Below the pieces are notes generated by a model, which was not told the DNA's origin, ran no database searches, and was given only the letters and a program-made list of their open reading frames with translations. A stretch of DNA of 64,000 nt from Streptacidiphilus carbonis (GTDB lineage: Bacteria > Actinomycetota > Actinomycetes > Streptomycetales > Streptomycetaceae). The stretch spans positions 52,523-116,522 of the forward strand of contig NZ_BBPM01000023.1 in the NCBI RefSeq assembly GCF_000787775.1, read 5' to 3'. Both the position numbers and the translations under genes were made by a program. Positions 1 to 64,000 of the stretch are shown here, one piece after another (the first letter of the stretch is position 1; the number at the start of each line of letters is the position of its first letter).

Positions 1-85
1 CCCCCGCCGCGCCGACGGCCAGTCCCGCCCCGCCCGCGCGGACCAGGAACTGCCGCCGGTCGAGCCGGTGCTTGGGGTTGCTCAT
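1..85 (-). CDS. Tat-exported protein, N-terminal fragment
   Basis: Only the first 28 codons lie in the window; the gene runs off the left edge. The ATG is at 85 on the minus strand. The product begins with a charged stretch, a twin-arginine motif (RRQFL) and a Gly/Ala-rich hydrophobic segment, so it should be exported by the Tat system. It starts 15 bp after the stop of the pectinase fusion gene and in the same direction, so the two are probably co-transcribed. A pectate or rhamnogalacturonan lyase would fit, but nothing in the fragment identifies the enzyme. Confidence 0.7.
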   Translation of the reverse strand, partial: MSNPKHRLDRRQFLVRAGGAGLAVGAAG

Positions 86-100
86 GGCCTGGTCCTCACG

Positions 101-2659
101 TCACAGGGTCGGGAAGGCGGGGAAGCTGCAGCTGGGGACGGAGCCTGCGGCGCTGACGGTGCTGGTGGAGACGCCGGTCCCGGTCGGCTTGAGGTTGCTG
201 TTGTAGAGGCCGACGTCGGCGTAGGACGAGGTCGCCGAGGTGGTGTCCAGGCTGACGTTGGCCAGTGTCAGGCCGAGCGGGTAGGTGGCGTTCAGGCCGA
301 CCAGGGTGGACTTGGCCTTGCTCACCGAGCTGGTGGACCTCAGGCCGTTGATCACGATCCCGGTGAAGTACGGGGTGTAGGAGCCGGTGCCCGAGGAGTA
401 GTGGGTGTCGAAGACCAGCGGGGCCTTGACCGCGGTCAGGCAGTTGTTCAGGTAGCCGACCTTGGAGACCTTGCCGCCGCTGGCGGCCGAGGACTTGATC
501 CGCAGGCCGGTGCTGCTGCCGCTGGCGGTGCCCGAACTGTCGGTCCCGGTCACGGTGTTGTTCTCGACCAGGACGTTGGTGACACCGCTGTAGGTCTCCG
601 AGCCGATGGAGATGCCGTGGGTGCCGTAGAAGTGGCTGTCCCTGACGGTGATGTTGCTGCTGGCCTTGGAGCCGCCCTTGATGGCCACGCCGTCGTCGCC
701 GTCCTGGATGTAGGAGTCGGCGATGGTGACGTTGGTGGCGCCGGCCGGGTCGATCCCGTCGGTGTTGCGGGCGCCGGCCGGGGTCTTGATCCTGACGCCC
801 CAGGCGGTGAAGCCGTTGCCGCCGTTGTAGACCACGTGGAAGTTGGTGGAGTTCAGCAGGTCGATGTCGTAGAGGGTGAAGTTGTCGGAGCTGTTGGCCT
901 GGATCAGCCGGGGGTTGTTCTGGCTCTTGCCCGCCGACTGCGCCGCCGTGGCCAGGCCCCACCACGTGGTGCTGCTGCCCAGCATGGTGAGGTCGCCGCG
1001 GCCGTCGATCCGGCCCTGGCTGCCGCTGCTCGAACGGACCGCCTCGACGCCGGCATTGGCGCCGGAGACGGTGATCAGCGGGTTGCAGCCGTTGTTGGAG
1101 CTGGACAGGGTGCCGCAGGTGGACTTGCCGCTGACCTGGTAGCTCTTGGGGTTGCGCGAGCCGTAGAGGGTGACCCCGCCGTCCAGCAGCAGCACCTCCC
1201 CCTTGTGCACGGTCAGCGGACCGCTGAGGAAGGCGTTGCGGGTGCTGTCGGCGGCGGTGAGCCTGACGGCGACGGTGGCCGAGCCGCTCTGGGTGCAGGC
1301 GTCCAGGGCCGCCTGGATCCGCGCGGTGTCCGGCGGGGTGGTCTCGTTGGCGGTGCTGGAGACCCGGCTGCTCATGGCCAGGGTGGAGCTGACGGTCCTG
1401 CAGACGGTCGTGGGCACGGACGGCTGGGTGACCGTACGGGTGTCGCCGGTGGCGCCGACCGAGACGGCCGAGGCGGTCGTCCCGGTCGACGCCGCCGCCG
1501 CGGTGGTGGCCGCGGCGGCTGTCGTGGAGCCGGCCGTGGGGCCGCTGCCGGAGCTCGTGGTGGGGTTCCAGCCGTCGGTGCCGGCCAGGTACTTCTGCGC
1601 GGTGTAGTCGGCGGCCGTGGCGGCCGTCAGCTGCGGCGCGTTGGAGTTGACGGCCGCGCCCGCACCGGTGTTCAGATAGGACTTGAAGCGCGCCGAGGTC
1701 CAGGCGAAGCCGCTCATGTCGGTCCAGGGCGTGGCCGACTTGACCGCGGCGGGCAGCACCGTGTTGCGGAAGACCACCTGCGCCACCGCCGTGCCGGTCG
1801 GGTGCCAGGGGCGGCCCAGGTAGTAGGTGTTGGCCCTGGCGCTGCTGGTGACAGTGGAGTTGCTGATGAGGAAGCCGTAGGGCTTGGACTTCTCGGTGTT
1901 GGCCGCCGTGATGAAGCCGTTGAGGCCGCCGGCCTTGGCGCCGTTGTCGATGAGCTGGATGTTGGCGTGGTCGAAGACGGCGGTGGCGTTGCCGAAGATG
2001 AAGTCGGTGTCGCCCTTGATGAAGACCGAGCCGAAGTACTGCCGGGTCTGCGCGGTGGCCGTCGGCGACCAGGCCAGCAGGGTGTCCTGGTGGCCGATGA
2101 ACCGGTCGTTCCGGTAGACCTGCCGGTCGCCCTCGGCCGCCAGCGCAACGGCCTGGCCGTTGGTGACCTTCGGGTTGGCGGCCTTGGAGAAGGAGTTGGT
2201 GACGGTGACGTTCTTCACCGTCATCCCGGCGGCGGCGAAGGTCGCGGTGGCGCTGCCGAGGGTGCCGTACGTGGTGCCGTCGGGCTTCGTGGTGCCGGAG
2301 GCGTTGCCGTAGGTGATCACGACGTCCTCGGGGTTGCCGGTGGCACCGACGATGCTCAGCCCGGTCTTGCTGCTGGGGACGTTCACCGTCTCGTGGTAGG
2401 TGCCCTTGGCGATGCTGATGGTGTCGCCGGCCTTTGCCGCGTTCACCGCCGCCTGGACGGTGGTGTACTTCGCGCTGCCGTCCTCGGCCACGGTGAGGGT
2501 GGCCGCGGTGGGGGCGGTGGTGCTCGCCGCGTCGGCGAACAGCGGCACGGCCGCCGCGCCGCCGATCGCGACCAACACGCTGCCGGCGGCGATCAGCCGG
2601 CGCCGGGTGGCACGGGAACGGCGGTGCTGCTGCTGGGGAGTTCGGCTGGGGGATGGCAC
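101..2659 (-). CDS. Secreted bifunctional pectinesterase (CE8) - polygalacturonase (GH28) fusion
   Basis: The 852-residue exported enzyme should both remove methyl esters from pectin and cleave the exposed polygalacturonate. A basic N-terminus and hydrophobic segment (about residues 18-45) form a signal peptide. Residues about 53-370 are a pectinesterase with all its motifs: GTYHE (86-90), QAVAL (169-173), QDTL (191-194, catalytic Asp), DFIFG (219-223, catalytic Asp) and LGRPW (281-285, catalytic Arg). An Ala/Thr/Ser linker (about 371-405) joins it to a family-28 glycosidase with NTDGID (632-637), DGDDG (653-657), THGISIGS (680-687) and RIK (720-722). Both sets of catalytic residues look intact. 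The start is GTG at 2659, with a GAAGGG-like ribosome site just upstream. It is followed at 15 bp by a Tat-exported protein. Confidence 0.93.
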   Translation of the reverse strand: MPSPSRTPQQQHRRSRATRRRLIAAGSVLVAIGGAAAVPLFADAASTTAPTAATLTVAEDGSAKYTTVQAAVNAAKAGDTISIAKGTYHETVNVPSSKTGLSIVGATGNPEDVVITYGNASGTTKPDGTTYGTLGSATATFAAAGMTVKNVTVTNSFSKAANPKVTNGQAVALAAEGDRQVYRNDRFIGHQDTLLAWSPTATAQTRQYFGSVFIKGDTDFIFGNATAVFDHANIQLIDNGAKAGGLNGFITAANTEKSKPYGFLISNSTVTSSARANTYYLGRPWHPTGTAVAQVVFRNTVLPAAVKSATPWTDMSGFAWTSARFKSYLNTGAGAAVNSNAPQLTAATAADYTAQKYLAGTDGWNPTTSSGSGPTAGSTTAAAATTAAAASTGTTASAVSVGATGDTRTVTQPSVPTTVCRTVSSTLAMSSRVSSTANETTPPDTARIQAALDACTQSGSATVAVRLTAADSTRNAFLSGPLTVHKGEVLLLDGGVTLYGSRNPKSYQVSGKSTCGTLSSSNNGCNPLITVSGANAGVEAVRSSSGSQGRIDGRGDLTMLGSSTTWWGLATAAQSAGKSQNNPRLIQANSSDNFTLYDIDLLNSTNFHVVYNGGNGFTAWGVRIKTPAGARNTDGIDPAGATNVTIADSYIQDGDDGVAIKGGSKASSNITVRDSHFYGTHGISIGSETYSGVTNVLVENNTVTGTDSSGTASGSSTGLRIKSSAASGGKVSKVGYLNNCLTAVKAPLVFDTHYSSGTGSYTPYFTGIVINGLRSTSSVSKAKSTLVGLNATYPLGLTLANVSLDTTSATSSYADVGLYNSNLKPTGTGVSTSTVSAAGSVPSCSFPAFPTL

Positions 2660-2785
2660 CGGAGCGGCCCTTCGTACGGAGGTCTGGGGGAGGCGGCAGC
2701 ACCGGCGTCCCGGTGCTGCCCTGTCCTCCAGTGGTCCGGGACCCGAAAAAGGTTGCCGCGCTTCCAGGTTTTCCTTCGGCCCCGT

Positions 2786-4591
2786 TCAGCCGATCGGCGC
2801 GTACGCCGTGGCCTGGATCGAGTACAGGTCCGCGTAGCGGCCGCCCAGCTCCATCAGCTCCTCGTGCCGTCCCGACTCCACCAGCCTGCCCCGGTCCAGC
2901 ACCAGGATCAGATCGGCGCCGGTCACGGTGGAGAAGCGGTGCGAGACGATCACCGTGACCGCGCCGGTCCGCCGCGCCAGCTCGCGGGCCCGCTGCATGT
3001 AGCGGGTGAAGATGGCGTCCTCGCTGGGGGCGTCCAGCGAGGCGGTGGGCTCGTCCAGGACGAAGAGCAGCGGGTCCTGCCGCATCGAGGCCCGGGCCAG
3101 CGCGGTCTTCTGCCACTGGCCCTCGGACAGGTCGACCCCGCCGAACTTCCGTCCCAGCTGGGTGTCCAGGCCTTGCGGCAGCCGGGCCACCAGCGACTCG
3201 GCGTCGGCGGCGCGGACGGCCTCCGCGATCCGCTCGCGGTCCTCCAGATGCGGCAGGTCGCCGAGACCGACCGCCTCGGCGAAGCCGGTCCTGGGCCGGG
3301 CGAAGTCCTGGAAGGCCGCGCTGGAACGGGCCCGCCATCCCTCGGTCTCCAGCTCGGCCAGGTCCGTCCCGTCCACCAGGACGGCTCCCGAGTCCGGGCG
3401 GTAGAACTTGCCCAGCAGCTTGACCAGGGTGGTCTTGCCGGAGCCGTACTCGCCCACGATCGCCACCACGGAGCCGGCCGGGATCCGTACGGTCACCCCG
3501 TCCAGCGCCATCCGGTCGGTGCCCGGGTAGGCGTAGCAGACGTCCCGGAACTCGATGCCGTCGCGGAGCACCTCGGGTGCGGCCAGGCTGCCCCGGGTCC
3601 TGGCCCGGTCCTGGGCCACCTGCTCGCGCAGCCACAGGTACGGCTCGATCACCCGCCCGGAGCCGGCCACCACGGTGGCCCGGGACACCGCCGCGTGGAC
3701 CGACTCGCGCAGACTGTTGGCCACGGTGACGGTCAGCACGATGTCGCCGACGGTGCCGCTGCCGTGCGCCGCCCGGTAGGCGATCAGTCCGAGCCCGGCG
3801 ACGAAGCCGACGGTGAACACGCTCCAGCCGCCGCACTTCCAGGCCGCGGCGACCATCCTGGCCCGGCCCCGGCCGCGCATCGCGGCCTCCCAGGCGGCGG
3901 TCTGACGGCGAGACAGCTCGGCGCCGGTGCCGGCCACCCGGATCTCCTTGCCGGCCGCCGCCGAGGTGGCCAGCTCGAACAGGTGCTGCTGCAGCCGGAA
4001 GGCCTCGGCGGTGTCGGTCTCGGCGCGCTTGACCGCGCTCTGCCCGCGCTGGTCGAACCAGAGCGGCACCGCGGCGAACACCAGCAGCGACAGCAGCCAG
4101 GGGCTGAGCGTGCCCAGCAGCAGCAGCGAGGCCACCACCTGCCCGGTGTTGAACACCGACTCGACCGCGGCCCACAGCCCGTCCATGATGGCCCAGGCCG
4201 AGTGCTTGACCACGGTGACCCGGTCCAGGAAGTCGGTGCGCTCCAGATGGTCCAGACCCTCGACCGCGGCGATGTCGCGGTGGATCTGCTCGTGCAGGTC
4301 GGTCAGCCCGACCTTCTCCACCAGCAGCACCCGGAAGATGCCGCGGCAGCCGGTCAGCCCGGCGCTGATGCCGTAGGCGGCGGCCGCGCCCAGCGCGCCG
4401 GAGACCGCCAGGGCGGTGTGGTGCTGAAGGGTGGCGTTCACGGCGGTGCGCAGCGACAGCGCGCTGCCGACCAGTGCGGCGATGGTCAGCAGATGGGCCG
4501 CGAACATGCCCGCGACCAGGCCCGGGACGCGTCGCCGGCAGAGCCGCAGCAGCTCCCACCAGAGTGCGGGGTAGCGCAGCACACGCATCAC
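2786..4591 (-). CDS. ABC exporter half-transporter (permease + ATPase), second gene of pair
   Basis: About 600 residues: an N-terminal six-helix membrane domain (roughly 20-310) and a C-terminal ATPase with Walker A GEYGSGKTT, signature LSEGQWQK, Walker B followed by catalytic Glu (LFVLDEPTASLD) and a switch His (SHRFST). The GQWQ form of the signature is common in peptide exporters of the lantibiotic NisT type, but is not proof of substrate. It overlaps the preceding half-transporter: GTG at 4591 lies on its stop, and an ATG at 4588 is an alternative start. The two products very likely form a heterodimer. No peptide precursor was found beside them, so the cargo is unknown. Confidence 0.9.
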   Translation of the reverse strand: MMRVLRYPALWWELLRLCRRRVPGLVAGMFAAHLLTIAALVGSALSLRTAVNATLQHHTALAVSGALGAAAAYGISAGLTGCRGIFRVLLVEKVGLTDLHEQIHRDIAAVEGLDHLERTDFLDRVTVVKHSAWAIMDGLWAAVESVFNTGQVVASLLLLGTLSPWLLSLLVFAAVPLWFDQRGQSAVKRAETDTAEAFRLQQHLFELATSAAAGKEIRVAGTGAELSRRQTAAWEAAMRGRGRARMVAAAWKCGGWSVFTVGFVAGLGLIAYRAAHGSGTVGDIVLTVTVANSLRESVHAAVSRATVVAGSGRVIEPYLWLREQVAQDRARTRGSLAAPEVLRDGIEFRDVCYAYPGTDRMALDGVTVRIPAGSVVAIVGEYGSGKTTLVKLLGKFYRPDSGAVLVDGTDLAELETEGWRARSSAAFQDFARPRTGFAEAVGLGDLPHLEDRERIAEAVRAADAESLVARLPQGLDTQLGRKFGGVDLSEGQWQKTALARASMRQDPLLFVLDEPTASLDAPSEDAIFTRYMQRARELARRTGAVTVIVSHRFSTVTGADLILVLDRGRLVESGRHEELMELGGRYADLYSIQATAYAPIG

Positions 4592-6450
4592 AGCAGTTCT
4601 CCTTCCTCGATGTGGTCCTGGTAGCCGGAGGCGAAGCGCTCGGCCTGGATCGCGAACATCTCCGCGTAGGAGCCGCCGCGGGCGATCAGTTCCTCATGGG
4701 TGCCGGACTCGCTGATCCGGCCGCCGTCCAGCACCGCGATCCGGTCCGCCTGACGCACCGTCGACAACCGGTGCGAGATCAGCACCACGCTGCTGCCGCC
4801 GCGGTGCTCGGCCAGCCGCTGGAACACCTCGAACTCGGTGCGCACGTCCAGATGCGCGGTCGGCTCGTCCAGCACCAGCAGCCGCGCCCCGCTGCGGACC
4901 GCGTACAGCGCCCTGGCCAGCACCACCTGCTGCCACTGGCCGCCGGAGAGGTCCACCCCGCCGGTGCGGGAGCGGGCCAGCGGGGTGCCCCAGCCGTCGG
5001 GCATCCGGGCCAGCACCTCCTCCAGCCCGGCGTCCCGCGAGGCGGCCTCGATCACGGCCCGGTCCGGGGCAGCGCCGGTGTCCTGGCCCAGCGTGATGTT
5101 GTCCGCGAGCGGGAGCTGATAGCGGACGAAGTCCTGGAACACCACCGAGACCTGACGCCGCCACAGGTCCGGGCCGAGGTCGGCGGTGTCGTGGCCGTCG
5201 GCGGTGATCCGACCGCTGGTGGGCTCGTAGAGCGAGGCGAGCAGCTTGATCAGGGTGGACTTGCCGGCACCGTTGAGGCCGACCAGGGCCAGCAGTTCGC
5301 CGGGGCGGATCTCCAGGTCCAGGCCGTCCAGGACGGTGCGCTCGGTGCCGGGGTAGGTGAAGCCGACCTTCTCGAAGCGCACCAGGGGTGGGACCGCCGG
5401 ATCCGGTGGGGTCCGCGGCACGGGTACGGGTGGCACGTCGGCTCGCACGGTGGTCCGCGGCGCCAGCTTCTGCTTCAGCTCCTCGTACGCCCGCAGCCCC
5501 GGCAGCGCGCCGATCTGGTTGCGCGGGTCGAAGCCGAAGAAGCCCTGCTGCACCGACCAGGCGGCGGCGAACACCGCCGTCTCCACAGCGACGGTGGTGT
5601 GTCCGTGCACGGCGGACAGCGCGACCGCCGCGTAGGTGGTGCCCAGGCTGCCGACCACCAGGCAGACCATGGGCCACTGCCGCCGCAGGTCCTTGGTGCT
5701 GACCGCCCAGGCGGGCTCGAACATGGCCAGGATGTGGCCGCGCATCCGCAGCACCGCCCAGTCGGCCAGGCCGAACACCCGCACCTCCTTGCCCTCGGCG
5801 GGATCGGTGAGCAGGTCAGCCCAGACTCTGGCCTTCTGCCCCTCCTTGATGCCGCTGCGCCAGACCCGGAAGAAGGCCAGGCCCTGGCGGATCCCGACCG
5901 CCCGGGCGAGCGCGGCCGCGGCCAGCACCAGCGGGACCGGCCACCAGGCGTAGCGGGCCAGCACGGCGCAGGAGGCGAGCACCCCGATCGAGCCGACCAG
6001 CACGGTCAGTTGGGTGATCGCACCGTCGCCGGGGGTGCGCTCGGTCCAGTTGTCCGGGTAGGCCTGGGCCAGCCGGACCAGTTCCTGCACCTCGGGCTGC
6101 TCCAGGGTTCCGATGGTGGGACTGGTGGCGGCGAGTTCGGCGACGGCGGCGCGGTGCCGGCCGTCGATCCTGGCCTTGACGGCGAACTGCAGCGGATCGC
6201 TGAGGGCCTCCAGCAGATGGCCGACCCCCAGCACCACGCCGAACAGGCACAGCGGCAGGAGGGCCGCCCGGAACAGGTCGGCCCGGCTGCTGGAGCCGAG
6301 GTCCGCCACCAGCGCGGCCACGGTGACCGCGGTTCCGGCCGGGACCAGGGTGCTCGCCAACTGCAGCCCCAGCATTCCGGCGATCAGGGGCCACCCGGCA
6401 GTGCGCAACGGCCGCAGCAGCAGCCTGCGGTCCTCGTTGGTCAACAGCAC
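4588..6450 (-). CDS. ABC exporter half-transporter (permease + ATPase), first gene of pair
   Basis: 620 residues with the same layout as its partner: membrane domain to about residue 330, then an ATPase with Walker A GLNGAGKST, signature LSGGQWQQ, Walker B LLVLDEPTAHLD and a switch His (SHRLST). Unlike in many heterodimeric exporters, both partners keep the catalytic Glu. The GTG start at 6450 is preceded by GGGGAGAA. A LacI-type palindrome (6485-6494) sits 35 bp upstream, so the pair may respond to a sugar-linked regulator. The stop overlaps the start of the partner gene, indicating translational coupling. Confidence 0.9.
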   Translation of the reverse strand: MLLTNEDRRLLLRPLRTAGWPLIAGMLGLQLASTLVPAGTAVTVAALVADLGSSSRADLFRAALLPLCLFGVVLGVGHLLEALSDPLQFAVKARIDGRHRAAVAELAATSPTIGTLEQPEVQELVRLAQAYPDNWTERTPGDGAITQLTVLVGSIGVLASCAVLARYAWWPVPLVLAAAALARAVGIRQGLAFFRVWRSGIKEGQKARVWADLLTDPAEGKEVRVFGLADWAVLRMRGHILAMFEPAWAVSTKDLRRQWPMVCLVVGSLGTTYAAVALSAVHGHTTVAVETAVFAAAWSVQQGFFGFDPRNQIGALPGLRAYEELKQKLAPRTTVRADVPPVPVPRTPPDPAVPPLVRFEKVGFTYPGTERTVLDGLDLEIRPGELLALVGLNGAGKSTLIKLLASLYEPTSGRITADGHDTADLGPDLWRRQVSVVFQDFVRYQLPLADNITLGQDTGAAPDRAVIEAASRDAGLEEVLARMPDGWGTPLARSRTGGVDLSGGQWQQVVLARALYAVRSGARLLVLDEPTAHLDVRTEFEVFQRLAEHRGGSSVVLISHRLSTVRQADRIAVLDGGRISESGTHEELIARGGSYAEMFAIQAERFASGYQDHIEEGELL

Positions 6451-6484
6451 GCAGTTCTCCCCGGGCTCGCGGTCTCCGAACGTC

Positions 6485-6494
6485 GAAGCGCTTC
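6485..6494. promoter_or_regulatory. Candidate LacI-family operator
   Basis: Perfect 10-bp palindrome GAAGCGCTTC with the central CG typical of LacI-family sites in actinobacterial sugar regulons. It lies between a possible -10 on the minus strand (GATACA near 6521) and the start of the ABC exporter gene at 6450, where a bound repressor would block transcription. Which regulator binds is not known; no lacI gene is in the window. Confidence 0.4.
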
Positions 6495-6656
6495 AACACG
6501 CCCCGGGGACCTGAGCCTTGTATCGAACGTGTTGCGCCGCAAGGGAATTAGCGAGCGCTGACGGATCTTCGGCTGCGTTGCGACCCCATAGGGGCGCGGG
6601 GAACTGCGCCCCGGCCGGCTACGGTCCGCACCCGCGAACAGACGGACGCCCGGGAG

Positions 6657-7481
6657 CTAATGGGTGGCGGCGAAGTTCCCGTACACCTCGACCGGAGACC
6701 CGTGCCCGGTGGCCGTCGCCCGATAGGTGTCCTGGCCGGCGTCCCGGCCCCCCGCGGCGTGGTTGTACTGGCCGGCGAAGACATAGGTCCCCGGCGCCAG
6801 CGTCGCCCCCGGCTTGAGCCGGAACTCGTAGACCAGGGTGCCGTCCCGGTGGGTGACCGTCATGTCCAGGTCGGCGGCCGGGACGGAGGACCAGACCCCG
6901 GTGCTGCTGAGGCCGGGGGTGTCCGCCAGGGTGACCGTCACGTCCAGCGCGGTGACGGTGTAGTGGTTCTTCAGGGTGATGTCGCTCTGCGACCAACTAC
7001 TGGTGCTGTGCGGGTCGATGGAGCCGTCCGACCAGAGGAAGCCCTGCTGTGCCCGGGTGGCGCCGGCGGCCGCGGACGGCGAGGAGCTGCCCGCCGACGA
7101 GGAACCGGCCGGGGTCGTGGGCGAGGGAGGAGTCGACGGCGACGGCGTCGCCTCCGCCGTGCCCACAGCGCTGGGGGTGGTCACCGCGACCACCGGCTCG
7201 CTCGGCTTGGGCCCGCTGAACTCCCCCACCGCGGCCCAGGTCCCGGCGACGCTCAGACCGAAGCCGACCGCGCTGGCCATCACGATGCCGGCCAGCCGCA
7301 GCCCGGACCGGCTGCTCCGGCGCCGCCGCCCCCGCACCGGAGCCCCGCTGAACTGCCCGCGTTCGATCCTGGCCAGTATCGCCGCACGGTCGGGCTGGTA
7401 CTGCTCGGCCTCGGCCCGCAGCGCAGCGCCGACGAGCACCTGGTCCTGGTCGTGGTCCTGCCGGGACCTCTGCTGGGACAT
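6657..7481 (-). CDS. Single-pass membrane protein co-transcribed with ECF sigma factor
   Basis: About 274 residues when started at the ATG at 7481, whose first base is the last base of the sigma-factor stop (TGATG), so the two genes are translationally coupled. The N-terminal ~65 residues are hydrophilic and basic, followed by one membrane helix (IVMASAVGFGLSVAGTWAA), a Pro/Ser/Thr linker and a C-terminal beta-rich extracytoplasmic domain (about 135-274). The layout, with a short cytoplasmic part, one helix and an outside sensor, fits an anti-sigma or cell-surface effector of the neighbouring sigma factor. No canonical anti-sigma zinc motif is present, so this role is inferred from position. 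Confidence 0.75.
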   Translation of the reverse strand: MSQQRSRQDHDQDQVLVGAALRAEAEQYQPDRAAILARIERGQFSGAPVRGRRRRSSRSGLRLAGIVMASAVGFGLSVAGTWAAVGEFSGPKPSEPVVAVTTPSAVGTAEATPSPSTPPSPTTPAGSSSAGSSSPSAAAGATRAQQGFLWSDGSIDPHSTSSWSQSDITLKNHYTVTALDVTVTLADTPGLSSTGVWSSVPAADLDMTVTHRDGTLVYEFRLKPGATLAPGTYVFAGQYNHAAGGRDAGQDTYRATATGHGSPVEVYGNFAATH

Positions 7482-8041
7482 CAGCCCTCCTCCCCTGCCG
7501 CGACCAGCCATTGTGCCTCAGGCCACCCGGCCAGCAGCTCGGCGAGCTGCGCGGCTCCCCGGGAGGTCTGGCTCTTCACCGTGCCCACCGATATCCCCAG
7601 CGCCTGCGCGGTCTCCCGTTCGGACAGGTCGAAGGCGTAGCGGAGCACCACGCAGGCCCGCCGCCGGTGCGGCAGCCGGCGCAGCGCGCCGCGGACGTCG
7701 ACGACGGCGGGGACGTCCGCGCCCTCGACCGACTCCCGGTCCCGCCAGAGCGCGCCCCAGCCGCGCAGCCCGGCCCGTTCGCGGGTGAGCCTGCGGATCC
7801 GGTTGCGGCACAGGTTGGCGACCACCCCGCGGGCGTAGGCCGCCGGGCTGTCCGCTGTGCTGACCCGCTCCCAGTGCTTCCAGACCTCCAGCAGCGCGTC
7901 CGCGGCCAGGTCGTCGGCGGCGTCGGCCTCACCGGTGAGCAGGTAGGCGAGGCGGGACAGCTCGCGGTGGCGCTGCTCGAAGAAGGCGTGGAACGCGGCT
8001 TCGGCGGTGGCATTGCGCGGTGTCGTCGTGCCGAATGCCAC
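7481..8041 (-). CDS. ECF RNA polymerase sigma factor (SigE-like family)
   Basis: The region-2 core (RHRELSRLAYLLTGEADAAD, then LLEVWKHW) and region-4 helix-turn-helix (ALRRLPHRRRACVVLRYAF, then QALGISVGTVKSQTSRG) are clear and mark a group-4 sigma factor. GTG at 8041 is chosen because GGGAGGGG precedes it; a longer start at GTG 8068 is possible. The stop overlaps the ATG of a membrane protein, the usual arrangement for a sigma factor and its membrane partner. A pair of 9-bp direct repeats at 8131-8150 lies upstream and may be a regulator site. The stimulus cannot be told from sequence. Confidence 0.88.
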   Translation of the reverse strand: MAFGTTTPRNATAEAAFHAFFEQRHRELSRLAYLLTGEADAADDLAADALLEVWKHWERVSTADSPAAYARGVVANLCRNRIRRLTRERAGLRGWGALWRDRESVEGADVPAVVDVRGALRRLPHRRRACVVLRYAFDLSERETAQALGISVGTVKSQTSRGAAQLAELLAGWPEAQWLVAAGEEG

Positions 8042-8130
8042 CCCTGCCCCTCCCGCCTCTTGTCGCACCGTAGGACAAGAAGTAGGAAACAGTAGCGGAT
8101 CCGGCTGTGGTCGTGGACCGTCAGGTCCCG

Positions 8131-8150
8131 GACCATCAGATGACCATCAG
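8131..8150. repeat. Two direct repeats with 11-bp period upstream of the sigma gene
   Basis: GACCATCAG occurs at 8131-8139 and again at 8142-8150, an 11-bp period that puts both copies on one face of the helix. It sits between the hemW stop and the sigma-factor start. Such spacing is typical of tandem response-regulator sites; binding is inferred only. Confidence 0.4.
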
Positions 8151-8170
8151 CCGACGCTTCGAACCACGCA

Positions 8171-9400
8171 TCAGTCGACGAGGTCCCGCACCACCGCGTC
8201 GGCCAGCAGCCGCCCGCGCAGCGTCAGCACTGCCCGGCCGGCCGCATAGGGCTCCGCCGCGAGCAGCCCGTCGGCGAGGGCGCGGTCGGCGGACTTCCGG
8301 CCTGCCTCGTGCAGCAGATCGAGCGGGCAGCCCTCGGAGAGCCGCAGCTCCAGCAGGATCCGCTCAACCCGGCGGTCCTCGTCCGCGAGGCGCTCACGCC
8401 CCTGCGCGGGGGTGCGCGACTCGGCGAGCGCCTGCGCGTACGCCGCAGGGTGTTTGACGTTCCACCACCGGACGCCGCCGACATGGCTGTGCGCGCCGGG
8501 GCCCGCGCCCCACCAGTCGGCGCCGGTCCAGTAGAGCTCGTTGTGGCGGCAGCGGGCCTCGGGGGCGGTGGCCCAGTTGGAGACCTCGTACCAGTTCAGT
8601 CCGGCCGCGCCGAGCAGTTCCTCGGCGACGAGGTAGCGGTCGGCGTGCACGTCGTCGTCGGTCATCGGGATCTCGCCGCGGCGGATCCGCGCTGAAAGTT
8701 TCGTGCCCTCCTCGACGATCAGCGCATACGCCGAGACATGGTCCGGCTCCGCGCCCAGCGCCGCCTCCAGCGAGGCGCGCCAGTCGTCGTCGCTCTCCCC
8801 CGGGGTGCCGTAGATCAGGTCCAGGTTGACGTGCTCGAAGCCGGCCGCGCGGGCCTCGGCCACGCAGGCCTCGGGGCGGCCCGGCGTGTGCCGGCGGTCC
8901 AGCAGCTCCAGGACGTGCGGGCGGGCGCTCTGCATGCCGAAGCTCAGCCGGTTGAAGCCGCCCTCGCGCAACTGCGCCAGGTACGCCGGGTCGACCGACT
9001 CCGGGTTGGCCTCCGTGGTGACCTCGGCCCCGTCGGCGAGCCCGAACTCGTCCCGGATCGCGGCCAGCATCCGGACCAGGTCGGCGGCCGGCAGCAGGGT
9101 GGGCGTCCCGCCGCCCAGGAACACCGTCTCGACCGGCAGCTCCGCGTCGCCCAGGACCCGGCGGGCGTGCCGGATCTCGGCGACCAGGTTGTCCGCGTAG
9201 GTGTCCTGCGAGGCCACCGTGCCGGAGGAGCGCAGCTCGGTGGCCGTGTAGGTGTTGAAGTCGCAGTACCCGCAGCGGGTGGCGCAGTACGGGACGTGGA
9301 CGTAGAAGCCGAAGGGCCGCCGTCCGAGCTCGCTCAGCGCGTGCTCGGGCAGGGCCCCGTCGGCGGGGACGGCTTCGCCGGCGGGAAGTGCGGAGGGCAT
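8171..9400 (-). CDS. hemW: HemW, radical-SAM haem chaperone
   Basis: 409 residues from the ATG at 9400. The radical-SAM cluster motif C-x3-C-x2-C is at residues 39-46 (CATRCGYC), in the HemW/HemN-like context HVPYCATRCGYCDFNTY, followed by the GGGTPTLL glycine motif and the C-terminal HemW domain. Members of this family were long annotated as oxygen-independent coproporphyrinogen oxidase but act in haem delivery. The three cluster cysteines are followed by F rather than the fourth Cys of true HemN (CxxxCxxC then xC), consistent with HemW. It is divergent from lepB; the 154-bp gap between them holds both promoters. Confidence 0.93.
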   Translation of the reverse strand: MPSALPAGEAVPADGALPEHALSELGRRPFGFYVHVPYCATRCGYCDFNTYTATELRSSGTVASQDTYADNLVAEIRHARRVLGDAELPVETVFLGGGTPTLLPAADLVRMLAAIRDEFGLADGAEVTTEANPESVDPAYLAQLREGGFNRLSFGMQSARPHVLELLDRRHTPGRPEACVAEARAAGFEHVNLDLIYGTPGESDDDWRASLEAALGAEPDHVSAYALIVEEGTKLSARIRRGEIPMTDDDVHADRYLVAEELLGAAGLNWYEVSNWATAPEARCRHNELYWTGADWWGAGPGAHSHVGGVRWWNVKHPAAYAQALAESRTPAQGRERLADEDRRVERILLELRLSEGCPLDLLHEAGRKSADRALADGLLAAEPYAAGRAVLTLRGRLLADAVVRDLVD

Positions 9401-9554
9401 GGGCCCATTGTCCGTTATCGCGGGACCGGCACGGTTCGCTGCGGCGATCACCCTCGCCGCCCACCCCGGCTGCACCGCGACCGGGCTCACCCGCAGTCGG
9501 GAACTCCCGATCGTTGGGGTGATGGGTGTGGTCGGTGTCGGAGGGGGAGTCTCG

Positions 9555-10424
9555 GTGGACCAGCAGGTTGCGGGCGGGCTGTCGGCGGAGCAGGACGCGG
9601 CCGAGCCGGCGGGGAGGCCGCGCAGACCGCTCTGGAAGGAGCTGCCGCTGCTCATCGTGGTCGCGCTGGTGCTGTCAGTGTTGATCAAGACCTTCTTCGC
9701 GCAGGCCTTCTCCATCCCCTCCGACTCGATGAACAACGCTCTGGTCCAGCACGACCGGGTGCTGGTGGACAAGTTCAGCCCGTGGTTCGGGGTGACCCCG
9801 CAGCGCGGCCAGGTGATCGTCTTCCACGACCCCGGCAACTGGCTGAACCCGTCCGAGCTGCCGAAACCGAGCAGCAGCGCGACCGTGCGGGACCTGCAGT
9901 CGGCGCTGAGCTGGATCGGGCTGATGCCCTCGGCGAACGAGGCGGACCTGATCAAGCGGGTGATCGCGGTCGGCGGTGACACCGTGCAGTGCAACGCGGG
10001 CGCGCCGGTCTCGGTCGACGGGGTGGCCCTCAACGAGCCCTACATCTATCCGGGCGCGACACCCTGCGACGACGACCCGGTCGGCACGGTGAAGATCCCC
10101 AGCGGCTACCTGTGGGTGATGGGCGACCACCGCAACGACTCCGAGGACTCCCGCTACCAGCGGCTGCACAACACCGACCGCGGCCTGGTGCCGCTGAAGG
10201 ACGTGGTGGGGCGGGCCATGGTGGTGGCCTGGCCGGTCAGCCACTGGGCCACCCTCTCCGTGCCCTCCACCTTCGACCAGGCGGCGCTGCCGTCCGAGCA
10301 CGGCAGCGCCGCCCCCTACGCCCTGGCCGGGCTGGTGGCGCTGGTCGGCGCGGTGCCGGTGGTGCTGTGGCTGCGCCGCCGCCGGGGCGGCTCCGCCCCG
10401 GCGGCCGACGCGGCGGACGAGTAG
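9555..10424 (+). CDS. lepB: Type I signal peptidase
   Basis: 289 residues. One membrane helix (about 30-50, LLIVVALVLSVLIKTFF) is followed by the catalytic serine motif SIPSDSM (Ser58) and the catalytic lysine in LIKRVIAVGGD (Lys134). Family boxes GDHRNDSEDSR and a C-terminal membrane helix with a basic tail (LRRRRGG) are present, the two-helix topology seen in Streptomyces signal peptidases. The GTG start at 9555 is chosen for the strong GGAGGGGGA ribosome site 5-10 bp upstream; longer in-frame starts reach back into hemW sequence. It stands alone rather than in the rplS signal-peptidase cluster, so it is probably one of several paralogues. Confidence 0.92.
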   Translation: MDQQVAGGLSAEQDAAEPAGRPRRPLWKELPLLIVVALVLSVLIKTFFAQAFSIPSDSMNNALVQHDRVLVDKFSPWFGVTPQRGQVIVFHDPGNWLNPSELPKPSSSATVRDLQSALSWIGLMPSANEADLIKRVIAVGGDTVQCNAGAPVSVDGVALNEPYIYPGATPCDDDPVGTVKIPSGYLWVMGDHRNDSEDSRYQRLHNTDRGLVPLKDVVGRAMVVAWPVSHWATLSVPSTFDQAALPSEHGSAAPYALAGLVALVGAVPVVLWLRRRRGGSAPAADAADE

Positions 10425-10471
10425 CCGACGACCGGCCGACGGGGCTGGTGCCGCACCGCCCTCCGCGGCCG

Positions 10472-12418
10472 TCAGGCCTCGTTGGCGCCCTCGTACATCC
10501 TGGCGATGGCGTCGGCGTTCTCCCGCTCCACCACCGGGCGCTTGACCTTGAGGCTGGGGGTGAGCTCGCCGTGCTCGATGTCCAGATCCCGCGGCAGCAC
10601 GGTGAACTTCTTGACCGTCTGCCAGCGCTGCAGGTCGCCGTTGAGCCGCTGGACGAAGCCGCCGATCAGCTCGTGCACCTGCGGCGAGGAGCAGACCTCG
10701 GCGTAGGAGCGGCCGGCCATGCCGTGGGCCTCGGCCCATTGCATGATCACCGGCTCGTCCAGGGTGATCAGCGCGGTGCAGTAGTTGCGGCCGTTGCCGA
10801 TGACCAGGATGTTGCTGACGAACGGGCAGACCGCCTTGAACTTGCCCTCGACCTCGCTGGGGGCGACGTACTTGCCGCCGGAGGTCTTGAACATGTCCTT
10901 CTTGCGGTCGGTGATCTTGACGAAGCCGTCCTTGTCGACCTCACCGATGTCGCCGGTGTGGAACCAGCCGTCGCTCTCCAGCACCTCGGCGGTCTTCTCC
11001 GGCTGGTTGTGGTAGCCGCGCATCACGCCGGGACCGCGCAGCAGCACCTCGCCGTCCTCGGCGATCCGCACCTCGGTGCCGGGCAGCGGCGTGCCGACGG
11101 TACCGATCCGGTAGTCCTCGCCGGGGTTGACCGTCGATCCGGCGCTGGACTCGGTCAGGCCGTAGCCCTCCAGGATGTGCACGCCCGCGCCGGAGAAGAA
11201 GTAGCCGATCTCTGGGGCCAGCGCGGCGCTGCCGGAGACGCAGGCCCGCATCCGGCCGCCGAAGGCGTCGCGGATCTTGGCGTAGACCAGCTTGTCGGCG
11301 ACGGCGTGCTGGACCTTGAGCCCGAACGGGACCGAGCGGGTCCCGGTGGCCATCAGGCTCTCCTGGCCGGTGCGGGCGTAGTCGCGGGCGACCTTGGCGG
11401 CCCACAGGAAGATCTTGTACTTGGCGCCGCCCTCGGCCCGGGCCCGTCCGGCGATGCCGTTGTAGACCTTCTCGAACACCCGCGGCGCCGAGGCCATGTA
11501 GGTCGGCTTGACCACCGGAAGGTTGTGGATGATCCGGTCCACCCGGCCGTCGACCGCGGTGACCGAGCCCAGCTGGATCTGGCCGGAGGTCAGCGTCTTG
11601 CCGAAGACGTGCGACAGCGGCAGCCACAGGTACTGGACGTCGTCGGCGGTCAGCAGCCCGGTGCAGGACTGGGCCGCCGCCTGGTACGACCAGCAGTCGT
11701 GGACCAGCCGCACGCCCTTGGGGCGGCCGGTGGTGCCCGAGGTGTAGATCAGGGTGGCCAACTGCTCGCGCTCGATGGCAGCGACGGCGGAGGAGACCGC
11801 GTCCGGGTGCTCCTTGAGGTGGGCGGCGCCGCGGGCCTCCAGCTCGGCCAGGGTCAGCACCTCGACGCCCTCGGGCGCCGGCTGCGACTCGACGGCCCCG
11901 CCGCCGTCGATGACGACGATGTGCTTGAGCTCGGGCAGCTGCGAGCTCACCCCGAGGATCTTGTCGAGCTGGCCGGCGTCCTCGGCGATCACGGCCCGGC
12001 TCCCGGAGTCCGCCAGGATGTAGGCGGTCTCGTCCGCGTTGGTGCTGGGGTAGACAGCGGTGACGGCGGCGCCGGCGCACATGACGCCCAGGTCGGCCAG
12101 GATCCACTCGATCCTGGTCGAACAGGAGATCGCGACCCGCTCCTCGGGACGGATCCCCAGCGCCATCAGCCCGCCCGCGATGGTGGTGACCTGCTCCGCG
12201 GCCTGGGCCCAGGTCATAGTCCGCCACTGCTCCGCGCCCGGCGCACCGTCCGCGGCGTGCTCGTCCACCGGCACGGGGTAGCGGTAGGCGACCCGGTCGG
12301 GGGTCTCCGCCACCCGGGACAGGAACAGCTGGGCCACCGAGTCGGGGCGGTTGTCGATCAGCGACTTCGCCGCCGCGGACACTGCGGTGGTCACTGCTGC
12401 GGTGGGGGTGGGGCTCAC
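10472..12418 (-). CDS. fadD: Long-chain fatty-acid--CoA ligase (AMP-forming)
   Basis: 648 residues, normal for a FadD15-like acyl-CoA synthetase that activates fatty acids through an acyl-adenylate. Motifs: the phosphate loop YTSGTTGRPKGV, the adenylate-binding GYGLTE, the TGD motif (WFHTGDIGEVDKDG) and the C-terminal DRKKDMFKTSGGKYV with the hinge. The GTG start at 12418 has GGAGG eight bases upstream. It is convergent with lepB with a 47-bp gap and divergent from the ABC exporter operon. Confidence 0.92.
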   Translation of the reverse strand: MSPTPTAAVTTAVSAAAKSLIDNRPDSVAQLFLSRVAETPDRVAYRYPVPVDEHAADGAPGAEQWRTMTWAQAAEQVTTIAGGLMALGIRPEERVAISCSTRIEWILADLGVMCAGAAVTAVYPSTNADETAYILADSGSRAVIAEDAGQLDKILGVSSQLPELKHIVVIDGGGAVESQPAPEGVEVLTLAELEARGAAHLKEHPDAVSSAVAAIEREQLATLIYTSGTTGRPKGVRLVHDCWSYQAAAQSCTGLLTADDVQYLWLPLSHVFGKTLTSGQIQLGSVTAVDGRVDRIIHNLPVVKPTYMASAPRVFEKVYNGIAGRARAEGGAKYKIFLWAAKVARDYARTGQESLMATGTRSVPFGLKVQHAVADKLVYAKIRDAFGGRMRACVSGSAALAPEIGYFFSGAGVHILEGYGLTESSAGSTVNPGEDYRIGTVGTPLPGTEVRIAEDGEVLLRGPGVMRGYHNQPEKTAEVLESDGWFHTGDIGEVDKDGFVKITDRKKDMFKTSGGKYVAPSEVEGKFKAVCPFVSNILVIGNGRNYCTALITLDEPVIMQWAEAHGMAGRSYAEVCSSPQVHELIGGFVQRLNGDLQRWQTVKKFTVLPRDLDIEHGELTPSLKVKRPVVERENADAIARMYEGANEA

Positions 12419-12575
12419 GGCTACCTCCGGGGGCCCAGCGGCGGGGCCAATGCGGTTGTTAACTCACGAGTAACTAGCGGGCACGATCAGACTAGGACGT
12501 TCGGGACCTGTGCGTAAGGGGGAAACGGGGCGATACGGAGGAGACCGTCGGGCGGCGGCCCGACCGGGGGCAATC

Positions 12576-12597
12576 TTGCTTGCCGGTCGGCAAGTAA
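12576..12597. promoter_or_regulatory. TetR-type operator palindrome
   Basis: Arms TTGCTTGCCG (12576-12585) and CGGCAAGTAA (12588-12597) around a 2-bp centre form a 22-bp inverted repeat with one mismatched pair, the size and symmetry of a TetR-family operator. It overlaps the -35 box of the exporter promoter. No tetR gene lies nearby. The rest of the 395-bp gap (12419-12813) holds nothing else convincing besides this promoter and a roughly 200-bp untranslated leader. Confidence 0.6.
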
Positions 12598-12609
12598 GGA
12601 ACCTAGGAT
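12580..12609 (+). promoter_or_regulatory. Promoter of the heterodimeric ABC exporter operon
   Basis: A -35 box TTGCCG (12580-12585) and a -10 box TAGGAT (12604-12609) are separated by 18 bp. The operator palindrome covers the -35 box and half the spacer, so a bound repressor would block RNA polymerase. Confidence 0.5.
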
Positions 12610-12813
12610 GTCATCCCTGGAGCGATGCCCTACCGGCGGCATAAAACCGGGTACGGCGTACGCAGAATGTGACTATGCTGCACCCGACGCCGGGCTCCGA
12701 CCCCCGAAGCCCGGTGCCTGTCCCTGTAACGCCGTCACCCCTGCGGGCGATGGCCCACCGCCACCCCACACCGACGCCCCCACCCACACCCGCCCTCGTC
12801 CTGAGAGACTCGC

Positions 12814-14547
12814 GTGCTGATCCGACTCCTGCGGGCCCATCTGGGCCCCTACACCAGGCCCATCGGCGTCCTGGTGCTGCTGCAGCTGATCCAGACCATC
12901 GCCACCCTGTACCTGCCGACCCTCAACGCCGACATCATCGACAAAGGCGTGATCAAGGGCGACACCACCTACATCCTGCAGACCGGCGGGATCATGCTGG
13001 CGGTGACGGTGGCCCAGGTCGTCTGCGCCATCGGCGCGGTGTACTTCGGCGCCCGCACCGCCATGGCCCTGGGCCGCGACATCCGTGCCTCGATCTTCGA
13101 CCGGGTGCAGTCCTTCTCCGCCCGCGAGGTCGGCCACTTCGGCGCCCCCTCGCTGATCACCCGCAGCACCAACGACGTGCAGCAGGTGCAGATGCTGGTG
13201 CTGATGACCTTCACGCTGATGGTCTCCGCGCCGATCATGTGCATCGGCGGCATCATCCTGGCGCTGAACCAGGACGTCCCGCTGTCCTCGCTGCTGGTCG
13301 CCATCGTCCCGATCCTCGGGGTGATCATCGCGCTGATCGTCAAGCGGCTGCGCCCGCTGTTCCGGGCCATGCAGGTCAAGATCGACTCGGTGAACCGGAT
13401 CCTGCGCGAGCAGATCACCGGCCTCCGGGTGATCCGCGCCTTCGTCAAGGACACCCACGAGCGGCAGCGGTTCGACAAGGCCAACGCCGACCTCACCGAC
13501 ACCGCGGTCCAGGTCGGCAAGCTGCTGGCGCTGATGTTCCCGATGGTGATGATGGTGGTCAACATCTCCAGCGTCGCGGTGATGTGGTTCGGCGCGCACC
13601 GGATCGACAGCGGCGGCATGCAGATCGGCGCGCTGACCGCCTTCCTCAGCTATCTCATGCAGATCCTGATGTCGGTGATGATGGCCACCTTCATGTTCAT
13701 GATGGTGCCGCGCGCCGAGGTCTGCGCCGAGCGCATCGAGGAGGTGCTGGACACCGAGACCACCGTGGTGCCCCCGCTGGCCCCCGTCCGCGAACTGCGC
13801 CGGGCCGGCTACCTGGAGCTGCGCGACGCCGAGTTCCGCTACCCCGGCGCCGAGTCGGCCGTGCTGCGCAACATCAGCCTGAGCGCCAGGCCCGGCGAGA
13901 CCACCGCGATCATCGGCAGCACCGGCAGCGGCAAGACCACCCTGCTCACCCTGATCCCCCGGCTCTCCGACGTCACCGACGGCACCGTGCTCGTGGACGG
14001 CGTGGACGTACGCGACCTGGACCCGGCGCTGCTGGCGAAGACCGTCGGCCTGGTCCCGCAGAAGCCGTACCTGTTCACCGGCACCGTCGCCACCAACCTC
14101 CGCTACGGCAACCCGGACGCCACCGACGAGGAGCTCTGGGCCGCGCTGGAGACCGCGCAGGCCAAGGACTTCGTCGAGGCGCTCGCCGAGGGCCTCGACG
14201 CGCCGATCGCGCAGGGCGGCACCAATGTCTCCGGCGGCCAGCGGCAGCGCCTGGCCATCGCCCGGGTGCTGGTCCGCCGTCCGGAGATCTACCTCTTCGA
14301 CGACTCCTTCTCCGCCCTGGACTACGCCACCGACGCCAGGCTGCGCGCCGCTCTCGCCCACGAGACCGCCGACGCCACCGTCGTCATCGTCGCCCAGCGC
14401 GTCTCCACCATCCGCGACGCCGACCGCATCATCGTCCTCGACGAGGGCCAGGTCGTCGGCACCGGCACCCACCACGAGTTGATGGACAGCAACGAGACCT
14501 ACCGCGAGATCGTCCTCTCCCAGCTCACCGAGGAGGAGGCGGCATGA
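12814..14547 (+). CDS. Heterodimeric ABC multidrug exporter, subunit with degenerate Walker B
   Basis: 577 residues: six membrane helices in the first ~310 residues, then an ATPase with Walker A GSTGSGKTT (about 367-375) and signature VSGGQRQR. The Walker B reads YLFDDSFSALD, so the catalytic Glu is replaced by Asp and the switch position is Gln (AQRVST) rather than His. This is the hallmark of the non-hydrolytic site in TM287/288-, BmrCD- or TmrAB-like heterodimers. The GTG start at 12814 follows GAGAG. Its stop overlaps the next gene's ATG (ATGA). The likely role is drug or lipid export; the substrate is not readable. Confidence 0.92.
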   Translation: MLIRLLRAHLGPYTRPIGVLVLLQLIQTIATLYLPTLNADIIDKGVIKGDTTYILQTGGIMLAVTVAQVVCAIGAVYFGARTAMALGRDIRASIFDRVQSFSAREVGHFGAPSLITRSTNDVQQVQMLVLMTFTLMVSAPIMCIGGIILALNQDVPLSSLLVAIVPILGVIIALIVKRLRPLFRAMQVKIDSVNRILREQITGLRVIRAFVKDTHERQRFDKANADLTDTAVQVGKLLALMFPMVMMVVNISSVAVMWFGAHRIDSGGMQIGALTAFLSYLMQILMSVMMATFMFMMVPRAEVCAERIEEVLDTETTVVPPLAPVRELRRAGYLELRDAEFRYPGAESAVLRNISLSARPGETTAIIGSTGSGKTTLLTLIPRLSDVTDGTVLVDGVDVRDLDPALLAKTVGLVPQKPYLFTGTVATNLRYGNPDATDEELWAALETAQAKDFVEALAEGLDAPIAQGGTNVSGGQRQRLAIARVLVRRPEIYLFDDSFSALDYATDARLRAALAHETADATVVIVAQRVSTIRDADRIIVLDEGQVVGTGTHHELMDSNETYREIVLSQLTEEEAA

Positions 14548-16526
14548 GCGACTCCGAACAGGCTAGCGAGCAGGCGGCAGCGGCCAAGCGCCGCGGCCCC
14601 GCGGCCATGCCCGGCCCCGGACGCTTCATGGGCGGCGCGCCCGTGGAGAAGTCCATGCACTTCAAGGCCTCGGGCAAGCGGGTGCTCGCGCTGCTGCGCC
14701 CCGAGCGCCATCTGATCGCCATGGTGCTGGCCCTGGCGGCGGTCAGCGTCACCCTGTCGGTGATCGGGCCCAAGATCCTCGGCCATGCCACCGACCTGAT
14801 CCTGGCCGGGGTCTTCGGCCGGCAGATCCCCGCCACCACCACCCAGGCCCAGGTCGTCGCCGGGCTGCGGGCCAAGGGCGAGACCAAGCAGGCCGACCTG
14901 CTCGCCTCGATGAACATCCACCCCGGCCACGGCATCGACTTCGGCAACGTCGGCACGGTGCTGCTGTGGGTGCTCGCCATCTACGTGGTGGCCGGCATCT
15001 GCGGCATCATCCAGGCCCGGCTGGCCAACCGCGCCCTGCAGCGCGCGGTGAAGCGGCTGCGCACCGACGTCGAGGAGAAGATCGGCCGACTGCCGCTCAG
15101 CTACTTCGACCAGCAGCCGCGCGGCGAGGTGCTGAGCCGGGTCACCAACGACATCGACAACATCGGCCAGACCCTGCAGCAGACGCTCAGTCAGATCGTC
15201 ACCTCACTGCTGACCATCATCGGCGTGCTGACCATGATGTTCTACATCTCCTGGCTGCTCGCCCTGATCGCCCTGATCAGCGTGCCGGCCTCGGTCGTGG
15301 TCGCCGCCAAGGTCGGCAAGCGGGCCCAGCCGCAGTTCGTGGCCCAGTGGAAGACCACCGGCAAGCTCAACGCCCACATCGAGGAGATGTACAGCGGGCA
15401 CGCGCTGGTCAAGGTCTTCGGCCGGCAGGAGGAGTCCGCGGAGATCTTCAAGGAGCAGAACGAGAAGCTCTACGCCTCCAGCTTCAAGGCGCAGTTCATC
15501 TCCGGTCTGATCCAGCCCTGCATGATGTTCATCGGCAACATCAACTACGTGCTGGTCGCGGTGGTCGGCGGGCTGCGGGTCGCCTCCGGCGCCCTGTCCA
15601 TCGGCGACGTGCAGGCCTTCATCCAGTACTCGCGGCAGTTCAGCCAGCCGCTGACGCAGGTGGCGAGCATGTCCAACCTGCTGCAGTCGGGTGTCGCGTC
15701 CGCCGAGCGGGTGTTCGAGCTGCTGGACGCCAAGGAGCAGGACCCGGACCCGATCGAGCCGCTGCGCCCGACCGAGCTCCGCGGCCGGGTCGCCTTCGAG
15801 AACGTGGCCTTCCGCTACCAGGCGGACAAGCCGCTCATCGAGGACCTGTCGCTGACCGCCGAGCCCGGCCACACGGTCGCCATCGTCGGCCCCACCGGCG
15901 CCGGCAAGACCACCCTGGTGAACCTGCTGATGCGGTTCTACGAGGTGACCGACGGCCGGATCACCCTGGACGGGGTGGACGTGGCCCGGATGTCCCGCGA
16001 GGAGCTGCGCGGCAACATCGGCATGGTGCTCCAGGACACCTGGCTGTTCGGCGGGACCATCGCCGAGAACATCGCCTACGGCCGTGAGGGCACCAGCCGG
16101 GAGGAGGTCGTCCGGGCGGCGAAGGCGGCCCACGTCGACCGCTTCGTCCGCACCCTGCCCGAGGGTTACGACACCGTCATCGACGACGAGGGGACCGGCG
16201 TCAGCGCGGGCGAGAAGCAGCTGATCACCATCGCCCGGGCGTTCCTGGCGGAGCCGTCCATCCTGGTCCTGGACGAGGCCACCAGCTCGGTCGACACCCG
16301 TACCGAGGTGCTGATCCAGCGTGCCATGGCCACCCTGCGGAGCGGCCGCACGGCCTTCGTCATCGCGCACCGGCTCTCCACCATCCGCGACGCGGACACC
16401 ATCCTGGTGATGGAGAACGGCGCGATCGTCGAACAGGGCAGCCACAGCGAGCTGCTGGCGGCGGAGGGCGCGTACGCGCGGCTGTACGCGGCGCAGTTCT
16501 CGCAGGCGGTGGCGGAGGTGGACTGA
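14544..16526 (+). CDS. Heterodimeric ABC multidrug exporter, catalytic subunit
   Basis: 660 residues from the ATG at 14544. A ~50-residue polar N-terminal extension precedes six membrane helices; an extra hydrophilic loop (about residues 85-130) lies between helices 1 and 2. The ATPase has Walker A GPTGAGKTT, a divergent signature SAGEKQL, an intact Walker B with catalytic Glu (LVLDEATSSVD) and the switch His (AHRLST). With its partner this gives one full and one degenerate ATP site. The gene is translationally coupled to the first subunit by a 4-bp overlap and ends at a hairpin facing soxG. Confidence 0.92.
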   Translation: MSDSEQASEQAAAAKRRGPAAMPGPGRFMGGAPVEKSMHFKASGKRVLALLRPERHLIAMVLALAAVSVTLSVIGPKILGHATDLILAGVFGRQIPATTTQAQVVAGLRAKGETKQADLLASMNIHPGHGIDFGNVGTVLLWVLAIYVVAGICGIIQARLANRALQRAVKRLRTDVEEKIGRLPLSYFDQQPRGEVLSRVTNDIDNIGQTLQQTLSQIVTSLLTIIGVLTMMFYISWLLALIALISVPASVVVAAKVGKRAQPQFVAQWKTTGKLNAHIEEMYSGHALVKVFGRQEESAEIFKEQNEKLYASSFKAQFISGLIQPCMMFIGNINYVLVAVVGGLRVASGALSIGDVQAFIQYSRQFSQPLTQVASMSNLLQSGVASAERVFELLDAKEQDPDPIEPLRPTELRGRVAFENVAFRYQADKPLIEDLSLTAEPGHTVAIVGPTGAGKTTLVNLLMRFYEVTDGRITLDGVDVARMSREELRGNIGMVLQDTWLFGGTIAENIAYGREGTSREEVVRAAKAAHVDRFVRTLPEGYDTVIDDEGTGVSAGEKQLITIARAFLAEPSILVLDEATSSVDTRTEVLIQRAMATLRSGRTAFVIAHRLSTIRDADTILVMENGAIVEQGSHSELLAAEGAYARLYAAQFSQAVAEVD

Positions 16527-16536
16527 GGGGGCGGGG

Positions 16537-16576
16537 CGCGGCTCCCCGCTTGTTGCTGCTCTGCGGCGGAGCCGCG
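16537..16576. terminator. Hairpin between convergent exporter and sox operons
   Basis: CGCGGCTCC (16537-16545) and GGAGCCGCG (16568-16576) form a perfect 9-bp stem with a 22-base loop between two converging transcripts. No T-run follows, as is common in Streptomyces. Confidence 0.4.
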
Positions 16577-16637
16577 AGACGGGCAGTCAGATCGCGCAAC
16601 GGCGAAGGCCGACCCCGCCGGGCCCGGCGCCCCCGGC

Positions 16638-17171
16638 CTACGTGCCTGACGCCACGTCACCGAGCCAGGAGCGCAGGTACGGAGCGAACGATGTGCGCAC
16701 CAGCAGGCGGAGTGTCGGGGCCTGCGGCGCGTCGTCGAGGACCAGCAGGGTGACGCCGGTCTGCGCCAGCAGGGTCTGGACGCAGGTGCCGGTGGGGCTG
16801 CTTCTGGGGTGCAGGTCGATGGCGCAGCCGTGGGCGAGGAGGTCGGGTGCGCCGGGGCCGGTGAGGTCGAAGGCGGTGCGTTGGGAGGAGACGTCGGTGA
16901 CCGTGCCGAAGTGGGGGGCGATGGCGTGGCGCAGGGACGGTGCCAGGTCGGCGGTGTCGGGCGGGGCGAGCAGCAGCCACTCGTCGGGGCCCAGCCAGAG
17001 CAGGTCGGCCTCGGGGGCGGCAGCCCATGTACATGGCGCGGTCGGCAGTCGCGCGCCGAGGACGGCGGCCACTGGGGCTGAGGAGGAGCCGGCCGGGTCC
17101 AGGCGGAGGGAGAGCTGGGTGAGGCGGGGGGTCTCGGTAATCGCGACGCGGGCCAACTGATCAGCCGTCAC
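16638..17171 (-). CDS. soxG: Sarcosine oxidase gamma subunit
   Basis: 177 residues from the GTG at 17171, overlapping the end of soxA by 11 bp. The sequence has the weak T-protein-like fold of the family (LLWLGPDEWLLLAPP, TDVSSQRTAFDLTGPGA, DVASGT). The subunit has no cofactor-binding motif of its own and is a structural part of the heterotetrameric oxidase. It is the last gene of the soxBDAG run. A longer in-frame reading back to 17339 lies inside soxA and is not credible. Confidence 0.88.
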   Translation of the reverse strand: MTADQLARVAITETPRLTQLSLRLDPAGSSSAPVAAVLGARLPTAPCTWAAAPEADLLWLGPDEWLLLAPPDTADLAPSLRHAIAPHFGTVTDVSSQRTAFDLTGPGAPDLLAHGCAIDLHPRSSPTGTCVQTLLAQTGVTLLVLDDAPQAPTLRLLVRTSFAPYLRSWLGDVASGT

Positions 17172-20031
17172 GGCGGGTTCCCTCCTTGTCGTAGAGCACC
17201 GGGTCGGTGATCCGGACTGGGTGCACGCCTTCCTCCAGAGGGGCGTAGAGGGTATCGCCGATGCGCTCGCGGCCGGCTTTGACCAGGGCCAGGGCGAAGG
17301 TCCGGCCGAGGGCGGCGCTGCGGTAGCTGGAGGTGACATGGCCCAGCATGGGGACGGGTGGGGCCGGGACCGCTGCGGTGGCGATGAGTTGGGCGCCCTC
17401 GGGGAGGCGCAGGGAAGGGTCCTCCGGCAGTAGGCCGACCAGTTGTTTGCGGTCGGGGCGCAGGTTCTCGGCCCGGGTGAAGGAGCGCTTGCCGATGAAG
17501 TCGGGCTTCTTCCTGGAGACCGCCCAGCCCAGGCCGAGGTCCTGCGGGGTGACCGTGCCGTCGGTGTCCTGGCCGATGATGGGATACCCCTTCTCGGCGC
17601 GCAGGACGTGCATGGTCTCGGTGCCGTAAGGGGTGATGCCGTACGGCTCCCCCGCTGCGATCAGCGCCTCCCAGAGCCGCGGTCCCTCCCAGCCGCGGAC
17701 GTTGACCTCGTAGGCCAGCTCGCCGGAGAAGCTGATCCGGCAGATCCGGGCCGGGATGCCGGCGACGGTGGCGTCGCGCCAGGTCATGAAGGGGAAGGCG
17801 GCGTTGGCGACATCCAGGTCGGGGGCGACGGCGGCGAGCACCGCGCGGGAGTCCGGGCCGACCAGCGGGACGGTCACCCAGTGGTCGGTCACCGAGGTGA
17901 GCGTCACCCGGAGGTGCGGCCACTCGGTCTGCAGCCATTCCTCCATCCAGTCCAGGATCTTGGCGGCGTTGCCGGTGGTCGTGGTGAGCAGGAACTCCTC
18001 CTCGGCCACCCGGATGACGGTGCCGTCGTCCAGCACCATGCCGTCGACGCCGCACATCACGCCGTAGCGGGCCGCGCCGGGTTTCAGCGTGCTGATCAGG
18101 TTGGTGTAGAGGCGGTCCAGCAGTTCCCCCGCGTCCGGGCCCTGGACGGAGACCTTGCCCAGGGTGGAGCCGTCCATCAGGGCCACGCCCTCCCGGGCCG
18201 CCCGGCACTCGCGCAGCACGGCCCGGTCCATGGACTCGCCCGGGCGCGGGTAGCAGCGGGGGCGCTTCCACTGGCCGACGTTCTCGAACTCGGCGCCGTG
18301 GGCCGTGTGCCAGGCGTGGAGCGGGGTGACCCGCACCGGGTCGAAGAGCGCGCCCCGGTCGCGTCCGGCCAGCGCGGCGAAGGCGACGGGTGTGTACGGG
18401 GGGCGGAAGGTGGTGGTGCCGAGGGTGGCGATGTCCGCGCCGAGCGCATCGGCGACGATGCCGGAGGCGATCACGCCGGAGGTGCGGCCCTGGTCGTGGG
18501 CGGTGCCGATGGTGGTGTAGCGCTTGACGTGCTCCACCGAGCGCAGCCCGGCCCCGGTGGCCCGGAGCACGTCGGCGACGGTGGCGTCGCGCTGGAGGTC
18601 GACGAAGCGGGGGCGGGGCTCGCCGCCGTCCGTCTCGGCGGGGTCGGGGACCGACCAGAGGACCAGGCCGGGGGTTTGATCCGGGACCGGCTCGGTGGCG
18701 GGAACCGGGGCCGACACCGGGATCGATGCCCGGGTCGATGCCGGGGCGTCGGCCGCCTGTGCTCCGTCGGCCAGGCAGTCGGCCAGTGTGGCACGGCCGT
18801 TGGCGGCTCCGGCGACGCGTAGGTTCGGCAGGTCGCCGGTGGGGAGGAAGGCGCCGCGCGCGGGGTCGTAGTGCAGGGCGCCCCGCGCGTGGCTGTAGAG
18901 GTGCGCCACCGGGTTCCAGCCGCCGGAGACCAGCAGCAGGTCGCAGTCCACGCCACGGCGCGGACCGTGCAGGCGTCCGCCCGCGTACGGTGCGGTGTGG
19001 GCGCGGGTGATCCGCTCCGATCCGCTGGTCCCGGTCACCACCTCCCCCGCGCGGATTTCGATGCCGCGCCGGGCGCACTGTTCCGCCCACGCCTCGGGCA
19101 CCGTCGTGCGGGCGTCGACCACCGCCGCGACGGTGACACCGGCGTCGACGAGGTCGGTCGCGGCGGCGTAGGCGCTGTCGTCGGTGGTGAACACGACGGC
19201 CTGACGGCCGGTCAGGACGCCGTAGCGGTGCAGATAGGTGCGGGCCGCGCCGGCCAGCATGATGCCGGGGCGGTCGTTGTCGGGGAAGACCAGAGGGCGC
19301 TCGTGGGCGCCGGTGGCGACGACGGTACGGCGGGCGCGCAGTCGCCAGACCCGTTGCCGGGACGTCCCGGCGGGGGCGTCGAAACCCAGGTGGTCGGTGC
19401 GCCGTTCCAGGGCCAGGACGAAGTCGTCGTCGTAGTGGCCGAAGGCCGTCGTCCGGCTTAGCACGCGGACATCGGGGAGGGCGGCCAGTTCGGCGACGAC
19501 ACCTGCGGCCCACTCCGGGCCCGGCAGGCCGTCCACTCGCTCCGCCGTGCCGAGCAGCGATCCGCCGGGCCGCGGCTGGTCGTCGACCAGGACCACCCGC
19601 TGTCCGTCGCGCGCGCCGGCCAGCGCCGCCAGCAGCCCGGCCGGGCCGGCGCCGACCACCAGCAGGTCGCAGTGGGCGTGCACGGCGTCGTAGCGCGCCG
19701 GGTCGGCGGCGGTGGCGAGCCGGCCGCGTCCGGCCGGGCCCCGCGCCACCAGTCCGGCGTACAGCTCCACCGTGGTGGCCTGCAGCATCGGTTCGGGGAA
19801 GGGTTCCTCGATCTGCACCAGGGCGGAGGGCTCCTCGACGCCGGCCGACATGATGCCGCGCGGACGCCGGTAGGCGATGCCGGTCGCCACCCGGTGCACG
19901 CCGTTGGCCAGCAGCGCGGAGGCCAGGGTGTCGCCGGGGTGGCCGGTGTACCTCCGGCCGTCGAAGCTGAACTCCAGGTCGGTGCCCTGGTCGACCAGGC
20001 CGCGGCCGGGCAGGCGGAAGGGTGCGGTCAT
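17161..20031 (-). CDS. soxA: Sarcosine oxidase alpha subunit
   Basis: 956 residues, the usual length. An N-terminal ferredoxin-like domain without cluster cysteines (about 1-95) is followed by an NAD-binding Rossmann domain (VVGAGPAGLLAALAGARDGQ, about 120-140) and a C-terminal aminomethyltransferase (GcvT-like) tetrahydrofolate-binding domain (about 580-956). The complex demethylates sarcosine to glycine and passes the methyl to folate, making methylene-tetrahydrofolate and hydrogen peroxide. The ATG at 20031 overlaps the soxD stop by 4 bp. Cytoplasmic. No glyA or purU accompanies it, unlike in many sox operons. Confidence 0.95.
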   Translation of the reverse strand: MTAPFRLPGRGLVDQGTDLEFSFDGRRYTGHPGDTLASALLANGVHRVATGIAYRRPRGIMSAGVEEPSALVQIEEPFPEPMLQATTVELYAGLVARGPAGRGRLATAADPARYDAVHAHCDLLVVGAGPAGLLAALAGARDGQRVVLVDDQPRPGGSLLGTAERVDGLPGPEWAAGVVAELAALPDVRVLSRTTAFGHYDDDFVLALERRTDHLGFDAPAGTSRQRVWRLRARRTVVATGAHERPLVFPDNDRPGIMLAGAARTYLHRYGVLTGRQAVVFTTDDSAYAAATDLVDAGVTVAAVVDARTTVPEAWAEQCARRGIEIRAGEVVTGTSGSERITRAHTAPYAGGRLHGPRRGVDCDLLLVSGGWNPVAHLYSHARGALHYDPARGAFLPTGDLPNLRVAGAANGRATLADCLADGAQAADAPASTRASIPVSAPVPATEPVPDQTPGLVLWSVPDPAETDGGEPRPRFVDLQRDATVADVLRATGAGLRSVEHVKRYTTIGTAHDQGRTSGVIASGIVADALGADIATLGTTTFRPPYTPVAFAALAGRDRGALFDPVRVTPLHAWHTAHGAEFENVGQWKRPRCYPRPGESMDRAVLRECRAAREGVALMDGSTLGKVSVQGPDAGELLDRLYTNLISTLKPGAARYGVMCGVDGMVLDDGTVIRVAEEEFLLTTTTGNAAKILDWMEEWLQTEWPHLRVTLTSVTDHWVTVPLVGPDSRAVLAAVAPDLDVANAAFPFMTWRDATVAGIPARICRISFSGELAYEVNVRGWEGPRLWEALIAAGEPYGITPYGTETMHVLRAEKGYPIIGQDTDGTVTPQDLGLGWAVSRKKPDFIGKRSFTRAENLRPDRKQLVGLLPEDPSLRLPEGAQLIATAAVPAPPVPMLGHVTSSYRSAALGRTFALALVKAGRERIGDTLYAPLEEGVHPVRITDPVLYDKEGTRRDG

Positions 20032-20312
20032 GGGGTGGGAACCTCCGGGCGGGGCTCGCCGGACCGGTAGACGGTAAGCAGTCGGTGGGTGGCGGTGTCG
20101 CGGACGGCGTTGAACCAGCGGCGGCAGCCGGCGCTGTGCATCCAGCGCTCCGCGAAGGGGCCCTTGGGGTTGTCGCGGAAGAAGACGTACTGGGCCCACT
20201 CCTGGTCGGTCAGGCCCTGCGGGTCGTCGGGGTAGGCGATATGGGCCTGGCCGCCGTAGTGGTACTCGGCCTCCTCGCGCGGTCCGCACCAGGGGCAGGG
20301 GATGAGCTGCAT
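20028..20312 (-). CDS. soxD: Sarcosine oxidase delta subunit
   Basis: 94 residues, full family length. The N-terminal CPWCGPREEAEY holds two zinc ligands; a Cys and a His-containing segment follow (WMHSAGCRRWFNAVRDT). This is the small zinc-binding subunit of heterotetrameric sarcosine oxidase. The ATG at 20312 has a clear AGGAGG site. It overlaps soxA by ATGA and lies 85 bp after soxB; that gap shows no terminator. Confidence 0.94.
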   Translation of the reverse strand: MQLIPCPWCGPREEAEYHYGGQAHIAYPDDPQGLTDQEWAQYVFFRDNPKGPFAERWMHSAGCRRWFNAVRDTATHRLLTVYRSGEPRPEVPTP

Positions 20313-20397
20313 GCGGTTCCTCCTGTCGACGGGGGATGGTGTGTGGCGGGGGCAGCGGCGGGCCAGTGGCGAGGCGTTGCCGGGACGGCGACCGGGG

Positions 20398-21615
20398 TCA
20401 GTGGGCGACGGCTGCGGCGCCGTGTTCGTCGACCAGCGCGCCGGTGGTGAAGCGGTCCAGGGTGAACGGGGCGTTGTAGGGGTGCGGTTCGTCGTTGGCG
20501 ACGGTGTGGGCGAAGCACCAGCCGACGCCCGGTGTCGCCTTGAAACCGCCGGTTCCCCAGCCGCAGTTGAGGTAGAGGCCGGCGACCGGGGTGAGGCCGA
20601 CGATGGGTGAGGCGTCCGGAGTGGTGTCCACGATTCCGGCCCAGCTCCGCAGCAGATGGGCCCGTGCGAAGACCGGGAAGAGTTCCAGGGCCGCCGCCAT
20701 CTGCCGCTCGATGATGTGGAAGGAGCCGCGCTGGCCGTAGCCGTTCTGGCTGTCGATGCCGGCGCCCATGACCAGTTCGCCCTTGTGCGCCTGGGAGACG
20801 TAGACGTGCACCGCGTTGGACATCACCACGGTGGGGTGCACGGGTTCCAGCAGGTCGGAGACCAGGGCCTGGAGCGGATGGCTCTGCAACGGCAGCCGCA
20901 GCCCGGCCATCGCGGCCAGGACCGAGGTGTGTCCGGCCGCCGCCAACGCGACCTTTCCGGCGGCGATCCGGCCCCGGGTGGTGTTCACGCCGACCACCCG
21001 TCCCGCGCGGATGTCCAGTCCGGTCACCTCGCAGTCCTGGATCAGGTCGATCCCGTACTCGTCGGCCCGACGGGCGAAGCCCCAGGCCACGTAGTCGTGC
21101 TTGGCGATCCCGGCGCGGGGCTGGTAGGTCGCGCCGAGCACCGGATGGCGCACGTCCGGCGAGATGTCGACGATCGGGCAGACCTCGGCGACCTGCTCGG
21201 GCTCCAGCCATTCGGCGTCCACCCCGTTGAGCCGGTTGGCGTACACCCGCCGTCGGCTCTCGCGGACGTCCTGCAGGGTGTGCGCCAGGTTGAGCACTCC
21301 GCGCTGGCTGAACAGCAGCGGGTAGCCGAGGTCCTGCTCCAGTCCCTCCCAGAGCTTGAGCGCGTGCTCGTAGATCGCGGCGCTCTCGTCCCAGAGGTAG
21401 TTGGAGCGGATGATGGTGGTGTTGCGGGCCATGTTCCCGCCGGCCAGCCAGCCCTTCTCCAGCACCGCGACCCGGCGGATGCCGTGGTTGCGGGCCAGGT
21501 AGTAGGCGGTCGCCAGGCCGTGTCCACCGCCGCCGACCACCACCACGTCGTAGCCGGACGCGGGGTCGGGGTTGCGCCAGAGGAAGTCCGGGTGCTCAAC
21601 GTCGGCCAGCGTCAT
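20398..21615 (-). CDS. soxB: Sarcosine oxidase beta subunit
   Basis: 405 residues. The N-terminal FAD-binding Rossmann motif [20 protein letters not shown] is at about 24-43 and a DAO-type oxidoreductase fold follows. The His in [12 protein letters not shown] matches the family position that binds FMN covalently, and the C-terminal [13 protein letters not shown] is the second FAD contact. This subunit carries out the amine oxidation. It is the first gene of the sox operon, with AAGGAG before its ATG, and is divergent from a GntR regulator across a 134-bp region with an operator palindrome. Confidence 0.95.
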
Positions 21616-21644
21616 GCGGCTCCTTGGAATCCCAGCATGCGACG

Positions 21645-21658
21645 ACTGATATACCAGT
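21645..21658. promoter_or_regulatory. GntR-type operator between soxB and its regulator
   Basis: ACTGATATACCAGT is a 14-bp palindrome with one mismatched pair, the size and TGGT/ACCA-like composition of FadR-subfamily GntR sites. It lies 30 bp upstream of soxB, over a possible -10 (TATATC on the minus strand), and about 90 bp upstream of the divergent gntR gene, so one regulator could control both. Confidence 0.55.
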
Positions 21659-21749
21659 TGCTGCGTTACGGTAGGTCCGCCGCCGGAACGGCGTCAAGGA
21701 GTCGAGCGGGTCGAGCGGGCCGCGAGAGCCGGAGGAGGGACACCGAACC

Positions 21750-22409
21750 ATGACCGTCAGCAGCGGTACCGCCTCACCCTCGCTGGCCGAGCATGCGTAC
21801 CGGACCCTCACCGACCAGTTGGTGACGCTGCAGATCCGGCCCGGATCGCCGCTCAACGACGAGCAGTTGGCGCGGCAGCTGGGCGTCGGCCGGACCCCCG
21901 TCCGGGAGGCGCTGAAGCGGCTGGAGGCGGACCGCCTGGTCGTGGCCTATCCCCGGCGCGGCACCTTCGCCACCGAGGTACACCTCACCGACCTCGGCCA
22001 TGTCTCGGAGGTGCGGCGGCAGTTGGAGCCGCTGGCGGCTGCGGCGGCGGCCCGCAGGGCATCCGCCGGGGACCGCGAACTGCTGGCCGGGCTGGCCGAG
22101 TCGGCCGCCGAGCAGAGCAGCCGGCCGGCGGTCGAGCCGGTCGAGTTGATGCGGCTTGACCTGCGGCTGCACCGCGCCGTCTATGCCGCGACCGGCAATC
22201 CGTTCCTGGAGTCCACGCTGATCAGCTACGACAATCTGGCCACCCGGATCTGGTGCCTGTTCCTGGACCGGCTCCCCGGGCTGGCCGGGCATGTCGGCGA
22301 GCACAGCGCCCTGCTGCGTGCGGTGATCGACGGCGACGCGGAGCGGGCCGCTGCTTGTGCGACGGACCATGTGACCGGTTTCGAGGCAGCGATCCGCGCC
22401 GTCCTCTGA
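21750..22409 (+). CDS. GntR/FadR-family transcriptional regulator, probable sox regulator
   Basis: 219 residues. The winged helix-turn-helix at about 20-75 contains LNDEQLARQLGVGRTPVREA, and the FCD ligand domain (about 85-215) contains the metal-binding Asp/His pattern DLRLHRAVYAATGNP and the later GEHSALLRAVIDGD. GGAGGAGG lies upstream of the ATG. It is divergent from soxB with a palindrome between them, so repression of soxBDAG relieved by sarcosine or a related metabolite is the natural inference. Confidence 0.9.
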   Translation: MTVSSGTASPSLAEHAYRTLTDQLVTLQIRPGSPLNDEQLARQLGVGRTPVREALKRLEADRLVVAYPRRGTFATEVHLTDLGHVSEVRRQLEPLAAAAAARRASAGDRELLAGLAESAAEQSSRPAVEPVELMRLDLRLHRAVYAATGNPFLESTLISYDNLATRIWCLFLDRLPGLAGHVGEHSALLRAVIDGDAERAAACATDHVTGFEAAIRAVL

Positions 22410-22468
22410 CGGGCGGTCCGGAGCTGTTCCGCACCTGTTTCCTGCGCGAAAACCTTCTGCGCAAAGCC

Positions 22469-22499
22469 TTGTCAGCAAAACATCTAACCTTGTAGGTTA
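22469..22499 (+). promoter_or_regulatory. Promoter with overlapping GntR operator for the permease gene
   Basis: A -35 box TTGTCA (22469-22474) and a -10 box TAGGTT (22493-22498) are 18 bp apart. A perfect palindrome TAACCT-TGT-AGGTTA (22485-22499) covers the -10 box. A repressor here, most likely one of the two flanking GntR proteins, would shut off the permease. Confidence 0.6.
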
Positions 22500-22599
22500 A
22501 CGCCCCAATGAGCCGCAGCCTCGCTCACCAGCGCATTCTGCCGCGCCCACCCGCCGGTTGATCCACCGTCACGTCCCGACTCCGCCACGAGGACCAACC

Positions 22600-24177
22600 A
22601 TGGCCACTTCGAGCCACGAATCAGTCACGCAGGACGACGACAGACAACTCGCCGAACTCGGCTACAAGCCGGAGCTGAACCGCTCCTGGTCCGGGTTCTC
22701 CAACTTCGCCATCTCCTTCTCCGTCATCTCCATCCTCAGCGGGTGCTTCACCAGCTTCTTCGTCGGCTGGAACAGCGGCGGGCCGGTGGCCATCGCCTGG
22801 GGCTGGCCGATCGTCTCGGCATTCATCCTGGTCATCGGCGTCTGCATGTCCGAACTGGTGTCGGCCTATCCCACCTCGGGCGGGATGTACTTCTGGTCGG
22901 CGAAGCTCGGCAGCATCAAGGCCAGCTACTACACCGGCTGGCTGGACTTCATCGGCCTGCTGGCGATCACCGCCTCCGTCTCCTACGGCTGCGCGACCTT
23001 CATCGACTCCACCATCGGTACCTTCAGCAGCAGCTGGGCCTCGCACTACTCGCTGAACCGGGTCTTCCTGATCTTCCTGGGAGTGCTCGCCGCGGTCGCG
23101 CTGATCAGCATCTTCTCCAGCCATCTGCTGGCGCTGCTGAACAACATCTCGGTGTGGTGGCACGTGCTCGGTGTGGCCGTGATCATCGTCGTGCTGATCG
23201 CCCTGCCGCACCACCACCAGGGCGTCGCCGCGGTGTTCACCCACACCGTCAACAACACCGGCTTCTTCGGCGGACACACCGGCGGCCTGGGCTTCCTCTT
23301 CTACGTGCTGCCGCTGGCCGCGATCCTGCCGCAGTACACCATCACCGGCTACGACGCCTCCTGCCACCTGTCCGAGGAGACCGTCGGCGCGGCCGACTCA
23401 GCCGCCAAGGGCATCTGGAAGTCGATCCTCTACTCCGCCATCGGCGGCTGGGTGCTGATGCTCAGCTTCCTCTTCGCGGTGCAGGACCCGGCCAAGGTCA
23501 CCGCGGCCGGCGGCGGCGTGGCCACCGTGCTCACCCAGGCGCTCAGCCCCAACTGGGCCGGGTTCGTGCTGCTGGTCTCCTCGGTCGGCCAGTTCTTCTG
23601 CGCCGTCGCCTGCATGACCAGCATCACCCGGATGCTGTACGCGTTCAGCCGGGACGGCGCGGTGCCCGGCGCCCGCTACTGGACCAAGCTGACCAGCAAG
23701 CAGGTCCCGGTCTACGGCATGCTGGCGATCGCGGTCCTGGCCGTGCTGCTGACCCTGCCCGCGCTGGTCACCGTGGACATCAACGGGGCCCCGGTACCGG
23801 TCGCCTTCAACGCCATCATCTCCATCGGCGTGGTCGGGCTCTACCTCTCCTTCGCCATCCCGATCTTCCTGCGCCGGCGGGCCGGGTCCGCCTTCACCCC
23901 GGGCGGCTGGACCCTCGGCGCCAAGTACAAGTGGCTGTGCGTGCTCGCGCTCGCCGAGATCGCGGTCACCACGGTGATCGCGGTGCTGCCCACCTCCCCG
24001 GGAGGGGTGCCCGGCAACTCCGGGTTCAGCTGGAAGTACGTCAACTACACCCCGCTGGTCGTGGGCGGTGCGCTGATCCTGCTCTGGGCGGCCTGGCACC
24101 TCTCGGTGAAGAAGACCTTCACCGGGCCCCGGCAGACGATCGACCCGGTCACCGACCTGGACACGGTCACCGGGTGA
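22600..24177 (+). CDS. APC-family amino-acid permease (GABA/choline permease subfamily)
   Basis: 525 residues with about 12 membrane helices. The N-terminal signature GYKPELNRSWSGFSNFAISF followed by FTSFFVGWNSGGPVAIAWGW is that of the ACT group (GABA, choline and basic amino-acid permeases), and the mid-protein ITGYDASCHLSEE motif is also family-typical. It imports an amine or amino acid by proton symport. Placed beside soxBDAG and two GntR genes, sarcosine, betaine-derived or similar N-methyl compounds are plausible cargo, by inference. The ATG at 22600 has GAGG upstream. Confidence 0.88.
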   Translation: MATSSHESVTQDDDRQLAELGYKPELNRSWSGFSNFAISFSVISILSGCFTSFFVGWNSGGPVAIAWGWPIVSAFILVIGVCMSELVSAYPTSGGMYFWSAKLGSIKASYYTGWLDFIGLLAITASVSYGCATFIDSTIGTFSSSWASHYSLNRVFLIFLGVLAAVALISIFSSHLLALLNNISVWWHVLGVAVIIVVLIALPHHHQGVAAVFTHTVNNTGFFGGHTGGLGFLFYVLPLAAILPQYTITGYDASCHLSEETVGAADSAAKGIWKSILYSAIGGWVLMLSFLFAVQDPAKVTAAGGGVATVLTQALSPNWAGFVLLVSSVGQFFCAVACMTSITRMLYAFSRDGAVPGARYWTKLTSKQVPVYGMLAIAVLAVLLTLPALVTVDINGAPVPVAFNAIISIGVVGLYLSFAIPIFLRRRAGSAFTPGGWTLGAKYKWLCVLALAEIAVTTVIAVLPTSPGGVPGNSGFSWKYVNYTPLVVGGALILLWAAWHLSVKKTFTGPRQTIDPVTDLDTVTG

Positions 24178-24209
24178 TCCACTGGTTACCATCGGAGCCT
24201 CAGCTCCAC

Positions 24210-24248
24210 CCCCTCCGGACCGGGACCGCATCGGTCCGTCCGGAGGGG
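24210..24248. terminator. Hairpin after the permease gene
   Basis: Outer stem CCCCTCCGGA/TCCGGAGGGG (10 bp) and inner stem GGACCG/CGGTCC around a CAT loop. It lies 33 bp past the permease stop and 20 bp before the next GntR gene, so it probably separates the two. Confidence 0.55.
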
Positions 24249-24268
24249 AACACCAGGGAAAGGGTGCG

Positions 24269-25042
24269 GTGTCCGACCTCTCGGCGTTCCTCAGACTCCC
24301 CGGGTCGGAGACGGCGGCCCGTGCCGAGCTCGTCGTCCAGCAGTTGCAGACCGCCGTCTCCATCGGTCTGCTGGTGCACGGCCAGCGCCTGCCCCCCGAG
24401 GCCGAGCTGGCCGGGCAGCTGGGCGTCTCCACCGGCAGCCTGCGCCAGGCGCTGACCATCCTGCGGCAGCGCGGGGTGATCCGGACCCGGCCCGGACGCA
24501 ACGGCGGCAGCGTCGTCGACAGCTCGGCCGCCGAGACCGCGGAGTCGATCGCCGACCAGGTGCGCAGTCGCAGCAGCGAGGACCTCCGCGACCTCGGCGA
24601 CCACTGCGCGGCCCTGTTGGGCGCGGCCGCGCGGCTGGCCGCCGCCCGGGCCTGCGAGCAGGACCTCGACGAGCTGCGCAGCCATGCGGCCCGTTTCCGC
24701 ACCGCGGTGGTCACCAACGACCTCGGTGCCTGCCGGCGCAGCTACAGCCGTTTCCGGATCCACCTCGGCGTCGCCGCCCGCTCCCCCCGACTGACCGTCC
24801 AACTGGTGCAGCTGGTGGGCGAGTTCGCCCCGCTGCGATGGTCCGTCGCGGAGGCCGCCCCGGAGTCCGTCACGGCCCGGAAGCGGGTCGACGAGCGGCA
24901 GGTGGCGATCCTGGACGCGATCGAGGCGAAGGACGGCGAGGGCGCGCGGGACCTGGCGGTGGCCCACCAGGAGGAGGAGACCCGGGGGCTGATCGTCCGT
25001 CAGTCGGCGCTTCAGGTTACGGAGCCGCCGGTCGCCGAGTAG
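24269..25042 (+). CDS. GntR/FadR-family transcriptional regulator
   Basis: 257 residues. The winged helix (about 20-80) contains LPPEAELAGQLGVSTGSLRQ and GVIRTRPGRNGGSVV; the FCD domain (about 95-245) has the RFRIHLGVAARSPRL segment. The GTG start at 24269 follows AGGGAAAGG. Its arrangement after the permease suggests it governs that gene, whose promoter carries a palindrome of the right kind. The last 31 bp overlap the convergent araC gene. Confidence 0.88.
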   Translation: MSDLSAFLRLPGSETAARAELVVQQLQTAVSIGLLVHGQRLPPEAELAGQLGVSTGSLRQALTILRQRGVIRTRPGRNGGSVVDSSAAETAESIADQVRSRSSEDLRDLGDHCAALLGAAARLAAARACEQDLDELRSHAARFRTAVVTNDLGACRRSYSRFRIHLGVAARSPRLTVQLVQLVGEFAPLRWSVAEAAPESVTARKRVDERQVAILDAIEAKDGEGARDLAVAHQEEETRGLIVRQSALQVTEPPVAE

Positions 25043-25875
25043 CGCGCGTAGGTGGTCGGCGGCAGGCCGACCACCGCGGTGAAGTCCCGGCTGAGGTGCG
25101 CCTGGTCGGCGTAGCCGAGGTCGGCTGCCAGGGCGGCCCAGTCGACGGACCCCTCCCCCGCCCGCTGGGCGGCCTCGTGCAGCCGGGCGCGGCGCAGCAC
25201 CCACTTCGGCGAGGCGCCCACGTACTCGGCGAACAGCCGCTGCAGGGTGCGGACCGACACCCCGCAGCGGTCGGCCAACTGCTCCACCCGGACCAGGGCG
25301 TGGTCACCGGTCGCCGTCTCGACCATGGCGGCCACCTCGGCCGCCTGCGGATCGGGCTCGGGCAGGCGGTCCAGCAGGAAGGCGTCGGCCAGGGCGGCCA
25401 TCGCGGCAGGCTCCGACTGGGCCAGGATCCGGCCGTTGGCCTCGTCGACCTCGGCACCGAAGTACCGGTGCGCGGGCACGGTCCGGTCCGACAGCTCCTG
25501 CACCGGGCGTCCCCAGAACGGGCGGAAGCCGCCGGGCCGGAACTTCACCCCGAGCACCTGGCCCTGCCCCTCCAGCCGGCGGACGAAGAGTCCGCGGTCC
25601 ACCCCGTAGAGGACCGGTTCGGGCTCCTCGAACACCAGATGGACACTGGGGTGGCTGAGCACCTTCTGGTCGTACGGGGGCTGCCCGCGCAGGTCCCAGC
25701 GGACATTCCAGTGGAACTCCACAAAGGGGGCCAGGTCGGGCACCGGGGGAACCGTGGTCAGGACGGCGCGGGCCGCCGCGCTCTGCGGGCGCAGCACCCC
25801 GCGGGCCTGCTCGATGGCGGCCGGCGTCGCCTCCGGCCCGCCGTCCTGCGTCCCGTCCGCGTCCGTACTGGTCAC
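25012..25875 (-). CDS. AraC-family transcriptional regulator
   Basis: 287 residues. The N-terminal ligand-type domain (about 45-150, with HWNVRWDLRG and KVLSHPSVHLVFE) is of the class found in many actinobacterial AraC proteins. The C-terminal pair of helix-turn-helices (about 185-280) contains CGVSVRTLQRLFAEYVGASP and ADLGYADQAHLSRDFTAVVG. GTG start at 25875. It is divergent from the DinB-like gene at 25941 across 65 bp, a common actinobacterial pairing of regulator and target. It overlaps the end of the convergent gntR gene by 31 bp. Confidence 0.9.
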   Translation of the reverse strand: MTSTDADGTQDGGPEATPAAIEQARGVLRPQSAAARAVLTTVPPVPDLAPFVEFHWNVRWDLRGQPPYDQKVLSHPSVHLVFEEPEPVLYGVDRGLFVRRLEGQGQVLGVKFRPGGFRPFWGRPVQELSDRTVPAHRYFGAEVDEANGRILAQSEPAAMAALADAFLLDRLPEPDPQAAEVAAMVETATGDHALVRVEQLADRCGVSVRTLQRLFAEYVGASPKWVLRRARLHEAAQRAGEGSVDWAALAADLGYADQAHLSRDFTAVVGLPPTTYARYSATGGSVT

Positions 25876-25940
25876 AGGGAAAGCCTAGGGTGTCGCGTTT
25901 CTTCAAGACAGGTGGGCCCGGCGCGCCTAGCGTGGACCGC

Positions 25941-26522
25941 ATGACGAATCTTCTTCCCCAGCTCACCGCCGCCGCCGACGAGGCCGCCAGGATCGCCCGC
26001 GGCGTCACCCCCGACCAGCTCACCGGCCGCACCCCCGACACCGAGTGGGATGTCAGGACCCTTACTAATCACCTGGTGCTCTGGACGTCCTACAACTTCG
26101 AGCTCCGCGCCCGCGGCGAGTCCGTCCCCGACGACTGGCAGCAGCGCGACTTCACCGCCGAGCCCGGCTGGGCCGAGGCGTACGCCCAGCAACTGGACCG
26201 GGCCATCGCCGCCTGGTCCGACCCGAAGGTGTGGGAGGGCGAGGTCAAGATGGGCGACTCGTCCATGCCGGCCTCCGCTGTCGCCGGCATGATCCTGCTC
26301 GAACTGGTGCTGCACGGCTGGGAACTGGCTGTCGCCACCGGCCAGGAGATCCGGGTCCCGGGCACGGTGGACGCCGCCGTCCTCGGCCTGGTCGAGGAGT
26401 ACGCCGAGATGTACCGGCAGTACGAGGGCTTCGCCGAGGCCAGGCCCACCGAGCCCGACATGACCATGTTCGACCGCGCCCTCGCCCTCTCCGGCCGCGA
26501 CCCGAACTGGAGCGCCGCCTAG
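25941..26522 (+). CDS. DinB-like TIGR03086-family metal-binding protein
   Basis: 193 residues from the ATG at 25941. The N-terminal four-helix bundle has the family pattern EWDVRTLTNHLV and a later LELVLHGWELAVATGQ, giving the His residues that bind a divalent metal in the DinB/mycothiol-dependent maleylpyruvate isomerase fold. Relatives use mycothiol as cofactor or act in detoxification; the reaction here is unknown. It is divergent from the AraC regulator that probably controls it and ends at a strong hairpin. Confidence 0.82.
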   Translation: MTNLLPQLTAAADEAARIARGVTPDQLTGRTPDTEWDVRTLTNHLVLWTSYNFELRARGESVPDDWQQRDFTAEPGWAEAYAQQLDRAIAAWSDPKVWEGEVKMGDSSMPASAVAGMILLELVLHGWELAVATGQEIRVPGTVDAAVLGLVEEYAEMYRQYEGFAEARPTEPDMTMFDRALALSGRDPNWSAA

Positions 26523-26551
26523 GCCCCGCCCGGGCGGGGGAAGGAAGACGA

Positions 26552-26583
26552 CAGGCGCCTGCCGGGTCTCCGGCGGGCGCCTG
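26552..26583. terminator. Bidirectional terminator between convergent genes
   Basis: CAGGCGCCTGCCGG and CCGGCGGGCGCCTG form a 14-bp stem with one G-T pair around a 4-base loop, placed between the DinB-like gene and the end of lepA. Confidence 0.7.
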
Positions 26584-26611
26584 CTTCCGTGCCTGTGGCT
26601 GGTCCGTGCGG

Positions 26612-28483
26612 CTACTTCTTCTTCTCGGAGGGAGCGTCGGCGTCCGTCGACAGCGCCGCGATGAAGGCCTCCTGCGGGACCTCGACCCGGCCGACCATCT
26701 TCATCCGCTTCTTGCCCTCCTTCTGCTTCTCCAGCAGCTTCCGCTTACGGGAGATGTCACCGCCGTAGCACTTGGCGAGGACGTCCTTGCGGATGGCGCG
26801 GACCGTCTCACGGGCGATGACGCGCGAGCCGATGGCGGCCTGGATCGGCACCTCGAACTGCTGGCGCGGGATCAGCTTCTGCAGCTTCCCGGCCATCATC
26901 ACGCCGTAGTTGTAGGCCTTGTCCTTGTGCACCACGGCGGAGAAGGCGTCCACCGCGTCGCCGTGCAGCAGGATGTCGACCTTGACCAGGTCGGCGCTCT
27001 GCTCGCCGATCGGCTCGTAGTCGAAGGAGCCGTAGCCGCGGGTCTTGGACTTCAGCTGGTCGAAGAAGTCGAAGACGATCTCGGCCAGGGGGAGCGTGTA
27101 GCGCAGCTCCACCCGGTCCTCGGAGAGATAGTCCATGCCCTGCAGATTGCCGCGCCGGGCCTGGCACAGCTCCATGATCGCGCCGACGAACTCGTTGGGC
27201 GCCAGGATGGTGCCGCGCACCACCGGCTCGTTGACCTCGGTGATCTTGCCGCCGGGGAACTCGCTGGGGTTGGTGACGGTGATCTCGCTGCCGTCCTCCA
27301 TGACCACCCGGTAGACCACGTTCGGCGCGGTGGAGATCAGGTCCAGGTTGAACTCGCGCTCGAGCCGCTCGCGGATGATCTCCAGGTGCAGCAGGCCGAG
27401 GAAACCGCAGCGGTAGCCGAAGCCCAGGGCCACCGAGGTCTCCGGCTCGTAGACCAGCGCGGCGTCGTTCAGCCGCAGCTTGTCCAGGGCGTCGCGGAGG
27501 AGCGGGTAGTCGGAGCCGTCCAGCGGGTAGAGCCCGGAGAACACCATCGGCCGCGGGTCCTTGTAGCCGCCCAGCGGCTCGGTGGCGCCCTTGTGCATCG
27601 AGGTGATGGTGTCACCCACCTTGGACTGCCGGACGTCCTTCACCCCGGTGATGATGTAGCCGACCTCGCCCACGCCCAGGCCGTCCGCGACCTTGGGCTC
27701 CGGGGAGATCACCCCGATCTCCAGCAGCTCGTGGGTGGCGCCGGTGGACATCATCTGGATGCGCTCGCGCTTGGTGAGCTCGCCGTCGACCACCCTGACG
27801 TAGGTGACCACGCCGCGGTAGGTGTCGTAGACCGAGTCGAAGATCATCGCGCGGGCCGGGGCGTTCTTGACGCCGACCGGGGCCGGGACCTTCTTGACCA
27901 CCTCGTCCAGGATCGCCTCGACGCCCAGCCCGGTCTTGGCACTGGCCAGCAGTACGTCCTCGGGCTCGCAGCCGATGATCCGGGCCAGCTCCTCGGCGTA
28001 CTTCTCCGGCTGGGCGGCCGGCAGGTCGATCTTGTTGAGCACCGGGATGATGGTGAGGTCGTTCTCCAGCGCCAGGTAGAGGTTGGCGAGAGTCTGCGCC
28101 TCGATGCCCTGGGCCGCGTCCACCACCAGCAGGGTGCCCTCGCAGGCCGCCAGCGACCGGGACACCTCATAGGTGAAGTCGACGTGGCCCGGCGTGTCGA
28201 TCATGTTGAGGATGTGCGTGCTGCCCTGCTGCTCGCCGCTGAGCGGGGCCCAGGGGAGGCGCACCGCCTGCGACTTGATGGTGATCCCGCGCTCGCGCTC
28301 GATGTCCATCCGGTCGAGGTACTGGGCACGCATCTGCCGCGGGTCGACGACGCCGGTGATCTGCAGCATCCGGTCGGCGAGCGTGGACTTGCCGTGGTCG
28401 ATGTGGGCGATGATGCAGAAGTTGCGGATCAGCGCCGGGTCGGTGCGGCTGGGCTCCGGGACGTTGACGGGGATGGCGGGCAC
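26612..28483 (-). CDS. lepA: Elongation factor 4 (back-translocase GTPase LepA)
   Basis: 623 residues. G-domain motifs are complete: AHIDHGKST (about 26-34), RGIT, DTPGH, NKID and SAKTG. The domains that follow, including the LepA-specific C-terminal region ending in [16 protein letters not shown], match the family throughout. It binds ribosomes and remodels stalled or mistranslocated complexes. The GTG start at 28483 gives a slightly longer N-terminus than in E. coli, normal in actinobacteria. It is divergent from a monooxygenase-like gene and convergent with the DinB-like gene. Core backbone gene. Confidence 0.97.
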
Positions 28484-28641
28484 TCAGGATCCAATGGTGT
28501 CGGTGGCGAGAGAGCAAGAGGCTAGCGATTGCGACTGCCCCCATCGTCCCATGACCGGGGACCCCGGCGCTCATGCGCTCCCGGGCGGCCCGTACGGGGG
28601 CGCCGCGCGGGATCCGGACGGGATGGGGCAGGATCCGGGCC

Positions 28642-28950
28642 ATGATCCTCGAATCCGCACGGCTGGACGTCGTCCCGGGCCGGGAGGAGGCGTTCCTCGC
28701 CGACTTCCGCCGGGCCCGCCCGCTGATCGCCGCCCAGCGCGGCTTCCTGGCCCTGAGACTGCTGCCCTGCCTGGACGAGGGGCGCCGCTCGCGCTTCCTG
28801 CTCCAGGTGGAGTGGGAGCGCCTGGAGGACCACACCGAGGGCTTCCGCCGCTCCGCCGAGTACCCGGAGTGGGGCCGGCTGCTGCACCCCTACTACGACC
28901 CCTTCCCGCTGGTCGAGCACTACGGCGAACCGATCCCCGGTCTGGACTGA
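28642..28950 (+). CDS. Antibiotic-biosynthesis-monooxygenase (ABM) domain protein
   Basis: 102 residues from the ATG at 28642. A single dimeric alpha/beta ABM domain: LESARLDVVPGREEAFLADF, GFLALRLLP, FLLQVEWERLEDHTEGFRRS. Such proteins are small cofactor-free oxygenases or haem-degrading-like stress proteins; no specific reaction can be assigned. It lies between lepA and rpsT, as in related genomes. Confidence 0.82.
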   Translation: MILESARLDVVPGREEAFLADFRRARPLIAAQRGFLALRLLPCLDEGRRSRFLLQVEWERLEDHTEGFRRSAEYPEWGRLLHPYYDPFPLVEHYGEPIPGLD

Positions 28951-28955
28951 CCGGT

Positions 28956-28985
28956 TTGGGCCGAGCCCCGAACGGCTGATAGCCT
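28956..28985 (+). promoter_or_regulatory. Probable rpsT promoter
   Basis: TTGGGC (28956-28961) and TAGCCT (28980-28985) with an 18-bp spacer, giving a roughly 100-base leader before rpsT. The -35 box is weak. Confidence 0.35.
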
Positions 28986-29092
28986 GGGCCACCGCGTCTG
29001 CGATACCTCATGCCCTCGGGGCGGGGGTGAGCGGACGCGACTGCAGCACAGACAACCCAGCACAACCAATCGACCCAGACTGAGGCTATTTC

Positions 29093-29359
29093 GTGGCGAA
29101 CATCAAGTCCCAGATCAAGCGCATCAAGACCAACGAGAAGGCTCGTCAGCGCAACAAGGCTGTCAAGTCCTCGCTGAAGACCGCGATCCGCAAGGCCCGT
29201 GAGGCCGTGGAGGCCGGCGACTTCGAGAAGGCCACCGCGCTGACCCGTGAGGCCAACAAGAAGCTCGACAAGGCCGCCAGCAAGGGTGTCATCCACAAGA
29301 ACCAGGCCGCCAACAAGAAGTCGGCGCTCAGCGCCAAGGTCTCGGCTCTCCAGGGCTGA
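29093..29359 (+). CDS. rpsT: 30S ribosomal protein S20
   Basis: 88 residues, strongly basic and helical, starting [20 protein letters not shown] as in all S20 proteins. It binds 16S rRNA in the 30S body. Start is GTG at 29093. Codon use is the strongly biased type of a highly expressed gene. The long leader could allow autoregulation by S20, as known in E. coli, but no structure proves it here. Confidence 0.97.
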
Positions 29360-29550
29360 CACTCCCTGCTTTGATCTGCCTTTTTTGATCAGCAAAGGCC
29401 GGAACGGCCCAGCGGTCCCTCTCAACCGCACCGTCCCGACCCGTCGCACGGAACCCGTCCGGCCCTCTACCCGGACCCCGTACGACATCTGCACCGCACG
29501 CGGCCTGCGTTCGCCACGCGGGTGCGGTGCCGTTTGAAGGCTTCAGACGA

Positions 29551-29589
29551 CACGAAGGCCCCCACCTCATCGAGGTGGGGGCCTTCGTG
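29551..29589. terminator. Strong bidirectional terminator between rpsT and holA
   Basis: A perfect 18-bp stem, CACGAAGGCCCCCACCTC with its exact complement, around an ATC loop. It separates convergent rpsT and holA. The 190 bp between rpsT and the hairpin hold a T6 run and an imperfect hairpin (near 29359-29395) but no gene. Confidence 0.85.
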
Positions 29590-29622
29590 CTGTGGTGTGC
29601 GGCCCGGTGCGGTGGGTGCTGC

Positions 29623-30606
29623 TCAGCGTTGGGAGCGGGCGGCGCGGGAGACCGCTACGACGCACTGTTCGAGGGCGTAGGCCGGATCGCCGGAGCCGCC
29701 CTTGACGGCGGCGTCGGCGTCGGCGATGGCGCGGAGGGCTGCGGCGACGCCGTCCCCGCTCCAGCCGCGGAGCTGCTGGCGGACCCGGTCGATCTTCCAC
29801 GGCGGCATGCCCAGCTCGCGGGCCAGGTCGCCGGGGCGCATGCCGCGGTCCGCGGTGGCGACCCGGCCGATCGAGCGGACTCCCGAGGCCAGGGCGAAGA
29901 CGATGCCGGTGGGCTTCTCCCCCACCGCCAGGGCCCAGCGCAGCTGGCCCAGCGCCTCGGCGGTGCGGCCGGTGACGGCCAGGTCCGCGACCTGGAAGCC
30001 GGAGGACTCGGCGCGGCCGGTGTAGTACCGGGCGACGACGGTCTCGTCGATGGTGCCCTCGGTGTCGGCGGCCAGCTGGCTGCAGGCCGAGGCCAGCTCG
30101 CGCAGGTCGCTGCCGACCGCGTCCAGCAGCGCCTTGCAGGCGTCCTCGCTGGCCGAGCGCCCGGTCGCCCGGAACTCGGCGCGGACGAAGGCCAGCTTCT
30201 CGGCCGGCTTGGTGAGCTTGGGACAGGTGACCTCGCGGGCCCCCGCCTTCTTGGCCGCGTCCAGCAGGGCCTTGCCCTTGGCCCCGCCGGCGTGCACCAG
30301 GACCAGCATCACCTCGGGGGCCGGGTCGTCCAGGTAGGCCTTGACCTCCTTGACGGTGTCGGCGGCGAGGTCCTGCGCGGCCCGGACGACGATCACCTTG
30401 CGCTCGGAGAACAGCGACGGGCTGGTCAGCTCGCTGAGCATGCCGGGTTGCAGCGCCCCGGGCTGCAGGTCCCGTACGTCGGTGTCCGGGTCGGCCTGGC
30501 GGGCGGCGGTCGTGGCCTGCGCGACGGCGCGGTCGAGCAGCAGCTCCTCCTGGCCGACGACTACCGTCAGCGGGGCGAGCAGGTCTTCAGTCGGTTTCTT
30601 GGCCAT
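29623..30606 (-). CDS. holA: DNA polymerase III delta subunit
   Basis: 327 residues, normal for actinobacterial HolA. It opens with LTVVVGQEELLLDRAV, the family N-terminus, and has the AAA+-like arrangement without Walker motifs, ending in the collar domain (RSIGRVATADRG, ELGMPPWKIDRVRQQLRGW). It opens the beta clamp during loading. It is the last gene of the comEA-comEC-(small ORF)-holA run on the minus strand and ends at a strong terminator. Confidence 0.94.
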   Translation of the reverse strand: MAKKPTEDLLAPLTVVVGQEELLLDRAVAQATTAARQADPDTDVRDLQPGALQPGMLSELTSPSLFSERKVIVVRAAQDLAADTVKEVKAYLDDPAPEVMLVLVHAGGAKGKALLDAAKKAGAREVTCPKLTKPAEKLAFVRAEFRATGRSASEDACKALLDAVGSDLRELASACSQLAADTEGTIDETVVARYYTGRAESSGFQVADLAVTGRTAEALGQLRWALAVGEKPTGIVFALASGVRSIGRVATADRGMRPGDLARELGMPPWKIDRVRQQLRGWSGDGVAAALRAIADADAAVKGGSGDPAYALEQCVVAVSRAARSQR

Positions 30607-30657
30607 CGCGGACCAGACTATCGGCCGCCACCGACAGCCCCGCTCGGCTCCCGGCCG

Positions 30658-30939
30658 TCACTCCGGCTGATACCCCTCCAGCCACCCGTCCTCGGCCGAC
30701 GCCAGTGCGTCGAGCCCGGCCGCAGTCAGCGCCGCGGGCAGCGGCGGCTGCAGCACCACCAGCCACTGCGCGTCCTCCGCGTCGTCCTCCCCCGCCAGCG
30801 CCTCCCGGTGCAGCTCGGGCTCCGGCAACGACGGGTGCTCCTCGCTCAGCCGCTCGGCGACGGCCTCGGCGGCATCGCGGTCGGGAAGCACCAGGACGAA
30901 GGGGTCGTGATCGTTCTGCACCCCGGAATTATCGCTCAT
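30658..30939 (-). CDS. Conserved small acidic protein overlapping comEC
   Basis: 93 residues, very acidic (many Asp/Glu), with no membrane segment or known motif. The ATG at 30939 overlaps the end of comEC by 11 bp; an in-frame GTG (residue 7) is an alternative start. The shape VLVLPDRDAAEAVAERLSEE then AQWLVVLQPP suggests a small alpha/beta fold. Function unknown. Its place between comEC and holA in one run suggests co-transcription. Confidence 0.7.
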   Translation of the reverse strand: MSDNSGVQNDHDPFVLVLPDRDAAEAVAERLSEEHPSLPEPELHREALAGEDDAEDAQWLVVLQPPLPAALTAAGLDALASAEDGWLEGYQPE

Positions 30940-33355
30940 GGGTGGTGACGGACATGTGGCCGCCGGTGTCGAGGACGGCGAGGTCGCCCTGGAGGTCGGT
31001 GCGCAGGACGGTGGCGCCGAGGGTGTGGAGCAGGGAGAGGGTGGCCGGGGCCGGGTGGCCGTAGGAGTTGCCGACGCCGCAGGAGATCAGCGCGACGCGG
31101 GGGGAGAGAGCGCGGAGCAGGTCGGCGTCCTGCTTGGCGGAGCCGTGGTGGGCGACCTTGAGGACGTCCACGTGGCGCAGGCCGGGGTAGGCGTCGAGGT
31201 GGTCCAGGAGGCGCGACTGGGCCGGGGGCTCCAGGTCGCCGAGGAAGGCCATGCGCAGCCCCGGGGCGGTCACCAGCAGCGCGACGCTGGCGTTGTTGGG
31301 GCCGCGGACGGCGGAGTCCGTCGGGCCGTCCGGCCACAGCACCTGCCAGTGCAGCTCACCCAGGCTGCGGCGCTCGCCGACCGCCGCGGTGAGCAGCGGG
31401 ACCCGCGCCTGGCCGGCCCAGCGGCGGACCCTGGCCCACTCGCCGGGAGGGTCCTGGCTGGGGGTCGCCTCGATGGCGCCCACCTGCCGGTCGTGGAGCA
31501 CCCCGGGCAGGCCCTCGACGTGGTCCGCGTGATCGTGCGTCAGCAGCAGCAGCGGGACCCGGACCACCCCCAGGTCGCGCAGGCACTGGTCGACCGGGCG
31601 CGGGTCCGGGCCGGTGTCGATGACCAGCGCCGTGCCCGGGCCGGCCGAGACGACGACCGCGTCGCCCTGCCCCACCGAGCACATGACGACCCGCCAGTGG
31701 TCCGGCGGCCAGCCGGTGACCAGCCGGGTCAGCGGCGCCGGTCGCAGCAGCACCGCCAGCAGCGACAGCGCAAGGAGTGCGGCGACCAGGCGGTTGCGGA
31801 GTACGGGCAGGCAGGCCGCCGCGGCGCAGGTCACGGCGACCAGCAGGGCCGCACCGCCCCAGCCGCCGGGCCAGGCCAGCTCCGCGCCGGGCAGCGCGGC
31901 GGCGAAGCGGGCCAGCGAGACGATCCAGTCCGCCGGGAAGGAGGCCAGCCAGGCCAGGAACTCGGCTGCTGCCATCCATACCGGGGCGACGGCCAGCGCG
32001 GCGAAGCCCAGCAAAGTGGCCGGGGCGACCGCCGCCTCGGCCAGCAGATTGCACGGGACGGCCACCAGGCTCACCCGCGCCGCCTTCACCACCAGCAGCG
32101 GGCCGCACAGTGCCTGCGCGGACGCCGCGCAGGCCACCGCCTCGGCGAGCCGGGGCGGCCAGCCGCGCCTGGTCAGGGCCTCGGCCCAGCGCGGGCCCAG
32201 GGTCAGCAGTCCGGCCGTGGCCATGGCCGAGAGGGCGAAGCCGTAGGACAGCGCCAGCCACGGGTCGACCAGCATCAGCAGCAGTGTCGCCCCCGCGAGC
32301 GCGGCCAGCGGGGCCGCCCTGCGGCCGGTGGCCAGCGCCAGCAGCATGATCAGGCCGGTGGCGGCGGCGCGCAGCACGCTGGGGTCCGGCCGGCAGAGGA
32401 TCACGAACCCCACCGTCAGCGCCGCACCGCAGCCGGCCGTGAACCGCAGCGGCAGCCCCGCCCGGGCGGCCAGCCCGCCGCGTTCCGCCGTCCTCGCCCG
32501 GGCCGCCGCACCGACCAGCAGCACCAGGACGATCGACAGGTTGGCGCCGGAGACGGCGGTGATGTGCGCCAGGTCGGTCGCCTGGAAGGCCTCCTGCAGC
32601 TCCGCCGGCAGTGCGCTGGTGTCACCCACCACCAGGCCCGGCAGCAGCGCCCTGGGGTCCGGGTCCAGCGGCCGGACCGCAGAGCGGAGGCCGGTCCGCA
32701 GCGACCCGGCCGCCCGCTGTACCGCGTCCGGGCCGGCCACCACCTCCGGTGGTCCGCGCACCACCAGCAGCGCCGCGACGTCCCCGCCGTCCACCGCGCG
32801 CAGCCGTCCGGAGACCACCAGCCGGGTGGACGGCAGCAGCGCCGACCAGCGACCGGAGTCCGGGCCCTCGGCCAGCACCGTGACGGGTGTTCGCACCGAC
32901 ATGCCCTCGACCCGGTCGACGGTCGCCCGGACCACGACATACGGCGCCGCGCCGCCGCCCGCGCCCTCCCGGGGATCCCGGGTGACCGTCAGCCGCACCG
33001 CCACCGCGGCCTGACGCCTCGCCAGCCCCGGCAGCGGCCCCCGGTGCAGGTCGGCCGTGGCCAGGGTCGAGGCCAGCCCGGCGGCGCCGACGCTCAGCAG
33101 CAGCGCGGCGGCCTGACGGCCCCGCGGACCGTGCCCCGGCCACCGCAGCAGCACCGCCCCGCAGGCGGTCACCAGCACCCCGCCGACCAGCCACAACGCG
33201 CCGGCGGGAGCCGTCTTCAGCACAACGGCCGTCGTCGCCCACACCACCAGCGCCGGGCCGACCAACCGCAGGTCGGGCAGCGGCCGCTGCTGCTGCTCCG
33301 CTGCGGCGCCATCGCCATCGCCATCGCCACCGCCCCCGCCCCCGCCCCCGTTCAC
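30929..33355 (-). CDS. comEC: ComEC/Rec2-family DNA-uptake channel with metallo-beta-lactamase domain
   Basis: 808 residues. About ten membrane helices in the competence domain (roughly 30-530, with LAHITAVSGANLSIVLVLL, the Competence signature). A C-terminal metallo-beta-lactamase domain has the metal motif THDHADH, the later GDLEPPAQ and the AHHGS motif. In competent bacteria the protein passes single-stranded DNA through the membrane; Streptomyces carry it without known natural competence, so its role here is uncertain. The N-terminus is odd: a run of eight Gly and then Asp-Gly repeats, encoded by hexanucleotide repeats. GTG start; 4-bp overlap with comEA. Confidence 0.93.
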   Translation of the reverse strand: MNGGGGGGGGDGDGDGAAAEQQQRPLPDLRLVGPALVVWATTAVVLKTAPAGALWLVGGVLVTACGAVLLRWPGHGPRGRQAAALLLSVGAAGLASTLATADLHRGPLPGLARRQAAVAVRLTVTRDPREGAGGGAAPYVVVRATVDRVEGMSVRTPVTVLAEGPDSGRWSALLPSTRLVVSGRLRAVDGGDVAALLVVRGPPEVVAGPDAVQRAAGSLRTGLRSAVRPLDPDPRALLPGLVVGDTSALPAELQEAFQATDLAHITAVSGANLSIVLVLLVGAAARARTAERGGLAARAGLPLRFTAGCGAALTVGFVILCRPDPSVLRAAATGLIMLLALATGRRAAPLAALAGATLLLMLVDPWLALSYGFALSAMATAGLLTLGPRWAEALTRRGWPPRLAEAVACAASAQALCGPLLVVKAARVSLVAVPCNLLAEAAVAPATLLGFAALAVAPVWMAAAEFLAWLASFPADWIVSLARFAAALPGAELAWPGGWGGAALLVAVTCAAAACLPVLRNRLVAALLALSLLAVLLRPAPLTRLVTGWPPDHWRVVMCSVGQGDAVVVSAGPGTALVIDTGPDPRPVDQCLRDLGVVRVPLLLLTHDHADHVEGLPGVLHDRQVGAIEATPSQDPPGEWARVRRWAGQARVPLLTAAVGERRSLGELHWQVLWPDGPTDSAVRGPNNASVALLVTAPGLRMAFLGDLEPPAQSRLLDHLDAYPGLRHVDVLKVAHHGSAKQDADLLRALSPRVALISCGVGNSYGHPAPATLSLLHTLGATVLRTDLQGDLAVLDTGGHMSVTTHER

Positions 33356-34221
33356 GGCTGGAGCTTGGCGCGCAGATCGGCCAGCCGTCGCTCGCCGAAG
33401 CCACTGACCTTGCGCAGTTGGTCGACCGAGGTGAACCCGCCGTGCTGGTCCCGGTACTGGACGATCCGCTGGGCCAGCACCGGTCCGATGCCGGGCAGCT
33501 GGTCCAACTGCTCGACCGTGGCCGAGTTCAGGCTGAGCGGACCGGCCGGCTTGCCCGCGGAACCGCCGGCGGCGGCCGCCGGGGCGGCGCCGACGATGAT
33601 CTCCTCGCCGTCGTTGAGCCGGCGCGCCAGATTCAGACCGGTCAGATCCGTGCCCGGTGCCGCTCCCCCGGCGGCTTTCAGCGCGTCCTGGACCCGCGCC
33701 CCGGCCGGGAGGGTCCGCACGCCGGGCTCCCGGACCCGCCCGGCGACGTCCACGATCACCCCGCCGCCGGCCGCTGCCGAGGGCGACAGTGCCGCCGCCG
33801 ACGGCTCGGACGAGAGCGGCGGTGACAGCGAGGCCCCGGCGCTCGCCTCGGCCGTCGGCACGGCGACCGGCTCGGGGCGCCCGGCCCAGAACTGCTGCGC
33901 GCCGTAGCCGAGACCGAGCACCAGCAGCACCGACAGGCCGACCACGGCCCGGCGGTCCAGGTCCAGCCGCTCCTGCACGGCCAGCGGCAGCCGACGCCGA
34001 GCCGGCACCGGCCCGGGCGCCGGCCCGGGCGAAGGCCCGGGCGAAGGCACCGGCCCAGGTCCTGCCGCCGCCATCGGCGTCGCCGTCGCAGCCGCCACCG
34101 GCGCCCGCGCCGTTGTCTCGTCCTCCCGTCCGCGCCCCCTGGGCGCAGGTTCGAACAGCGTGTCCATCCGCTGTCGCACCAGCTGTGTCGTGGTGTCCCG
34201 GTCCCGCGTCAAGGTCCTCAT
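33352..34221 (-). CDS. comEA: ComEA-like helix-hairpin-helix DNA-binding protein
   Basis: 289 residues. A Pro/Gly-rich cytoplasmic N-terminus (period-12 DNA repeat near 34015-34060), one membrane helix (VVGLSVLLVLGLGYGAQQF, about 95-113), an Ala/Ser linker, an SLBB domain (VIVDVAGRVREPGVRTLPAG, about 155-215) and two helix-hairpin-helix motifs at the C-terminus (LNSATVEQLDQLPGIGPVLA, then SVDQLRKVSGFGERRLADL). It should bind double-stranded DNA outside the membrane and hand it to ComEC. The long extra N-terminal region is typical of actinobacteria. Confidence 0.92.
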   Translation of the reverse strand: MRTLTRDRDTTTQLVRQRMDTLFEPAPRGRGREDETTARAPVAAATATPMAAAGPGPVPSPGPSPGPAPGPVPARRRLPLAVQERLDLDRRAVVGLSVLLVLGLGYGAQQFWAGRPEPVAVPTAEASAGASLSPPLSSEPSAAALSPSAAAGGGVIVDVAGRVREPGVRTLPAGARVQDALKAAGGAAPGTDLTGLNLARRLNDGEEIIVGAAPAAAAGGSAGKPAGPLSLNSATVEQLDQLPGIGPVLAQRIVQYRDQHGGFTSVDQLRKVSGFGERRLADLRAKLQP

Positions 34222-34336
34222 GGCGCCGACGCTAGACCTGCGGAGGCCGCCCGCCGCACGGTTGCTGACGCCCTGTGGACAAACCGGGGGATGGGGAAAA
34301 GCCGCTCACCCGCAGGGGTGAACACCCAGGCTGGAA

Positions 34337-35176
34337 TCAGCGGGGAGAGACGACGACCGCCAGCAGTCCGGGCCCCACATGCGCCCCGATCACCGCGCCC
34401 ACCTCGCCGACGTACAGCTCGCCCAGACCGGGCACCCGTTCCCGCAGCCGCTCCGCGAGCTGCTGCGCCCCGGCCTCCGCCGCCAGATGATGCACCGCCA
34501 GATCGACCTCGCCGGTCCCGGCGTGCCGTATCGCTATCTCCTCCAGCCGCGCGATCGCCCGACTGGAGGTGCGCACCTTCTCCAGCGGTTCGATCCGGCC
34601 ACCGGAGATGTGCAGCAGCGGCTTGACGGCCAGCGCCGACCCCAGCATCGCCTGGGCCGCGCCGATCCGTCCGCCGCGCCGCAGGTACTCCAGGGTGTTC
34701 ACGTAGAAGAACCCGGCGGTCGCCCCGGCCCGCTTCTCCGCGGCGGTGGCGGCCTCGTCGACGCCGCCGCCGCGCTCGGCCACCTCGGCGGCGGCCAGCA
34801 CGCAGTACCCGAGTGCCATGGCGACCATCCGGGTGTCCACCACCCGCACCGGAATGTCCGCCGCCTCCGCCGCCAGCACCGCCGCCTGGTAGGTGCCGGA
34901 CAGCTCCGCCGACAGATGCACCGACACCACGCCCTCGGCACCCCGTCGGGCTGCGGCCCGATAGGCCGCCGCGAAGGCCTCCGGGTTCGGGCGCGATGTC
35001 GTGACGTGCACCTTCTTCCGCAGGGCCTCCGCCACGTCGCCTGGGCTGACCTCGACGCCCTCCTGCAGCACCCGGTCGCCCACCACCACGCTCAGCGGCA
35101 CCACGTCGATGCCGTGCCGCGCCACCACCTCGTCGGAGAGATAGGCGGTGGAATCGGTGACCAGAGCGACGGGCAT
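34337..35176 (-). CDS. DegV-family fatty-acid-binding protein
   Basis: 279 residues. Starts VALVTDSTAYLSDEVVARHG with the family's DST motif, followed by VHVTTSRPNPEAF (TSQPS-like motif), SAELSGTYQAA and the YLRRGGRIG motif. DegV/FakB proteins hold a fatty acid for phosphorylation by FakA; whether this one does so is not known. ATG at 35176. It sits between comEA and a small membrane protein, as in related genomes. Confidence 0.92.
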   Translation of the reverse strand: MPVALVTDSTAYLSDEVVARHGIDVVPLSVVVGDRVLQEGVEVSPGDVAEALRKKVHVTTSRPNPEAFAAAYRAAARRGAEGVVSVHLSAELSGTYQAAVLAAEAADIPVRVVDTRMVAMALGYCVLAAAEVAERGGGVDEAATAAEKRAGATAGFFYVNTLEYLRRGGRIGAAQAMLGSALAVKPLLHISGGRIEPLEKVRTSSRAIARLEEIAIRHAGTGEVDLAVHHLAAEAGAQQLAERLRERVPGLGELYVGEVGAVIGAHVGPGLLAVVVSPR

Positions 35177-35235
35177 ATCGGGGAGATTACCTGCCAGGAC
35201 CTACCAGGGACAGGGCCGAAACCCCTGTTGACAGC

Positions 35236-35811
35236 TCAGCCCGGAAGGCGCTTCGCCGTCGCGTCCTCGACCGGCGCCCAGTGCCGCAGCGCCCCGGCCT
35301 CGGCCTCGCACTCCTCCCCCAACCGCAGCAGGTCCTCGTCCGCGAACCGGTGCAGCCGGTCCTGCGCGGCCCAGCGCAGCGAGGAGGCCAGATGCACGAT
35401 CCGCTCGCCCCGCTCCTTCGCCACCGCGAACCTCGCCTCGACCCTTCCCGGCTCGGGCTCCCGCTCCAGCAACCGCAGTTCCCCGTCCAGGACGGAGGCG
35501 TGCCCCTCCAGTCGGCCGAGCAGTGCCATCGCGTCGACCAGCTGCGGGTCATCGGCCGAGCCGGCCTCCAGCACCCGGCGTGAGGCCGCCAGCGCTCCCC
35601 TGACCTCGGCCCGCAGCGCGGACACCTGTCCCTGCACCCCGCCCCTGGTCAGCGATCTGGCCTTGATCCCGACGTCCTCGACGGCCCGCCGGGCCTGCGG
35701 GGCGGCCTTCACCACAGCGCGCTTGGTCTTGACGACGGCCAGCGCCGCCACACCGACGACCGTGCCCGCCACCAGCACCAGCAGTCCGATCAGTACGAGC
35801 AGCAGTTCCAC
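35236..35811 (-). CDS. Conserved single-pass membrane protein with coiled-coil
   Basis: 191 residues. An N-terminal membrane helix (about 1-28, LLLVLIGLLVLVAGTVVGVAALA) is followed by a charged, largely helical body rich in Arg, Glu and Ala that probably forms a coiled coil. The GTG start at 35811 is supported by GGGAGGAG. Members are common in actinobacteria beside degV and leuS; function unknown. Confidence 0.78.
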   Translation of the reverse strand: MELLLVLIGLLVLVAGTVVGVAALAVVKTKRAVVKAAPQARRAVEDVGIKARSLTRGGVQGQVSALRAEVRGALAASRRVLEAGSADDPQLVDAMALLGRLEGHASVLDGELRLLEREPEPGRVEARFAVAKERGERIVHLASSLRWAAQDRLHRFADEDLLRLGEECEAEAGALRHWAPVEDATAKRLPG

Positions 35812-35905
35812 CGCGGTCTCCTCCCAAGGGGCTCTCCCCCACGGTAAGCCGCGACCGACCGGCCGCCTACCCGATCCGCCCCGAAGGCGGGGAAAGCCAG
35901 GGAAA

Positions 35906-35939
35906 GCTCAGGGGGACCCCGAACGGGGTCCCCCTGAGC
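35906..35939. terminator. leuS terminator
   Basis: A perfect 15-bp stem (GCTCAGGGGGACCCC and its complement) around GAAC, 44 bp past the leuS stop. Confidence 0.8.
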
Positions 35940-35982
35940 CGGGCGCTGATGAACCGGCTGATGAACCGGCCGATGCTGCGGA

Positions 35983-38892
<2,910 letters not shown>

Positions 38893-39003
38893 CGTCTTCA
38901 GACTCCATCAGGGGTTGCTCGCTGCCTACTGTTCCGACGGCCGACGGTTCCGCTCCCGTCCTCCGCGGAGTCACGGCCCGCTGCGCGCCGCCCACCTGGG
39001 GTC

Positions 39004-39040
39004 TGCGTGGGGGTACGGGGGTCGCTCCCCGGAAAATCGG
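39004..39040 (+). repeat. Dispersed GC-rich hairpin element, copy 1
   Basis: Core GGGGGTACGGGGGTCGC followed by CCCCGG and an A-rich tail. A second copy lies at 54964-55000 between rsfS and the LytR-like gene with the core GGGGTACGGGGGGTCGC. Similar GGGGTACGGGGG-type intergenic elements are widespread in Streptomyces genomes. Here it lies within the leuS leader, between the attenuator and the gene. Confidence 0.5.
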
Positions 39041-39050
39041 AGCAGAACGC

Positions 39051-39076
39051 AGAAAGACCCCTCTACATGAGGGGTC
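39051..39076 (-). terminator. Attenuator terminator in the leuS leader
   Basis: Minus strand: GACCCCTC, loop ATGTA, GAGGGGTC, then TTTCT. A perfect 8-bp stem followed by a short U-tract, placed 34 bases after the leader-peptide stop and about 160 bases before leuS. It should end transcription when leucyl-tRNA is plentiful. Confidence 0.72.
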
Positions 39077-39081
39077 GCCAC

Positions 39082-39160
39082 GCTGACTCCGGCCTGAAGC
39101 CGGTCCTCGTCAGCGCGGCCGGCTAAGAAGCAGGCGCACGGATCGCATGGGCACAGGGTA
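39082..39160 (-). promoter_or_regulatory. leuS attenuator: promoter -10, leader and pause hairpin
   Basis: A -10-like TACCCT (39155-39160) lies just before the leader-peptide ATG. After the leucine codons comes a hairpin (39082-39114; outer stem GCTGAC/GTCAGC, inner stem CCGGC/GCCGG) whose 5' arm contains the leader stop codon. The terminator follows. Ribosome stalling at the Leu codons would disturb this hairpin and let RNA polymerase read through. Classical attenuators upstream of leuS have been predicted in Streptomyces by comparative work; this one fits. The exact antiterminator pairing was not resolved by eye. Confidence 0.65.
39110..39148 (-). CDS. leuS leader peptide with three consecutive leucine codons
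   Basis: A 13-codon ORF, ATG at 39148 and TGA at 39110-39112, reading MRSVRLLLSRPR. The three adjacent leucines use CTG, CTT and CTT; CTT is a rare codon in this GC-rich genome, which would sharpen the response to leucine shortage. The stop codon falls in the first stem of the following hairpin, as in classical amino-acid attenuators. Confidence 0.7.
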   Translation of the reverse strand: MRSVRLLLSRPR

Positions 39161-39220
39161 CCGCAGTGCCGGATCCGCCCGCCCGCCCCTTGTCGTCCGC
39201 TGTCGTCTGCGTCCCGTCTG

Positions 39221-39275
39221 CTCCTGTCCGCTTCTATCCGCTTCTGTCCGCGTCCGTCCGCGTCCGTCCGCGTCC
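39221..39275 (+). repeat. Decamer tandem repeat
   Basis: About five and a half copies of a degenerate 10-bp unit (CTTCTGTCCG, CTTCTATCCG, CGTCCGTCCG and variants) between the protease gene and the leuS leader promoter. No coding meaning; the whole 428-bp gap (38893-39320) holds only this, the attenuator and the hairpin element. Confidence 0.6.
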
Positions 39276-39320
39276 GCGTCGGCCTGCCGGAGCCCCTGCC
39301 GCTCCTGCGGCCCGTCCCGG

Positions 39321-41489
39321 CTAGCGCTGGGGCGCGCCGATGACGCCGCCGTGGGTCCTGGCGAAGCCGGGGAAGCCCGGCCGGAAGGACGCCAGGTACT
39401 GGCCGGTGGGGGTGCCGACGCCGGTCACGTCGTCGTAGCCGGCCACGGCGTGCAGGGAGGTGTCGTGGCCCATGGTCCGCAGTGTGGTGACGATGCCGTC
39501 GGCTGCGTCGGCGCCGTTGCGGAAGTCCTTGCGGACCATCGCCAGGGTGGTGTTCGCGCCGAGCGGGGTGTCGGTGACGTCGTGGAACGCCGGGGTGCCG
39601 TAGCGGGCGTAGAGCGCCGGGTTGGCGAAGCCCAGCGGCAGCCCGCCCTGGGCCTGCTGGGCCAGCGCCTGGATGGCGGCGATCACCGGGGTGGCCAGGC
39701 TGGTGCCGCCGATCCGGTACTCGCCGTAGTGGACGCTGTTGTCGGGCCAGGTCTCGGTCTGGCCGACCAGGAAGCCGGTCCCGGAGTCGGCGACGGCCGA
39801 CACGTCCGGGACCACCCGGTGCCGACTGCCCTTCGCCCGGGCCAGGGTGGAGGGGACGATCTCGTGCTGGTAGAGCGGCTCGCCCACCCGGCCGCTGGTG
39901 CCGCCGCCGGCGCCGCCGCTGAAGGTTCCCGGTAGCTTCACCCAGCTGCGGCCGCCCTTGGCGAGGGCCGCGTTGTCGGTGCCCCAGCCGGTCTCGAAGC
40001 TGTAGTCACCGTTCTTGGCGGTGGCCAGCGAGGTCCCGCCGACCGCGGTCACCCAGGGCAGCGAGGCCGGCATCCCGGTCTCCCGCACACCCGTCTTGGC
40101 CTTGTAGTCGCCGTCGTCGCCGGTGGCGGCGTAGAAGCCGATGCCCTCGGCCGCACCGCGCATGAAGATGTCGTCGTAGACCGGGTCCGAGGACGGGTCG
40201 CTGCCGCTCTCCGGCTCGCCCCAGGAGTTGCTGACGATGTCGGCGAGCCGGCCGTCGACGATCCGGTCCAGGGCGTCGCTGAGGTCGGGGTCCTGGCAGG
40301 AGGCGGCCGCCGCGTAGAGGATGTCGGCACCGGGTGCGACACCGTGCACCGCCTCCACGTCCAGCGACTGCTCGCCGTACCAGCCGGAGGCGCCGCAGCC
40401 GTTGGGGAAGGCGGCGCTGGGGTCCTGGGTGTCGGTCCAGGTCTCCGGGCCGGTGCGGCTCAGCTGGCCGGGGCGGTAGGCGGGGTCGCCGTGGGCGGCG
40501 GCGTAGGTGGCGGCGTCCGAGCCGATGGTCGGCGAATCGTAGGCGTCCACGATGGCGACGGTGACGCCCGCGCCGGTGAGCTTGCTGTTGTCGACACCGT
40601 AGGCGTGGCGCAGCTGCTTGCCAGTGTAGCCGCGCAGCGCGTAGGGCTGCACCTTGCCGTAGGCGGCGGGGGTGCCGGTGGCGGGGGTGGCGCCGAAGTA
40701 GTCGGAGAACGGACCGGAGTTGGCGAACGCCGCCTCGGGCGGGGGCAGCAGGTCGCGCCGGTCGTGCCCGGTCTGCGGCACGGCGGAGGCCCCGGCGGGG
40801 ACCTTGGTGGGGACCTTGGTGGGGGTGGTGGCGGAGACACCGGAGGGGGCGCCCGTGCGGGGGTTCACGCCGGCGCTCGCCGGGCCGGCCATGTGCGGGG
40901 CGTCGTCCAGACCGGTCACCGCGAGCACCGACGGGGCGACGGCAGCGGGAACGGTGGCCGCCGCGGCGGGCGCGCGGTACGTCCTGCCGTCCTTCCGGTA
41001 GGAGTGCAGCTGCGTGCCGAACGCCTGCCGCACCGACTTGGCGTCTCCCTGCACCGAGAGGAAGTGCGGGGTGGTCGACAGCACCCGGAACCCGGCCCCG
41101 GTGAGCCAGCCGCGGACGGCCTGCACCTGCTTGGGCGTCGCCGCGAACCGCTGCTTGATCTGGGCCGGCGTCAGATAGCGGCCGTAGGAGAGCGATCGGG
41201 GGTCCGAGACCGCCGTGGCCAGCGCCTCCAGACCGCGCCGGTCCCGCCCGGCGAAGTAGACCCGCACGGTTACCGGCGCCGCCGGCGCCACCTCGCCGCG
41301 GTCCGCGGAGGGCGCGGCCCAGGACGGGAGGGTGGCCGGCAGCACCACCCGGTCCTGGCGACCCTGCGCCGCAGCGGCGGGCACGACCGCGCCCGCCATG
41401 ACCAGCGGCAGCGCGAGCAGGGCGGCGGTACGGAAGCGCGGACGCCGGGGGGATCCGGACGGGAGCGATCGTTCTCTGGGGGGACGCAT
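39321..41489 (-). CDS. Secreted sedolisin (S53 family) serine-carboxyl protease
   Basis: 722 residues. A signal peptide (about 1-42, ending AAAA) is followed by the activation prodomain (about 45-190, with SLSYGRYLTPAQIKQRFA). The mature S53 domain carries the catalytic Glu and Asp in GEQSLDVEAVHG, the oxyanion Asp region NSWGEPE and the nucleophile Ser in GGTSLATP. The C-terminal Asp residues (FHDVTD and GYDDVTGVGTP) match the family's calcium site. It is an acid-active extracellular endopeptidase. ATG at 41489. The 342-bp region upstream, shared with the divergent haem protein gene, contains a perfect 16-bp palindrome. Confidence 0.94.
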   Translation of the reverse strand: MRPPRERSLPSGSPRRPRFRTAALLALPLVMAGAVVPAAAAQGRQDRVVLPATLPSWAAPSADRGEVAPAAPVTVRVYFAGRDRRGLEALATAVSDPRSLSYGRYLTPAQIKQRFAATPKQVQAVRGWLTGAGFRVLSTTPHFLSVQGDAKSVRQAFGTQLHSYRKDGRTYRAPAAAATVPAAVAPSVLAVTGLDDAPHMAGPASAGVNPRTGAPSGVSATTPTKVPTKVPAGASAVPQTGHDRRDLLPPPEAAFANSGPFSDYFGATPATGTPAAYGKVQPYALRGYTGKQLRHAYGVDNSKLTGAGVTVAIVDAYDSPTIGSDAATYAAAHGDPAYRPGQLSRTGPETWTDTQDPSAAFPNGCGASGWYGEQSLDVEAVHGVAPGADILYAAAASCQDPDLSDALDRIVDGRLADIVSNSWGEPESGSDPSSDPVYDDIFMRGAAEGIGFYAATGDDGDYKAKTGVRETGMPASLPWVTAVGGTSLATAKNGDYSFETGWGTDNAALAKGGRSWVKLPGTFSGGAGGGTSGRVGEPLYQHEIVPSTLARAKGSRHRVVPDVSAVADSGTGFLVGQTETWPDNSVHYGEYRIGGTSLATPVIAAIQALAQQAQGGLPLGFANPALYARYGTPAFHDVTDTPLGANTTLAMVRKDFRNGADAADGIVTTLRTMGHDTSLHAVAGYDDVTGVGTPTGQYLASFRPGFPGFARTHGGVIGAPQR

Positions 41490-41633
41490 GGGGACCTCTC
41501 TGGCAGGGGCGTGTCCTCATGACGATGTGCACCAGGGGTCCGCTCTAACGTCTGACTGCATCCGATTGGCGGATCATCAGCTGAATAATCATCAGATCGG
41601 GTCATCGTCACCGTCCTCAATCGGTCCTCGCTC

Positions 41634-41649
41634 GGTCATCGCGATGACC
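41634..41649. promoter_or_regulatory. Perfect 16-bp palindrome between divergent genes
   Basis: GGTCATCGCGATGACC is a perfect palindrome; its half GGTCATCG also occurs alone at 41600-41607. Nearby ATCATCAG is repeated at 41573 and 41588. The cluster lies between the sedolisin gene and the haem protein gene, so an unidentified regulator may act on one or both. A possible -10 (TAGCAT, 41730-41735) lies closer to the latter. Nothing else is seen in the gap 41490-41831. Confidence 0.45.
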
Positions 41650-41831
41650 CGGGTGCGCGAACGGTAGGCCACGACACTCACCTCGGTATGGGTTTCGACG
41701 GACACCCCGGAGCGACCCGAACATCTCGGTAGCATCACGGCCACGCAAGCGAATCGGGGGACGCGTGTTCCGGGTGGGCCGTGGACCGGCACGACCTGGA
41801 ACGAGAGTTGGACGAGTCGGAGGCAATCACG

Positions 41832-43199
41832 ATGACCGCCCGTAAGAAGCGCACCGCAACTGCGCGCTCGATCCCCTTCCCGCTGTTCCTGCTCATGGTC
41901 TGCGCCGCGGTGACCATCGGCGCCACCTCACTGCGGGCGCTCGGCGGTGGTGCGGGCGCCCCCAGCATGACCAGCGCACTCGCCGGAACGGCCGGACGGG
42001 TGATGGCCTTCCTGGACTACTTCGCCGGGGTGTTCTGCCTGCTGTCCCTGACCGCCGCCGTGGTCTGCGGACTCGCCGCCACCGACCGGCTGGTGCTCAG
42101 CATCAAGCAGCGGGTGGCCATGCAGTCGGTCCATCGGGCGACGGCGGTGGCCGCACTGGGCTTCCTGGTCGTCCACATCGCCGTGAAGGTCGCCGAGCAG
42201 GAGGCCTCGCCGCTGGTGGTGCTGCTGCCGTTCAGCGGCGGGGCCACCTTCGCGGTGAGCATCGGCACGATCTCGGCCGACCTGCTGGTGCTGACCGCCG
42301 CGACCGGCGCGGTCCGCGGACGCTTCGCCAACAGCCGGCGGCCCTGGCTCTGGCGGCTGCTGCACGGCGGCGCCTACGCCTGCTGGCCGATAGCCCTGGC
42401 CCACGGCCTGACCGCGGGCCGGGCGGCAGCGACCTACGTGCTCTGGAGCTACGGGTCGTGCGCGGCACTGGTCGCGCTGGCGCTGATGGTCCGGGTGCTG
42501 AGCTCGGCCGAGCGCCGCTCGGCCCGGAAGCGCACGGACCGGACGCTGCTGGCGCACGAGCCGTCCCGGTCGGCCTGGAGCGGCGCGGCCGATGAGGAGC
42601 TGACGCTCGCGGTCCACGCCCAACTGCCGTCCGCCGCGAAGGATCCGGTCGAGTCGGTGACCGAGCCGGTGACCGTTCCGCTGGTCGAGCCGGTGGCCGT
42701 ACCGGAGCCGGTCACCGCCACGATGCCGGTCGCCGTGCCCGTCGCGATGCCGGAGCCGCAGTACGTTCCGGACCAGTATCAGCAGCAGTACATGACTCAG
42801 CCTCAGCCGCAGTACGTGCCCTACGCCGAGCAGGTCCCGTACCCGCAACCCGTGGCCTACGCCGAGCATGTGCAGTACCCCGGGCCGGACCAGTACGGGT
42901 ACCAGCCCGAGTACGCCGACGCCTACTCGGCCCTGGGCGGCTACGGCCCCGTCGGCGGCTACGGCTACCCCTCGGCGCCCTCCCCGTGGGCCGGGGACGG
43001 CAACGCCCGCCCGCACCCCGCGCTGGCCGAGACCCCGCCGCACGGTTTCGCCGTCCCCACCAACCTCTTCGCCACCCCCTACTACGTCCCCGACTCGATC
43101 GACGACAGCGGCGCCTGGTCCGCGCTCACCTGGGACACCCCGCCCTACGGCGTCCCGGTCCAGGCCGCCCCCGGCCGCGAGCACGGAGGCGGTTGGTGA
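41832..43199 (+). CDS. Six-helix haem-b membrane protein with Pro/Gln/Tyr-rich tail
   Basis: 455 residues from the ATG at 41832, chosen because GGAGG precedes it (an upstream GTG at 41781 is possible). Six membrane helices lie in the first ~240 residues. Helix 3 has two His 14 apart (VHR to VVHI) and helix 5 two His 13 apart (LLH to LAH), the pattern of bis-haem ferric-reductase/cytochrome-b membrane domains. The rest is a disordered cytoplasmic tail with Val-Pro-Glu and Gln-Tyr-Val-Pro repeats. The gene overlaps the next one (NuoF-ferredoxin fusion) by GTGA, so the two proteins probably form one electron-transfer unit. Confidence 0.82.
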   Translation: MTARKKRTATARSIPFPLFLLMVCAAVTIGATSLRALGGGAGAPSMTSALAGTAGRVMAFLDYFAGVFCLLSLTAAVVCGLAATDRLVLSIKQRVAMQSVHRATAVAALGFLVVHIAVKVAEQEASPLVVLLPFSGGATFAVSIGTISADLLVLTAATGAVRGRFANSRRPWLWRLLHGGAYACWPIALAHGLTAGRAAATYVLWSYGSCAALVALALMVRVLSSAERRSARKRTDRTLLAHEPSRSAWSGAADEELTLAVHAQLPSAAKDPVESVTEPVTVPLVEPVAVPEPVTATMPVAVPVAMPEPQYVPDQYQQQYMTQPQPQYVPYAEQVPYPQPVAYAEHVQYPGPDQYGYQPEYADAYSALGGYGPVGGYGYPSAPSPWAGDGNARPHPALAETPPHGFAVPTNLFATPYYVPDSIDDSGAWSALTWDTPPYGVPVQAAPGREHGGGW

Positions 43200-44722
43200 C
43201 GGCCCCCGAGGTCATGCGGCTGGGACCGGCCAGACTCACCGCCGGCCTCGACCAGCACGTACGACTGGGCCTGGAGGACCACCGCACCGCGCACGGACCG
43301 CTGCCGCGCTACGAACGCGACGATCTGCTCGCCCTGGCCGACCGCCTCGACCTGCGCGGCCGCGGCGGGGCCGGCTTCCCCTTCGCCCGCAAGGCGCGGG
43401 CCGTGCTGGCCACCGCCGACCGCACCGGGTACCGCCCGGTGGTGGTCGTCAACGCCACCGAGGGCGAGCCGGCCAGCGCCAAGGACCGGATGCTGCTGGC
43501 CCGCACCCCGCACCTGATCCTGGACGGCGCCTGCCTGGCCGCCGAGGCCTTCGGCGCCGAGGAGATCGTCGTCGGCGTCAGCGCCGGCGGGCCCGGCGAG
43601 ACCGCGATCCCGCGTGCCGTGGACGAGCGGCAGCGGAAGGGCGCCAAGTCGCTGCTCCCCTGCCGGATCCGCACCGTCTGCCTGCCCGAGCGCTTTGTCG
43701 CCGGGGAGTCGGGCGCGCTGATCCGGGGCATCTCCGGCCTGCCCGCCGTCCCCCCCGAGCGCAAGGCGCGTGCCAGCGACGGCGGCAGGGGCGGTGTGCG
43801 CGGCAGGCCCACGCTGCTGTCCAACGCCGAGACCTTCGCCCAGCTCGCGGTCGCCGGACGGCTCGGTCCCGACGCCTACGCCGTGGTCGGCACCCCGGCC
43901 GAACCCGGGACGCTGCTGCTCACGCTCACCCGCACCGCGCTCCCCCCGCTGGTGGTCGAGGTCCCGGCGGGCGCTCCGATGGGTGTGGTGCTGGACACCT
44001 GCGGCATCCCGCCCGGCCAGGGGCTGCTGGTCGGCGGCTACCACGGCGCGTGGCTCCGGCCCGAGGACGCGGCGCACACGCCCCTGTCGCGCGCCGGGCT
44101 CGCCGGGGTCGGCGGCACCCTCGGTGCCGGGGCGATCGCCTCACTGCCCGACAACACCTGCCCGATCGGCGAGGTGGCCCGGATCGCCGCGTGGCTGGCG
44201 GCGCAGTCGGCCGGGCAGTGCGGCCCCTGCCGCCTCGGCCTGCCGAACACCGCCGACGCACTGACCCAGCTGGCCACCGGCGGCGGCGGTCCGTCCGCCC
44301 TGGACCAGGCCCGACGCACGGTGGCGGCGGTCCGCGGCCGGGGCGCCTGCGCGCACCCGGACGGCACCGCGCGCTTCGTGCTGTCGGCGCTGACCGTCTT
44401 CGCCGAGGATCTGGCCGTGCACGAGTCGGGACGCGGCTGCGGCCGCCCGGTCCGGGGGCTGCTGCCGCTGCCCGGCGAGACCGCCTCGGCGCTGCCCGCA
44501 GCGGGCGGGGCGAACGCGGAGGCGACGCTGGAGGTGGACTGGTCCCGCTGCGACGGCCACGGGCTGTGCGCGGCGGTCGCCCCCGAACTGGTCGCCCTCG
44601 GCCCGCACGGCTACCCGGTGATCGGCACCACCCCGATCGCCCCCTGGCTGGAGCACAGCGCCCGACGTGCCGTCAGCCAGTGCCCCGCGCTCGCGCTGCG
44701 GCTCAGCCGCCGGGCCGGGTAG
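43196..44722 (+). CDS. NuoF-like flavoprotein fused to a C-terminal ferredoxin
   Basis: 508 residues. The N-terminal NuoF module has the NAD-binding GRGGAGFP and the FMN motif NATEGEPASAKDR; an SLBB domain (VVEVPAGAPMGVVLDTCG) and an iron-sulfur motif SAGQCGPCRLG follow. Against the usual SCGxCxPCR, the first Cys is Ala, so the 4Fe-4S site is altered; this seems shared by actinobacterial relatives. The last ~65 residues are a single-cluster ferredoxin (CDGHGLC then QCP), of the type that binds a 3Fe-4S cluster. It should take electrons from NAD(P)H and feed the membrane haem protein encoded just upstream. GTG start at 43196 with CGGAGG. Confidence 0.85.
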   Translation: MTAPEVMRLGPARLTAGLDQHVRLGLEDHRTAHGPLPRYERDDLLALADRLDLRGRGGAGFPFARKARAVLATADRTGYRPVVVVNATEGEPASAKDRMLLARTPHLILDGACLAAEAFGAEEIVVGVSAGGPGETAIPRAVDERQRKGAKSLLPCRIRTVCLPERFVAGESGALIRGISGLPAVPPERKARASDGGRGGVRGRPTLLSNAETFAQLAVAGRLGPDAYAVVGTPAEPGTLLLTLTRTALPPLVVEVPAGAPMGVVLDTCGIPPGQGLLVGGYHGAWLRPEDAAHTPLSRAGLAGVGGTLGAGAIASLPDNTCPIGEVARIAAWLAAQSAGQCGPCRLGLPNTADALTQLATGGGGPSALDQARRTVAAVRGRGACAHPDGTARFVLSALTVFAEDLAVHESGRGCGRPVRGLLPLPGETASALPAAGGANAEATLEVDWSRCDGHGLCAAVAPELVALGPHGYPVIGTTPIAPWLEHSARRAVSQCPALALRLSRRAG

Positions 44723-44744
44723 GGGCCGGGGCCAGGTTCAGCCT

Positions 44745-44767
44745 GGGGTAGGGGTAGGGGTAGGGGG
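44745..44767 (+). repeat. G-quadruplex-forming repeat
   Basis: Four runs of four or five G separated by TA, 23 bases in all, in the 116-bp gap between the flavoprotein gene and the methyltransferase gene. G-runs with 2-base loops on the coding strand should fold into a very stable quadruplex in mRNA or single-stranded DNA. Confidence 0.75.
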
Positions 44768-44838
44768 TTCGGGTTCGGGGGTTCGTGCTGACGTAAATGG
44801 CTTCGCCATCGGCGGGTCGCTGGGCGACGATCGCAACC

Positions 44839-45606
44839 ATGACCGCGATGCGAAACTTCGAAGAGCTGGTGGCGGAGGCCGACGCAGTGTCCGTGGACGG
44901 CTGGGACTTCTCCTGGCTGGACGGCAGGGCCACCGAGCAGCGCCCCTCCTGGGGCTACCAGCGCGCCATGGGCGAGCGCTGGGCCCGGGCGGGCGCGGCG
45001 CTCGACATCGAGACCGGGGGCGGCGAGGTCCTCGCCGGGGCGCCCGCCGTGCCGCCAGCGGCGGCGGCCACGGAATCCTGGCCGCCGAACATCGAGAAGG
45101 CCACCCGGCTGCTGAACCCGCGCGGCATCGTGGTCGTCGCCCACAGCGGCGAGCCCCCGCTGCCCTTCGCCGACGCCGCCTTCGACCTGGTGACCAGCCG
45201 CCACCCGGTCCGTACCTGGTGGGACGAGATCGCCCGGGTGCTGGTGCCCGGCGGCAGCTACTTCTCCCGGCAAGTGGGCCCCGCCAGTGTGTTCGAGGTG
45301 GTCGAGTACTTCCTCGGCCCGCAGCCCCAGGAGTCACGTCGCGGGCGCCACCCGGAGGACGCCCGCAAGGCCGCAGAGGCGGCCGGCCTCGAGGTGGTGG
45401 ACCTGCGAGTGGAGACCCTGCACACCGAGTTCTTCGATATCGGCGCGGTCGTCTACTTCCTACGCAAGGTGATCTGGATGGTCCCCGGCTTCACCGTCGA
45501 CCAGTACCGCGAGCGGCTGCGCGAACTGGACCAGCAGATCCGCCGGGACGGCCCGTTCGTGGCGACCGCCGCGCGCTTCCTGATCGAGGCCCGCAAGCCG
45601 CGGTGA
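44839..45606 (+). CDS. SAM-dependent methyltransferase (class I)
   Basis: 255 residues from the ATG at 44839 (a second ATG three codons later is possible). The SAM-binding motif I is ALDIETGGGEVLAG, post-motifs include LPFADAAFDLVTSRHPV (motif II-like Asp) and VLVPGGSYFSRQV (motif III). Substrate unknown; the fold resembles small-molecule methyltransferases. It lies downstream of a quadruplex-forming tract. After it, a weak hairpin (CGGCAC/GTGCCG, 45690-45706) precedes the regulator cluster. Confidence 0.85.
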   Translation: MTAMRNFEELVAEADAVSVDGWDFSWLDGRATEQRPSWGYQRAMGERWARAGAALDIETGGGEVLAGAPAVPPAAAATESWPPNIEKATRLLNPRGIVVVAHSGEPPLPFADAAFDLVTSRHPVRTWWDEIARVLVPGGSYFSRQVGPASVFEVVEYFLGPQPQESRRGRHPEDARKAAEAAGLEVVDLRVETLHTEFFDIGAVVYFLRKVIWMVPGFTVDQYRERLRELDQQIRRDGPFVATAARFLIEARKPR

Positions 45607-45880
45607 CGGCTGGAGGGCCGAAAGGCGAGGCGGCGGGCCGGCAGGACGCCGAGCGCGCGGGGGCAGCGGGTCGCTGGTGCCACTGCCCCCGGCACGCGCC
45701 GTGCCGCCAACAATGATCATCAAAGCGGCCTCGAACAAGTGATTGACGGGTGCCTGAATCGGAAACTGCGGGAACCAGAACGCACCTGCCTCCCCGTCCG
45801 ATCGGACGCACACAGGCGACATGACTAGGATCGGCAACGCCTTTCCGGGGAAGGCAGCCGATCGATCGGGGAGAACGCCG

Positions 45881-46921
45881 GTGGAGACTGGTACGTCGGG
45901 CGTCAGCGAGCACGCGGAACTGCTGTACGCCGAGCTGGTCCGCAACGGCGTCGCGGGGCAGGAGCCCGCCCCGTCCGAGGCGCTCGAAGAGCTGCTGGAG
46001 CTGGGACTCGTGAGCAGGCACGCGGAGGGCGGTCTCGTGCTGAACGATCCGGCATCCGTCAGCCTCCAATTGAGCCTACGCCTGTCCTCGGAGGTCAGCA
46101 CGCTGCTGCAGGAGGCCGCAGCAGTACAGCAACGCCTGGCTGACATCAGCGACGAATTCCATGAGGCGCAAAGGGACTCTGCCGGACCGGTGACCTACCT
46201 CCACGGCCTGGAAGTGATCAACGATGCCATCGGGAACGCCGTCGGAAAGATCGAGTTCGAGATGCTCTGCGCCCAACCCCATGGCACGCGCAGCCAGGAG
46301 AACCTGGATCTCTCCTACCGGCGTGACAAGCCTGCCCTGGACCGGGGTGTGACCATCCGTACGATCTACCAGACCAACCAACGGCAGAAGCCGATGATGC
46401 GTGACCACGTCCGGCGCTCAACGAAGGCCGGCGAGCTCGTGCGTACAGTGCCCTGGCCGTTCACTCGAGCCATCATCATCGATCGCAAAGTCGCCTTCAT
46501 GCCGAACACCGGACTCAGCGACGTCTTTCAGGACACGGGGATCCGCAGGGACCCCTACCGTTCAGCACTCTGTGTGAATGATCCGTTGCTCGTTGCACAT
46601 TTCGTCGAGCATTTCGAGTTCTCTTGGGCGCTGGGGCAGCAGTGGGACGGGGCAGTAACCGGAGAGCACGCCGCCCCGCCTCTGGATCAGTGGGAGCGGT
46701 TGATCCTGGAGTACTTGGACCAGGACCTGTCCCTGGAAGCGATCGCAGCACGACTCTCGATCTCCGAACGCACTCTCGGAAAACGCCTTACAGCTCTCAG
46801 GGCCAAGATGGAGGTGAACTCGCTCTACGGCCTCGGCCGCAAGTGGCAGGGGTTGAAGAAGCAGCCCTTCCCTGCTCCGGTACCCGAATCCTCCGAGCTG
46901 AGAGGGAGCGTGCACGAGTGA
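45881..46921 (+). CDS. Sensor-regulator 1: winged helix, PLD-like sensor, LuxR-type HTH
   Basis: 346 residues from the GTG at 45881 (GGGGAGA upstream); an ATG at 45821 is inside a -10-like TAGGAT and less likely. N-terminal helix-turn-helix-like segment (HAELLYAELVRNG to LGLVSRHAEGG, about 10-50), a coiled-coil-like helix, a phospholipase-D-like/TrmB-like sensor domain (about 120-260) with the recurring TRAIIIDRKVAFMP segment, and a C-terminal LuxR-type helix-turn-helix (DLSLEAIAARLSISERTLGK). The sensor should bind a small ligand. It overlaps the next regulator by GTGA. Codon use has more A/T in third positions than flanking core genes. Two paralogues lie within 3 kb. Confidence 0.82.
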   Translation: METGTSGVSEHAELLYAELVRNGVAGQEPAPSEALEELLELGLVSRHAEGGLVLNDPASVSLQLSLRLSSEVSTLLQEAAAVQQRLADISDEFHEAQRDSAGPVTYLHGLEVINDAIGNAVGKIEFEMLCAQPHGTRSQENLDLSYRRDKPALDRGVTIRTIYQTNQRQKPMMRDHVRRSTKAGELVRTVPWPFTRAIIIDRKVAFMPNTGLSDVFQDTGIRRDPYRSALCVNDPLLVAHFVEHFEFSWALGQQWDGAVTGEHAAPPLDQWERLILEYLDQDLSLEAIAARLSISERTLGKRLTALRAKMEVNSLYGLGRKWQGLKKQPFPAPVPESSELRGSVHE

Positions 46922-47970
46922 CTGAGGGTCAGCCGGAGTCCATCCTCGGCGCCGGGGCCGAGGAGTTGTTCTCGCGCTTGCTGGCGCCTTGGCATCCTCT
47001 CCTCACGTCAGAGTTGGAGGCCAGGGCCTCGGACGTGGAAGAACTGTTGGCTTTCGGCCTCACGCGGCGTTCCAATTCGGCCGCTTCGGGGCTGTCACCG
47101 GTGGATCCCGGCATGGTTGCAGCGGAGTTGAGCGGGCGCAACACTGCCACCGCCGAGACTCTGATTCACCAAGCCGCACCTCTACTGACGGCTCTTCAAA
47201 GGCTCACGCGCGAGCATCGTCGCCTCACCAGAGAGCGCGGAGAAGTCCTGTACCTGCACGAGGCGCAATCGATGGAGCAGGCAATCGCCGAGGCTCTCAA
47301 CGGCGTAGGACACGAGATCCTCGCCTGCCTCCCCCAAGGGCCACCAGACATCGCCGCATCCCAGGTAGCCACGGGCGTGCGCACTGCACTGGCAAGGGGG
47401 CTCCCGGTCCGGGCGATCTATCCCAATGTGGCACGCCAACAGGACCATTTGCGCAGTCATATCGAGGCGGTGACCCGGAGAGGCGCGCAAGTCCGTACTG
47501 TCCCCTGGCTGTTCACTCAGGCACTGATCATCGATCGCCACATCGCCTTCCTGCCGGAAGCCGTTGCCTCTCAGGTACCTGACAGGTCAGGGCCGACCGG
47601 CTCGGCAGGACGCCACTTGAAAATCCCCAACCCCAACATCGTGGCTCACTTCGTCGACCACTTTGAGCTGTTGTGGGCCATGGGGCAGCACTGGGACGGG
47701 GCAGCGACGTCCGGCGACCTCCTACCGATCACCCTGGACGACGAGGAGCTGGCGATCCTGCGCTTCCTCGACCAGGGGCTGACCATGGACGCCATCGCGA
47801 ACCGTCTCGGCGTCTCGGAGCGCACGCTGAGCAACCGGCTGGCCCAGCTGAAGGGCAAGTTCAACGTGACCAGTCTGTACGCATTGGGCAGCCGCTGGCA
47901 GGCCCTGCAGGACAGCCAATCCATCCCGGGGCCGCGAGACCCGGGGGCCGCCGACGCCGACGCCGATTGA
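46918..47970 (+). CDS. Sensor-regulator 2: winged helix, PLD-like sensor, LuxR-type HTH
   Basis: 350 residues from the GTG at 46918, overlapping regulator 1 by 4 bp. Same layout as its neighbour: an N-terminal helix-turn-helix-like part, a long helix (ALQRLTREHRRLTRERGEVL), a PLD-like sensor with TQALIIDRHIAFLPE, and a C-terminal helix-turn-helix GLTMDAIANRLGVSERTLSN. Both have HFVDHFELLWAMGQHWDGA or its close match (HFVEHFEFSWALGQQWDGA), so they come from tandem duplication followed by strong divergence elsewhere. A longer reading frame back to 46624 is an artefact. It ends at a strong hairpin (47974-48008). Confidence 0.82.
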   Translation: MTEGQPESILGAGAEELFSRLLAPWHPLLTSELEARASDVEELLAFGLTRRSNSAASGLSPVDPGMVAAELSGRNTATAETLIHQAAPLLTALQRLTREHRRLTRERGEVLYLHEAQSMEQAIAEALNGVGHEILACLPQGPPDIAASQVATGVRTALARGLPVRAIYPNVARQQDHLRSHIEAVTRRGAQVRTVPWLFTQALIIDRHIAFLPEAVASQVPDRSGPTGSAGRHLKIPNPNIVAHFVDHFELLWAMGQHWDGAATSGDLLPITLDDEELAILRFLDQGLTMDAIANRLGVSERTLSNRLAQLKGKFNVTSLYALGSRWQALQDSQSIPGPRDPGAADADAD

Positions 47971-47973
47971 AAG

Positions 47974-48008
47974 CGAGGCGCCGCGACCGGGGGTGACGCG
48001 GCGCCTCG
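47974..48008. terminator. Terminator after regulator 2
   Basis: CGAGGCGCCGCG and CGCGGCGCCTCG form a perfect 12-bp stem with an 11-base loop, 4 bp past the stop codon. It ends the two-regulator transcript. Confidence 0.7.
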
Positions 48009-48060
48009 TACCTGGACCGCCGAGGAGGGTCGGCCCTGGGTGTGACTCGATAATTGCGTA

Positions 48061-48073
48061 CGCCAACTTGGCG
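48061..48073. promoter_or_regulatory. Palindrome in the long gap before the deoxyribosyltransferase-like gene
   Basis: CGCCAA-C-TTGGCG is a perfect 6-1-6 palindrome; TAGCAT (48095-48100) downstream could be a -10 box. The rest of the gap 48009-48375 shows no credible gene: the overlapping frames lack coding bias and motifs. Confidence 0.35.
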
Positions 48074-48375
48074 CGTCCATGCCCTCTGAACGGCTAGCAT
48101 GTGCCAGGCCAACATTTGCCAGTCACCACAGTCACTCCCGCCCCCCGTGACGGCAGGGGCGAGGTCGAGGGCACTGGCGGGGCGGCTGTGGCCATTGCTT
48201 GCCATGCCATCGGTGGCCGGTGGGATTATCTGGACACACGTGCGAGATCCGGGCGAGGATCTGCTCATCCCCCCGAAGGGCCGCCGGCGCCGGCCGCTCT
48301 ACCCAGTCCCACCGACACTCCGACTCGGTACTTCGTACCCGGTCGGGGCTGTCGGCTGTCTCGACGGAGCTGAGC

Positions 48376-48945
48376 ATGAGTGAGTACCTGGTCGAGGACG
48401 GCACAGCCGACAGGACCGCAGCTGTGGAGCCACAGCTCCTGCGGGTTTTTCTGGCCACCCCCTCGCTGCGCCTGACCGGTCCTGCCGACGGCGTCTTCCC
48501 CCTGGCCCTCCGGGCCCGGGTCACCGCCCTGCGCGAGGCGCTGCTGGGCAGCGGCGTGCGGGTGTTCTCCTCGCATCACGACCAGTCCTGGGTCGCCCGC
48601 GGCGCCGCCGAGAGCCCCCGGGTCCCCTCCACGCACCGTGCGGTGATGACCGCCGACGTGGTGGTCGCCTGTGTCGGCTCGCCGTTGTCGTCGGGCGTGG
48701 CCCTCGAACTCGGCTGGGCCTCTGCCATGCGCAAGCCGATCATCCTGCTGGTCGACCGCGCCGTCGAGCACAACCCCCTCGTGGAATCCCTTGAGGAGGT
48801 CTGCCCGGTCTTCCCCCTCGCCTACGACAATTCCTGGTCGGCCACGGCGCTCCAGCAGATCCTCGTCACCGCACTGGACTGGGCGGACAACACCATCTGG
48901 CCGAGCGCCGACGAGATGGGTGCGACTTCCGCTCCGACCAGCTAA
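48376..48945 (+). CDS. Nucleoside 2-deoxyribosyltransferase-like protein
   Basis: 189 residues from the ATG at 48376 (GGAG upstream). The fold signature is that of the NDT family: an FLATP opening (YLAGP-like), LREALLGSGVRVFSS, then ADVVVACVGSPLSSGVALEL with the Asp and Glu that in true enzymes hold and cleave the nucleoside, ending in ASAMRKPIILLVDRA. It may cleave the N-glycosidic bond of a nucleoside or nucleotide, or bind one as a sensor. It lies between paralogous sensor-regulators 2 and 3, so it could make, destroy or sense their ligand; this is inference. Confidence 0.78.
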   Translation: MSEYLVEDGTADRTAAVEPQLLRVFLATPSLRLTGPADGVFPLALRARVTALREALLGSGVRVFSSHHDQSWVARGAAESPRVPSTHRAVMTADVVVACVGSPLSSGVALELGWASAMRKPIILLVDRAVEHNPLVESLEEVCPVFPLAYDNSWSATALQQILVTALDWADNTIWPSADEMGATSAPTS

Positions 48946-49001
48946 GGTCTGGCTTACGCGGCCTGGCACTGGCCGGCAGCGAAGGTTGGGGAGAGCTGGC
49001 G

Positions 49002-49961
49002 GTGGAGCGGCGTGATCTGACGCCCCAGGAAGAGGCGGTCTACGGGCTGGTACTCGAGCAGGGCAAAGTTCCCGTGGCCGAGGTCAAGTCACAGCCGAAC
49101 GGGGAAGAGGCCCTGACGCATCTGATGGCCTTCGGGCTGCTGGCCACCAATCCCCTCTACCCTGATGTTGTCGTCGCGGTTGATCCGGCGCTTGCCGTCG
49201 CCCGCCAGTCATCGCGGGTCCTGGAGGAAATCGCTCGCGACCTGGGATGGGTATCTCGGCTACCCCAGAACACTGCCACGCTTGCCCAGCAGTACTGGAC
49301 GGCCCAAAAGGCGCAGAGCGGTCTGATTGAAGTAGTCAGAGGTGCTCCGGCCATCGGCCAGCGGCTGGAACTGTTGTTGGACAGTTGCCGAACTCGAATG
49401 CTCACGGTCCATCCCGAAGCGAGCCGTAGGGCGCCTGAGATCGAGTCAGTACTGGGGCGCGATCTGGATGTGATCCAACGCGGTGCCGATGTCAGAATCC
49501 TCTATCTGGCCCCGGTGCGACGCCAGGTCGCCGTGCAGGCGTATGTGAAAGCCGTGACCGCCGTCGGGGCCCGGGTACGGACACTTCCGCGCCTGCCGCT
49601 GCGCCAGTTCGTCATCGACAACGTCGTGATCGTCCCTTACCAGGGTGACGTGAGCGCAGCCGTGTTCATTCAGGACCCCTCAACCGTCGCCGCCATGGTC
49701 GAGGTCTTCGAACTGCTGTGGACTCTCGGTGAGGACTTCACGCCACGCACAAGCCGCGAGGAGCAGGTGGAGGAGACACTGCTCACCGTGATGCGCATGC
49801 TGGTCGAAGGGGCCAGCACTCGACAGATCGCGAGAGAGCTTGGACTCAGCGAGCGAATGGTCACGCGTCTTCGTGCAGAGATCAGCGACGAGTACGACAC
49901 CGATTCGGCGGTCCGCCTCGGCTGGCTGCTTCGCGAGCGCTACCCCAATGGAATCAAGTAG
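49002..49961 (+). CDS. Sensor-regulator 3: winged helix, PLD-like sensor, HTH
   Basis: 319 residues from the GTG at 49002, 56 bp after the deoxyribosyltransferase-like gene and preceded by GGGGAGAG. The N-terminus EEAVYGLVLEQGKVPVAEV matches a TrmB-like winged helix (about 8-50). The sensor (about 115-235) contains RTRMLTVHPEASRR and RQFVIDNVVIVPYQGD, and the C-terminal helix-turn-helix reads ASTRQIARELGLSERMVTRL. It is more distant from regulators 1 and 2 than they are from each other. It is convergent with the secreted peptide gene 42 bp downstream. Confidence 0.8.
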   Translation: MERRDLTPQEEAVYGLVLEQGKVPVAEVKSQPNGEEALTHLMAFGLLATNPLYPDVVVAVDPALAVARQSSRVLEEIARDLGWVSRLPQNTATLAQQYWTAQKAQSGLIEVVRGAPAIGQRLELLLDSCRTRMLTVHPEASRRAPEIESVLGRDLDVIQRGADVRILYLAPVRRQVAVQAYVKAVTAVGARVRTLPRLPLRQFVIDNVVIVPYQGDVSAAVFIQDPSTVAAMVEVFELLWTLGEDFTPRTSREEQVEETLLTVMRMLVEGASTRQIARELGLSERMVTRLRAEISDEYDTDSAVRLGWLLRERYPNGIK

Positions 49962-50003
49962 GGCGGCCACCAACTCGCCGCCCCACCGAAGATCTGCGTA
50001 CGT

Positions 50004-50186
50004 CTACTGGGTGAGCCGCCCTGCTTCCGTCGGCCAGGACGAGTCGGCCTGGACGGTGCTGTGGCTCTGCGACTTGACACTTTGCGCGCTCACGCCTGGC
50101 GCAACTACCCCAATCCCAACACCGACGACAGCAGCGCCGACCATGAGTAGTGATGCGACCTTCATCCCAATTCGGCTGCGCTTCAC
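50004..50186 (-). CDS. Small secreted peptide precursor (60 residues)
   Basis: GTG start at 50186 with GAGAGGAG eight bases upstream. A basic N-terminus (MKRSRIGMK), a hydrophobic core (VASLLMVGAAVVGVGIGVV) and a cleavage site after APGVSA make a classical Sec signal peptide. The mature product would be about 26 residues, QSVKSQSHSTVQADSSWPTE plus AGRLTQ, without cysteines. It resembles no known bacteriocin. Lying beside three paralogous sensor-regulators, it is a candidate extracellular signal. An inverted repeat (50227-50245) lies 41 bp upstream. Confidence 0.7.
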   Translation of the reverse strand: MKRSRIGMKVASLLMVGAAVVGVGIGVVAPGVSAQSVKSQSHSTVQADSSWPTEAGRLTQ

Positions 50187-50226
50187 GTGCTTGACTCCTC
50201 TCGGTGGGGCCGAGGGCGCCCCGTCA

Positions 50227-50245
50227 TGTCGGCTCTAATCCGACA
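50227..50245. promoter_or_regulatory. Inverted repeat upstream of the peptide gene
   Basis: TGTCGG (50227-50232) and CCGACA (50240-50245) around a 7-bp centre, 41-59 bp upstream of the peptide start, in the 269-bp divergent gap to the helical protein gene. Spacing suits a dimeric activator or repressor. Confidence 0.4.
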
Positions 50246-50455
50246 ATCATGCCAGTACGCGCACAACGATAGCCCATGATCGCACGCAGCCGATAGGTCC
50301 GAGGAACAGTGACAATTCGGTACAGGGACCGGGTTTCCACTGGTGACTGATGTACCTTCAGCAGTTGCCACTGTGCCACCACGATCCGGGGTTTGCAGCA
50401 AGACTCGGGTACGAAGCTACTTCCCTCACAACCACCGACCGGGGAAGATGGGGAC

Positions 50456-50707
50456 ATGCCAATCGACGCTTCCGAAGCCATCCCGCTGCTGGCGCAGATT
50501 CACACGCGCGCTCGCGAGCAAAAGCAGGAACTCTGGGAGCTCGCGCTTCGCGCGTTCCAGGCCGGCGCGGCACCGGCCAGCATCGCGCGGGTCATGGGGC
50601 TGGGACTGAACGAGGCTGAAATCGGTCATCTGGAGCAGAGCCTTGCTGCCGCCTCCGACGTCGAATCAGGGCAGGGTGAGATTGCCCCCGCCTCGCGGGC
50701 GTCCTGA
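50456..50707 (+). CDS. Small helical protein with HTH-like C-terminus
   Basis: 83 residues from the ATG at 50456 (GGGGAAG upstream). Mostly helical, with AREQKQELWELALRAFQAGA then APASIARVMGLGLNEAEIGHLE, which looks like a short helix-turn-helix. No known family recognised. It is divergent from the peptide gene and followed by a strong terminator and tRNA-Ala. It may belong to the same regulatory locus. Confidence 0.65.
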   Translation: MPIDASEAIPLLAQIHTRAREQKQELWELALRAFQAGAAPASIARVMGLGLNEAEIGHLEQSLAAASDVESGQGEIAPASRAS

Positions 50708-50720
50708 GCGCAGCGCAAAG

Positions 50721-50750
50721 ATCCCGCCCGGTCCGTGGACCGGGCGGGAT
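50721..50750. terminator. Bidirectional terminator
   Basis: ATCCCGCCCGGTCC and its exact complement around GT: a perfect 14-bp stem. It ends both the small helical protein gene and, on the other strand, the tRNA-Ala transcript. Confidence 0.8.
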
Positions 50751-50756
50751 CTGCTG

Positions 50757-50829
<73 letters not shown>

Positions 50830-50909
50830 GGATCGCCGCGTCGGAGTCCCGAATCCGGTTCCCCTGGCGACGACTCTCACTGTACACGGTCGGGAAGGCG
50901 CCCCACCAA

Positions 50910-52385
50910 TTACTTGTCACGCCTCCGACCTGCGAGGACCGCTCCGACGAGCATCAGGATGCCGACCCCTGCGGTCGTGGTCGCGAGGGCGTGGCCGGAG
51001 GTCGAGGCGGAGGCCGGGTAGCTCACCCGGCTGAGGAAGAGCGTGCCCAGGGTGGCCACGCCGACCACGCTGCCCAGCTGGATCATGGTGACCAGCACCC
51101 CGCTGGCGTCCGCCGCGTCGACCGGGGCGACCCGCCCCAGGGCCCGGCCCATCAGCGGGCCGTACGCGCAGCCGCCGATCAGGCCGAGCGGCAGCAGCGC
51201 GATCTCGACGGCGGCGCCCACCCGCTGGCCGTCCCGGAGCAGCAGGCCGACCGAGGCGTAGCCGATTGCGCAGAGGGCCAGGGCGGCGATCGGGAGCTGC
51301 TGGTGCAGCCGCTTCGGCAGCCGCTGCCAGTACATCCCGGAGACCCCGAACCCGACCGACATCGGCAGGAAGACCAGCCCCGCGCTGAGCGGGCTCAGCC
51401 CGAGCCCGGCCTGGACGTGCATCGCCATGGCGAACATGAAGCTGCCGACGCAGCACATGATCAGGAAGAGCGCGGTGCCCGCGGTGAGCAGTCCGGGCGA
51501 GCGCAGCACCCGGCCGCGGATCAGCGGGCTGCCGCCACCGGCCGCCACCCGGCGTTCGACCAGTCCGAACAGGGCGAACAGCAGCACGCTCGCGCCGAGC
51601 ATCAGCCAGCCCCACACCGGCCAGTGCTCCTCGTGCCCCATCACCAGCGGCACCACCAGCAGGCCCAGCGCCGCCGCCAGGGTGACCAGGCCGGCCAGGT
51701 CCAGCTTGCGCTCGCGGTTGCCGGGGATCTCCGGGAGCAGCTTGCGCCCGGCCGCCAGCAGCACCACCCCCACCGGGACGTTCACCAGGAACACCGGCCG
51801 CCAGCCCGAGCCGAAGAGGTTCGCGTTGACCAGGATCCCGCCGACCACCTGGCCGACGACCCCGCCCCCCGCGATCACCGCGGTGTAGCCGCCGAGGGCG
51901 CGCAGCCGGGCCGGGCCCTCGAAGGTGCGCTGGATCAGGCTCATCACCTGCGGCACCATCAGCGCGGCGCCGACCCCCTGCAGCACCCGGAAGCCGATCA
52001 GCGTATCGGCGCCGGGCGCCAGCCCGCAGGCCAGCGAGGCGAGGGTGAAGCCGGCCACACCCAACCGGAAGATCCGGCTGAAGCCGTGCCGCTCGCCCAG
52101 TCTGGCGCCGGTGATCAGCAGCACGGCGTAGGCGATCGTGTAGCCGGCGATGACCAGTTGCAGGGCCGCCCCCGACGCGTGCAGATCGGTGCGGATGACC
52201 GGCGCCGCGACATTGACGATGAAGACGTCCAGGACGGCCATGAACTGCCCGACCAGGATCAGCGCCAGCAGCCGTCCAGGACGGGCGGTCGCCGTCCCCG
52301 GTGGCGCCGCACCGCGGCTGCTGGAGCCAACTGACTTGGTGGAGACGGAGGTTGTCGCTGCGTGAGTGATCTGCGTATCGGCCAT
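50910..52385 (-). CDS. MFS drug:H+ antiporter, DHA2 (14-helix) family
   Basis: 491 residues with 14 predicted membrane helices. Motif D1 (GQFMAVLDVFIVNVAAPVI) in helix 1, motif A-like GARLGERHGFSRIF between helices 2 and 3, and the antiporter motif C region (VIAGGGVVGQVVGGILV) in helix 5 identify an EmrB/QacA-type exporter. It should expel hydrophobic or cationic compounds using the proton gradient. It is divergent from an XRE regulator, with a 15-bp palindrome between them, and the pair is bounded on both sides by identical tRNA-Ala genes. Confidence 0.92.
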   Translation of the reverse strand: MADTQITHAATTSVSTKSVGSSSRGAAPPGTATARPGRLLALILVGQFMAVLDVFIVNVAAPVIRTDLHASGAALQLVIAGYTIAYAVLLITGARLGERHGFSRIFRLGVAGFTLASLACGLAPGADTLIGFRVLQGVGAALMVPQVMSLIQRTFEGPARLRALGGYTAVIAGGGVVGQVVGGILVNANLFGSGWRPVFLVNVPVGVVLLAAGRKLLPEIPGNRERKLDLAGLVTLAAALGLLVVPLVMGHEEHWPVWGWLMLGASVLLFALFGLVERRVAAGGGSPLIRGRVLRSPGLLTAGTALFLIMCCVGSFMFAMAMHVQAGLGLSPLSAGLVFLPMSVGFGVSGMYWQRLPKRLHQQLPIAALALCAIGYASVGLLLRDGQRVGAAVEIALLPLGLIGGCAYGPLMGRALGRVAPVDAADASGVLVTMIQLGSVVGVATLGTLFLSRVSYPASASTSGHALATTTAGVGILMLVGAVLAGRRRDK

Positions 52386-52436
52386 GCGACTATCGTGGCG
52401 GCCGCCTGGTACAGGTAGTTAGAGCCTGCCGATGCT

Positions 52437-52451
52437 GGTACTGGGAGTACC
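52437..52451. promoter_or_regulatory. Candidate operator between MFS pump and XRE regulator
   Basis: GGTACT-GGG-AGTACC, a perfect 6-3-6 palindrome in the 101-bp divergent promoter region. Related CAGGTA/TACCTG words flank it. It is the likely binding site of the adjacent regulator. Confidence 0.45.
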
Positions 52452-52486
52452 TGTCAGCGGATGCGCCGATGCGGCAGCATGGGTCC

Positions 52487-53374
52487 ATGAGCGTGATGGA
52501 CGCACCTCTCAGCAACCGTTCGGCGGCCGCCCCGCGCCGCACCGAGCTCGCCGCCTTCCTCAAGGCCCGCCGGGCCCGGGTCACCCCCGAGGACGTGGGC
52601 ATGGCCCCCGGCCTGCGCCGTCGCACGCCCGGGCTGCGCCGCGAGGAAGTCGCGCAGCTCGCCGGTGTCGGTGTCACCTGGTACACCTGGCTGGAGCAGG
52701 GGCGCCCCATCAACGCCAGCGAACAGGTGCTCGGTGCGATCGCCCGCACCCTCAAGCTGGACGCGGCCGAGAGCAGCCATCTCTTCGTCCTCGCCGGTCT
52801 GCAGCCCGTCACCCCCGCGAACGACTTCTGCCCGCTGACCCCGGAGATCCAGACCATCCTGGACGCTCTCTCCCCGCTCCCCGCCGCGGTCAGCAGCGCC
52901 CGCTTCGACATCCTGCGCTGGAACGCCGCCTATGAGGCGCTGTTCCCCGGCGCCACCCTCACCGACGCCGGGCGGCACAACAGCATGTGGTGCACCGCGA
53001 CGGTCCCGGAGTGCTGCAACGCCTTCGTCAACCGGGCGGAGGAGCTGCCGAGGATGGTCGCGGTGCTGCGCTCCGGCTACGGGAAGCACGTCGGCGAACC
53101 GTACTGGGAGGACTTCATCCGCGACCTGGTCGCGGCCAGTCCGGAGTTCGCCCGGCTCTGGGCCCAGCAGGACGTGGCCGGGCACTCCGTCCGCCACAAG
53201 ATCTTCCGGCACGCGGCCGTCGGCGAGGTGCGGATGTCGGCGACCAATCTCAACGCGATGGGCATGCCCGAGGGGCGGATCGTCGTCTACACCCCGCAGG
53301 ACGAGGAGAGCCGGCAGCGGATCGAGTGGCTGCTGGCCAACCCGGGCCTCCCGGTGGTCGACCACACCCACTGA
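52487..53374 (+). CDS. XRE-family regulator with MmyB-like ligand domain
   Basis: 295 residues from the ATG at 52487 (ATGs at 52469 and 52496 also in frame). The N-terminal helix-turn-helix (about 18-90) has the family sequence TPGLRREEVAQLAGVGVTWY and TWLEQGRPINASEQVL; the C-terminal MmyB-like PAS-type domain (about 110-280) contains FDILRWNAAYEALF and VAGHSVRHKIFRHAAVGEV. Such proteins repress divergent transporter or dehydrogenase genes and respond to a fatty acid or other hydrophobic ligand. It most likely controls the divergent MFS pump. Confidence 0.9.
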   Translation: MSVMDAPLSNRSAAAPRRTELAAFLKARRARVTPEDVGMAPGLRRRTPGLRREEVAQLAGVGVTWYTWLEQGRPINASEQVLGAIARTLKLDAAESSHLFVLAGLQPVTPANDFCPLTPEIQTILDALSPLPAAVSSARFDILRWNAAYEALFPGATLTDAGRHNSMWCTATVPECCNAFVNRAEELPRMVAVLRSGYGKHVGEPYWEDFIRDLVAASPEFARLWAQQDVAGHSVRHKIFRHAAVGEVRMSATNLNAMGMPEGRIVVYTPQDEESRQRIEWLLANPGLPVVDHTH

Positions 53375-53392
53375 GAACCCGGCCCGGAATGC

Positions 53393-53425
53393 CGAGAGGG
53401 CCGCCCCGATGGGGCGGCCCTCTCG
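53393..53425. terminator. Bidirectional terminator
   Basis: CGAGAGGGCCGCCCC and its exact complement around GAT: a perfect 15-bp stem between the XRE gene and tRNA-Ala copy 2. Confidence 0.8.
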
Positions 53426-53433
53426 AACTGCTG

Positions 53434-53506
<73 letters not shown>

Positions 53507-53543
53507 GTATGACGTTGTCTTGCCGATGCTGCTCTGTACTGCG

Positions 53544-53616
<73 letters not shown>

Positions 53617-53738
53617 GCTGTTCCCCCGGCCGTTTCCGGCGGTGCGAACGAAGGAAACTTTAGCGGCAGAAGGGCCGAACTGCGAAATCCGGCCCCACTC
53701 CGGCCCCTGTCCCCGGGCGGCGAACCGGTCCGGACCAC

Positions 53739-54392
53739 TCAGGTGTCGTCCCCGATCACCGGCTCGGGGAGGGTCCCGGCGTTGTGCTCCAGCAGCCGCC
53801 AGCCGCGGGCGCCCTCTCCCAGCACCGACCAGCAGCAGTTACTGAGGCCGCCGAGGGCCTCCCAGTTCGCGGGGTCGAGACCGAGCAGCCGGCCGATGGC
53901 CATCCTGATGGTCCCGCCGTGGCTGACCACGACCACGGTGCCGCGGTCCGGAAGCAGCTTCACCGCGTCCAGCACCACCGGCACGGCACGGTCGGCGACC
54001 TCGGTGCCGAGCTCGCCGCCGCCCCGGCGGACCGGCTCGCCCAGCTTCCAGGCGCGGTACTCCTCGCCGTACTGCCGCTGGATCTCCTCGTTGGTCAGGC
54101 CCTGCCAGCTGCCCGCGTACGTCTCACGCAGCCCGGCGTCGTGCGCGACATCCAGCCCGGTGACCGCCGACAGCTCGGCGGCGGTGTGCGCCGCGCGCTG
54201 GAGGTCGGAGGAGACGACGGCGTCCGGCCTGAGGGCCGCGAGCAGGCGGGCGGCGCGCTGCGCCTGCGACCTGCCGGTCTCCGTCAGCGGGATGTCGGTA
54301 CTGCCCTGGAAGCGGCCTTCAAGGTTCCAGGAGGTCTGGCCGTGCCGCCAGAAGACGACACGCCTGCCGTGACCGCGGGTGCTCCCGTTCAG
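53739..54392 (-). CDS. Histidine phosphatase (phosphoglycerate-mutase-like), apparent CTG start
   Basis: 217 residues. The catalytic histidine motif is WRHGQTSWN near the N-terminus, the phosphate pocket continues with RFQGSTD, SSDLQRA and the second catalytic His in VVVSHGGTIRMAIGRLLG. It hydrolyses phosphomonoesters; the physiological substrate is unknown (relatives act on glucosyl-3-phosphoglycerate). The frame has no ATG, GTG or TTG before the RHG motif after the upstream in-frame stop. CTG at 54392 fits best: it gives the family N-terminus (NGSTRGHGRRVVFW) and a 4-bp CTGA overlap with the rsfS stop, so initiation would be coupled to rsfS. Confidence 0.88.
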   Translation of the reverse strand: MNGSTRGHGRRVVFWRHGQTSWNLEGRFQGSTDIPLTETGRSQAQRAARLLAALRPDAVVSSDLQRAAHTAAELSAVTGLDVAHDAGLRETYAGSWQGLTNEEIQRQYGEEYRAWKLGEPVRRGGGELGTEVADRAVPVVLDAVKLLPDRGTVVVVSHGGTIRMAIGRLLGLDPANWEALGGLSNCCWSVLGEGARGWRLLEHNAGTLPEPVIGDDT

Positions 54393-54859
54393 CGCATGCT
54401 CCGATCAGCCTCGGCCTGCAGCACGGCCTCGACGTGGTCGAACTCGTTGGGCTCGCGCACGTACTCCTCGTCGCCGGGACGGTTCCGGCTGGCGATGGCG
54501 TCCTCGGGCAGCGCGATCTCCGGGCAGTCCTTCCACAGCCGCTCCAAGCCGTAGTAGGAGCGCTCCTCGGAGTGCTGGACGTGGACCACGATGTCCAGGA
54601 AGTCGAGCAGGATCCAGCGGCCCTCACGCTCGCCCTCGCGGCGCACCGGCTTGGTCTGGTGCTGCTCGGCCAACTGCTCCTCGATGGCGTCCGCGATGGC
54701 CTTGACCTGTCGGTCGTTGGGCGCGGACGCGATCACGAAGGCGTCGGTGATGGCCAGCACGTCGCTGACGTCGAAGGCGATGATGTTCTGGGCCAGCTTG
54801 TCGGCTGCCGCCTGGGCGGCGGTGGTGACAAGTGCTACGGCCCGGTCTGTCGCGGTCAC
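54389..54859 (-). CDS. rsfS: Ribosome silencing factor RsfS
   Basis: 156 residues from the GTG at 54859, which gives the family start (TATDRAVALVTTAAQAAADK). Core motifs: VSDVLAITDAFVIASAPNDR, the WILLDFLDIVVHVQH strand region and YYGLERLWKDCPEI. It binds ribosomal protein L14 and blocks subunit joining under starvation. An upstream GTG at 54883 has a better Shine-Dalgarno (GGAGGG) and adds eight residues; either may be used. The C-terminus is extended by ~40 residues, as in Streptomyces. Its stop overlaps the phosphatase start. Confidence 0.94.
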   Translation of the reverse strand: MTATDRAVALVTTAAQAAADKLAQNIIAFDVSDVLAITDAFVIASAPNDRQVKAIADAIEEQLAEQHQTKPVRREGEREGRWILLDFLDIVVHVQHSEERSYYGLERLWKDCPEIALPEDAIASRNRPGDEEYVREPNEFDHVEAVLQAEADRSMR

Positions 54860-54963
54860 AGGATGCTCTCGGTTCGGGGACACAGGTACCCTCCAGGATC
54901 TCATGGACGGCAGAGGGCCCGCTCCGGCGTTTCCCACCCCACCGGACGAGAACCCCCACGGGT

Positions 54964-55000
54964 TCACGCAGGGGTACGGGGGGTCGCCCCCCGGGAGATC
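54964..55000 (+). repeat. Dispersed GC-rich hairpin element, copy 2
   Basis: Core GGGGTACGGGGGGTCGC followed by CCCCCGGGAGATCG. GGGGGG and CCCCCC around TCG form a stem. Clearly related to the element at 39004-39040. It fills the gap between rsfS and the LytR-like gene. Confidence 0.5.
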
Positions 55001-55042
55001 GCAGCCCTCCACGATCTCATCGACGGCAGACCCCCGGGTTGC

Positions 55043-56773
55043 TCAGCCCTCGTAGTCCTTGCCGAGGACCACCGTCAGGTCTGCCGACTGGGAGCTGGTG
55101 ACCTTCGTCACCACCGTGGCCGGGAGGCCGAGGTCCTGGGCGAGCTGCTTGGCGTCGGCGGCTCGGGTGTCGTCGCTGTAGGTGATGCTGCTGGTGCTCT
55201 GCGTCGACGGGGCCTTGGAGCTGCCGGGGACCAGGGTGAAGCCGCCGTTGACCACCGCGGCCTCGGCGAGGTTGACCTTGTTGCCGCTGCCGGTGGCGTC
55301 GGTGATCGCCACCCGCGCCGCAGTCGCCCCGCTGCTGGAGGTGACCGTGCCGCCGAGCAACTGCTTCACCATGTCGGCCGCGCTGCTCGCCGGCGTCCCG
55401 TTGGCGTTCACCGCGAGCGTCCGGGTGTCGTACTTGCCGGCCGCGGCGTCCTTGGACAGGGCCGCCATCAGCGCGCCGAGGGTGGCGTCCGGGAGCGAGG
55501 GGTCGGCGACCGCGCCCATCTTGGTGATGTCGCTCGCGGCCGAGGTCGCGTCCTGGGGCATCGCCGTGACCAGGGCGGCCAGCACCTGCCCGTAGCGGGC
55601 CAGCTGGGCCCCGGCGCTCTCGCCCGCGGCCTGGTAGTCCGCGTAGGCGATCGCCGCGGCGCCGTTGACGATGGCCTTGCCCGGCTTCACCAGGGTCTTG
55701 CCGTTCTGGGTGATCGTCGTGTTGGAGTCGATGCTGACACCGCCCAGCAGGTCGACCAGGTTCTGCAGGAACGGGGTGTAGAGCGACCAGGTGGCCGAGA
55801 CGTCCGCGCCGAGCAGCGCGTGCAGCCCGTCCCGGGTCGCGGCGTTGCCCTGGGCGTTCACCGAGGAGGCCAGGCTCACCGAGGCGCCGCCGCTGTCGGT
55901 GGGGACGGCCAGGGTGCCGGGGAGCAGCAGCGTGCTGCCCTGACCCGTGGCCGGGTTGGAGACCAGCAGCGCGGTGTAGATGTTCTTGTTGAGGTCGTGC
56001 AGGTGGACGGCGATGACGGTGCGCTTGGTCGAGGCGGCGACGGCCCCCGAGGAGGAGCTGCCGCGCAGCCACAGATAGCCCGCCCCGCCCGCGGCCAGCA
56101 GCACCAGCACCACCGCGAGCGCGATCAGCCGGGTGCGCAGCTGCTTGCGGCGCTCGTCCCGGCGCTCGCCGCGGGTCTCGCTGAACTTCATCCAGTCGAT
56201 GACGTCGTCGGACTCCTCCGCGTCGTCGACGAAGGCGAACTCCTCCGAGGTCGGCGCCGGAGCCGCACCCGTCGCTCCCGAGGCCGGCGATGTCCTGGCG
56301 GTCGGGACGGACTCCACCGACGGGGCCGGCTGCTGCTGCGGGATCGGGTACGGGTCGGCGCCGTACTGCTGGGTCTGCTGCGCCTGCCCGGTCTGCTGCG
56401 GCTGCCCGTACTGGGACGGGTACGCCGCCGGGTCGGGGTACTGCGGCTGCTGGTAGCCCTGCTGCTGGTAACCGTACGCCGGGTCCTGGTAAGGGGCGTT
56501 CTGGTAACCGGAGCCCTGGTACGCGGGGTCCTGATAGGCCGGGTCCTGGTACCCGGGGTCGGCGTACCCCTGCTGCTGGATCGGCCGGCCGTAGCTGTCG
56601 TAGCCGTACTCCGGCTGGTAGACGGGCTCCTGGTGCTCCTGGTGCTCCTGGGGCTCCTGCTGCTGGGGCGGGTAGTCCTGGTACTGACCGTAGCCGTACG
56701 CCTGCTGCTCGTAGCCGTAGGACTGCGGCTGCGGCTCGCCCTCCGGCCCCCGGCGGTCTGCGGTTCCGGTCAC
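55043..56773 (-). CDS. LytR-CpsA-Psr-like membrane protein with LytR C-terminal domain
   Basis: 576 residues. The first ~180 are disordered and Gln/Tyr/Pro-rich with repeated YQDPAYQ units. One membrane helix (RLIALAVVLVLLAAGGAGYLWL, about 215-236) follows. Outside it lies an LCP-like domain (about 255-430) and a LytR_C domain (about 465-575). LCP enzymes attach anionic polymers to peptidoglycan; here the usual conserved Arg and Asp positions are hard to find, so catalysis is doubtful. GTG start at 56773. It sits between nadD and rsfS as in Streptomyces, 34 bp from nadD, so likely in one operon. Confidence 0.85.
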   Translation of the reverse strand: MTGTADRRGPEGEPQPQSYGYEQQAYGYGQYQDYPPQQQEPQEHQEHQEPVYQPEYGYDSYGRPIQQQGYADPGYQDPAYQDPAYQGSGYQNAPYQDPAYGYQQQGYQQPQYPDPAAYPSQYGQPQQTGQAQQTQQYGADPYPIPQQQPAPSVESVPTARTSPASGATGAAPAPTSEEFAFVDDAEESDDVIDWMKFSETRGERRDERRKQLRTRLIALAVVLVLLAAGGAGYLWLRGSSSSGAVAASTKRTVIAVHLHDLNKNIYTALLVSNPATGQGSTLLLPGTLAVPTDSGGASVSLASSVNAQGNAATRDGLHALLGADVSATWSLYTPFLQNLVDLLGGVSIDSNTTITQNGKTLVKPGKAIVNGAAAIAYADYQAAGESAGAQLARYGQVLAALVTAMPQDATSAASDITKMGAVADPSLPDATLGALMAALSKDAAAGKYDTRTLAVNANGTPASSAADMVKQLLGGTVTSSSGATAARVAITDATGSGNKVNLAEAAVVNGGFTLVPGSSKAPSTQSTSSITYSDDTRAADAKQLAQDLGLPATVVTKVTSSQSADLTVVLGKDYEG

Positions 56774-56807
56774 GGCGACCCAGCCCCTTTCAGTTGGTGC
56801 TCGTGCT

Positions 56808-57428
56808 TCACAGGTCGAGGTAGAGCCTGCGCTTGTCGATGTAGCGCACGACGCCGTCCGGGACCAGGTACCAGACCGGCTCGCCGGCGGCGACCCGGTC
56901 GCGGCAGTCGGTGGAGGAGATGGCCAGCGCCGGCACCTCGACCAGCGAAACGCCGCCCTCGGGCAGTCCCGGGTCCGACAAAGTGTGCCCCGGACGGGTC
57001 ACTCCGATGAAGTGTGCGAGGTCGAAGAGCTCTTCGGCGTTCCGCCAGGAGAAGATCTGGCTCAGCGCGTCGGCGCCGGTGATGAAGAAGAGGTCCGCGT
57101 CGGTGTGCTCGGCACGGAGGTCGCGCAGGGTGTCCGTGGTGTAGGTCGGGCCCTTGCGGTCGACGTCGATGCGGCTGACCGAGAACTGCGGGTTGGACGC
57201 GGTGGCGATGACCGTCATCAGATAGCGGTCCTCGGCCGGGGACACCGGCCGGCCGTCCTTCTGCCACGGCTCACCCGTGGGCACGAAGATCACTTCGTCC
57301 AGGTGGAACTGGCTGGCCACCTCACTGGCGGCGACCAGGTGGCCGTGGTGGATCGGGTCGAAGGTCCCGCCCATGACACCGATACGCTTCTTCGCTGGCC
57401 CGTCTCCGGGCTCAGGCTGCTCTCCCAT
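56808..57428 (-). CDS. nadD: Nicotinate-nucleotide adenylyltransferase
   Basis: 206 residues. The nucleotidyltransferase motif [12 protein letters not shown] (about 20-31) and the C-terminal [10 protein letters not shown] (ISSTxxR) are intact, with [10 protein letters not shown] binding nicotinate mononucleotide. It makes deamido-NAD in NAD synthesis. ATG at 57428. First gene of the nadD - LytR-like - rsfS - phosphatase run. Confidence 0.96.
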
Positions 57429-57528
57429 GAGCGCTCACCCTACGTGGTCCGCGTTGCGGACGAGTGCCCCGGCCGCGGGCCGGACGGTTCCGGCACGGCC
57501 GGGAGCGGCCGGACAGCCCTGGGGGCTG

Positions 57529-57681
57529 CTAGCGGTCCTTGTTGAAGCGGGTGGTGAGGAACAGCAGGATCAGCAGCAGGAGAAGCGCGCCGCCGCCGGT
57601 CACGATCGGGTTGAGGCTGTGGTGGTCGCTGCCGTCGGCGAGGACGGAGAGGGCGGGCACAGCGGCTGCGTGGAGGCTCAT
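57529..57681 (-). CDS. Small single-pass membrane protein (50 residues)
   Basis: Starts at the ATG at 57681: MSLHAAAVPALSVLADG, a His-containing loop, then a membrane helix (GGGALLLLLILLFLTTRF) and NKDR. Homologous small proteins are found upstream of nadD in Streptomyces. Function unknown. A longer frame back to 57813 overlaps the next small gene and is not needed. Confidence 0.78.
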   Translation of the reverse strand: MSLHAAAVPALSVLADGSDHHSLNPIVTGGGALLLLLILLFLTTRFNKDR

Positions 57682-57796
57682 CGGTGGCGGACCTTCTGAC
57701 TCGGAGGCGTGCGGGGGGCCTGCTTGACGGTGCTCATGGTACGGGCAGCACACCAGGAACTGCTCGGCGGCTCCACACGTCTGACTCCGTGTGCGC

Positions 57797-57940
57797 TCAT
57801 TCGCGGTAGCCACGCAGCAGGAAGACAGCCAGGAACACGACGCCGACGACGGCGCAGATGACGATGATCCGCAGGAACATCCCCGGACCGCTGCCGTTGG
57901 AGATGGCGGCCAGCTGCTGCAGAGCGGTGGTGGTGCGCAT
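57797..57940 (-). CDS. Small membrane protein (47 residues)
   Basis: ATG at 57940 with GAGGAG upstream. Polar start MRTTTALQQLAAISNGSGPG, then one hydrophobic helix (IIVICAVVGVVFLAVFLL) and RGYRE. Lies 115 bp before the 50-residue membrane protein and the same way round, so possibly co-transcribed. Function unknown. Confidence 0.68.
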   Translation of the reverse strand: MRTTTALQQLAAISNGSGPGMFLRIIVICAVVGVVFLAVFLLRGYRE

Positions 57941-58173
57941 GGGGCGGGACTCCTCGGGACTACGGCCGGATGGTTCAGCGTAGCCCCGCCCCGGTGCGGA
58001 ATTGTCGGCGGGATCGCCCGCCGTTGTCGGTTGCCCGGCGTAATGTGGCGACCGGAGTTCCGGGGACGAGCGGCAGCAGGGCAGCGAGCAGCTGCGCAGC
58101 AGAGGACTTACACGGGACGGCGGGGGTCCGGCGGTGGCGCCGGGGTCCGCTGTCGATCGGGAGGAACCAGCAG

Positions 58174-59268
58174 ATGACCCAACCCACCGAAGGCAGCGTG
58201 CCGAGCCGGAACCGCAAGCGCTTCCCCGGCATCTCGACCCGCGCCTGGGAGCACCCCGCCGACCGCTCCGCCCTGGTGGCGCTGCGCAAGCTCAGCGGCT
58301 TCGACGACATCCTCAAGAAGCTCGGCGGCATGGTCTCCGAGCGCGCAGTCCGGCTGATGTTCCTGGCCTCGGCGGTCCGCGCCTCGGAGCGCCAGTTCTC
58401 GCACCTGCACGACATGGTGCGGGACGCCGCCTACATCCTGGACCTGGAGAAGGTCCCGCCGCTGTACGTCACCCAGGACCCGGTTCCCAACGCCATGTGC
58501 ATCGGGATGGACTCCCCGGTGATCGTGGTGACCACCTCGCTCGTCGAACTGCTCGACGAGGAGGAGATGCGGGCCGTGATCGGCCACGAGGTCGCCCACG
58601 CCATGTCCGGGCACGCGGTCTACCGGACCATGCTGATCATCCTCACCAACCTGGCCACCAGGATCGCCTGGATCCCGCTGGGCAACATCGCCATCCTGGC
58701 GATCATCACCGCGCTCAAGGAGTGGTTCCGCAAGTCGGAGATCTCCTGCGACAGGGCCGGGCTGCTGGTCGGCCAGGACGTCCAGGCGTCGATGCGCGGC
58801 CTGATGAAGCTGGCCGGCGGCCACCACCTGCACGAGATGAACACCGACGCCTTCCTGGAGCAGGCCGACGAGTACGACCGCGCCGGCGACCTGCGCGACG
58901 GGGTCATAAAGCTGCTGCAGCTGCTGCCGCAGACTCACCCGTTCGTGGCGGTGCGGGTGCAGAAGCTGAAGAAGTGGTCCGAGAGCGAGGAGTACAGCTC
59001 GATCATGGCCGGCGCCTACCCGCGCCGGGAGCAGGACGGGGACGCCTCGGTCACCGACCAGATGAAGGCGGCGGCGGACTCCTACGCGCAGTCCTTCAAG
59101 GACACCAAGGACCCGCTGATGGGCCTGGTCCGCGATGTCGCCAGCGGCGCCGGGGACATCGGCGGGAAGCTGCGGGACGCCTTCGTGGGAAATCGCAGTG
59201 GTGGGAACCGTGGCACCCGGGACTCCGCCGAGGAGCCGCCGGCCGAGCCGGGCGCGGCACCGGCCTGA
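58174..59268 (+). CDS. M48-family membrane metallopeptidase
   Basis: 364 residues from the ATG at 58174 (GGGAGGAA upstream). Zinc motif HEVAH (about residue 139-143) followed by a membrane segment (TMLIILTNLATRIAWIPLG, IAILAIITAL) and the third-ligand region SEISCDRAGLL. An HtpX/Ste24-like protease without the usual N-terminal helices, so its active site probably faces the cytoplasm. The C-terminal ~90 residues are polar. It is convergent with the SCO2584-like gene. Confidence 0.9.
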   Translation: MTQPTEGSVPSRNRKRFPGISTRAWEHPADRSALVALRKLSGFDDILKKLGGMVSERAVRLMFLASAVRASERQFSHLHDMVRDAAYILDLEKVPPLYVTQDPVPNAMCIGMDSPVIVVTTSLVELLDEEEMRAVIGHEVAHAMSGHAVYRTMLIILTNLATRIAWIPLGNIAILAIITALKEWFRKSEISCDRAGLLVGQDVQASMRGLMKLAGGHHLHEMNTDAFLEQADEYDRAGDLRDGVIKLLQLLPQTHPFVAVRVQKLKKWSESEEYSSIMAGAYPRREQDGDASVTDQMKAAADSYAQSFKDTKDPLMGLVRDVASGAGDIGGKLRDAFVGNRSGGNRGTRDSAEEPPAEPGAAPA

Positions 59269-59333
59269 CGGCCGCTCAGCAGCAGCCCGAGCAGTAGCAG
59301 CACCGGAAGGAAGAAACGGGCCGGCGTCCTGAC

Positions 59334-60620
59334 TCAGGGCGTCGGCCCGGTCAGCACTCCGCAGACGGACCAGGCGTTGCGGCTCTGGTCGTAGGGGTCG
59401 ACGAGACCGCCGCTGGGCGAGGCGGAGGCTGCCGCGGAGGCGGCGGGAGAGGCCGTGGCGGGCTTCGCCGGAGCGGACGCCGTGGCAGCGGCCGAGGCGG
59501 CCGACGAAGCCGCCGTGGCCGGGAGGACCGGGGTGAAGTACTTGGCGGCGCTCGCGGAGTCGCAGGCCAGCGGGCCGGCCTCGGTCGCCGAGGTGGTCAG
59601 CTCGACCCGGTTGGCGGCCAGGTCCGCCGGCGTGAAGAGGAAGACCACCTGCCTGCGGACCGTGAACAGCACGGTGGGCTGCTGGGCGCCGTCGGTGGAC
59701 ACCGGCGTCAGCGCGTAGACGAAGGTGTGGTCGGCGGTCAGCTGGAGCGTCCCGTCCACCTCAACCGGCGCGGAGAAGGTGCCCTGGACCCGGGTCTCCT
59801 GGCCGATGGCCGGCTTCACCTTGGTCGAGTCGAACCGCACCAGCCAGCCGGTCGCCCCGTGCTTGCCGTCGTTGAGCGGGTCCTTCATGCTCTGGTCGAA
59901 CTGGCTGCGCTGCCCGGACGCCAGCAGGTCGCGGACCGAGTCGCTCCTGCCGCCGAACAGGACGCCGGTGTCCAGCGAGGACACCTCCGCATAGTTCTGA
60001 GCCAGGATCAGCGCCTGGGCGACCTGGTTCTTGCTGAAGTGGGCGGTGGCCGCGGCATCGGGCAGGGCGAGCCCGGCGGGTCCCAGCGCATAGTCCTTGG
60101 GGTCGACCTCGGTCGAAGCGCTCGCACCCGCGCCGGCGCCCGCGTTCGCACCAGCACTCGTCCCGGCAGAAGCGCCGGTGCCGGCGCCCGCACGGGCGGT
60201 GCCGCTCGCACCGGCGCCGATGCTCGCACTGGCGTTCGCAGCAGCGCTCCCGCTCGCCACCGGCGCCAGCGTGGGGACGCCGCCGGGCCCCGGTTGCAGC
60301 GGGACGACGGACATGCTGAGCTCCGCGGCGGAGCCGGTTCCGGCCGTGGGGTACGGATGCTTGGTGCCCAGGTAGACGGCGGCCGAGAAGGCGATGGCGA
60401 CCAGCAGCATCAGTGCCAGCGCCTGCCGCGAGAGCCCCCCGCCGCGCAGCCCCCGGCCGCGGATCGGCCGGCTGCCCGCGGAGAGCCGCTCCTGCGCCGA
60501 CAACTCCTGGATCCGGGCAGCCCTGACGAACGATTCGTCGAAAACGACGGATCGGAACTCGTCATCACCACCGGCACCGCCCTCGGGCGTGCCCTCCGGT
60601 GGTTCTGCCCGGCCACCCAT
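59334..60620 (-). CDS. SCO2584-like spore-wall biosynthesis membrane protein
   Basis: 428 residues. The N-terminal motif FDESFVRAARIQELSAQERL (about 28-47) defines the SCO2583/SCO2584 group. A membrane helix (LALMLLVAIAFSAAVYLG, about 68-85), a long Ala/Gly/Thr low-complexity linker (about 120-170) and an extracytoplasmic domain (about 175-360, with NQVAQALILAQNYAEVSSLD) follow. S. coelicolor SCO2584 is linked to the spore-wall-synthesising complex. Downstream of its paralogue at 60717 and transcribed the same way. Confidence 0.85.
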   Translation of the reverse strand: MGGRAEPPEGTPEGGAGGDDEFRSVVFDESFVRAARIQELSAQERLSAGSRPIRGRGLRGGGLSRQALALMLLVAIAFSAAVYLGTKHPYPTAGTGSAAELSMSVVPLQPGPGGVPTLAPVASGSAAANASASIGAGASGTARAGAGTGASAGTSAGANAGAGAGASASTEVDPKDYALGPAGLALPDAAATAHFSKNQVAQALILAQNYAEVSSLDTGVLFGGRSDSVRDLLASGQRSQFDQSMKDPLNDGKHGATGWLVRFDSTKVKPAIGQETRVQGTFSAPVEVDGTLQLTADHTFVYALTPVSTDGAQQPTVLFTVRRQVVFLFTPADLAANRVELTTSATEAGPLACDSASAAKYFTPVLPATAASSAASAAATASAPAKPATASPAASAAASASPSGGLVDPYDQSRNAWSVCGVLTGPTP

Positions 60621-60716
60621 GGCACCAGGGTATGTCGAGCAGGGGAGAGTGAAGGGTGCTCATAGGCCAACTTCTGCGCCGGGTCTGAGAGATTCCTCAC
60701 CCGTCCGGGATCCGGA

Positions 60717-61232
60717 CTAGCGGGTCGAGCCCGCCGTCGCGGCGGCCGACGAGACCGGGGCCGAGGCCGCCGCGCTGCCGCCGGTTCCGCTGCTGGGGCG
60801 TTGCACCGACTGGCCGTTCTCGTTCCCGGTGCCCCGGTAGACCGCGGCGGCCGCGACCATGACCGCGAGCATGCCGATCACCACGAGCATCACCCGGGCG
60901 ACGATGCGCTGCCAGCGGCCGGGGTGCGCCTGGTGCCGCCCCCGCACAGGGCCGAACGGGGTGACCGGCCGGCCCGCCGTCGCGGTCCGGCCCGCGGCGG
61001 AGCCGGCAGCGGCCCTGCCCCGGCGGCGGGCGGCGCCGCCCAGCGCGAGGCTGCGCTCCGCGGCCGACGGCTCATGGATCAGCGCGGCGAGGACGAACGC
61101 CTCGTCGAAGACCATGCCGTCGAAGATGTCGGCCGGGTCGCTGTCGGGCTGCCCGGCGTCGGAGTCGCCAGGGCCGTTGTCGAAGCCATCGGGATTCACG
61201 GGACCCCCCAGGTACTCGGTCGCACCACTCAC
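60717..61232 (-). CDS. SCO2583-like membrane protein
   Basis: 171 residues from the GTG at 61232. The N-terminal motif FDEAFVLAALIHEPSAAERS (about 42-61) is the same as in the neighbouring SCO2584-like protein. One membrane helix (MLVVIGMLAVMVAAAAVY, about 113-130) and a short Ser/Ala tail follow; the extracytoplasmic domain of its paralogue is missing. Probably works with it in the spore-wall complex. Confidence 0.83.
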   Translation of the reverse strand: MSGATEYLGGPVNPDGFDNGPGDSDAGQPDSDPADIFDGMVFDEAFVLAALIHEPSAAERSLALGGAARRRGRAAAGSAAGRTATAGRPVTPFGPVRGRHQAHPGRWQRIVARVMLVVIGMLAVMVAAAAVYRGTGNENGQSVQRPSSGTGGSAAASAPVSSAAATAGSTR

Positions 61233-61305
61233 AGCAGAGTAGCGCCGGTCCCCGCGCTTGTCTGTGGCTTACCGCACGGGCCACCACTGCGTCACCGGCT
61301 GCTCA

Positions 61306-62649
61306 TCACCGTACGTGGCCGTCACCGGTGACGATGTACTTGGTCGAGGTCAGCTCCGGCAGGCCCATGGGGCCGCGGGCGTGCAGCTTCTGGGTGGAGA
61401 TGCCGATCTCCGCGCCGAAGCCGAACTGGCCGCCGTCGGTGAACCGGGTGGAGGCGTTGACGGCGACCGTGGTGGCGTCGACCAGCTGGGTGAACCGGCG
61501 GGCGGCGGCCTGAGAGGTCGTCACGATCGCCTCGGTGTGGCCGGAGGACCAGAGCCGGATGTGCGCGACCGCGGCCTCCAGCGAGTCCACGATCCCGGCG
61601 GCGATGTCGTAGGAGAGGTACTCGGTCTCCCAGTCCTCGACGGTCGCCGGGACCACGGTCGCCTTGGACTCCTCCGCGTAGGCCAGCACGCGGTCGTCGG
61701 CGTGCACGGTGACCCCGGCCTCGGCCAGCGCCTCCAGCGCCAGCGGGACGAAGGCGTCGGCGACGTCCTTGTGCACCAGCAGGGTCTCCGCGGCGTTGCA
61801 GACGCTCGGCCGGGAGGCCTTGGAGTTCACCAGGATCTCCACGGCCATCGCCAGGTCGGTCTCCGCGTCGACGTAGACATGGCAGTTGCCGGTACCGGTC
61901 TCGATCACCGGGACGGTGGAGTTCTCCACGACATTGCGGATCAGCGCCGCGCCGCCGCGCGGGATCAGCACGTCCACCATGCCCCGGGCCCGCATCAGCT
62001 CGGTCACCGAGTCCCGGGTCTCCCCCGGCACCAGCTGGATGCAGTCGGCCGGCAGGCCGGCGCCGCCGACCGCGTCCCGCAGTACCTCCACCAGCTTGCG
62101 GTTGGAGGAGTACGCCGAGGAGGAGCCGCGCAGCAGCACCGCGTTGCCGGACTTCAGGCAGAGCGCGGACGCGTCCACGGTGACATTGGGACGGGCCTCG
62201 TAGATGATCCCGACCACGCCCAGCGGTACCCGGACCTGGCGCAGGTCCAGCCCGTTCGGCAGGGTCGAACCGCGGACCACCTCGCCGACCGGGTCGGGCA
62301 GCCCGGCGACGTGCCGCACATCGGCGGCGATGGCGGCGACCCGCTCCCGGTTCAAGGTCAGCCGGTCGATCGTCGACTCACTGGTGCCGGCCTCCCGGGC
62401 CCGCTCCACGTCCTCGGCGTTGGCCTCGAGGATCTCCCGGGTGCGGACCACCAGGGCATCGGCGATGGCGAGCAGCGCCTCGTCCTTGGGCGTCCGCGGC
62501 AGCGGCGCCAGCTCGTTGGCCGCCGCCTTGGCCCGGTAGGCGGCCCTCAGCACCGGCGACTGCGGCAGCGGGGACGGCAGGTCGGGCGAGGGGAACGCGG
62601 TCAGCGGGGTGCCGTCGTGCGGGAGGTCGGATTCGGGGCTGCTGCTCAT
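61306..62649 (-). CDS. proA: Gamma-glutamyl phosphate reductase
   Basis: 447 residues. Aldehyde-dehydrogenase-like fold with [20 protein letters not shown], the catalytic cysteine in [10 protein letters not shown] and the C-terminal [20 protein letters not shown]. It reduces glutamyl-5-phosphate to the semialdehyde for proline synthesis. ATG at 62649. It follows proB and a conserved small gene on the minus strand; the three form the proline operon typical of this family. Confidence 0.96.
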
Positions 62650-62737
62650 GGCGGAAAGCGTAACCGGCCGGGGGCGCCCGGCGGCCGGTCCGCCCGAGGA
62701 ATGAGAACCGCCGCACCCCGGCGGGCGCCGGGCGGCG

Positions 62738-63235
62738 TCAGTACGGGTGGACGCCGCCGAGGAAGGCCCGCGACTCGCCGTAGCCCTCCGCTATCCGCTT
62801 GTGGTACGTCGGCCGGTCCACCACCTCCAGGCCGACGATCTCCCAGGGCGGCAGCTGCGCGCTGGCCTTGTGCTCGCCCCACAGCCGCAGCGCCATCGCG
62901 GCGGCGTCCTGGAGGTCCTCGGCCTGCTCCCAGTAGCGGATCTCGCCGTGGTCGGCGGCATAGCGGGCGGTCAGAAAGGGGGTGTGGTCATGGGCCAGTT
63001 GTTCGAGTCCGCGCTTGAGGTCGGTCAGCGGAGTGGCCGGGCCCGCCACGCTCAGCACCACGTGCCAGAGCCTGCCCCAACCGCCCTCCTCCTCGACGGG
63101 ACCGGCGGGAGCGGAGCCGGGGGCGCTTTGGGTTGCAGTATCGGCGCGCACAGATCGGGACGCGCCCCCTTCAATGCTGGTGAGCACCGGATCAGCCGTC
63201 CCCGCAGATCTCGCACCCTGGCGCCTGCGTCCCAC
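62738..63235 (-). CDS. Conserved hypothetical protein between proB and proA
   Basis: 165 residues from the GTG at 63235, supported by AGGAGG six bases upstream. The conserved part starts near residue 53 ([20 protein letters not shown]) and runs to the C-terminal [13 protein letters not shown]. The first ~50 residues are low-complexity and probably poorly conserved. A small alpha/beta domain ([20 protein letters not shown]) with no catalytic motif I recognise. Always found between proB and proA in Streptomyces. Confidence 0.78.
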
Positions 63236-63322
63236 CGGCGGCCTCCTGTCGACGATCTCTGGCGGTGCAGTTCGGGCAGTTCGGGCGGTACGGTCCCGAC
63301 AGCGCTGTCAGCACGGCACCGT

Positions 63323-64000
63323 TCAGTGCTCCCGAGCGTCCGGAAGCACCACCAGGTCGTCGCGGTGCACGACCTCGCGCTCGTACTCGGGACCCAGCTC
63401 CCGTGCCAGGTCCCGGGTGGACCTCCCCAGCAGCCGGGGAAGCTCCCTTACATCAAAGTTGACCAGCCCTCGCGCCACGATGTGGCCGTTTTCATCAAGA
63501 AGGTCCACCGGATCGCCCGCAGCGAACTCGCCCTCAACTCCGGTGACCCCGGCGGCCAGCAGCGACGTACGGCGTTCGACCACGGCCCGCACCGCCCCGG
63601 CGTCCAGGCGCACGGCGCCGCGCGGGGCGCTGGCGTGCTCCAGCCAGAGCAGCCGGTCGGCGGAGCGCCGCCCGGTGCGGTGGAACAGGGTTCCGGTGCC
63701 GCGTCCGGCCAGGGCGTCGGCGGCGTGGCGCGCGGCGGTGAGCACCACCGGGATGCCCGCGCCGGTGGCGATCCTGGCCGCGTCCACCTTGGTGACCATG
63801 CCGCCGGTGCCCACCCCGGCCTTGCCTGCGCTGCCGATCACCACCCCGGCCAGGTCCTCGGGGCCGCGCACCTCGTCGATCCTGCTGCTGCCCGGCTTGC
63901 CGGGGTCGCCGTCGTAGAGGCCGTCCACGTCCGAGAGCAGCACCAGCAGGTCGGCGCGGACCAGGTGGGCGACGATCGCGGCGAGCCGGTCGTTGTCGCC
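63323..64000 (-). CDS. proB: Glutamate 5-kinase, C-terminal part
   Basis: Incomplete: the gene enters from the right edge. The visible part includes GDNDRLAAIVAHLVRADLLV and LLSDVDGLYDGDP of the amino-acid kinase domain, the GTGGMVTKVDAA loop and a C-terminal PUA domain (about the last 85 residues, from RTSLLAAGVTGVEGEFAAG). It phosphorylates glutamate for proline synthesis. Confidence 0.95.
   Translation of the reverse strand, partial: GDNDRLAAIVAHLVRADLLVLLSDVDGLYDGDPGKPGSSRIDEVRGPEDLAGVVIGSAGKAGVGTGGMVTKVDAARIATGAGIPVVLTAARHAADALAGRGTGTLFHRTGRRSADRLLWLEHASAPRGAVRLDAGAVRAVVERRTSLLAAGVTGVEGEFAAGDPVDLLDENGHIVARGLVNFDVRELPRLLGRSTRDLARELGPEYEREVVHRDDLVVLPDAREH

Follow-up and report, generated by a model that had tools for sequence, protein, structure and literature searches.

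A short D-x-x-W precursor beside TrmB/PLD-like/LuxR regulators in Streptacidiphilus carbonis: a probable peptide-signalling locus

The closest described systems are the RRNPP systems of Firmicutes (PlcR-PapR, Rap-Phr, Rgg-SHP, PrgX-cCF10), in which a small Sec-type precursor is encoded beside a cytoplasmic DNA-binding receptor. The signal lies in a short, usually C-terminal segment, which is exported, trimmed, re-imported and bound. The locus described here, from a 64,000-nucleotide stretch of the Streptacidiphilus carbonis genome (the window), has the same layout, and the same route is predicted for its peptide. It differs in that the receptor combines a TrmB-type winged helix–turn–helix (wHTH), a phospholipase-D-like (PLD-like) domain and a GerE domain, the signal has the form D-x-x-W, often in several identical copies, and the system occurs in streptomycetes and relatives. 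We conclude that it is a peptide-signal/one-component-receptor system, RRNPP-like in mode with an unrelated receptor. Streptomycetes are the source of most natural antibiotics and use small-molecule gamma-butyrolactone signals. A peptide-pheromone family with known genes was not found described for them in the open-access literature; import of an oligopeptide signal by BldK has been proposed (PMC11303876).

The initial annotation listed three paralogous regulators, a nucleoside-deoxyribosyltransferase-like gene (NDT) between the second and third, a 60-residue gene with a signal peptide (SP60) and a small helical protein (H83). All of these were recovered (Table 1), and the order of the whole set is kept in two other Streptacidiphilus species (G004 and G011), where R3 is 67–75% and SP60 47–55% identical. 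Since this conservation includes the signal region and the DSxW core, the SP60 frame is taken to be a real gene. The R1 and R2 genes overlap by 4 bp and are likely to be translationally coupled; the hairpin behind R2 is a probable terminator parting R1-R2 from NDT-R3. Codon use had been called less GC-biased than in the neighbouring core genes, which holds for R1–R3, SP60 and H83 (GC3 0.72–0.79, flanking genes 0.93–0.95) and less so for NDT (0.88). H83 resembles 66-residue proteins at the equivalent place in four other loci (L112, L113, L120 and L122). Neither H83 nor the precursors gave a convincing family match in Pfam, NCBIfam or PHROGs. An open reading frame of 94 codons upstream of NDT (48099–48383) is broken in G004 and is thus regarded as conserved leader DNA, not as a gene. 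In G011 the locus seemed to be present twice, but this proved to be an assembly overlap, the end of contig C1 being a frameshifted duplicate of the start of C3.

Table 1. Features of the locus, in window coordinates.
Feature	Position	Strand	Assignment and conservation
R1	45881-46921	+	TrmB-type wHTH/PLD-like/LuxR (GerE) one-component regulator; GerE 27 bits; orthologues in G004/G011 72-75%; sister to R2 (support 0.998)
R2	46918-47970	+	Same regulator family as R1; GerE 30 bits; orthologues 70%; family profile matches TrmBL2
Hairpin 3' of R2	47974-48008	+	Kept in three-species alignment; visible directly in the sequence
NDT-like enzyme	48376-48945	+	MilB/BlsM-type nucleoside-monophosphate N-glycosidase; PF05014 31.5 bits; 95-96% in orthologous loci
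R3	49002-49961	+	Same regulator family as R1/R2; clusters with regulators next to NDT in four other Streptacidiphilus genomes (support 0.67)
SP60	50004-50186	-	60-residue predicted Sec-type precursor, D-x-x-W family; in G004/G011 homologues tail diverged, signal region and DSxW kept
D48-S-S-W51	50034-50045	-	Predicted core of mature signal; motif in 62/62 precursors of NDT/regulator loci; identical repeats in precursors elsewhere
35-bp block in SP60 5' leader	50191-50225	-	Inverted repeat and ribosome-binding site; near-identical in three species, surrounding DNA diverged
H83	50456-50707	+	83-residue small helical protein with HTH-like segment, divergent from SP60; 67-72% in orthologous loci
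tRNA-Ala(GGC)	50756-50829	-	Beyond H83

In Pfam searches the GerE domain scored above the cut-off in R1, R2 and R3. A profile of 55 family members matched archaeal TrmBL2 (5box) across its winged helix and PLD-like part (E 2e-15, profile positions 2–245). It also matched GerE (E 5e-11) and a protein of PLD fold, mitochondrial cardiolipin hydrolase (E 4e-4); PF01978 matched 12 of the 55 members. The alignment with archaeal TrmB/TrmBL2 spans 245 positions and takes in the winged helix, the coiled coil and the PLD-like domain; the present regulators differ by their additional C-terminal GerE domain and by linkage to a peptide gene instead of roles in sugar transport or chromatin, and sugar genes were absent from their recurrent neighbours. 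With LuxR 'solos' and AHL receptors they share the GerE DNA-binding domain and suspected signal sensing, but the sensor is PLD-like: domain searches gave only HTH/GerE matches and no autoinducer-binding domain. Pfam and profile matches likewise included no TPR domain. The HxKxxxxD catalytic motif of phospholipase D is absent from the family, which shows ...R..I.DR..A..P; as HxK is missing, we regard the domain as a PLD-like sensor that lacks this motif. An AlphaFold2 model of R2 built from six sequences (pLDDT 53.5) was confident only at the two HTH ends, so the fold is assigned by sequence profiles. No obvious membrane segment was seen in the regulator sequences, which suggests that the peptide would act inside the cell. 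The initial annotation had suggested that the duplicated regulators form a layered switch; R1 and R2 (38–41% identical) are a young lineage-specific duplication, found only in the three-species lineage of the window. R3 is about 25% identical to R2, and its relatives in the tree belong to four other Streptacidiphilus genomes with the same NDT–regulator–peptide–H order. This grouping makes R3 the best candidate for reading the peptide of the window.

To compare the locus across species, close NDT homologues from 63 streptomycete genomes were collected. All but one had one to eight regulators of the R1–R3 type beside NDT, and each of these 62 loci contained a short D-x-x-W precursor, predicted to be secreted, on the strand opposite NDT; the single locus without regulators also lacked the precursor. 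Under a stricter rule, which required either a C-terminal D..W or two or more copies, a precursor was found on the opposite strand in 54/62 loci; the same strand gave 0/62 and control tiles of the window 0/26. The precursor rule was developed on these same NDT loci, whereas the plasmid-borne and NDT-free regulators discussed below form separate sets. Signal peptides, including that from which secretion of SP60 is predicted, were assigned with a simple rule based on hydrophobicity and not by SignalP. The motif differs between species, with 45 distinct cores. Among 31 precursors carrying two to seven copies, 24 had every copy identical at both variable positions, a level matched by none of 10,000 permutations. 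Identical short cores repeated in one secreted precursor recall the yeast alpha-factor precursor, by analogy only: the present system is bacterial, its sequences are unrelated and its receptor is most likely cytoplasmic. Most precursors of the relatives stop 0–2 residues beyond the Trp, and the mature signal is therefore probably a 4–6-mer, D-x-x-W-(x). SP60 is unlike most of them in that its Trp lies nine residues from the C-terminus.

The NDT-like protein resembles the CMP N-glycosidases MilB and BlsM (PF05014) over about 130 residues (E 6e-15 against MilB, 4jem), including the catalytic-type glutamate E111, which is invariant in 64 homologues; its Pfam score lies above the superfamily cut-off. 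Unlike them, it lies outside a nucleoside-antibiotic cluster, and the genes linked to it encode regulators and a peptide precursor. The initial annotation had offered two ligands for the sensors, a peptide produced by the locus itself or a nucleotide handled by this enzyme. In relatives of TrmB the PLD-like domain binds ligands, and the regulators might accordingly sense a nucleotide or base, the peptide being only one output of the regulon such as a small antimicrobial or cell-surface peptide. Such a role would fit the very strong conservation of NDT and its divergent orientation to the precursor gene in most dnaK-linked loci. Yet 19 of 63 NDT-free regulators had a divergent upstream secreted frame with a C-terminal Trp, as against 1 of 198 control genes. 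Because such pairs are common without any NDT, the nucleotide finds no support as a general ligand, whereas the peptide half of the proposal gains it from small secreted precursors recurring beside regulators with and without NDT; identical repeated motifs are also more in keeping with a processed signal than with an antimicrobial or structural peptide. We consider the nucleotide reading unlikely. NDT is a frequent co-located enzyme or effector and not a core part of the system.

The precursors of NDT-free regulators are usually divergent from the regulator, and in two NDT-free genomes they carry 9–10 copies of DSTW. By the rules used, a linked precursor was missing for over half of the chromosomal regulators without NDT, among them the one other full-length family member in the genome of the window. 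Among sampled plasmid regulators, 11 of 15 were accompanied by a D-x-x-W precursor, with threefold repeats of DVGWN on pSA3239, DTGWG in S. globosus and DTTWG in S. janthinus; the candidate at L238 was excluded as it has no signal peptide. Phage or viral versions were found neither in the GenBank phage set nor in an IMG/VR scan. Some plasmid pairs lie near NRPS/MbtH and AfsA-like genes. This, together with the small, secreted, fast-diverging nature of products encoded beside regulators, could mean that the peptides are antimicrobial or surface-active products controlled by the adjacent regulators and not signals. We hold this to be somewhat less probable still: the tabulated neighbourhoods contain no recurrent immunity, transporter or modification gene, a core of four or five residues in an unconserved linker is small for an antimicrobial, and the arrangement of identical cores between linkers rich in Ala, Pro, Ser and Thr is like that of multi-copy pheromone precursors.

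The dnaK-grpE-dnaJ-hspR genes adjoin the NDT locus in 57 of the 63 genomes. The precursor could thus be imagined to act before export or at the membrane, as an anti-activator or as a sensor of heat shock or secretion stress tied to this operon. However, the lineage of the window and three other Streptacidiphilus genomes carry the unit elsewhere with the same parts, and many pairs reside on plasmids away from dnaK, which leaves this the least probable of the explanations considered. Once NDT distance is corrected for, divergence of the peptide core tracks that of the PLD domain of the nearest regulator (partial r 0.31, p 5e-4), but nearly as strongly that of wHTH (0.27) and GerE (0.23); as the covariation is not PLD-specific, shared descent may account for it. 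Counts of k-mers and palindromes in the precursor/NDT intergenic regions pinned down no shared operator motif. The strongly conserved words there, AGATGACAC, CGGAGTCGAC and GACGATCA, may be a product of common ancestry. The word ACAAGTG, found upstream of R1, is also present in the sister loci, not generally.

The reading that we favour, and think rather probable, is that the locus is a peptide-pheromone unit in which exported SP60 is trimmed, re-imported and read by a cytoplasmic regulator. It draws on gene content, conservation, the precursor at every regulator-bearing NDT locus examined, the identical repeats, the regulator domains and the NDT-free pairing; secretion, as predicted by rule, is inferred, as are the processing and re-import of the peptide, its binding and the direction in which it regulates. 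SP60 would leave the cell via Sec and be cut extracellularly down to a very short peptide around D-S-S-W, which on accumulation would re-enter through an oligopeptide permease. There it would bind the PLD-like domain of a regulator, in the window most likely R3, and alter DNA binding by the wHTH and/or GerE domain. Predicted targets are the promoters of SP60/H83, NDT and R1-R2, among others. R1 and R2, as newer copies, may answer to this peptide as well, or may by divergence have become eavesdroppers.

Searches of curated families and of the open-access literature gave no earlier description of the system, which is apparently undescribed so far. By its locus tags, the SCO3664–SCO3666 region of S. 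coelicolor presumably sits between hspR and clpB, and it appears to be a version of the locus in the window. SCO3665 and SCO3666 are LuxR proteins of 327 and 394 residues (PMC3282765), and an insertion in SCO3664 ('regulator') raised actinorhodin more than 50-fold (PMC6585502).

Whether the locus belongs to a widespread pheromone language of Streptomycetaceae and relatives, with species-specific D-x-x-W tetra- or pentapeptides released from single- or multi-copy precursors and read by intracellular TrmB/PLD-like/LuxR receptors, we judge to be evenly balanced. If so, the arrays of up to eight paralogues by dnaK-hspR and the plasmid pairs would form a general signal layer in antibiotic control, and their peptides would be candidates for the oligopeptide signal that the BldK permease imports. 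The TrmB wHTH, PLD-like and LuxR receptor would constitute a new type of peptide sensor. As each genome encodes its own D-x-x-W core beside its receptor, the signal is predictable from the genes, and synthetic 4–6-mers can be tested at once. The plasmid pairs adjoining biosynthetic genes suggest a route to waking silent clusters.

The window locus comprises two TrmB-type winged-helix/PLD-like/LuxR (GerE) regulators that overlap by 4 bp (R1 and R2), a conserved hairpin, a gene resembling nucleoside deoxyribosyltransferase (NDT), a third regulator (R3), SP60 and H83. SP60, a 60-residue secreted precursor with the core D-S-S-W, points back towards R3; H83, a small helical protein of 83 residues, is divergent from SP60 and followed by tRNA-Ala. 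GC3 is 0.72–0.79 in the regulators, SP60 and H83, 0.88 in NDT and 0.93–0.95 in the flanking genes. The order of all six genes is the same in two other Streptacidiphilus species (G004 and G011), with identities of 95–96% for NDT, 67–75% for the regulators and 47–55% for SP60. Across the three species SP60 retains its signal region and DSxW core, and its tail is divergent (ADSSWPTEAGRLTQ, ADSVWGFSPLSVASNQ, ADSGWNQNASLLK). An apparent second copy in G011 is an assembly artefact and no duplication: a frameshifted contig end overlaps the start of another contig. The window carries three clustered tRNA-Ala(GGC) genes versus one in the matching stretches of two sister species, which suggests local tRNA duplication.

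R1 is the sister of R2 (support 0.998), and both occur in the three-species lineage only. The grouping of R3 is with regulators that lie next to NDT in four other Streptacidiphilus genomes (support 0.67); these genomes have the same gene order of NDT, regulator, peptide (−) and small H protein. Thus NDT-R3-SP60-H83 looks like the inherited unit and R1-R2 like an added pair, which makes R3 the leading candidate for the receptor of the window peptide.

NDT homologues were found in all 14 Streptacidiphilus genomes and in 93 of 200 sampled family genomes, the weakest with about 31–36% identity. Neighbourhoods of close homologues were fetched from 63 genomes. One to eight regulators of the same family (PLD-LuxR) flank NDT in 62 of these, and the locus adjoins dnaK-grpE-dnaJ-hspR in 57, often with clpB further on; the loci away from dnaK belong to the window lineage and to three further Streptacidiphilus genomes. 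The most frequent arrangement is hspR, regulator (+), precursor (−), NDT (+) and a tandem regulator array (−). Array size differs strongly from species to species; L126, L139, L150, L152, L156, L158 and L162 have six to eight tandem regulators, one NDT and one precursor.

When the NDT loci were searched for small ORFs whose start resembles a signal peptide, all 62 regulator-bearing loci proved to have one with D-x-x-W on the strand opposite NDT. Core versions include DSAWT, DVLWT, DYIWT, DISWQ, DIGWT, DLGWT and DSHW, and the last Trp is at most two residues from the C-terminus in 46 of the 62 precursors. By a strict definition (D..W at the C-terminus or at least two motif copies), precursors are present on the expected strand at 54 of 62 loci, on the other strand at none, and in none of 26 control tiles from the remainder of the window. 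Multi-copy precursors (n = 31) have 2–7 motif copies. The two variable residues are the same in all copies in 24 of them, while between loci both agree in 2.4% of pairs; the within-precursor core identity was matched by none of 10 000 permutations. Identical repeats of this kind would be expected of a core that serves as the functional product and is set between discarded linkers. The most repetitive precursors seen (L271, L272) occur in two NDT-free genomes of a genus mostly without NDT.

Positions and motif units of individual features
Feature	Position	Strand	Motif units or context
tRNA-Ala(GGC), window	50756-50829	−	
tRNA-Ala(GGC), window	53433-53506	−	
tRNA-Ala(GGC), window	53543-53616	−	
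L077, contig end of G011	C1:5828000-5839458		
L076, overlapping contig of G011	C3:1-18000		
L250, regulator of the window genome	C133:102940-103896		
L251, regulator of the window genome	C112:12955-13752		
L171, NDT locus of genome G068	C72:1-15600		
L271, precursor	2615-2986		10 DSTW units
L272, precursor	2615-2959		9 DSTW units
S. lavendulae pSA3239, plasmid precursor			DVGWN x3
S. globosus, plasmid precursor			DTGWG x3; beside MbtH/NRPS genes
S. janthinus, plasmid precursor			DTTWG x3

Of 63 NDT-free regulators, 19 have upstream of them, in divergent orientation, a secreted ORF with Trp among its last six residues; the figure for control genes is 1 of 198. When every arrangement within about 1.2–1.5 kb is counted, roughly 24 of 59 NDT-free loci have a precursor. 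Fifteen plasmid regulators were drawn from a protein search. A secreted D-x-x-W precursor accompanies 11 of them, in nine cases encoded divergently and annotated as ‘hypothetical protein’, and two more have a D-D-E-N-W ORF without signal peptide. The plasmid pairs L236 (NZ_CP108444.1), L233 (NZ_CP030864.1) and L241 (NZ_CP108701.1) adjoin an AfsA-like hotdog gene, an MbtH/NRPS cluster and a luciferase-like monooxygenase gene, which suggests that such pairs control biosynthetic clusters. In another family of the order (L196, L198, L202), precursors beside related regulators end in FGWD (repeated), CTSCWG and ACGACWE; the motif may therefore be wider than D-x-x-W outside Streptomycetaceae. The other two family members of the window genome (L250, L251), without a linked D-x-x-W precursor within 1.5 kb, are possible orphan receptors.

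A profile of 55 family members matches archaeal TrmBL2 at E 2e-15 over the winged helix and PLD-like domain, as well as GerE proteins (E 5e-11) and a PLD-fold cardiolipin hydrolase (E 4e-4). Other genus and family genomes contain 1–16 matches to R2 each (E 0.001 or better), part of which cover the GerE end only. Since the family sequences lack the HxK part of the catalytic motif, a sensory role for the PLD-like domain is likelier than an enzymatic one. Beyond the observed genes, motif, repeats and association, we infer that the precursor, predicted by a rule-based signal-peptide call to be exported by Sec, would be trimmed to a D-x-x-W-(x) peptide, which an oligopeptide permease would re-import; once bound by the PLD-like domain, this peptide would alter transcription. 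With NDT divergence corrected for, peptide cores and the nearest regulator co-vary (partial Mantel, r 0.31, p 5e-4), which is consistent with a peptide-receptor pair but not decisive, because values for other regulator domains are similar.

In Streptomyces coelicolor, SCO3664-SCO3666 would be the D-x-x-W locus, since we take hspR-dnaK to be SCO3668-SCO3671 and clpB SCO3661. Transposon insertion in SCO3664 (‘regulator’) increased actinorhodin over 50-fold (PMC6585502); SCO3665 (327 residues) and SCO3666 (394 residues) belong to the LuxR family (PMC3282765). The developmental signal imported by the oligopeptide permease BldK in this species (PMC11303876) might, speculatively, belong to the D-x-x-W family. 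Our search, which covered an open-access library, found no description of a D-x-x-W system. Its inferred mode of working resembles RRNPP quorum sensing; it is not a member, because the regulators lack the defining TPR domain. By sequence they belong to the TrmB-like wHTH/PLD superfamily, with an additional GerE domain, and they are not LuxR proteins of the AHL type. The inferred logic of peptide pheromone and cytoplasmic receptor is a familiar one, but neither of the two components is known to play such a part.

The closest relatives of NDT are the MilB/BlsM CMP N-glycosidases, and its catalytic-type Glu111 is present in all 64 homologues. This MilB-like enzyme is dispensable for peptide–regulator pairing, since many pairs occur without it, and is probably an effector. 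L171, the sole locus without a regulator among the 63 NDT loci fetched, also lacks the secreted D-x-x-W ORF and constitutes a natural experiment on the role of the enzyme.
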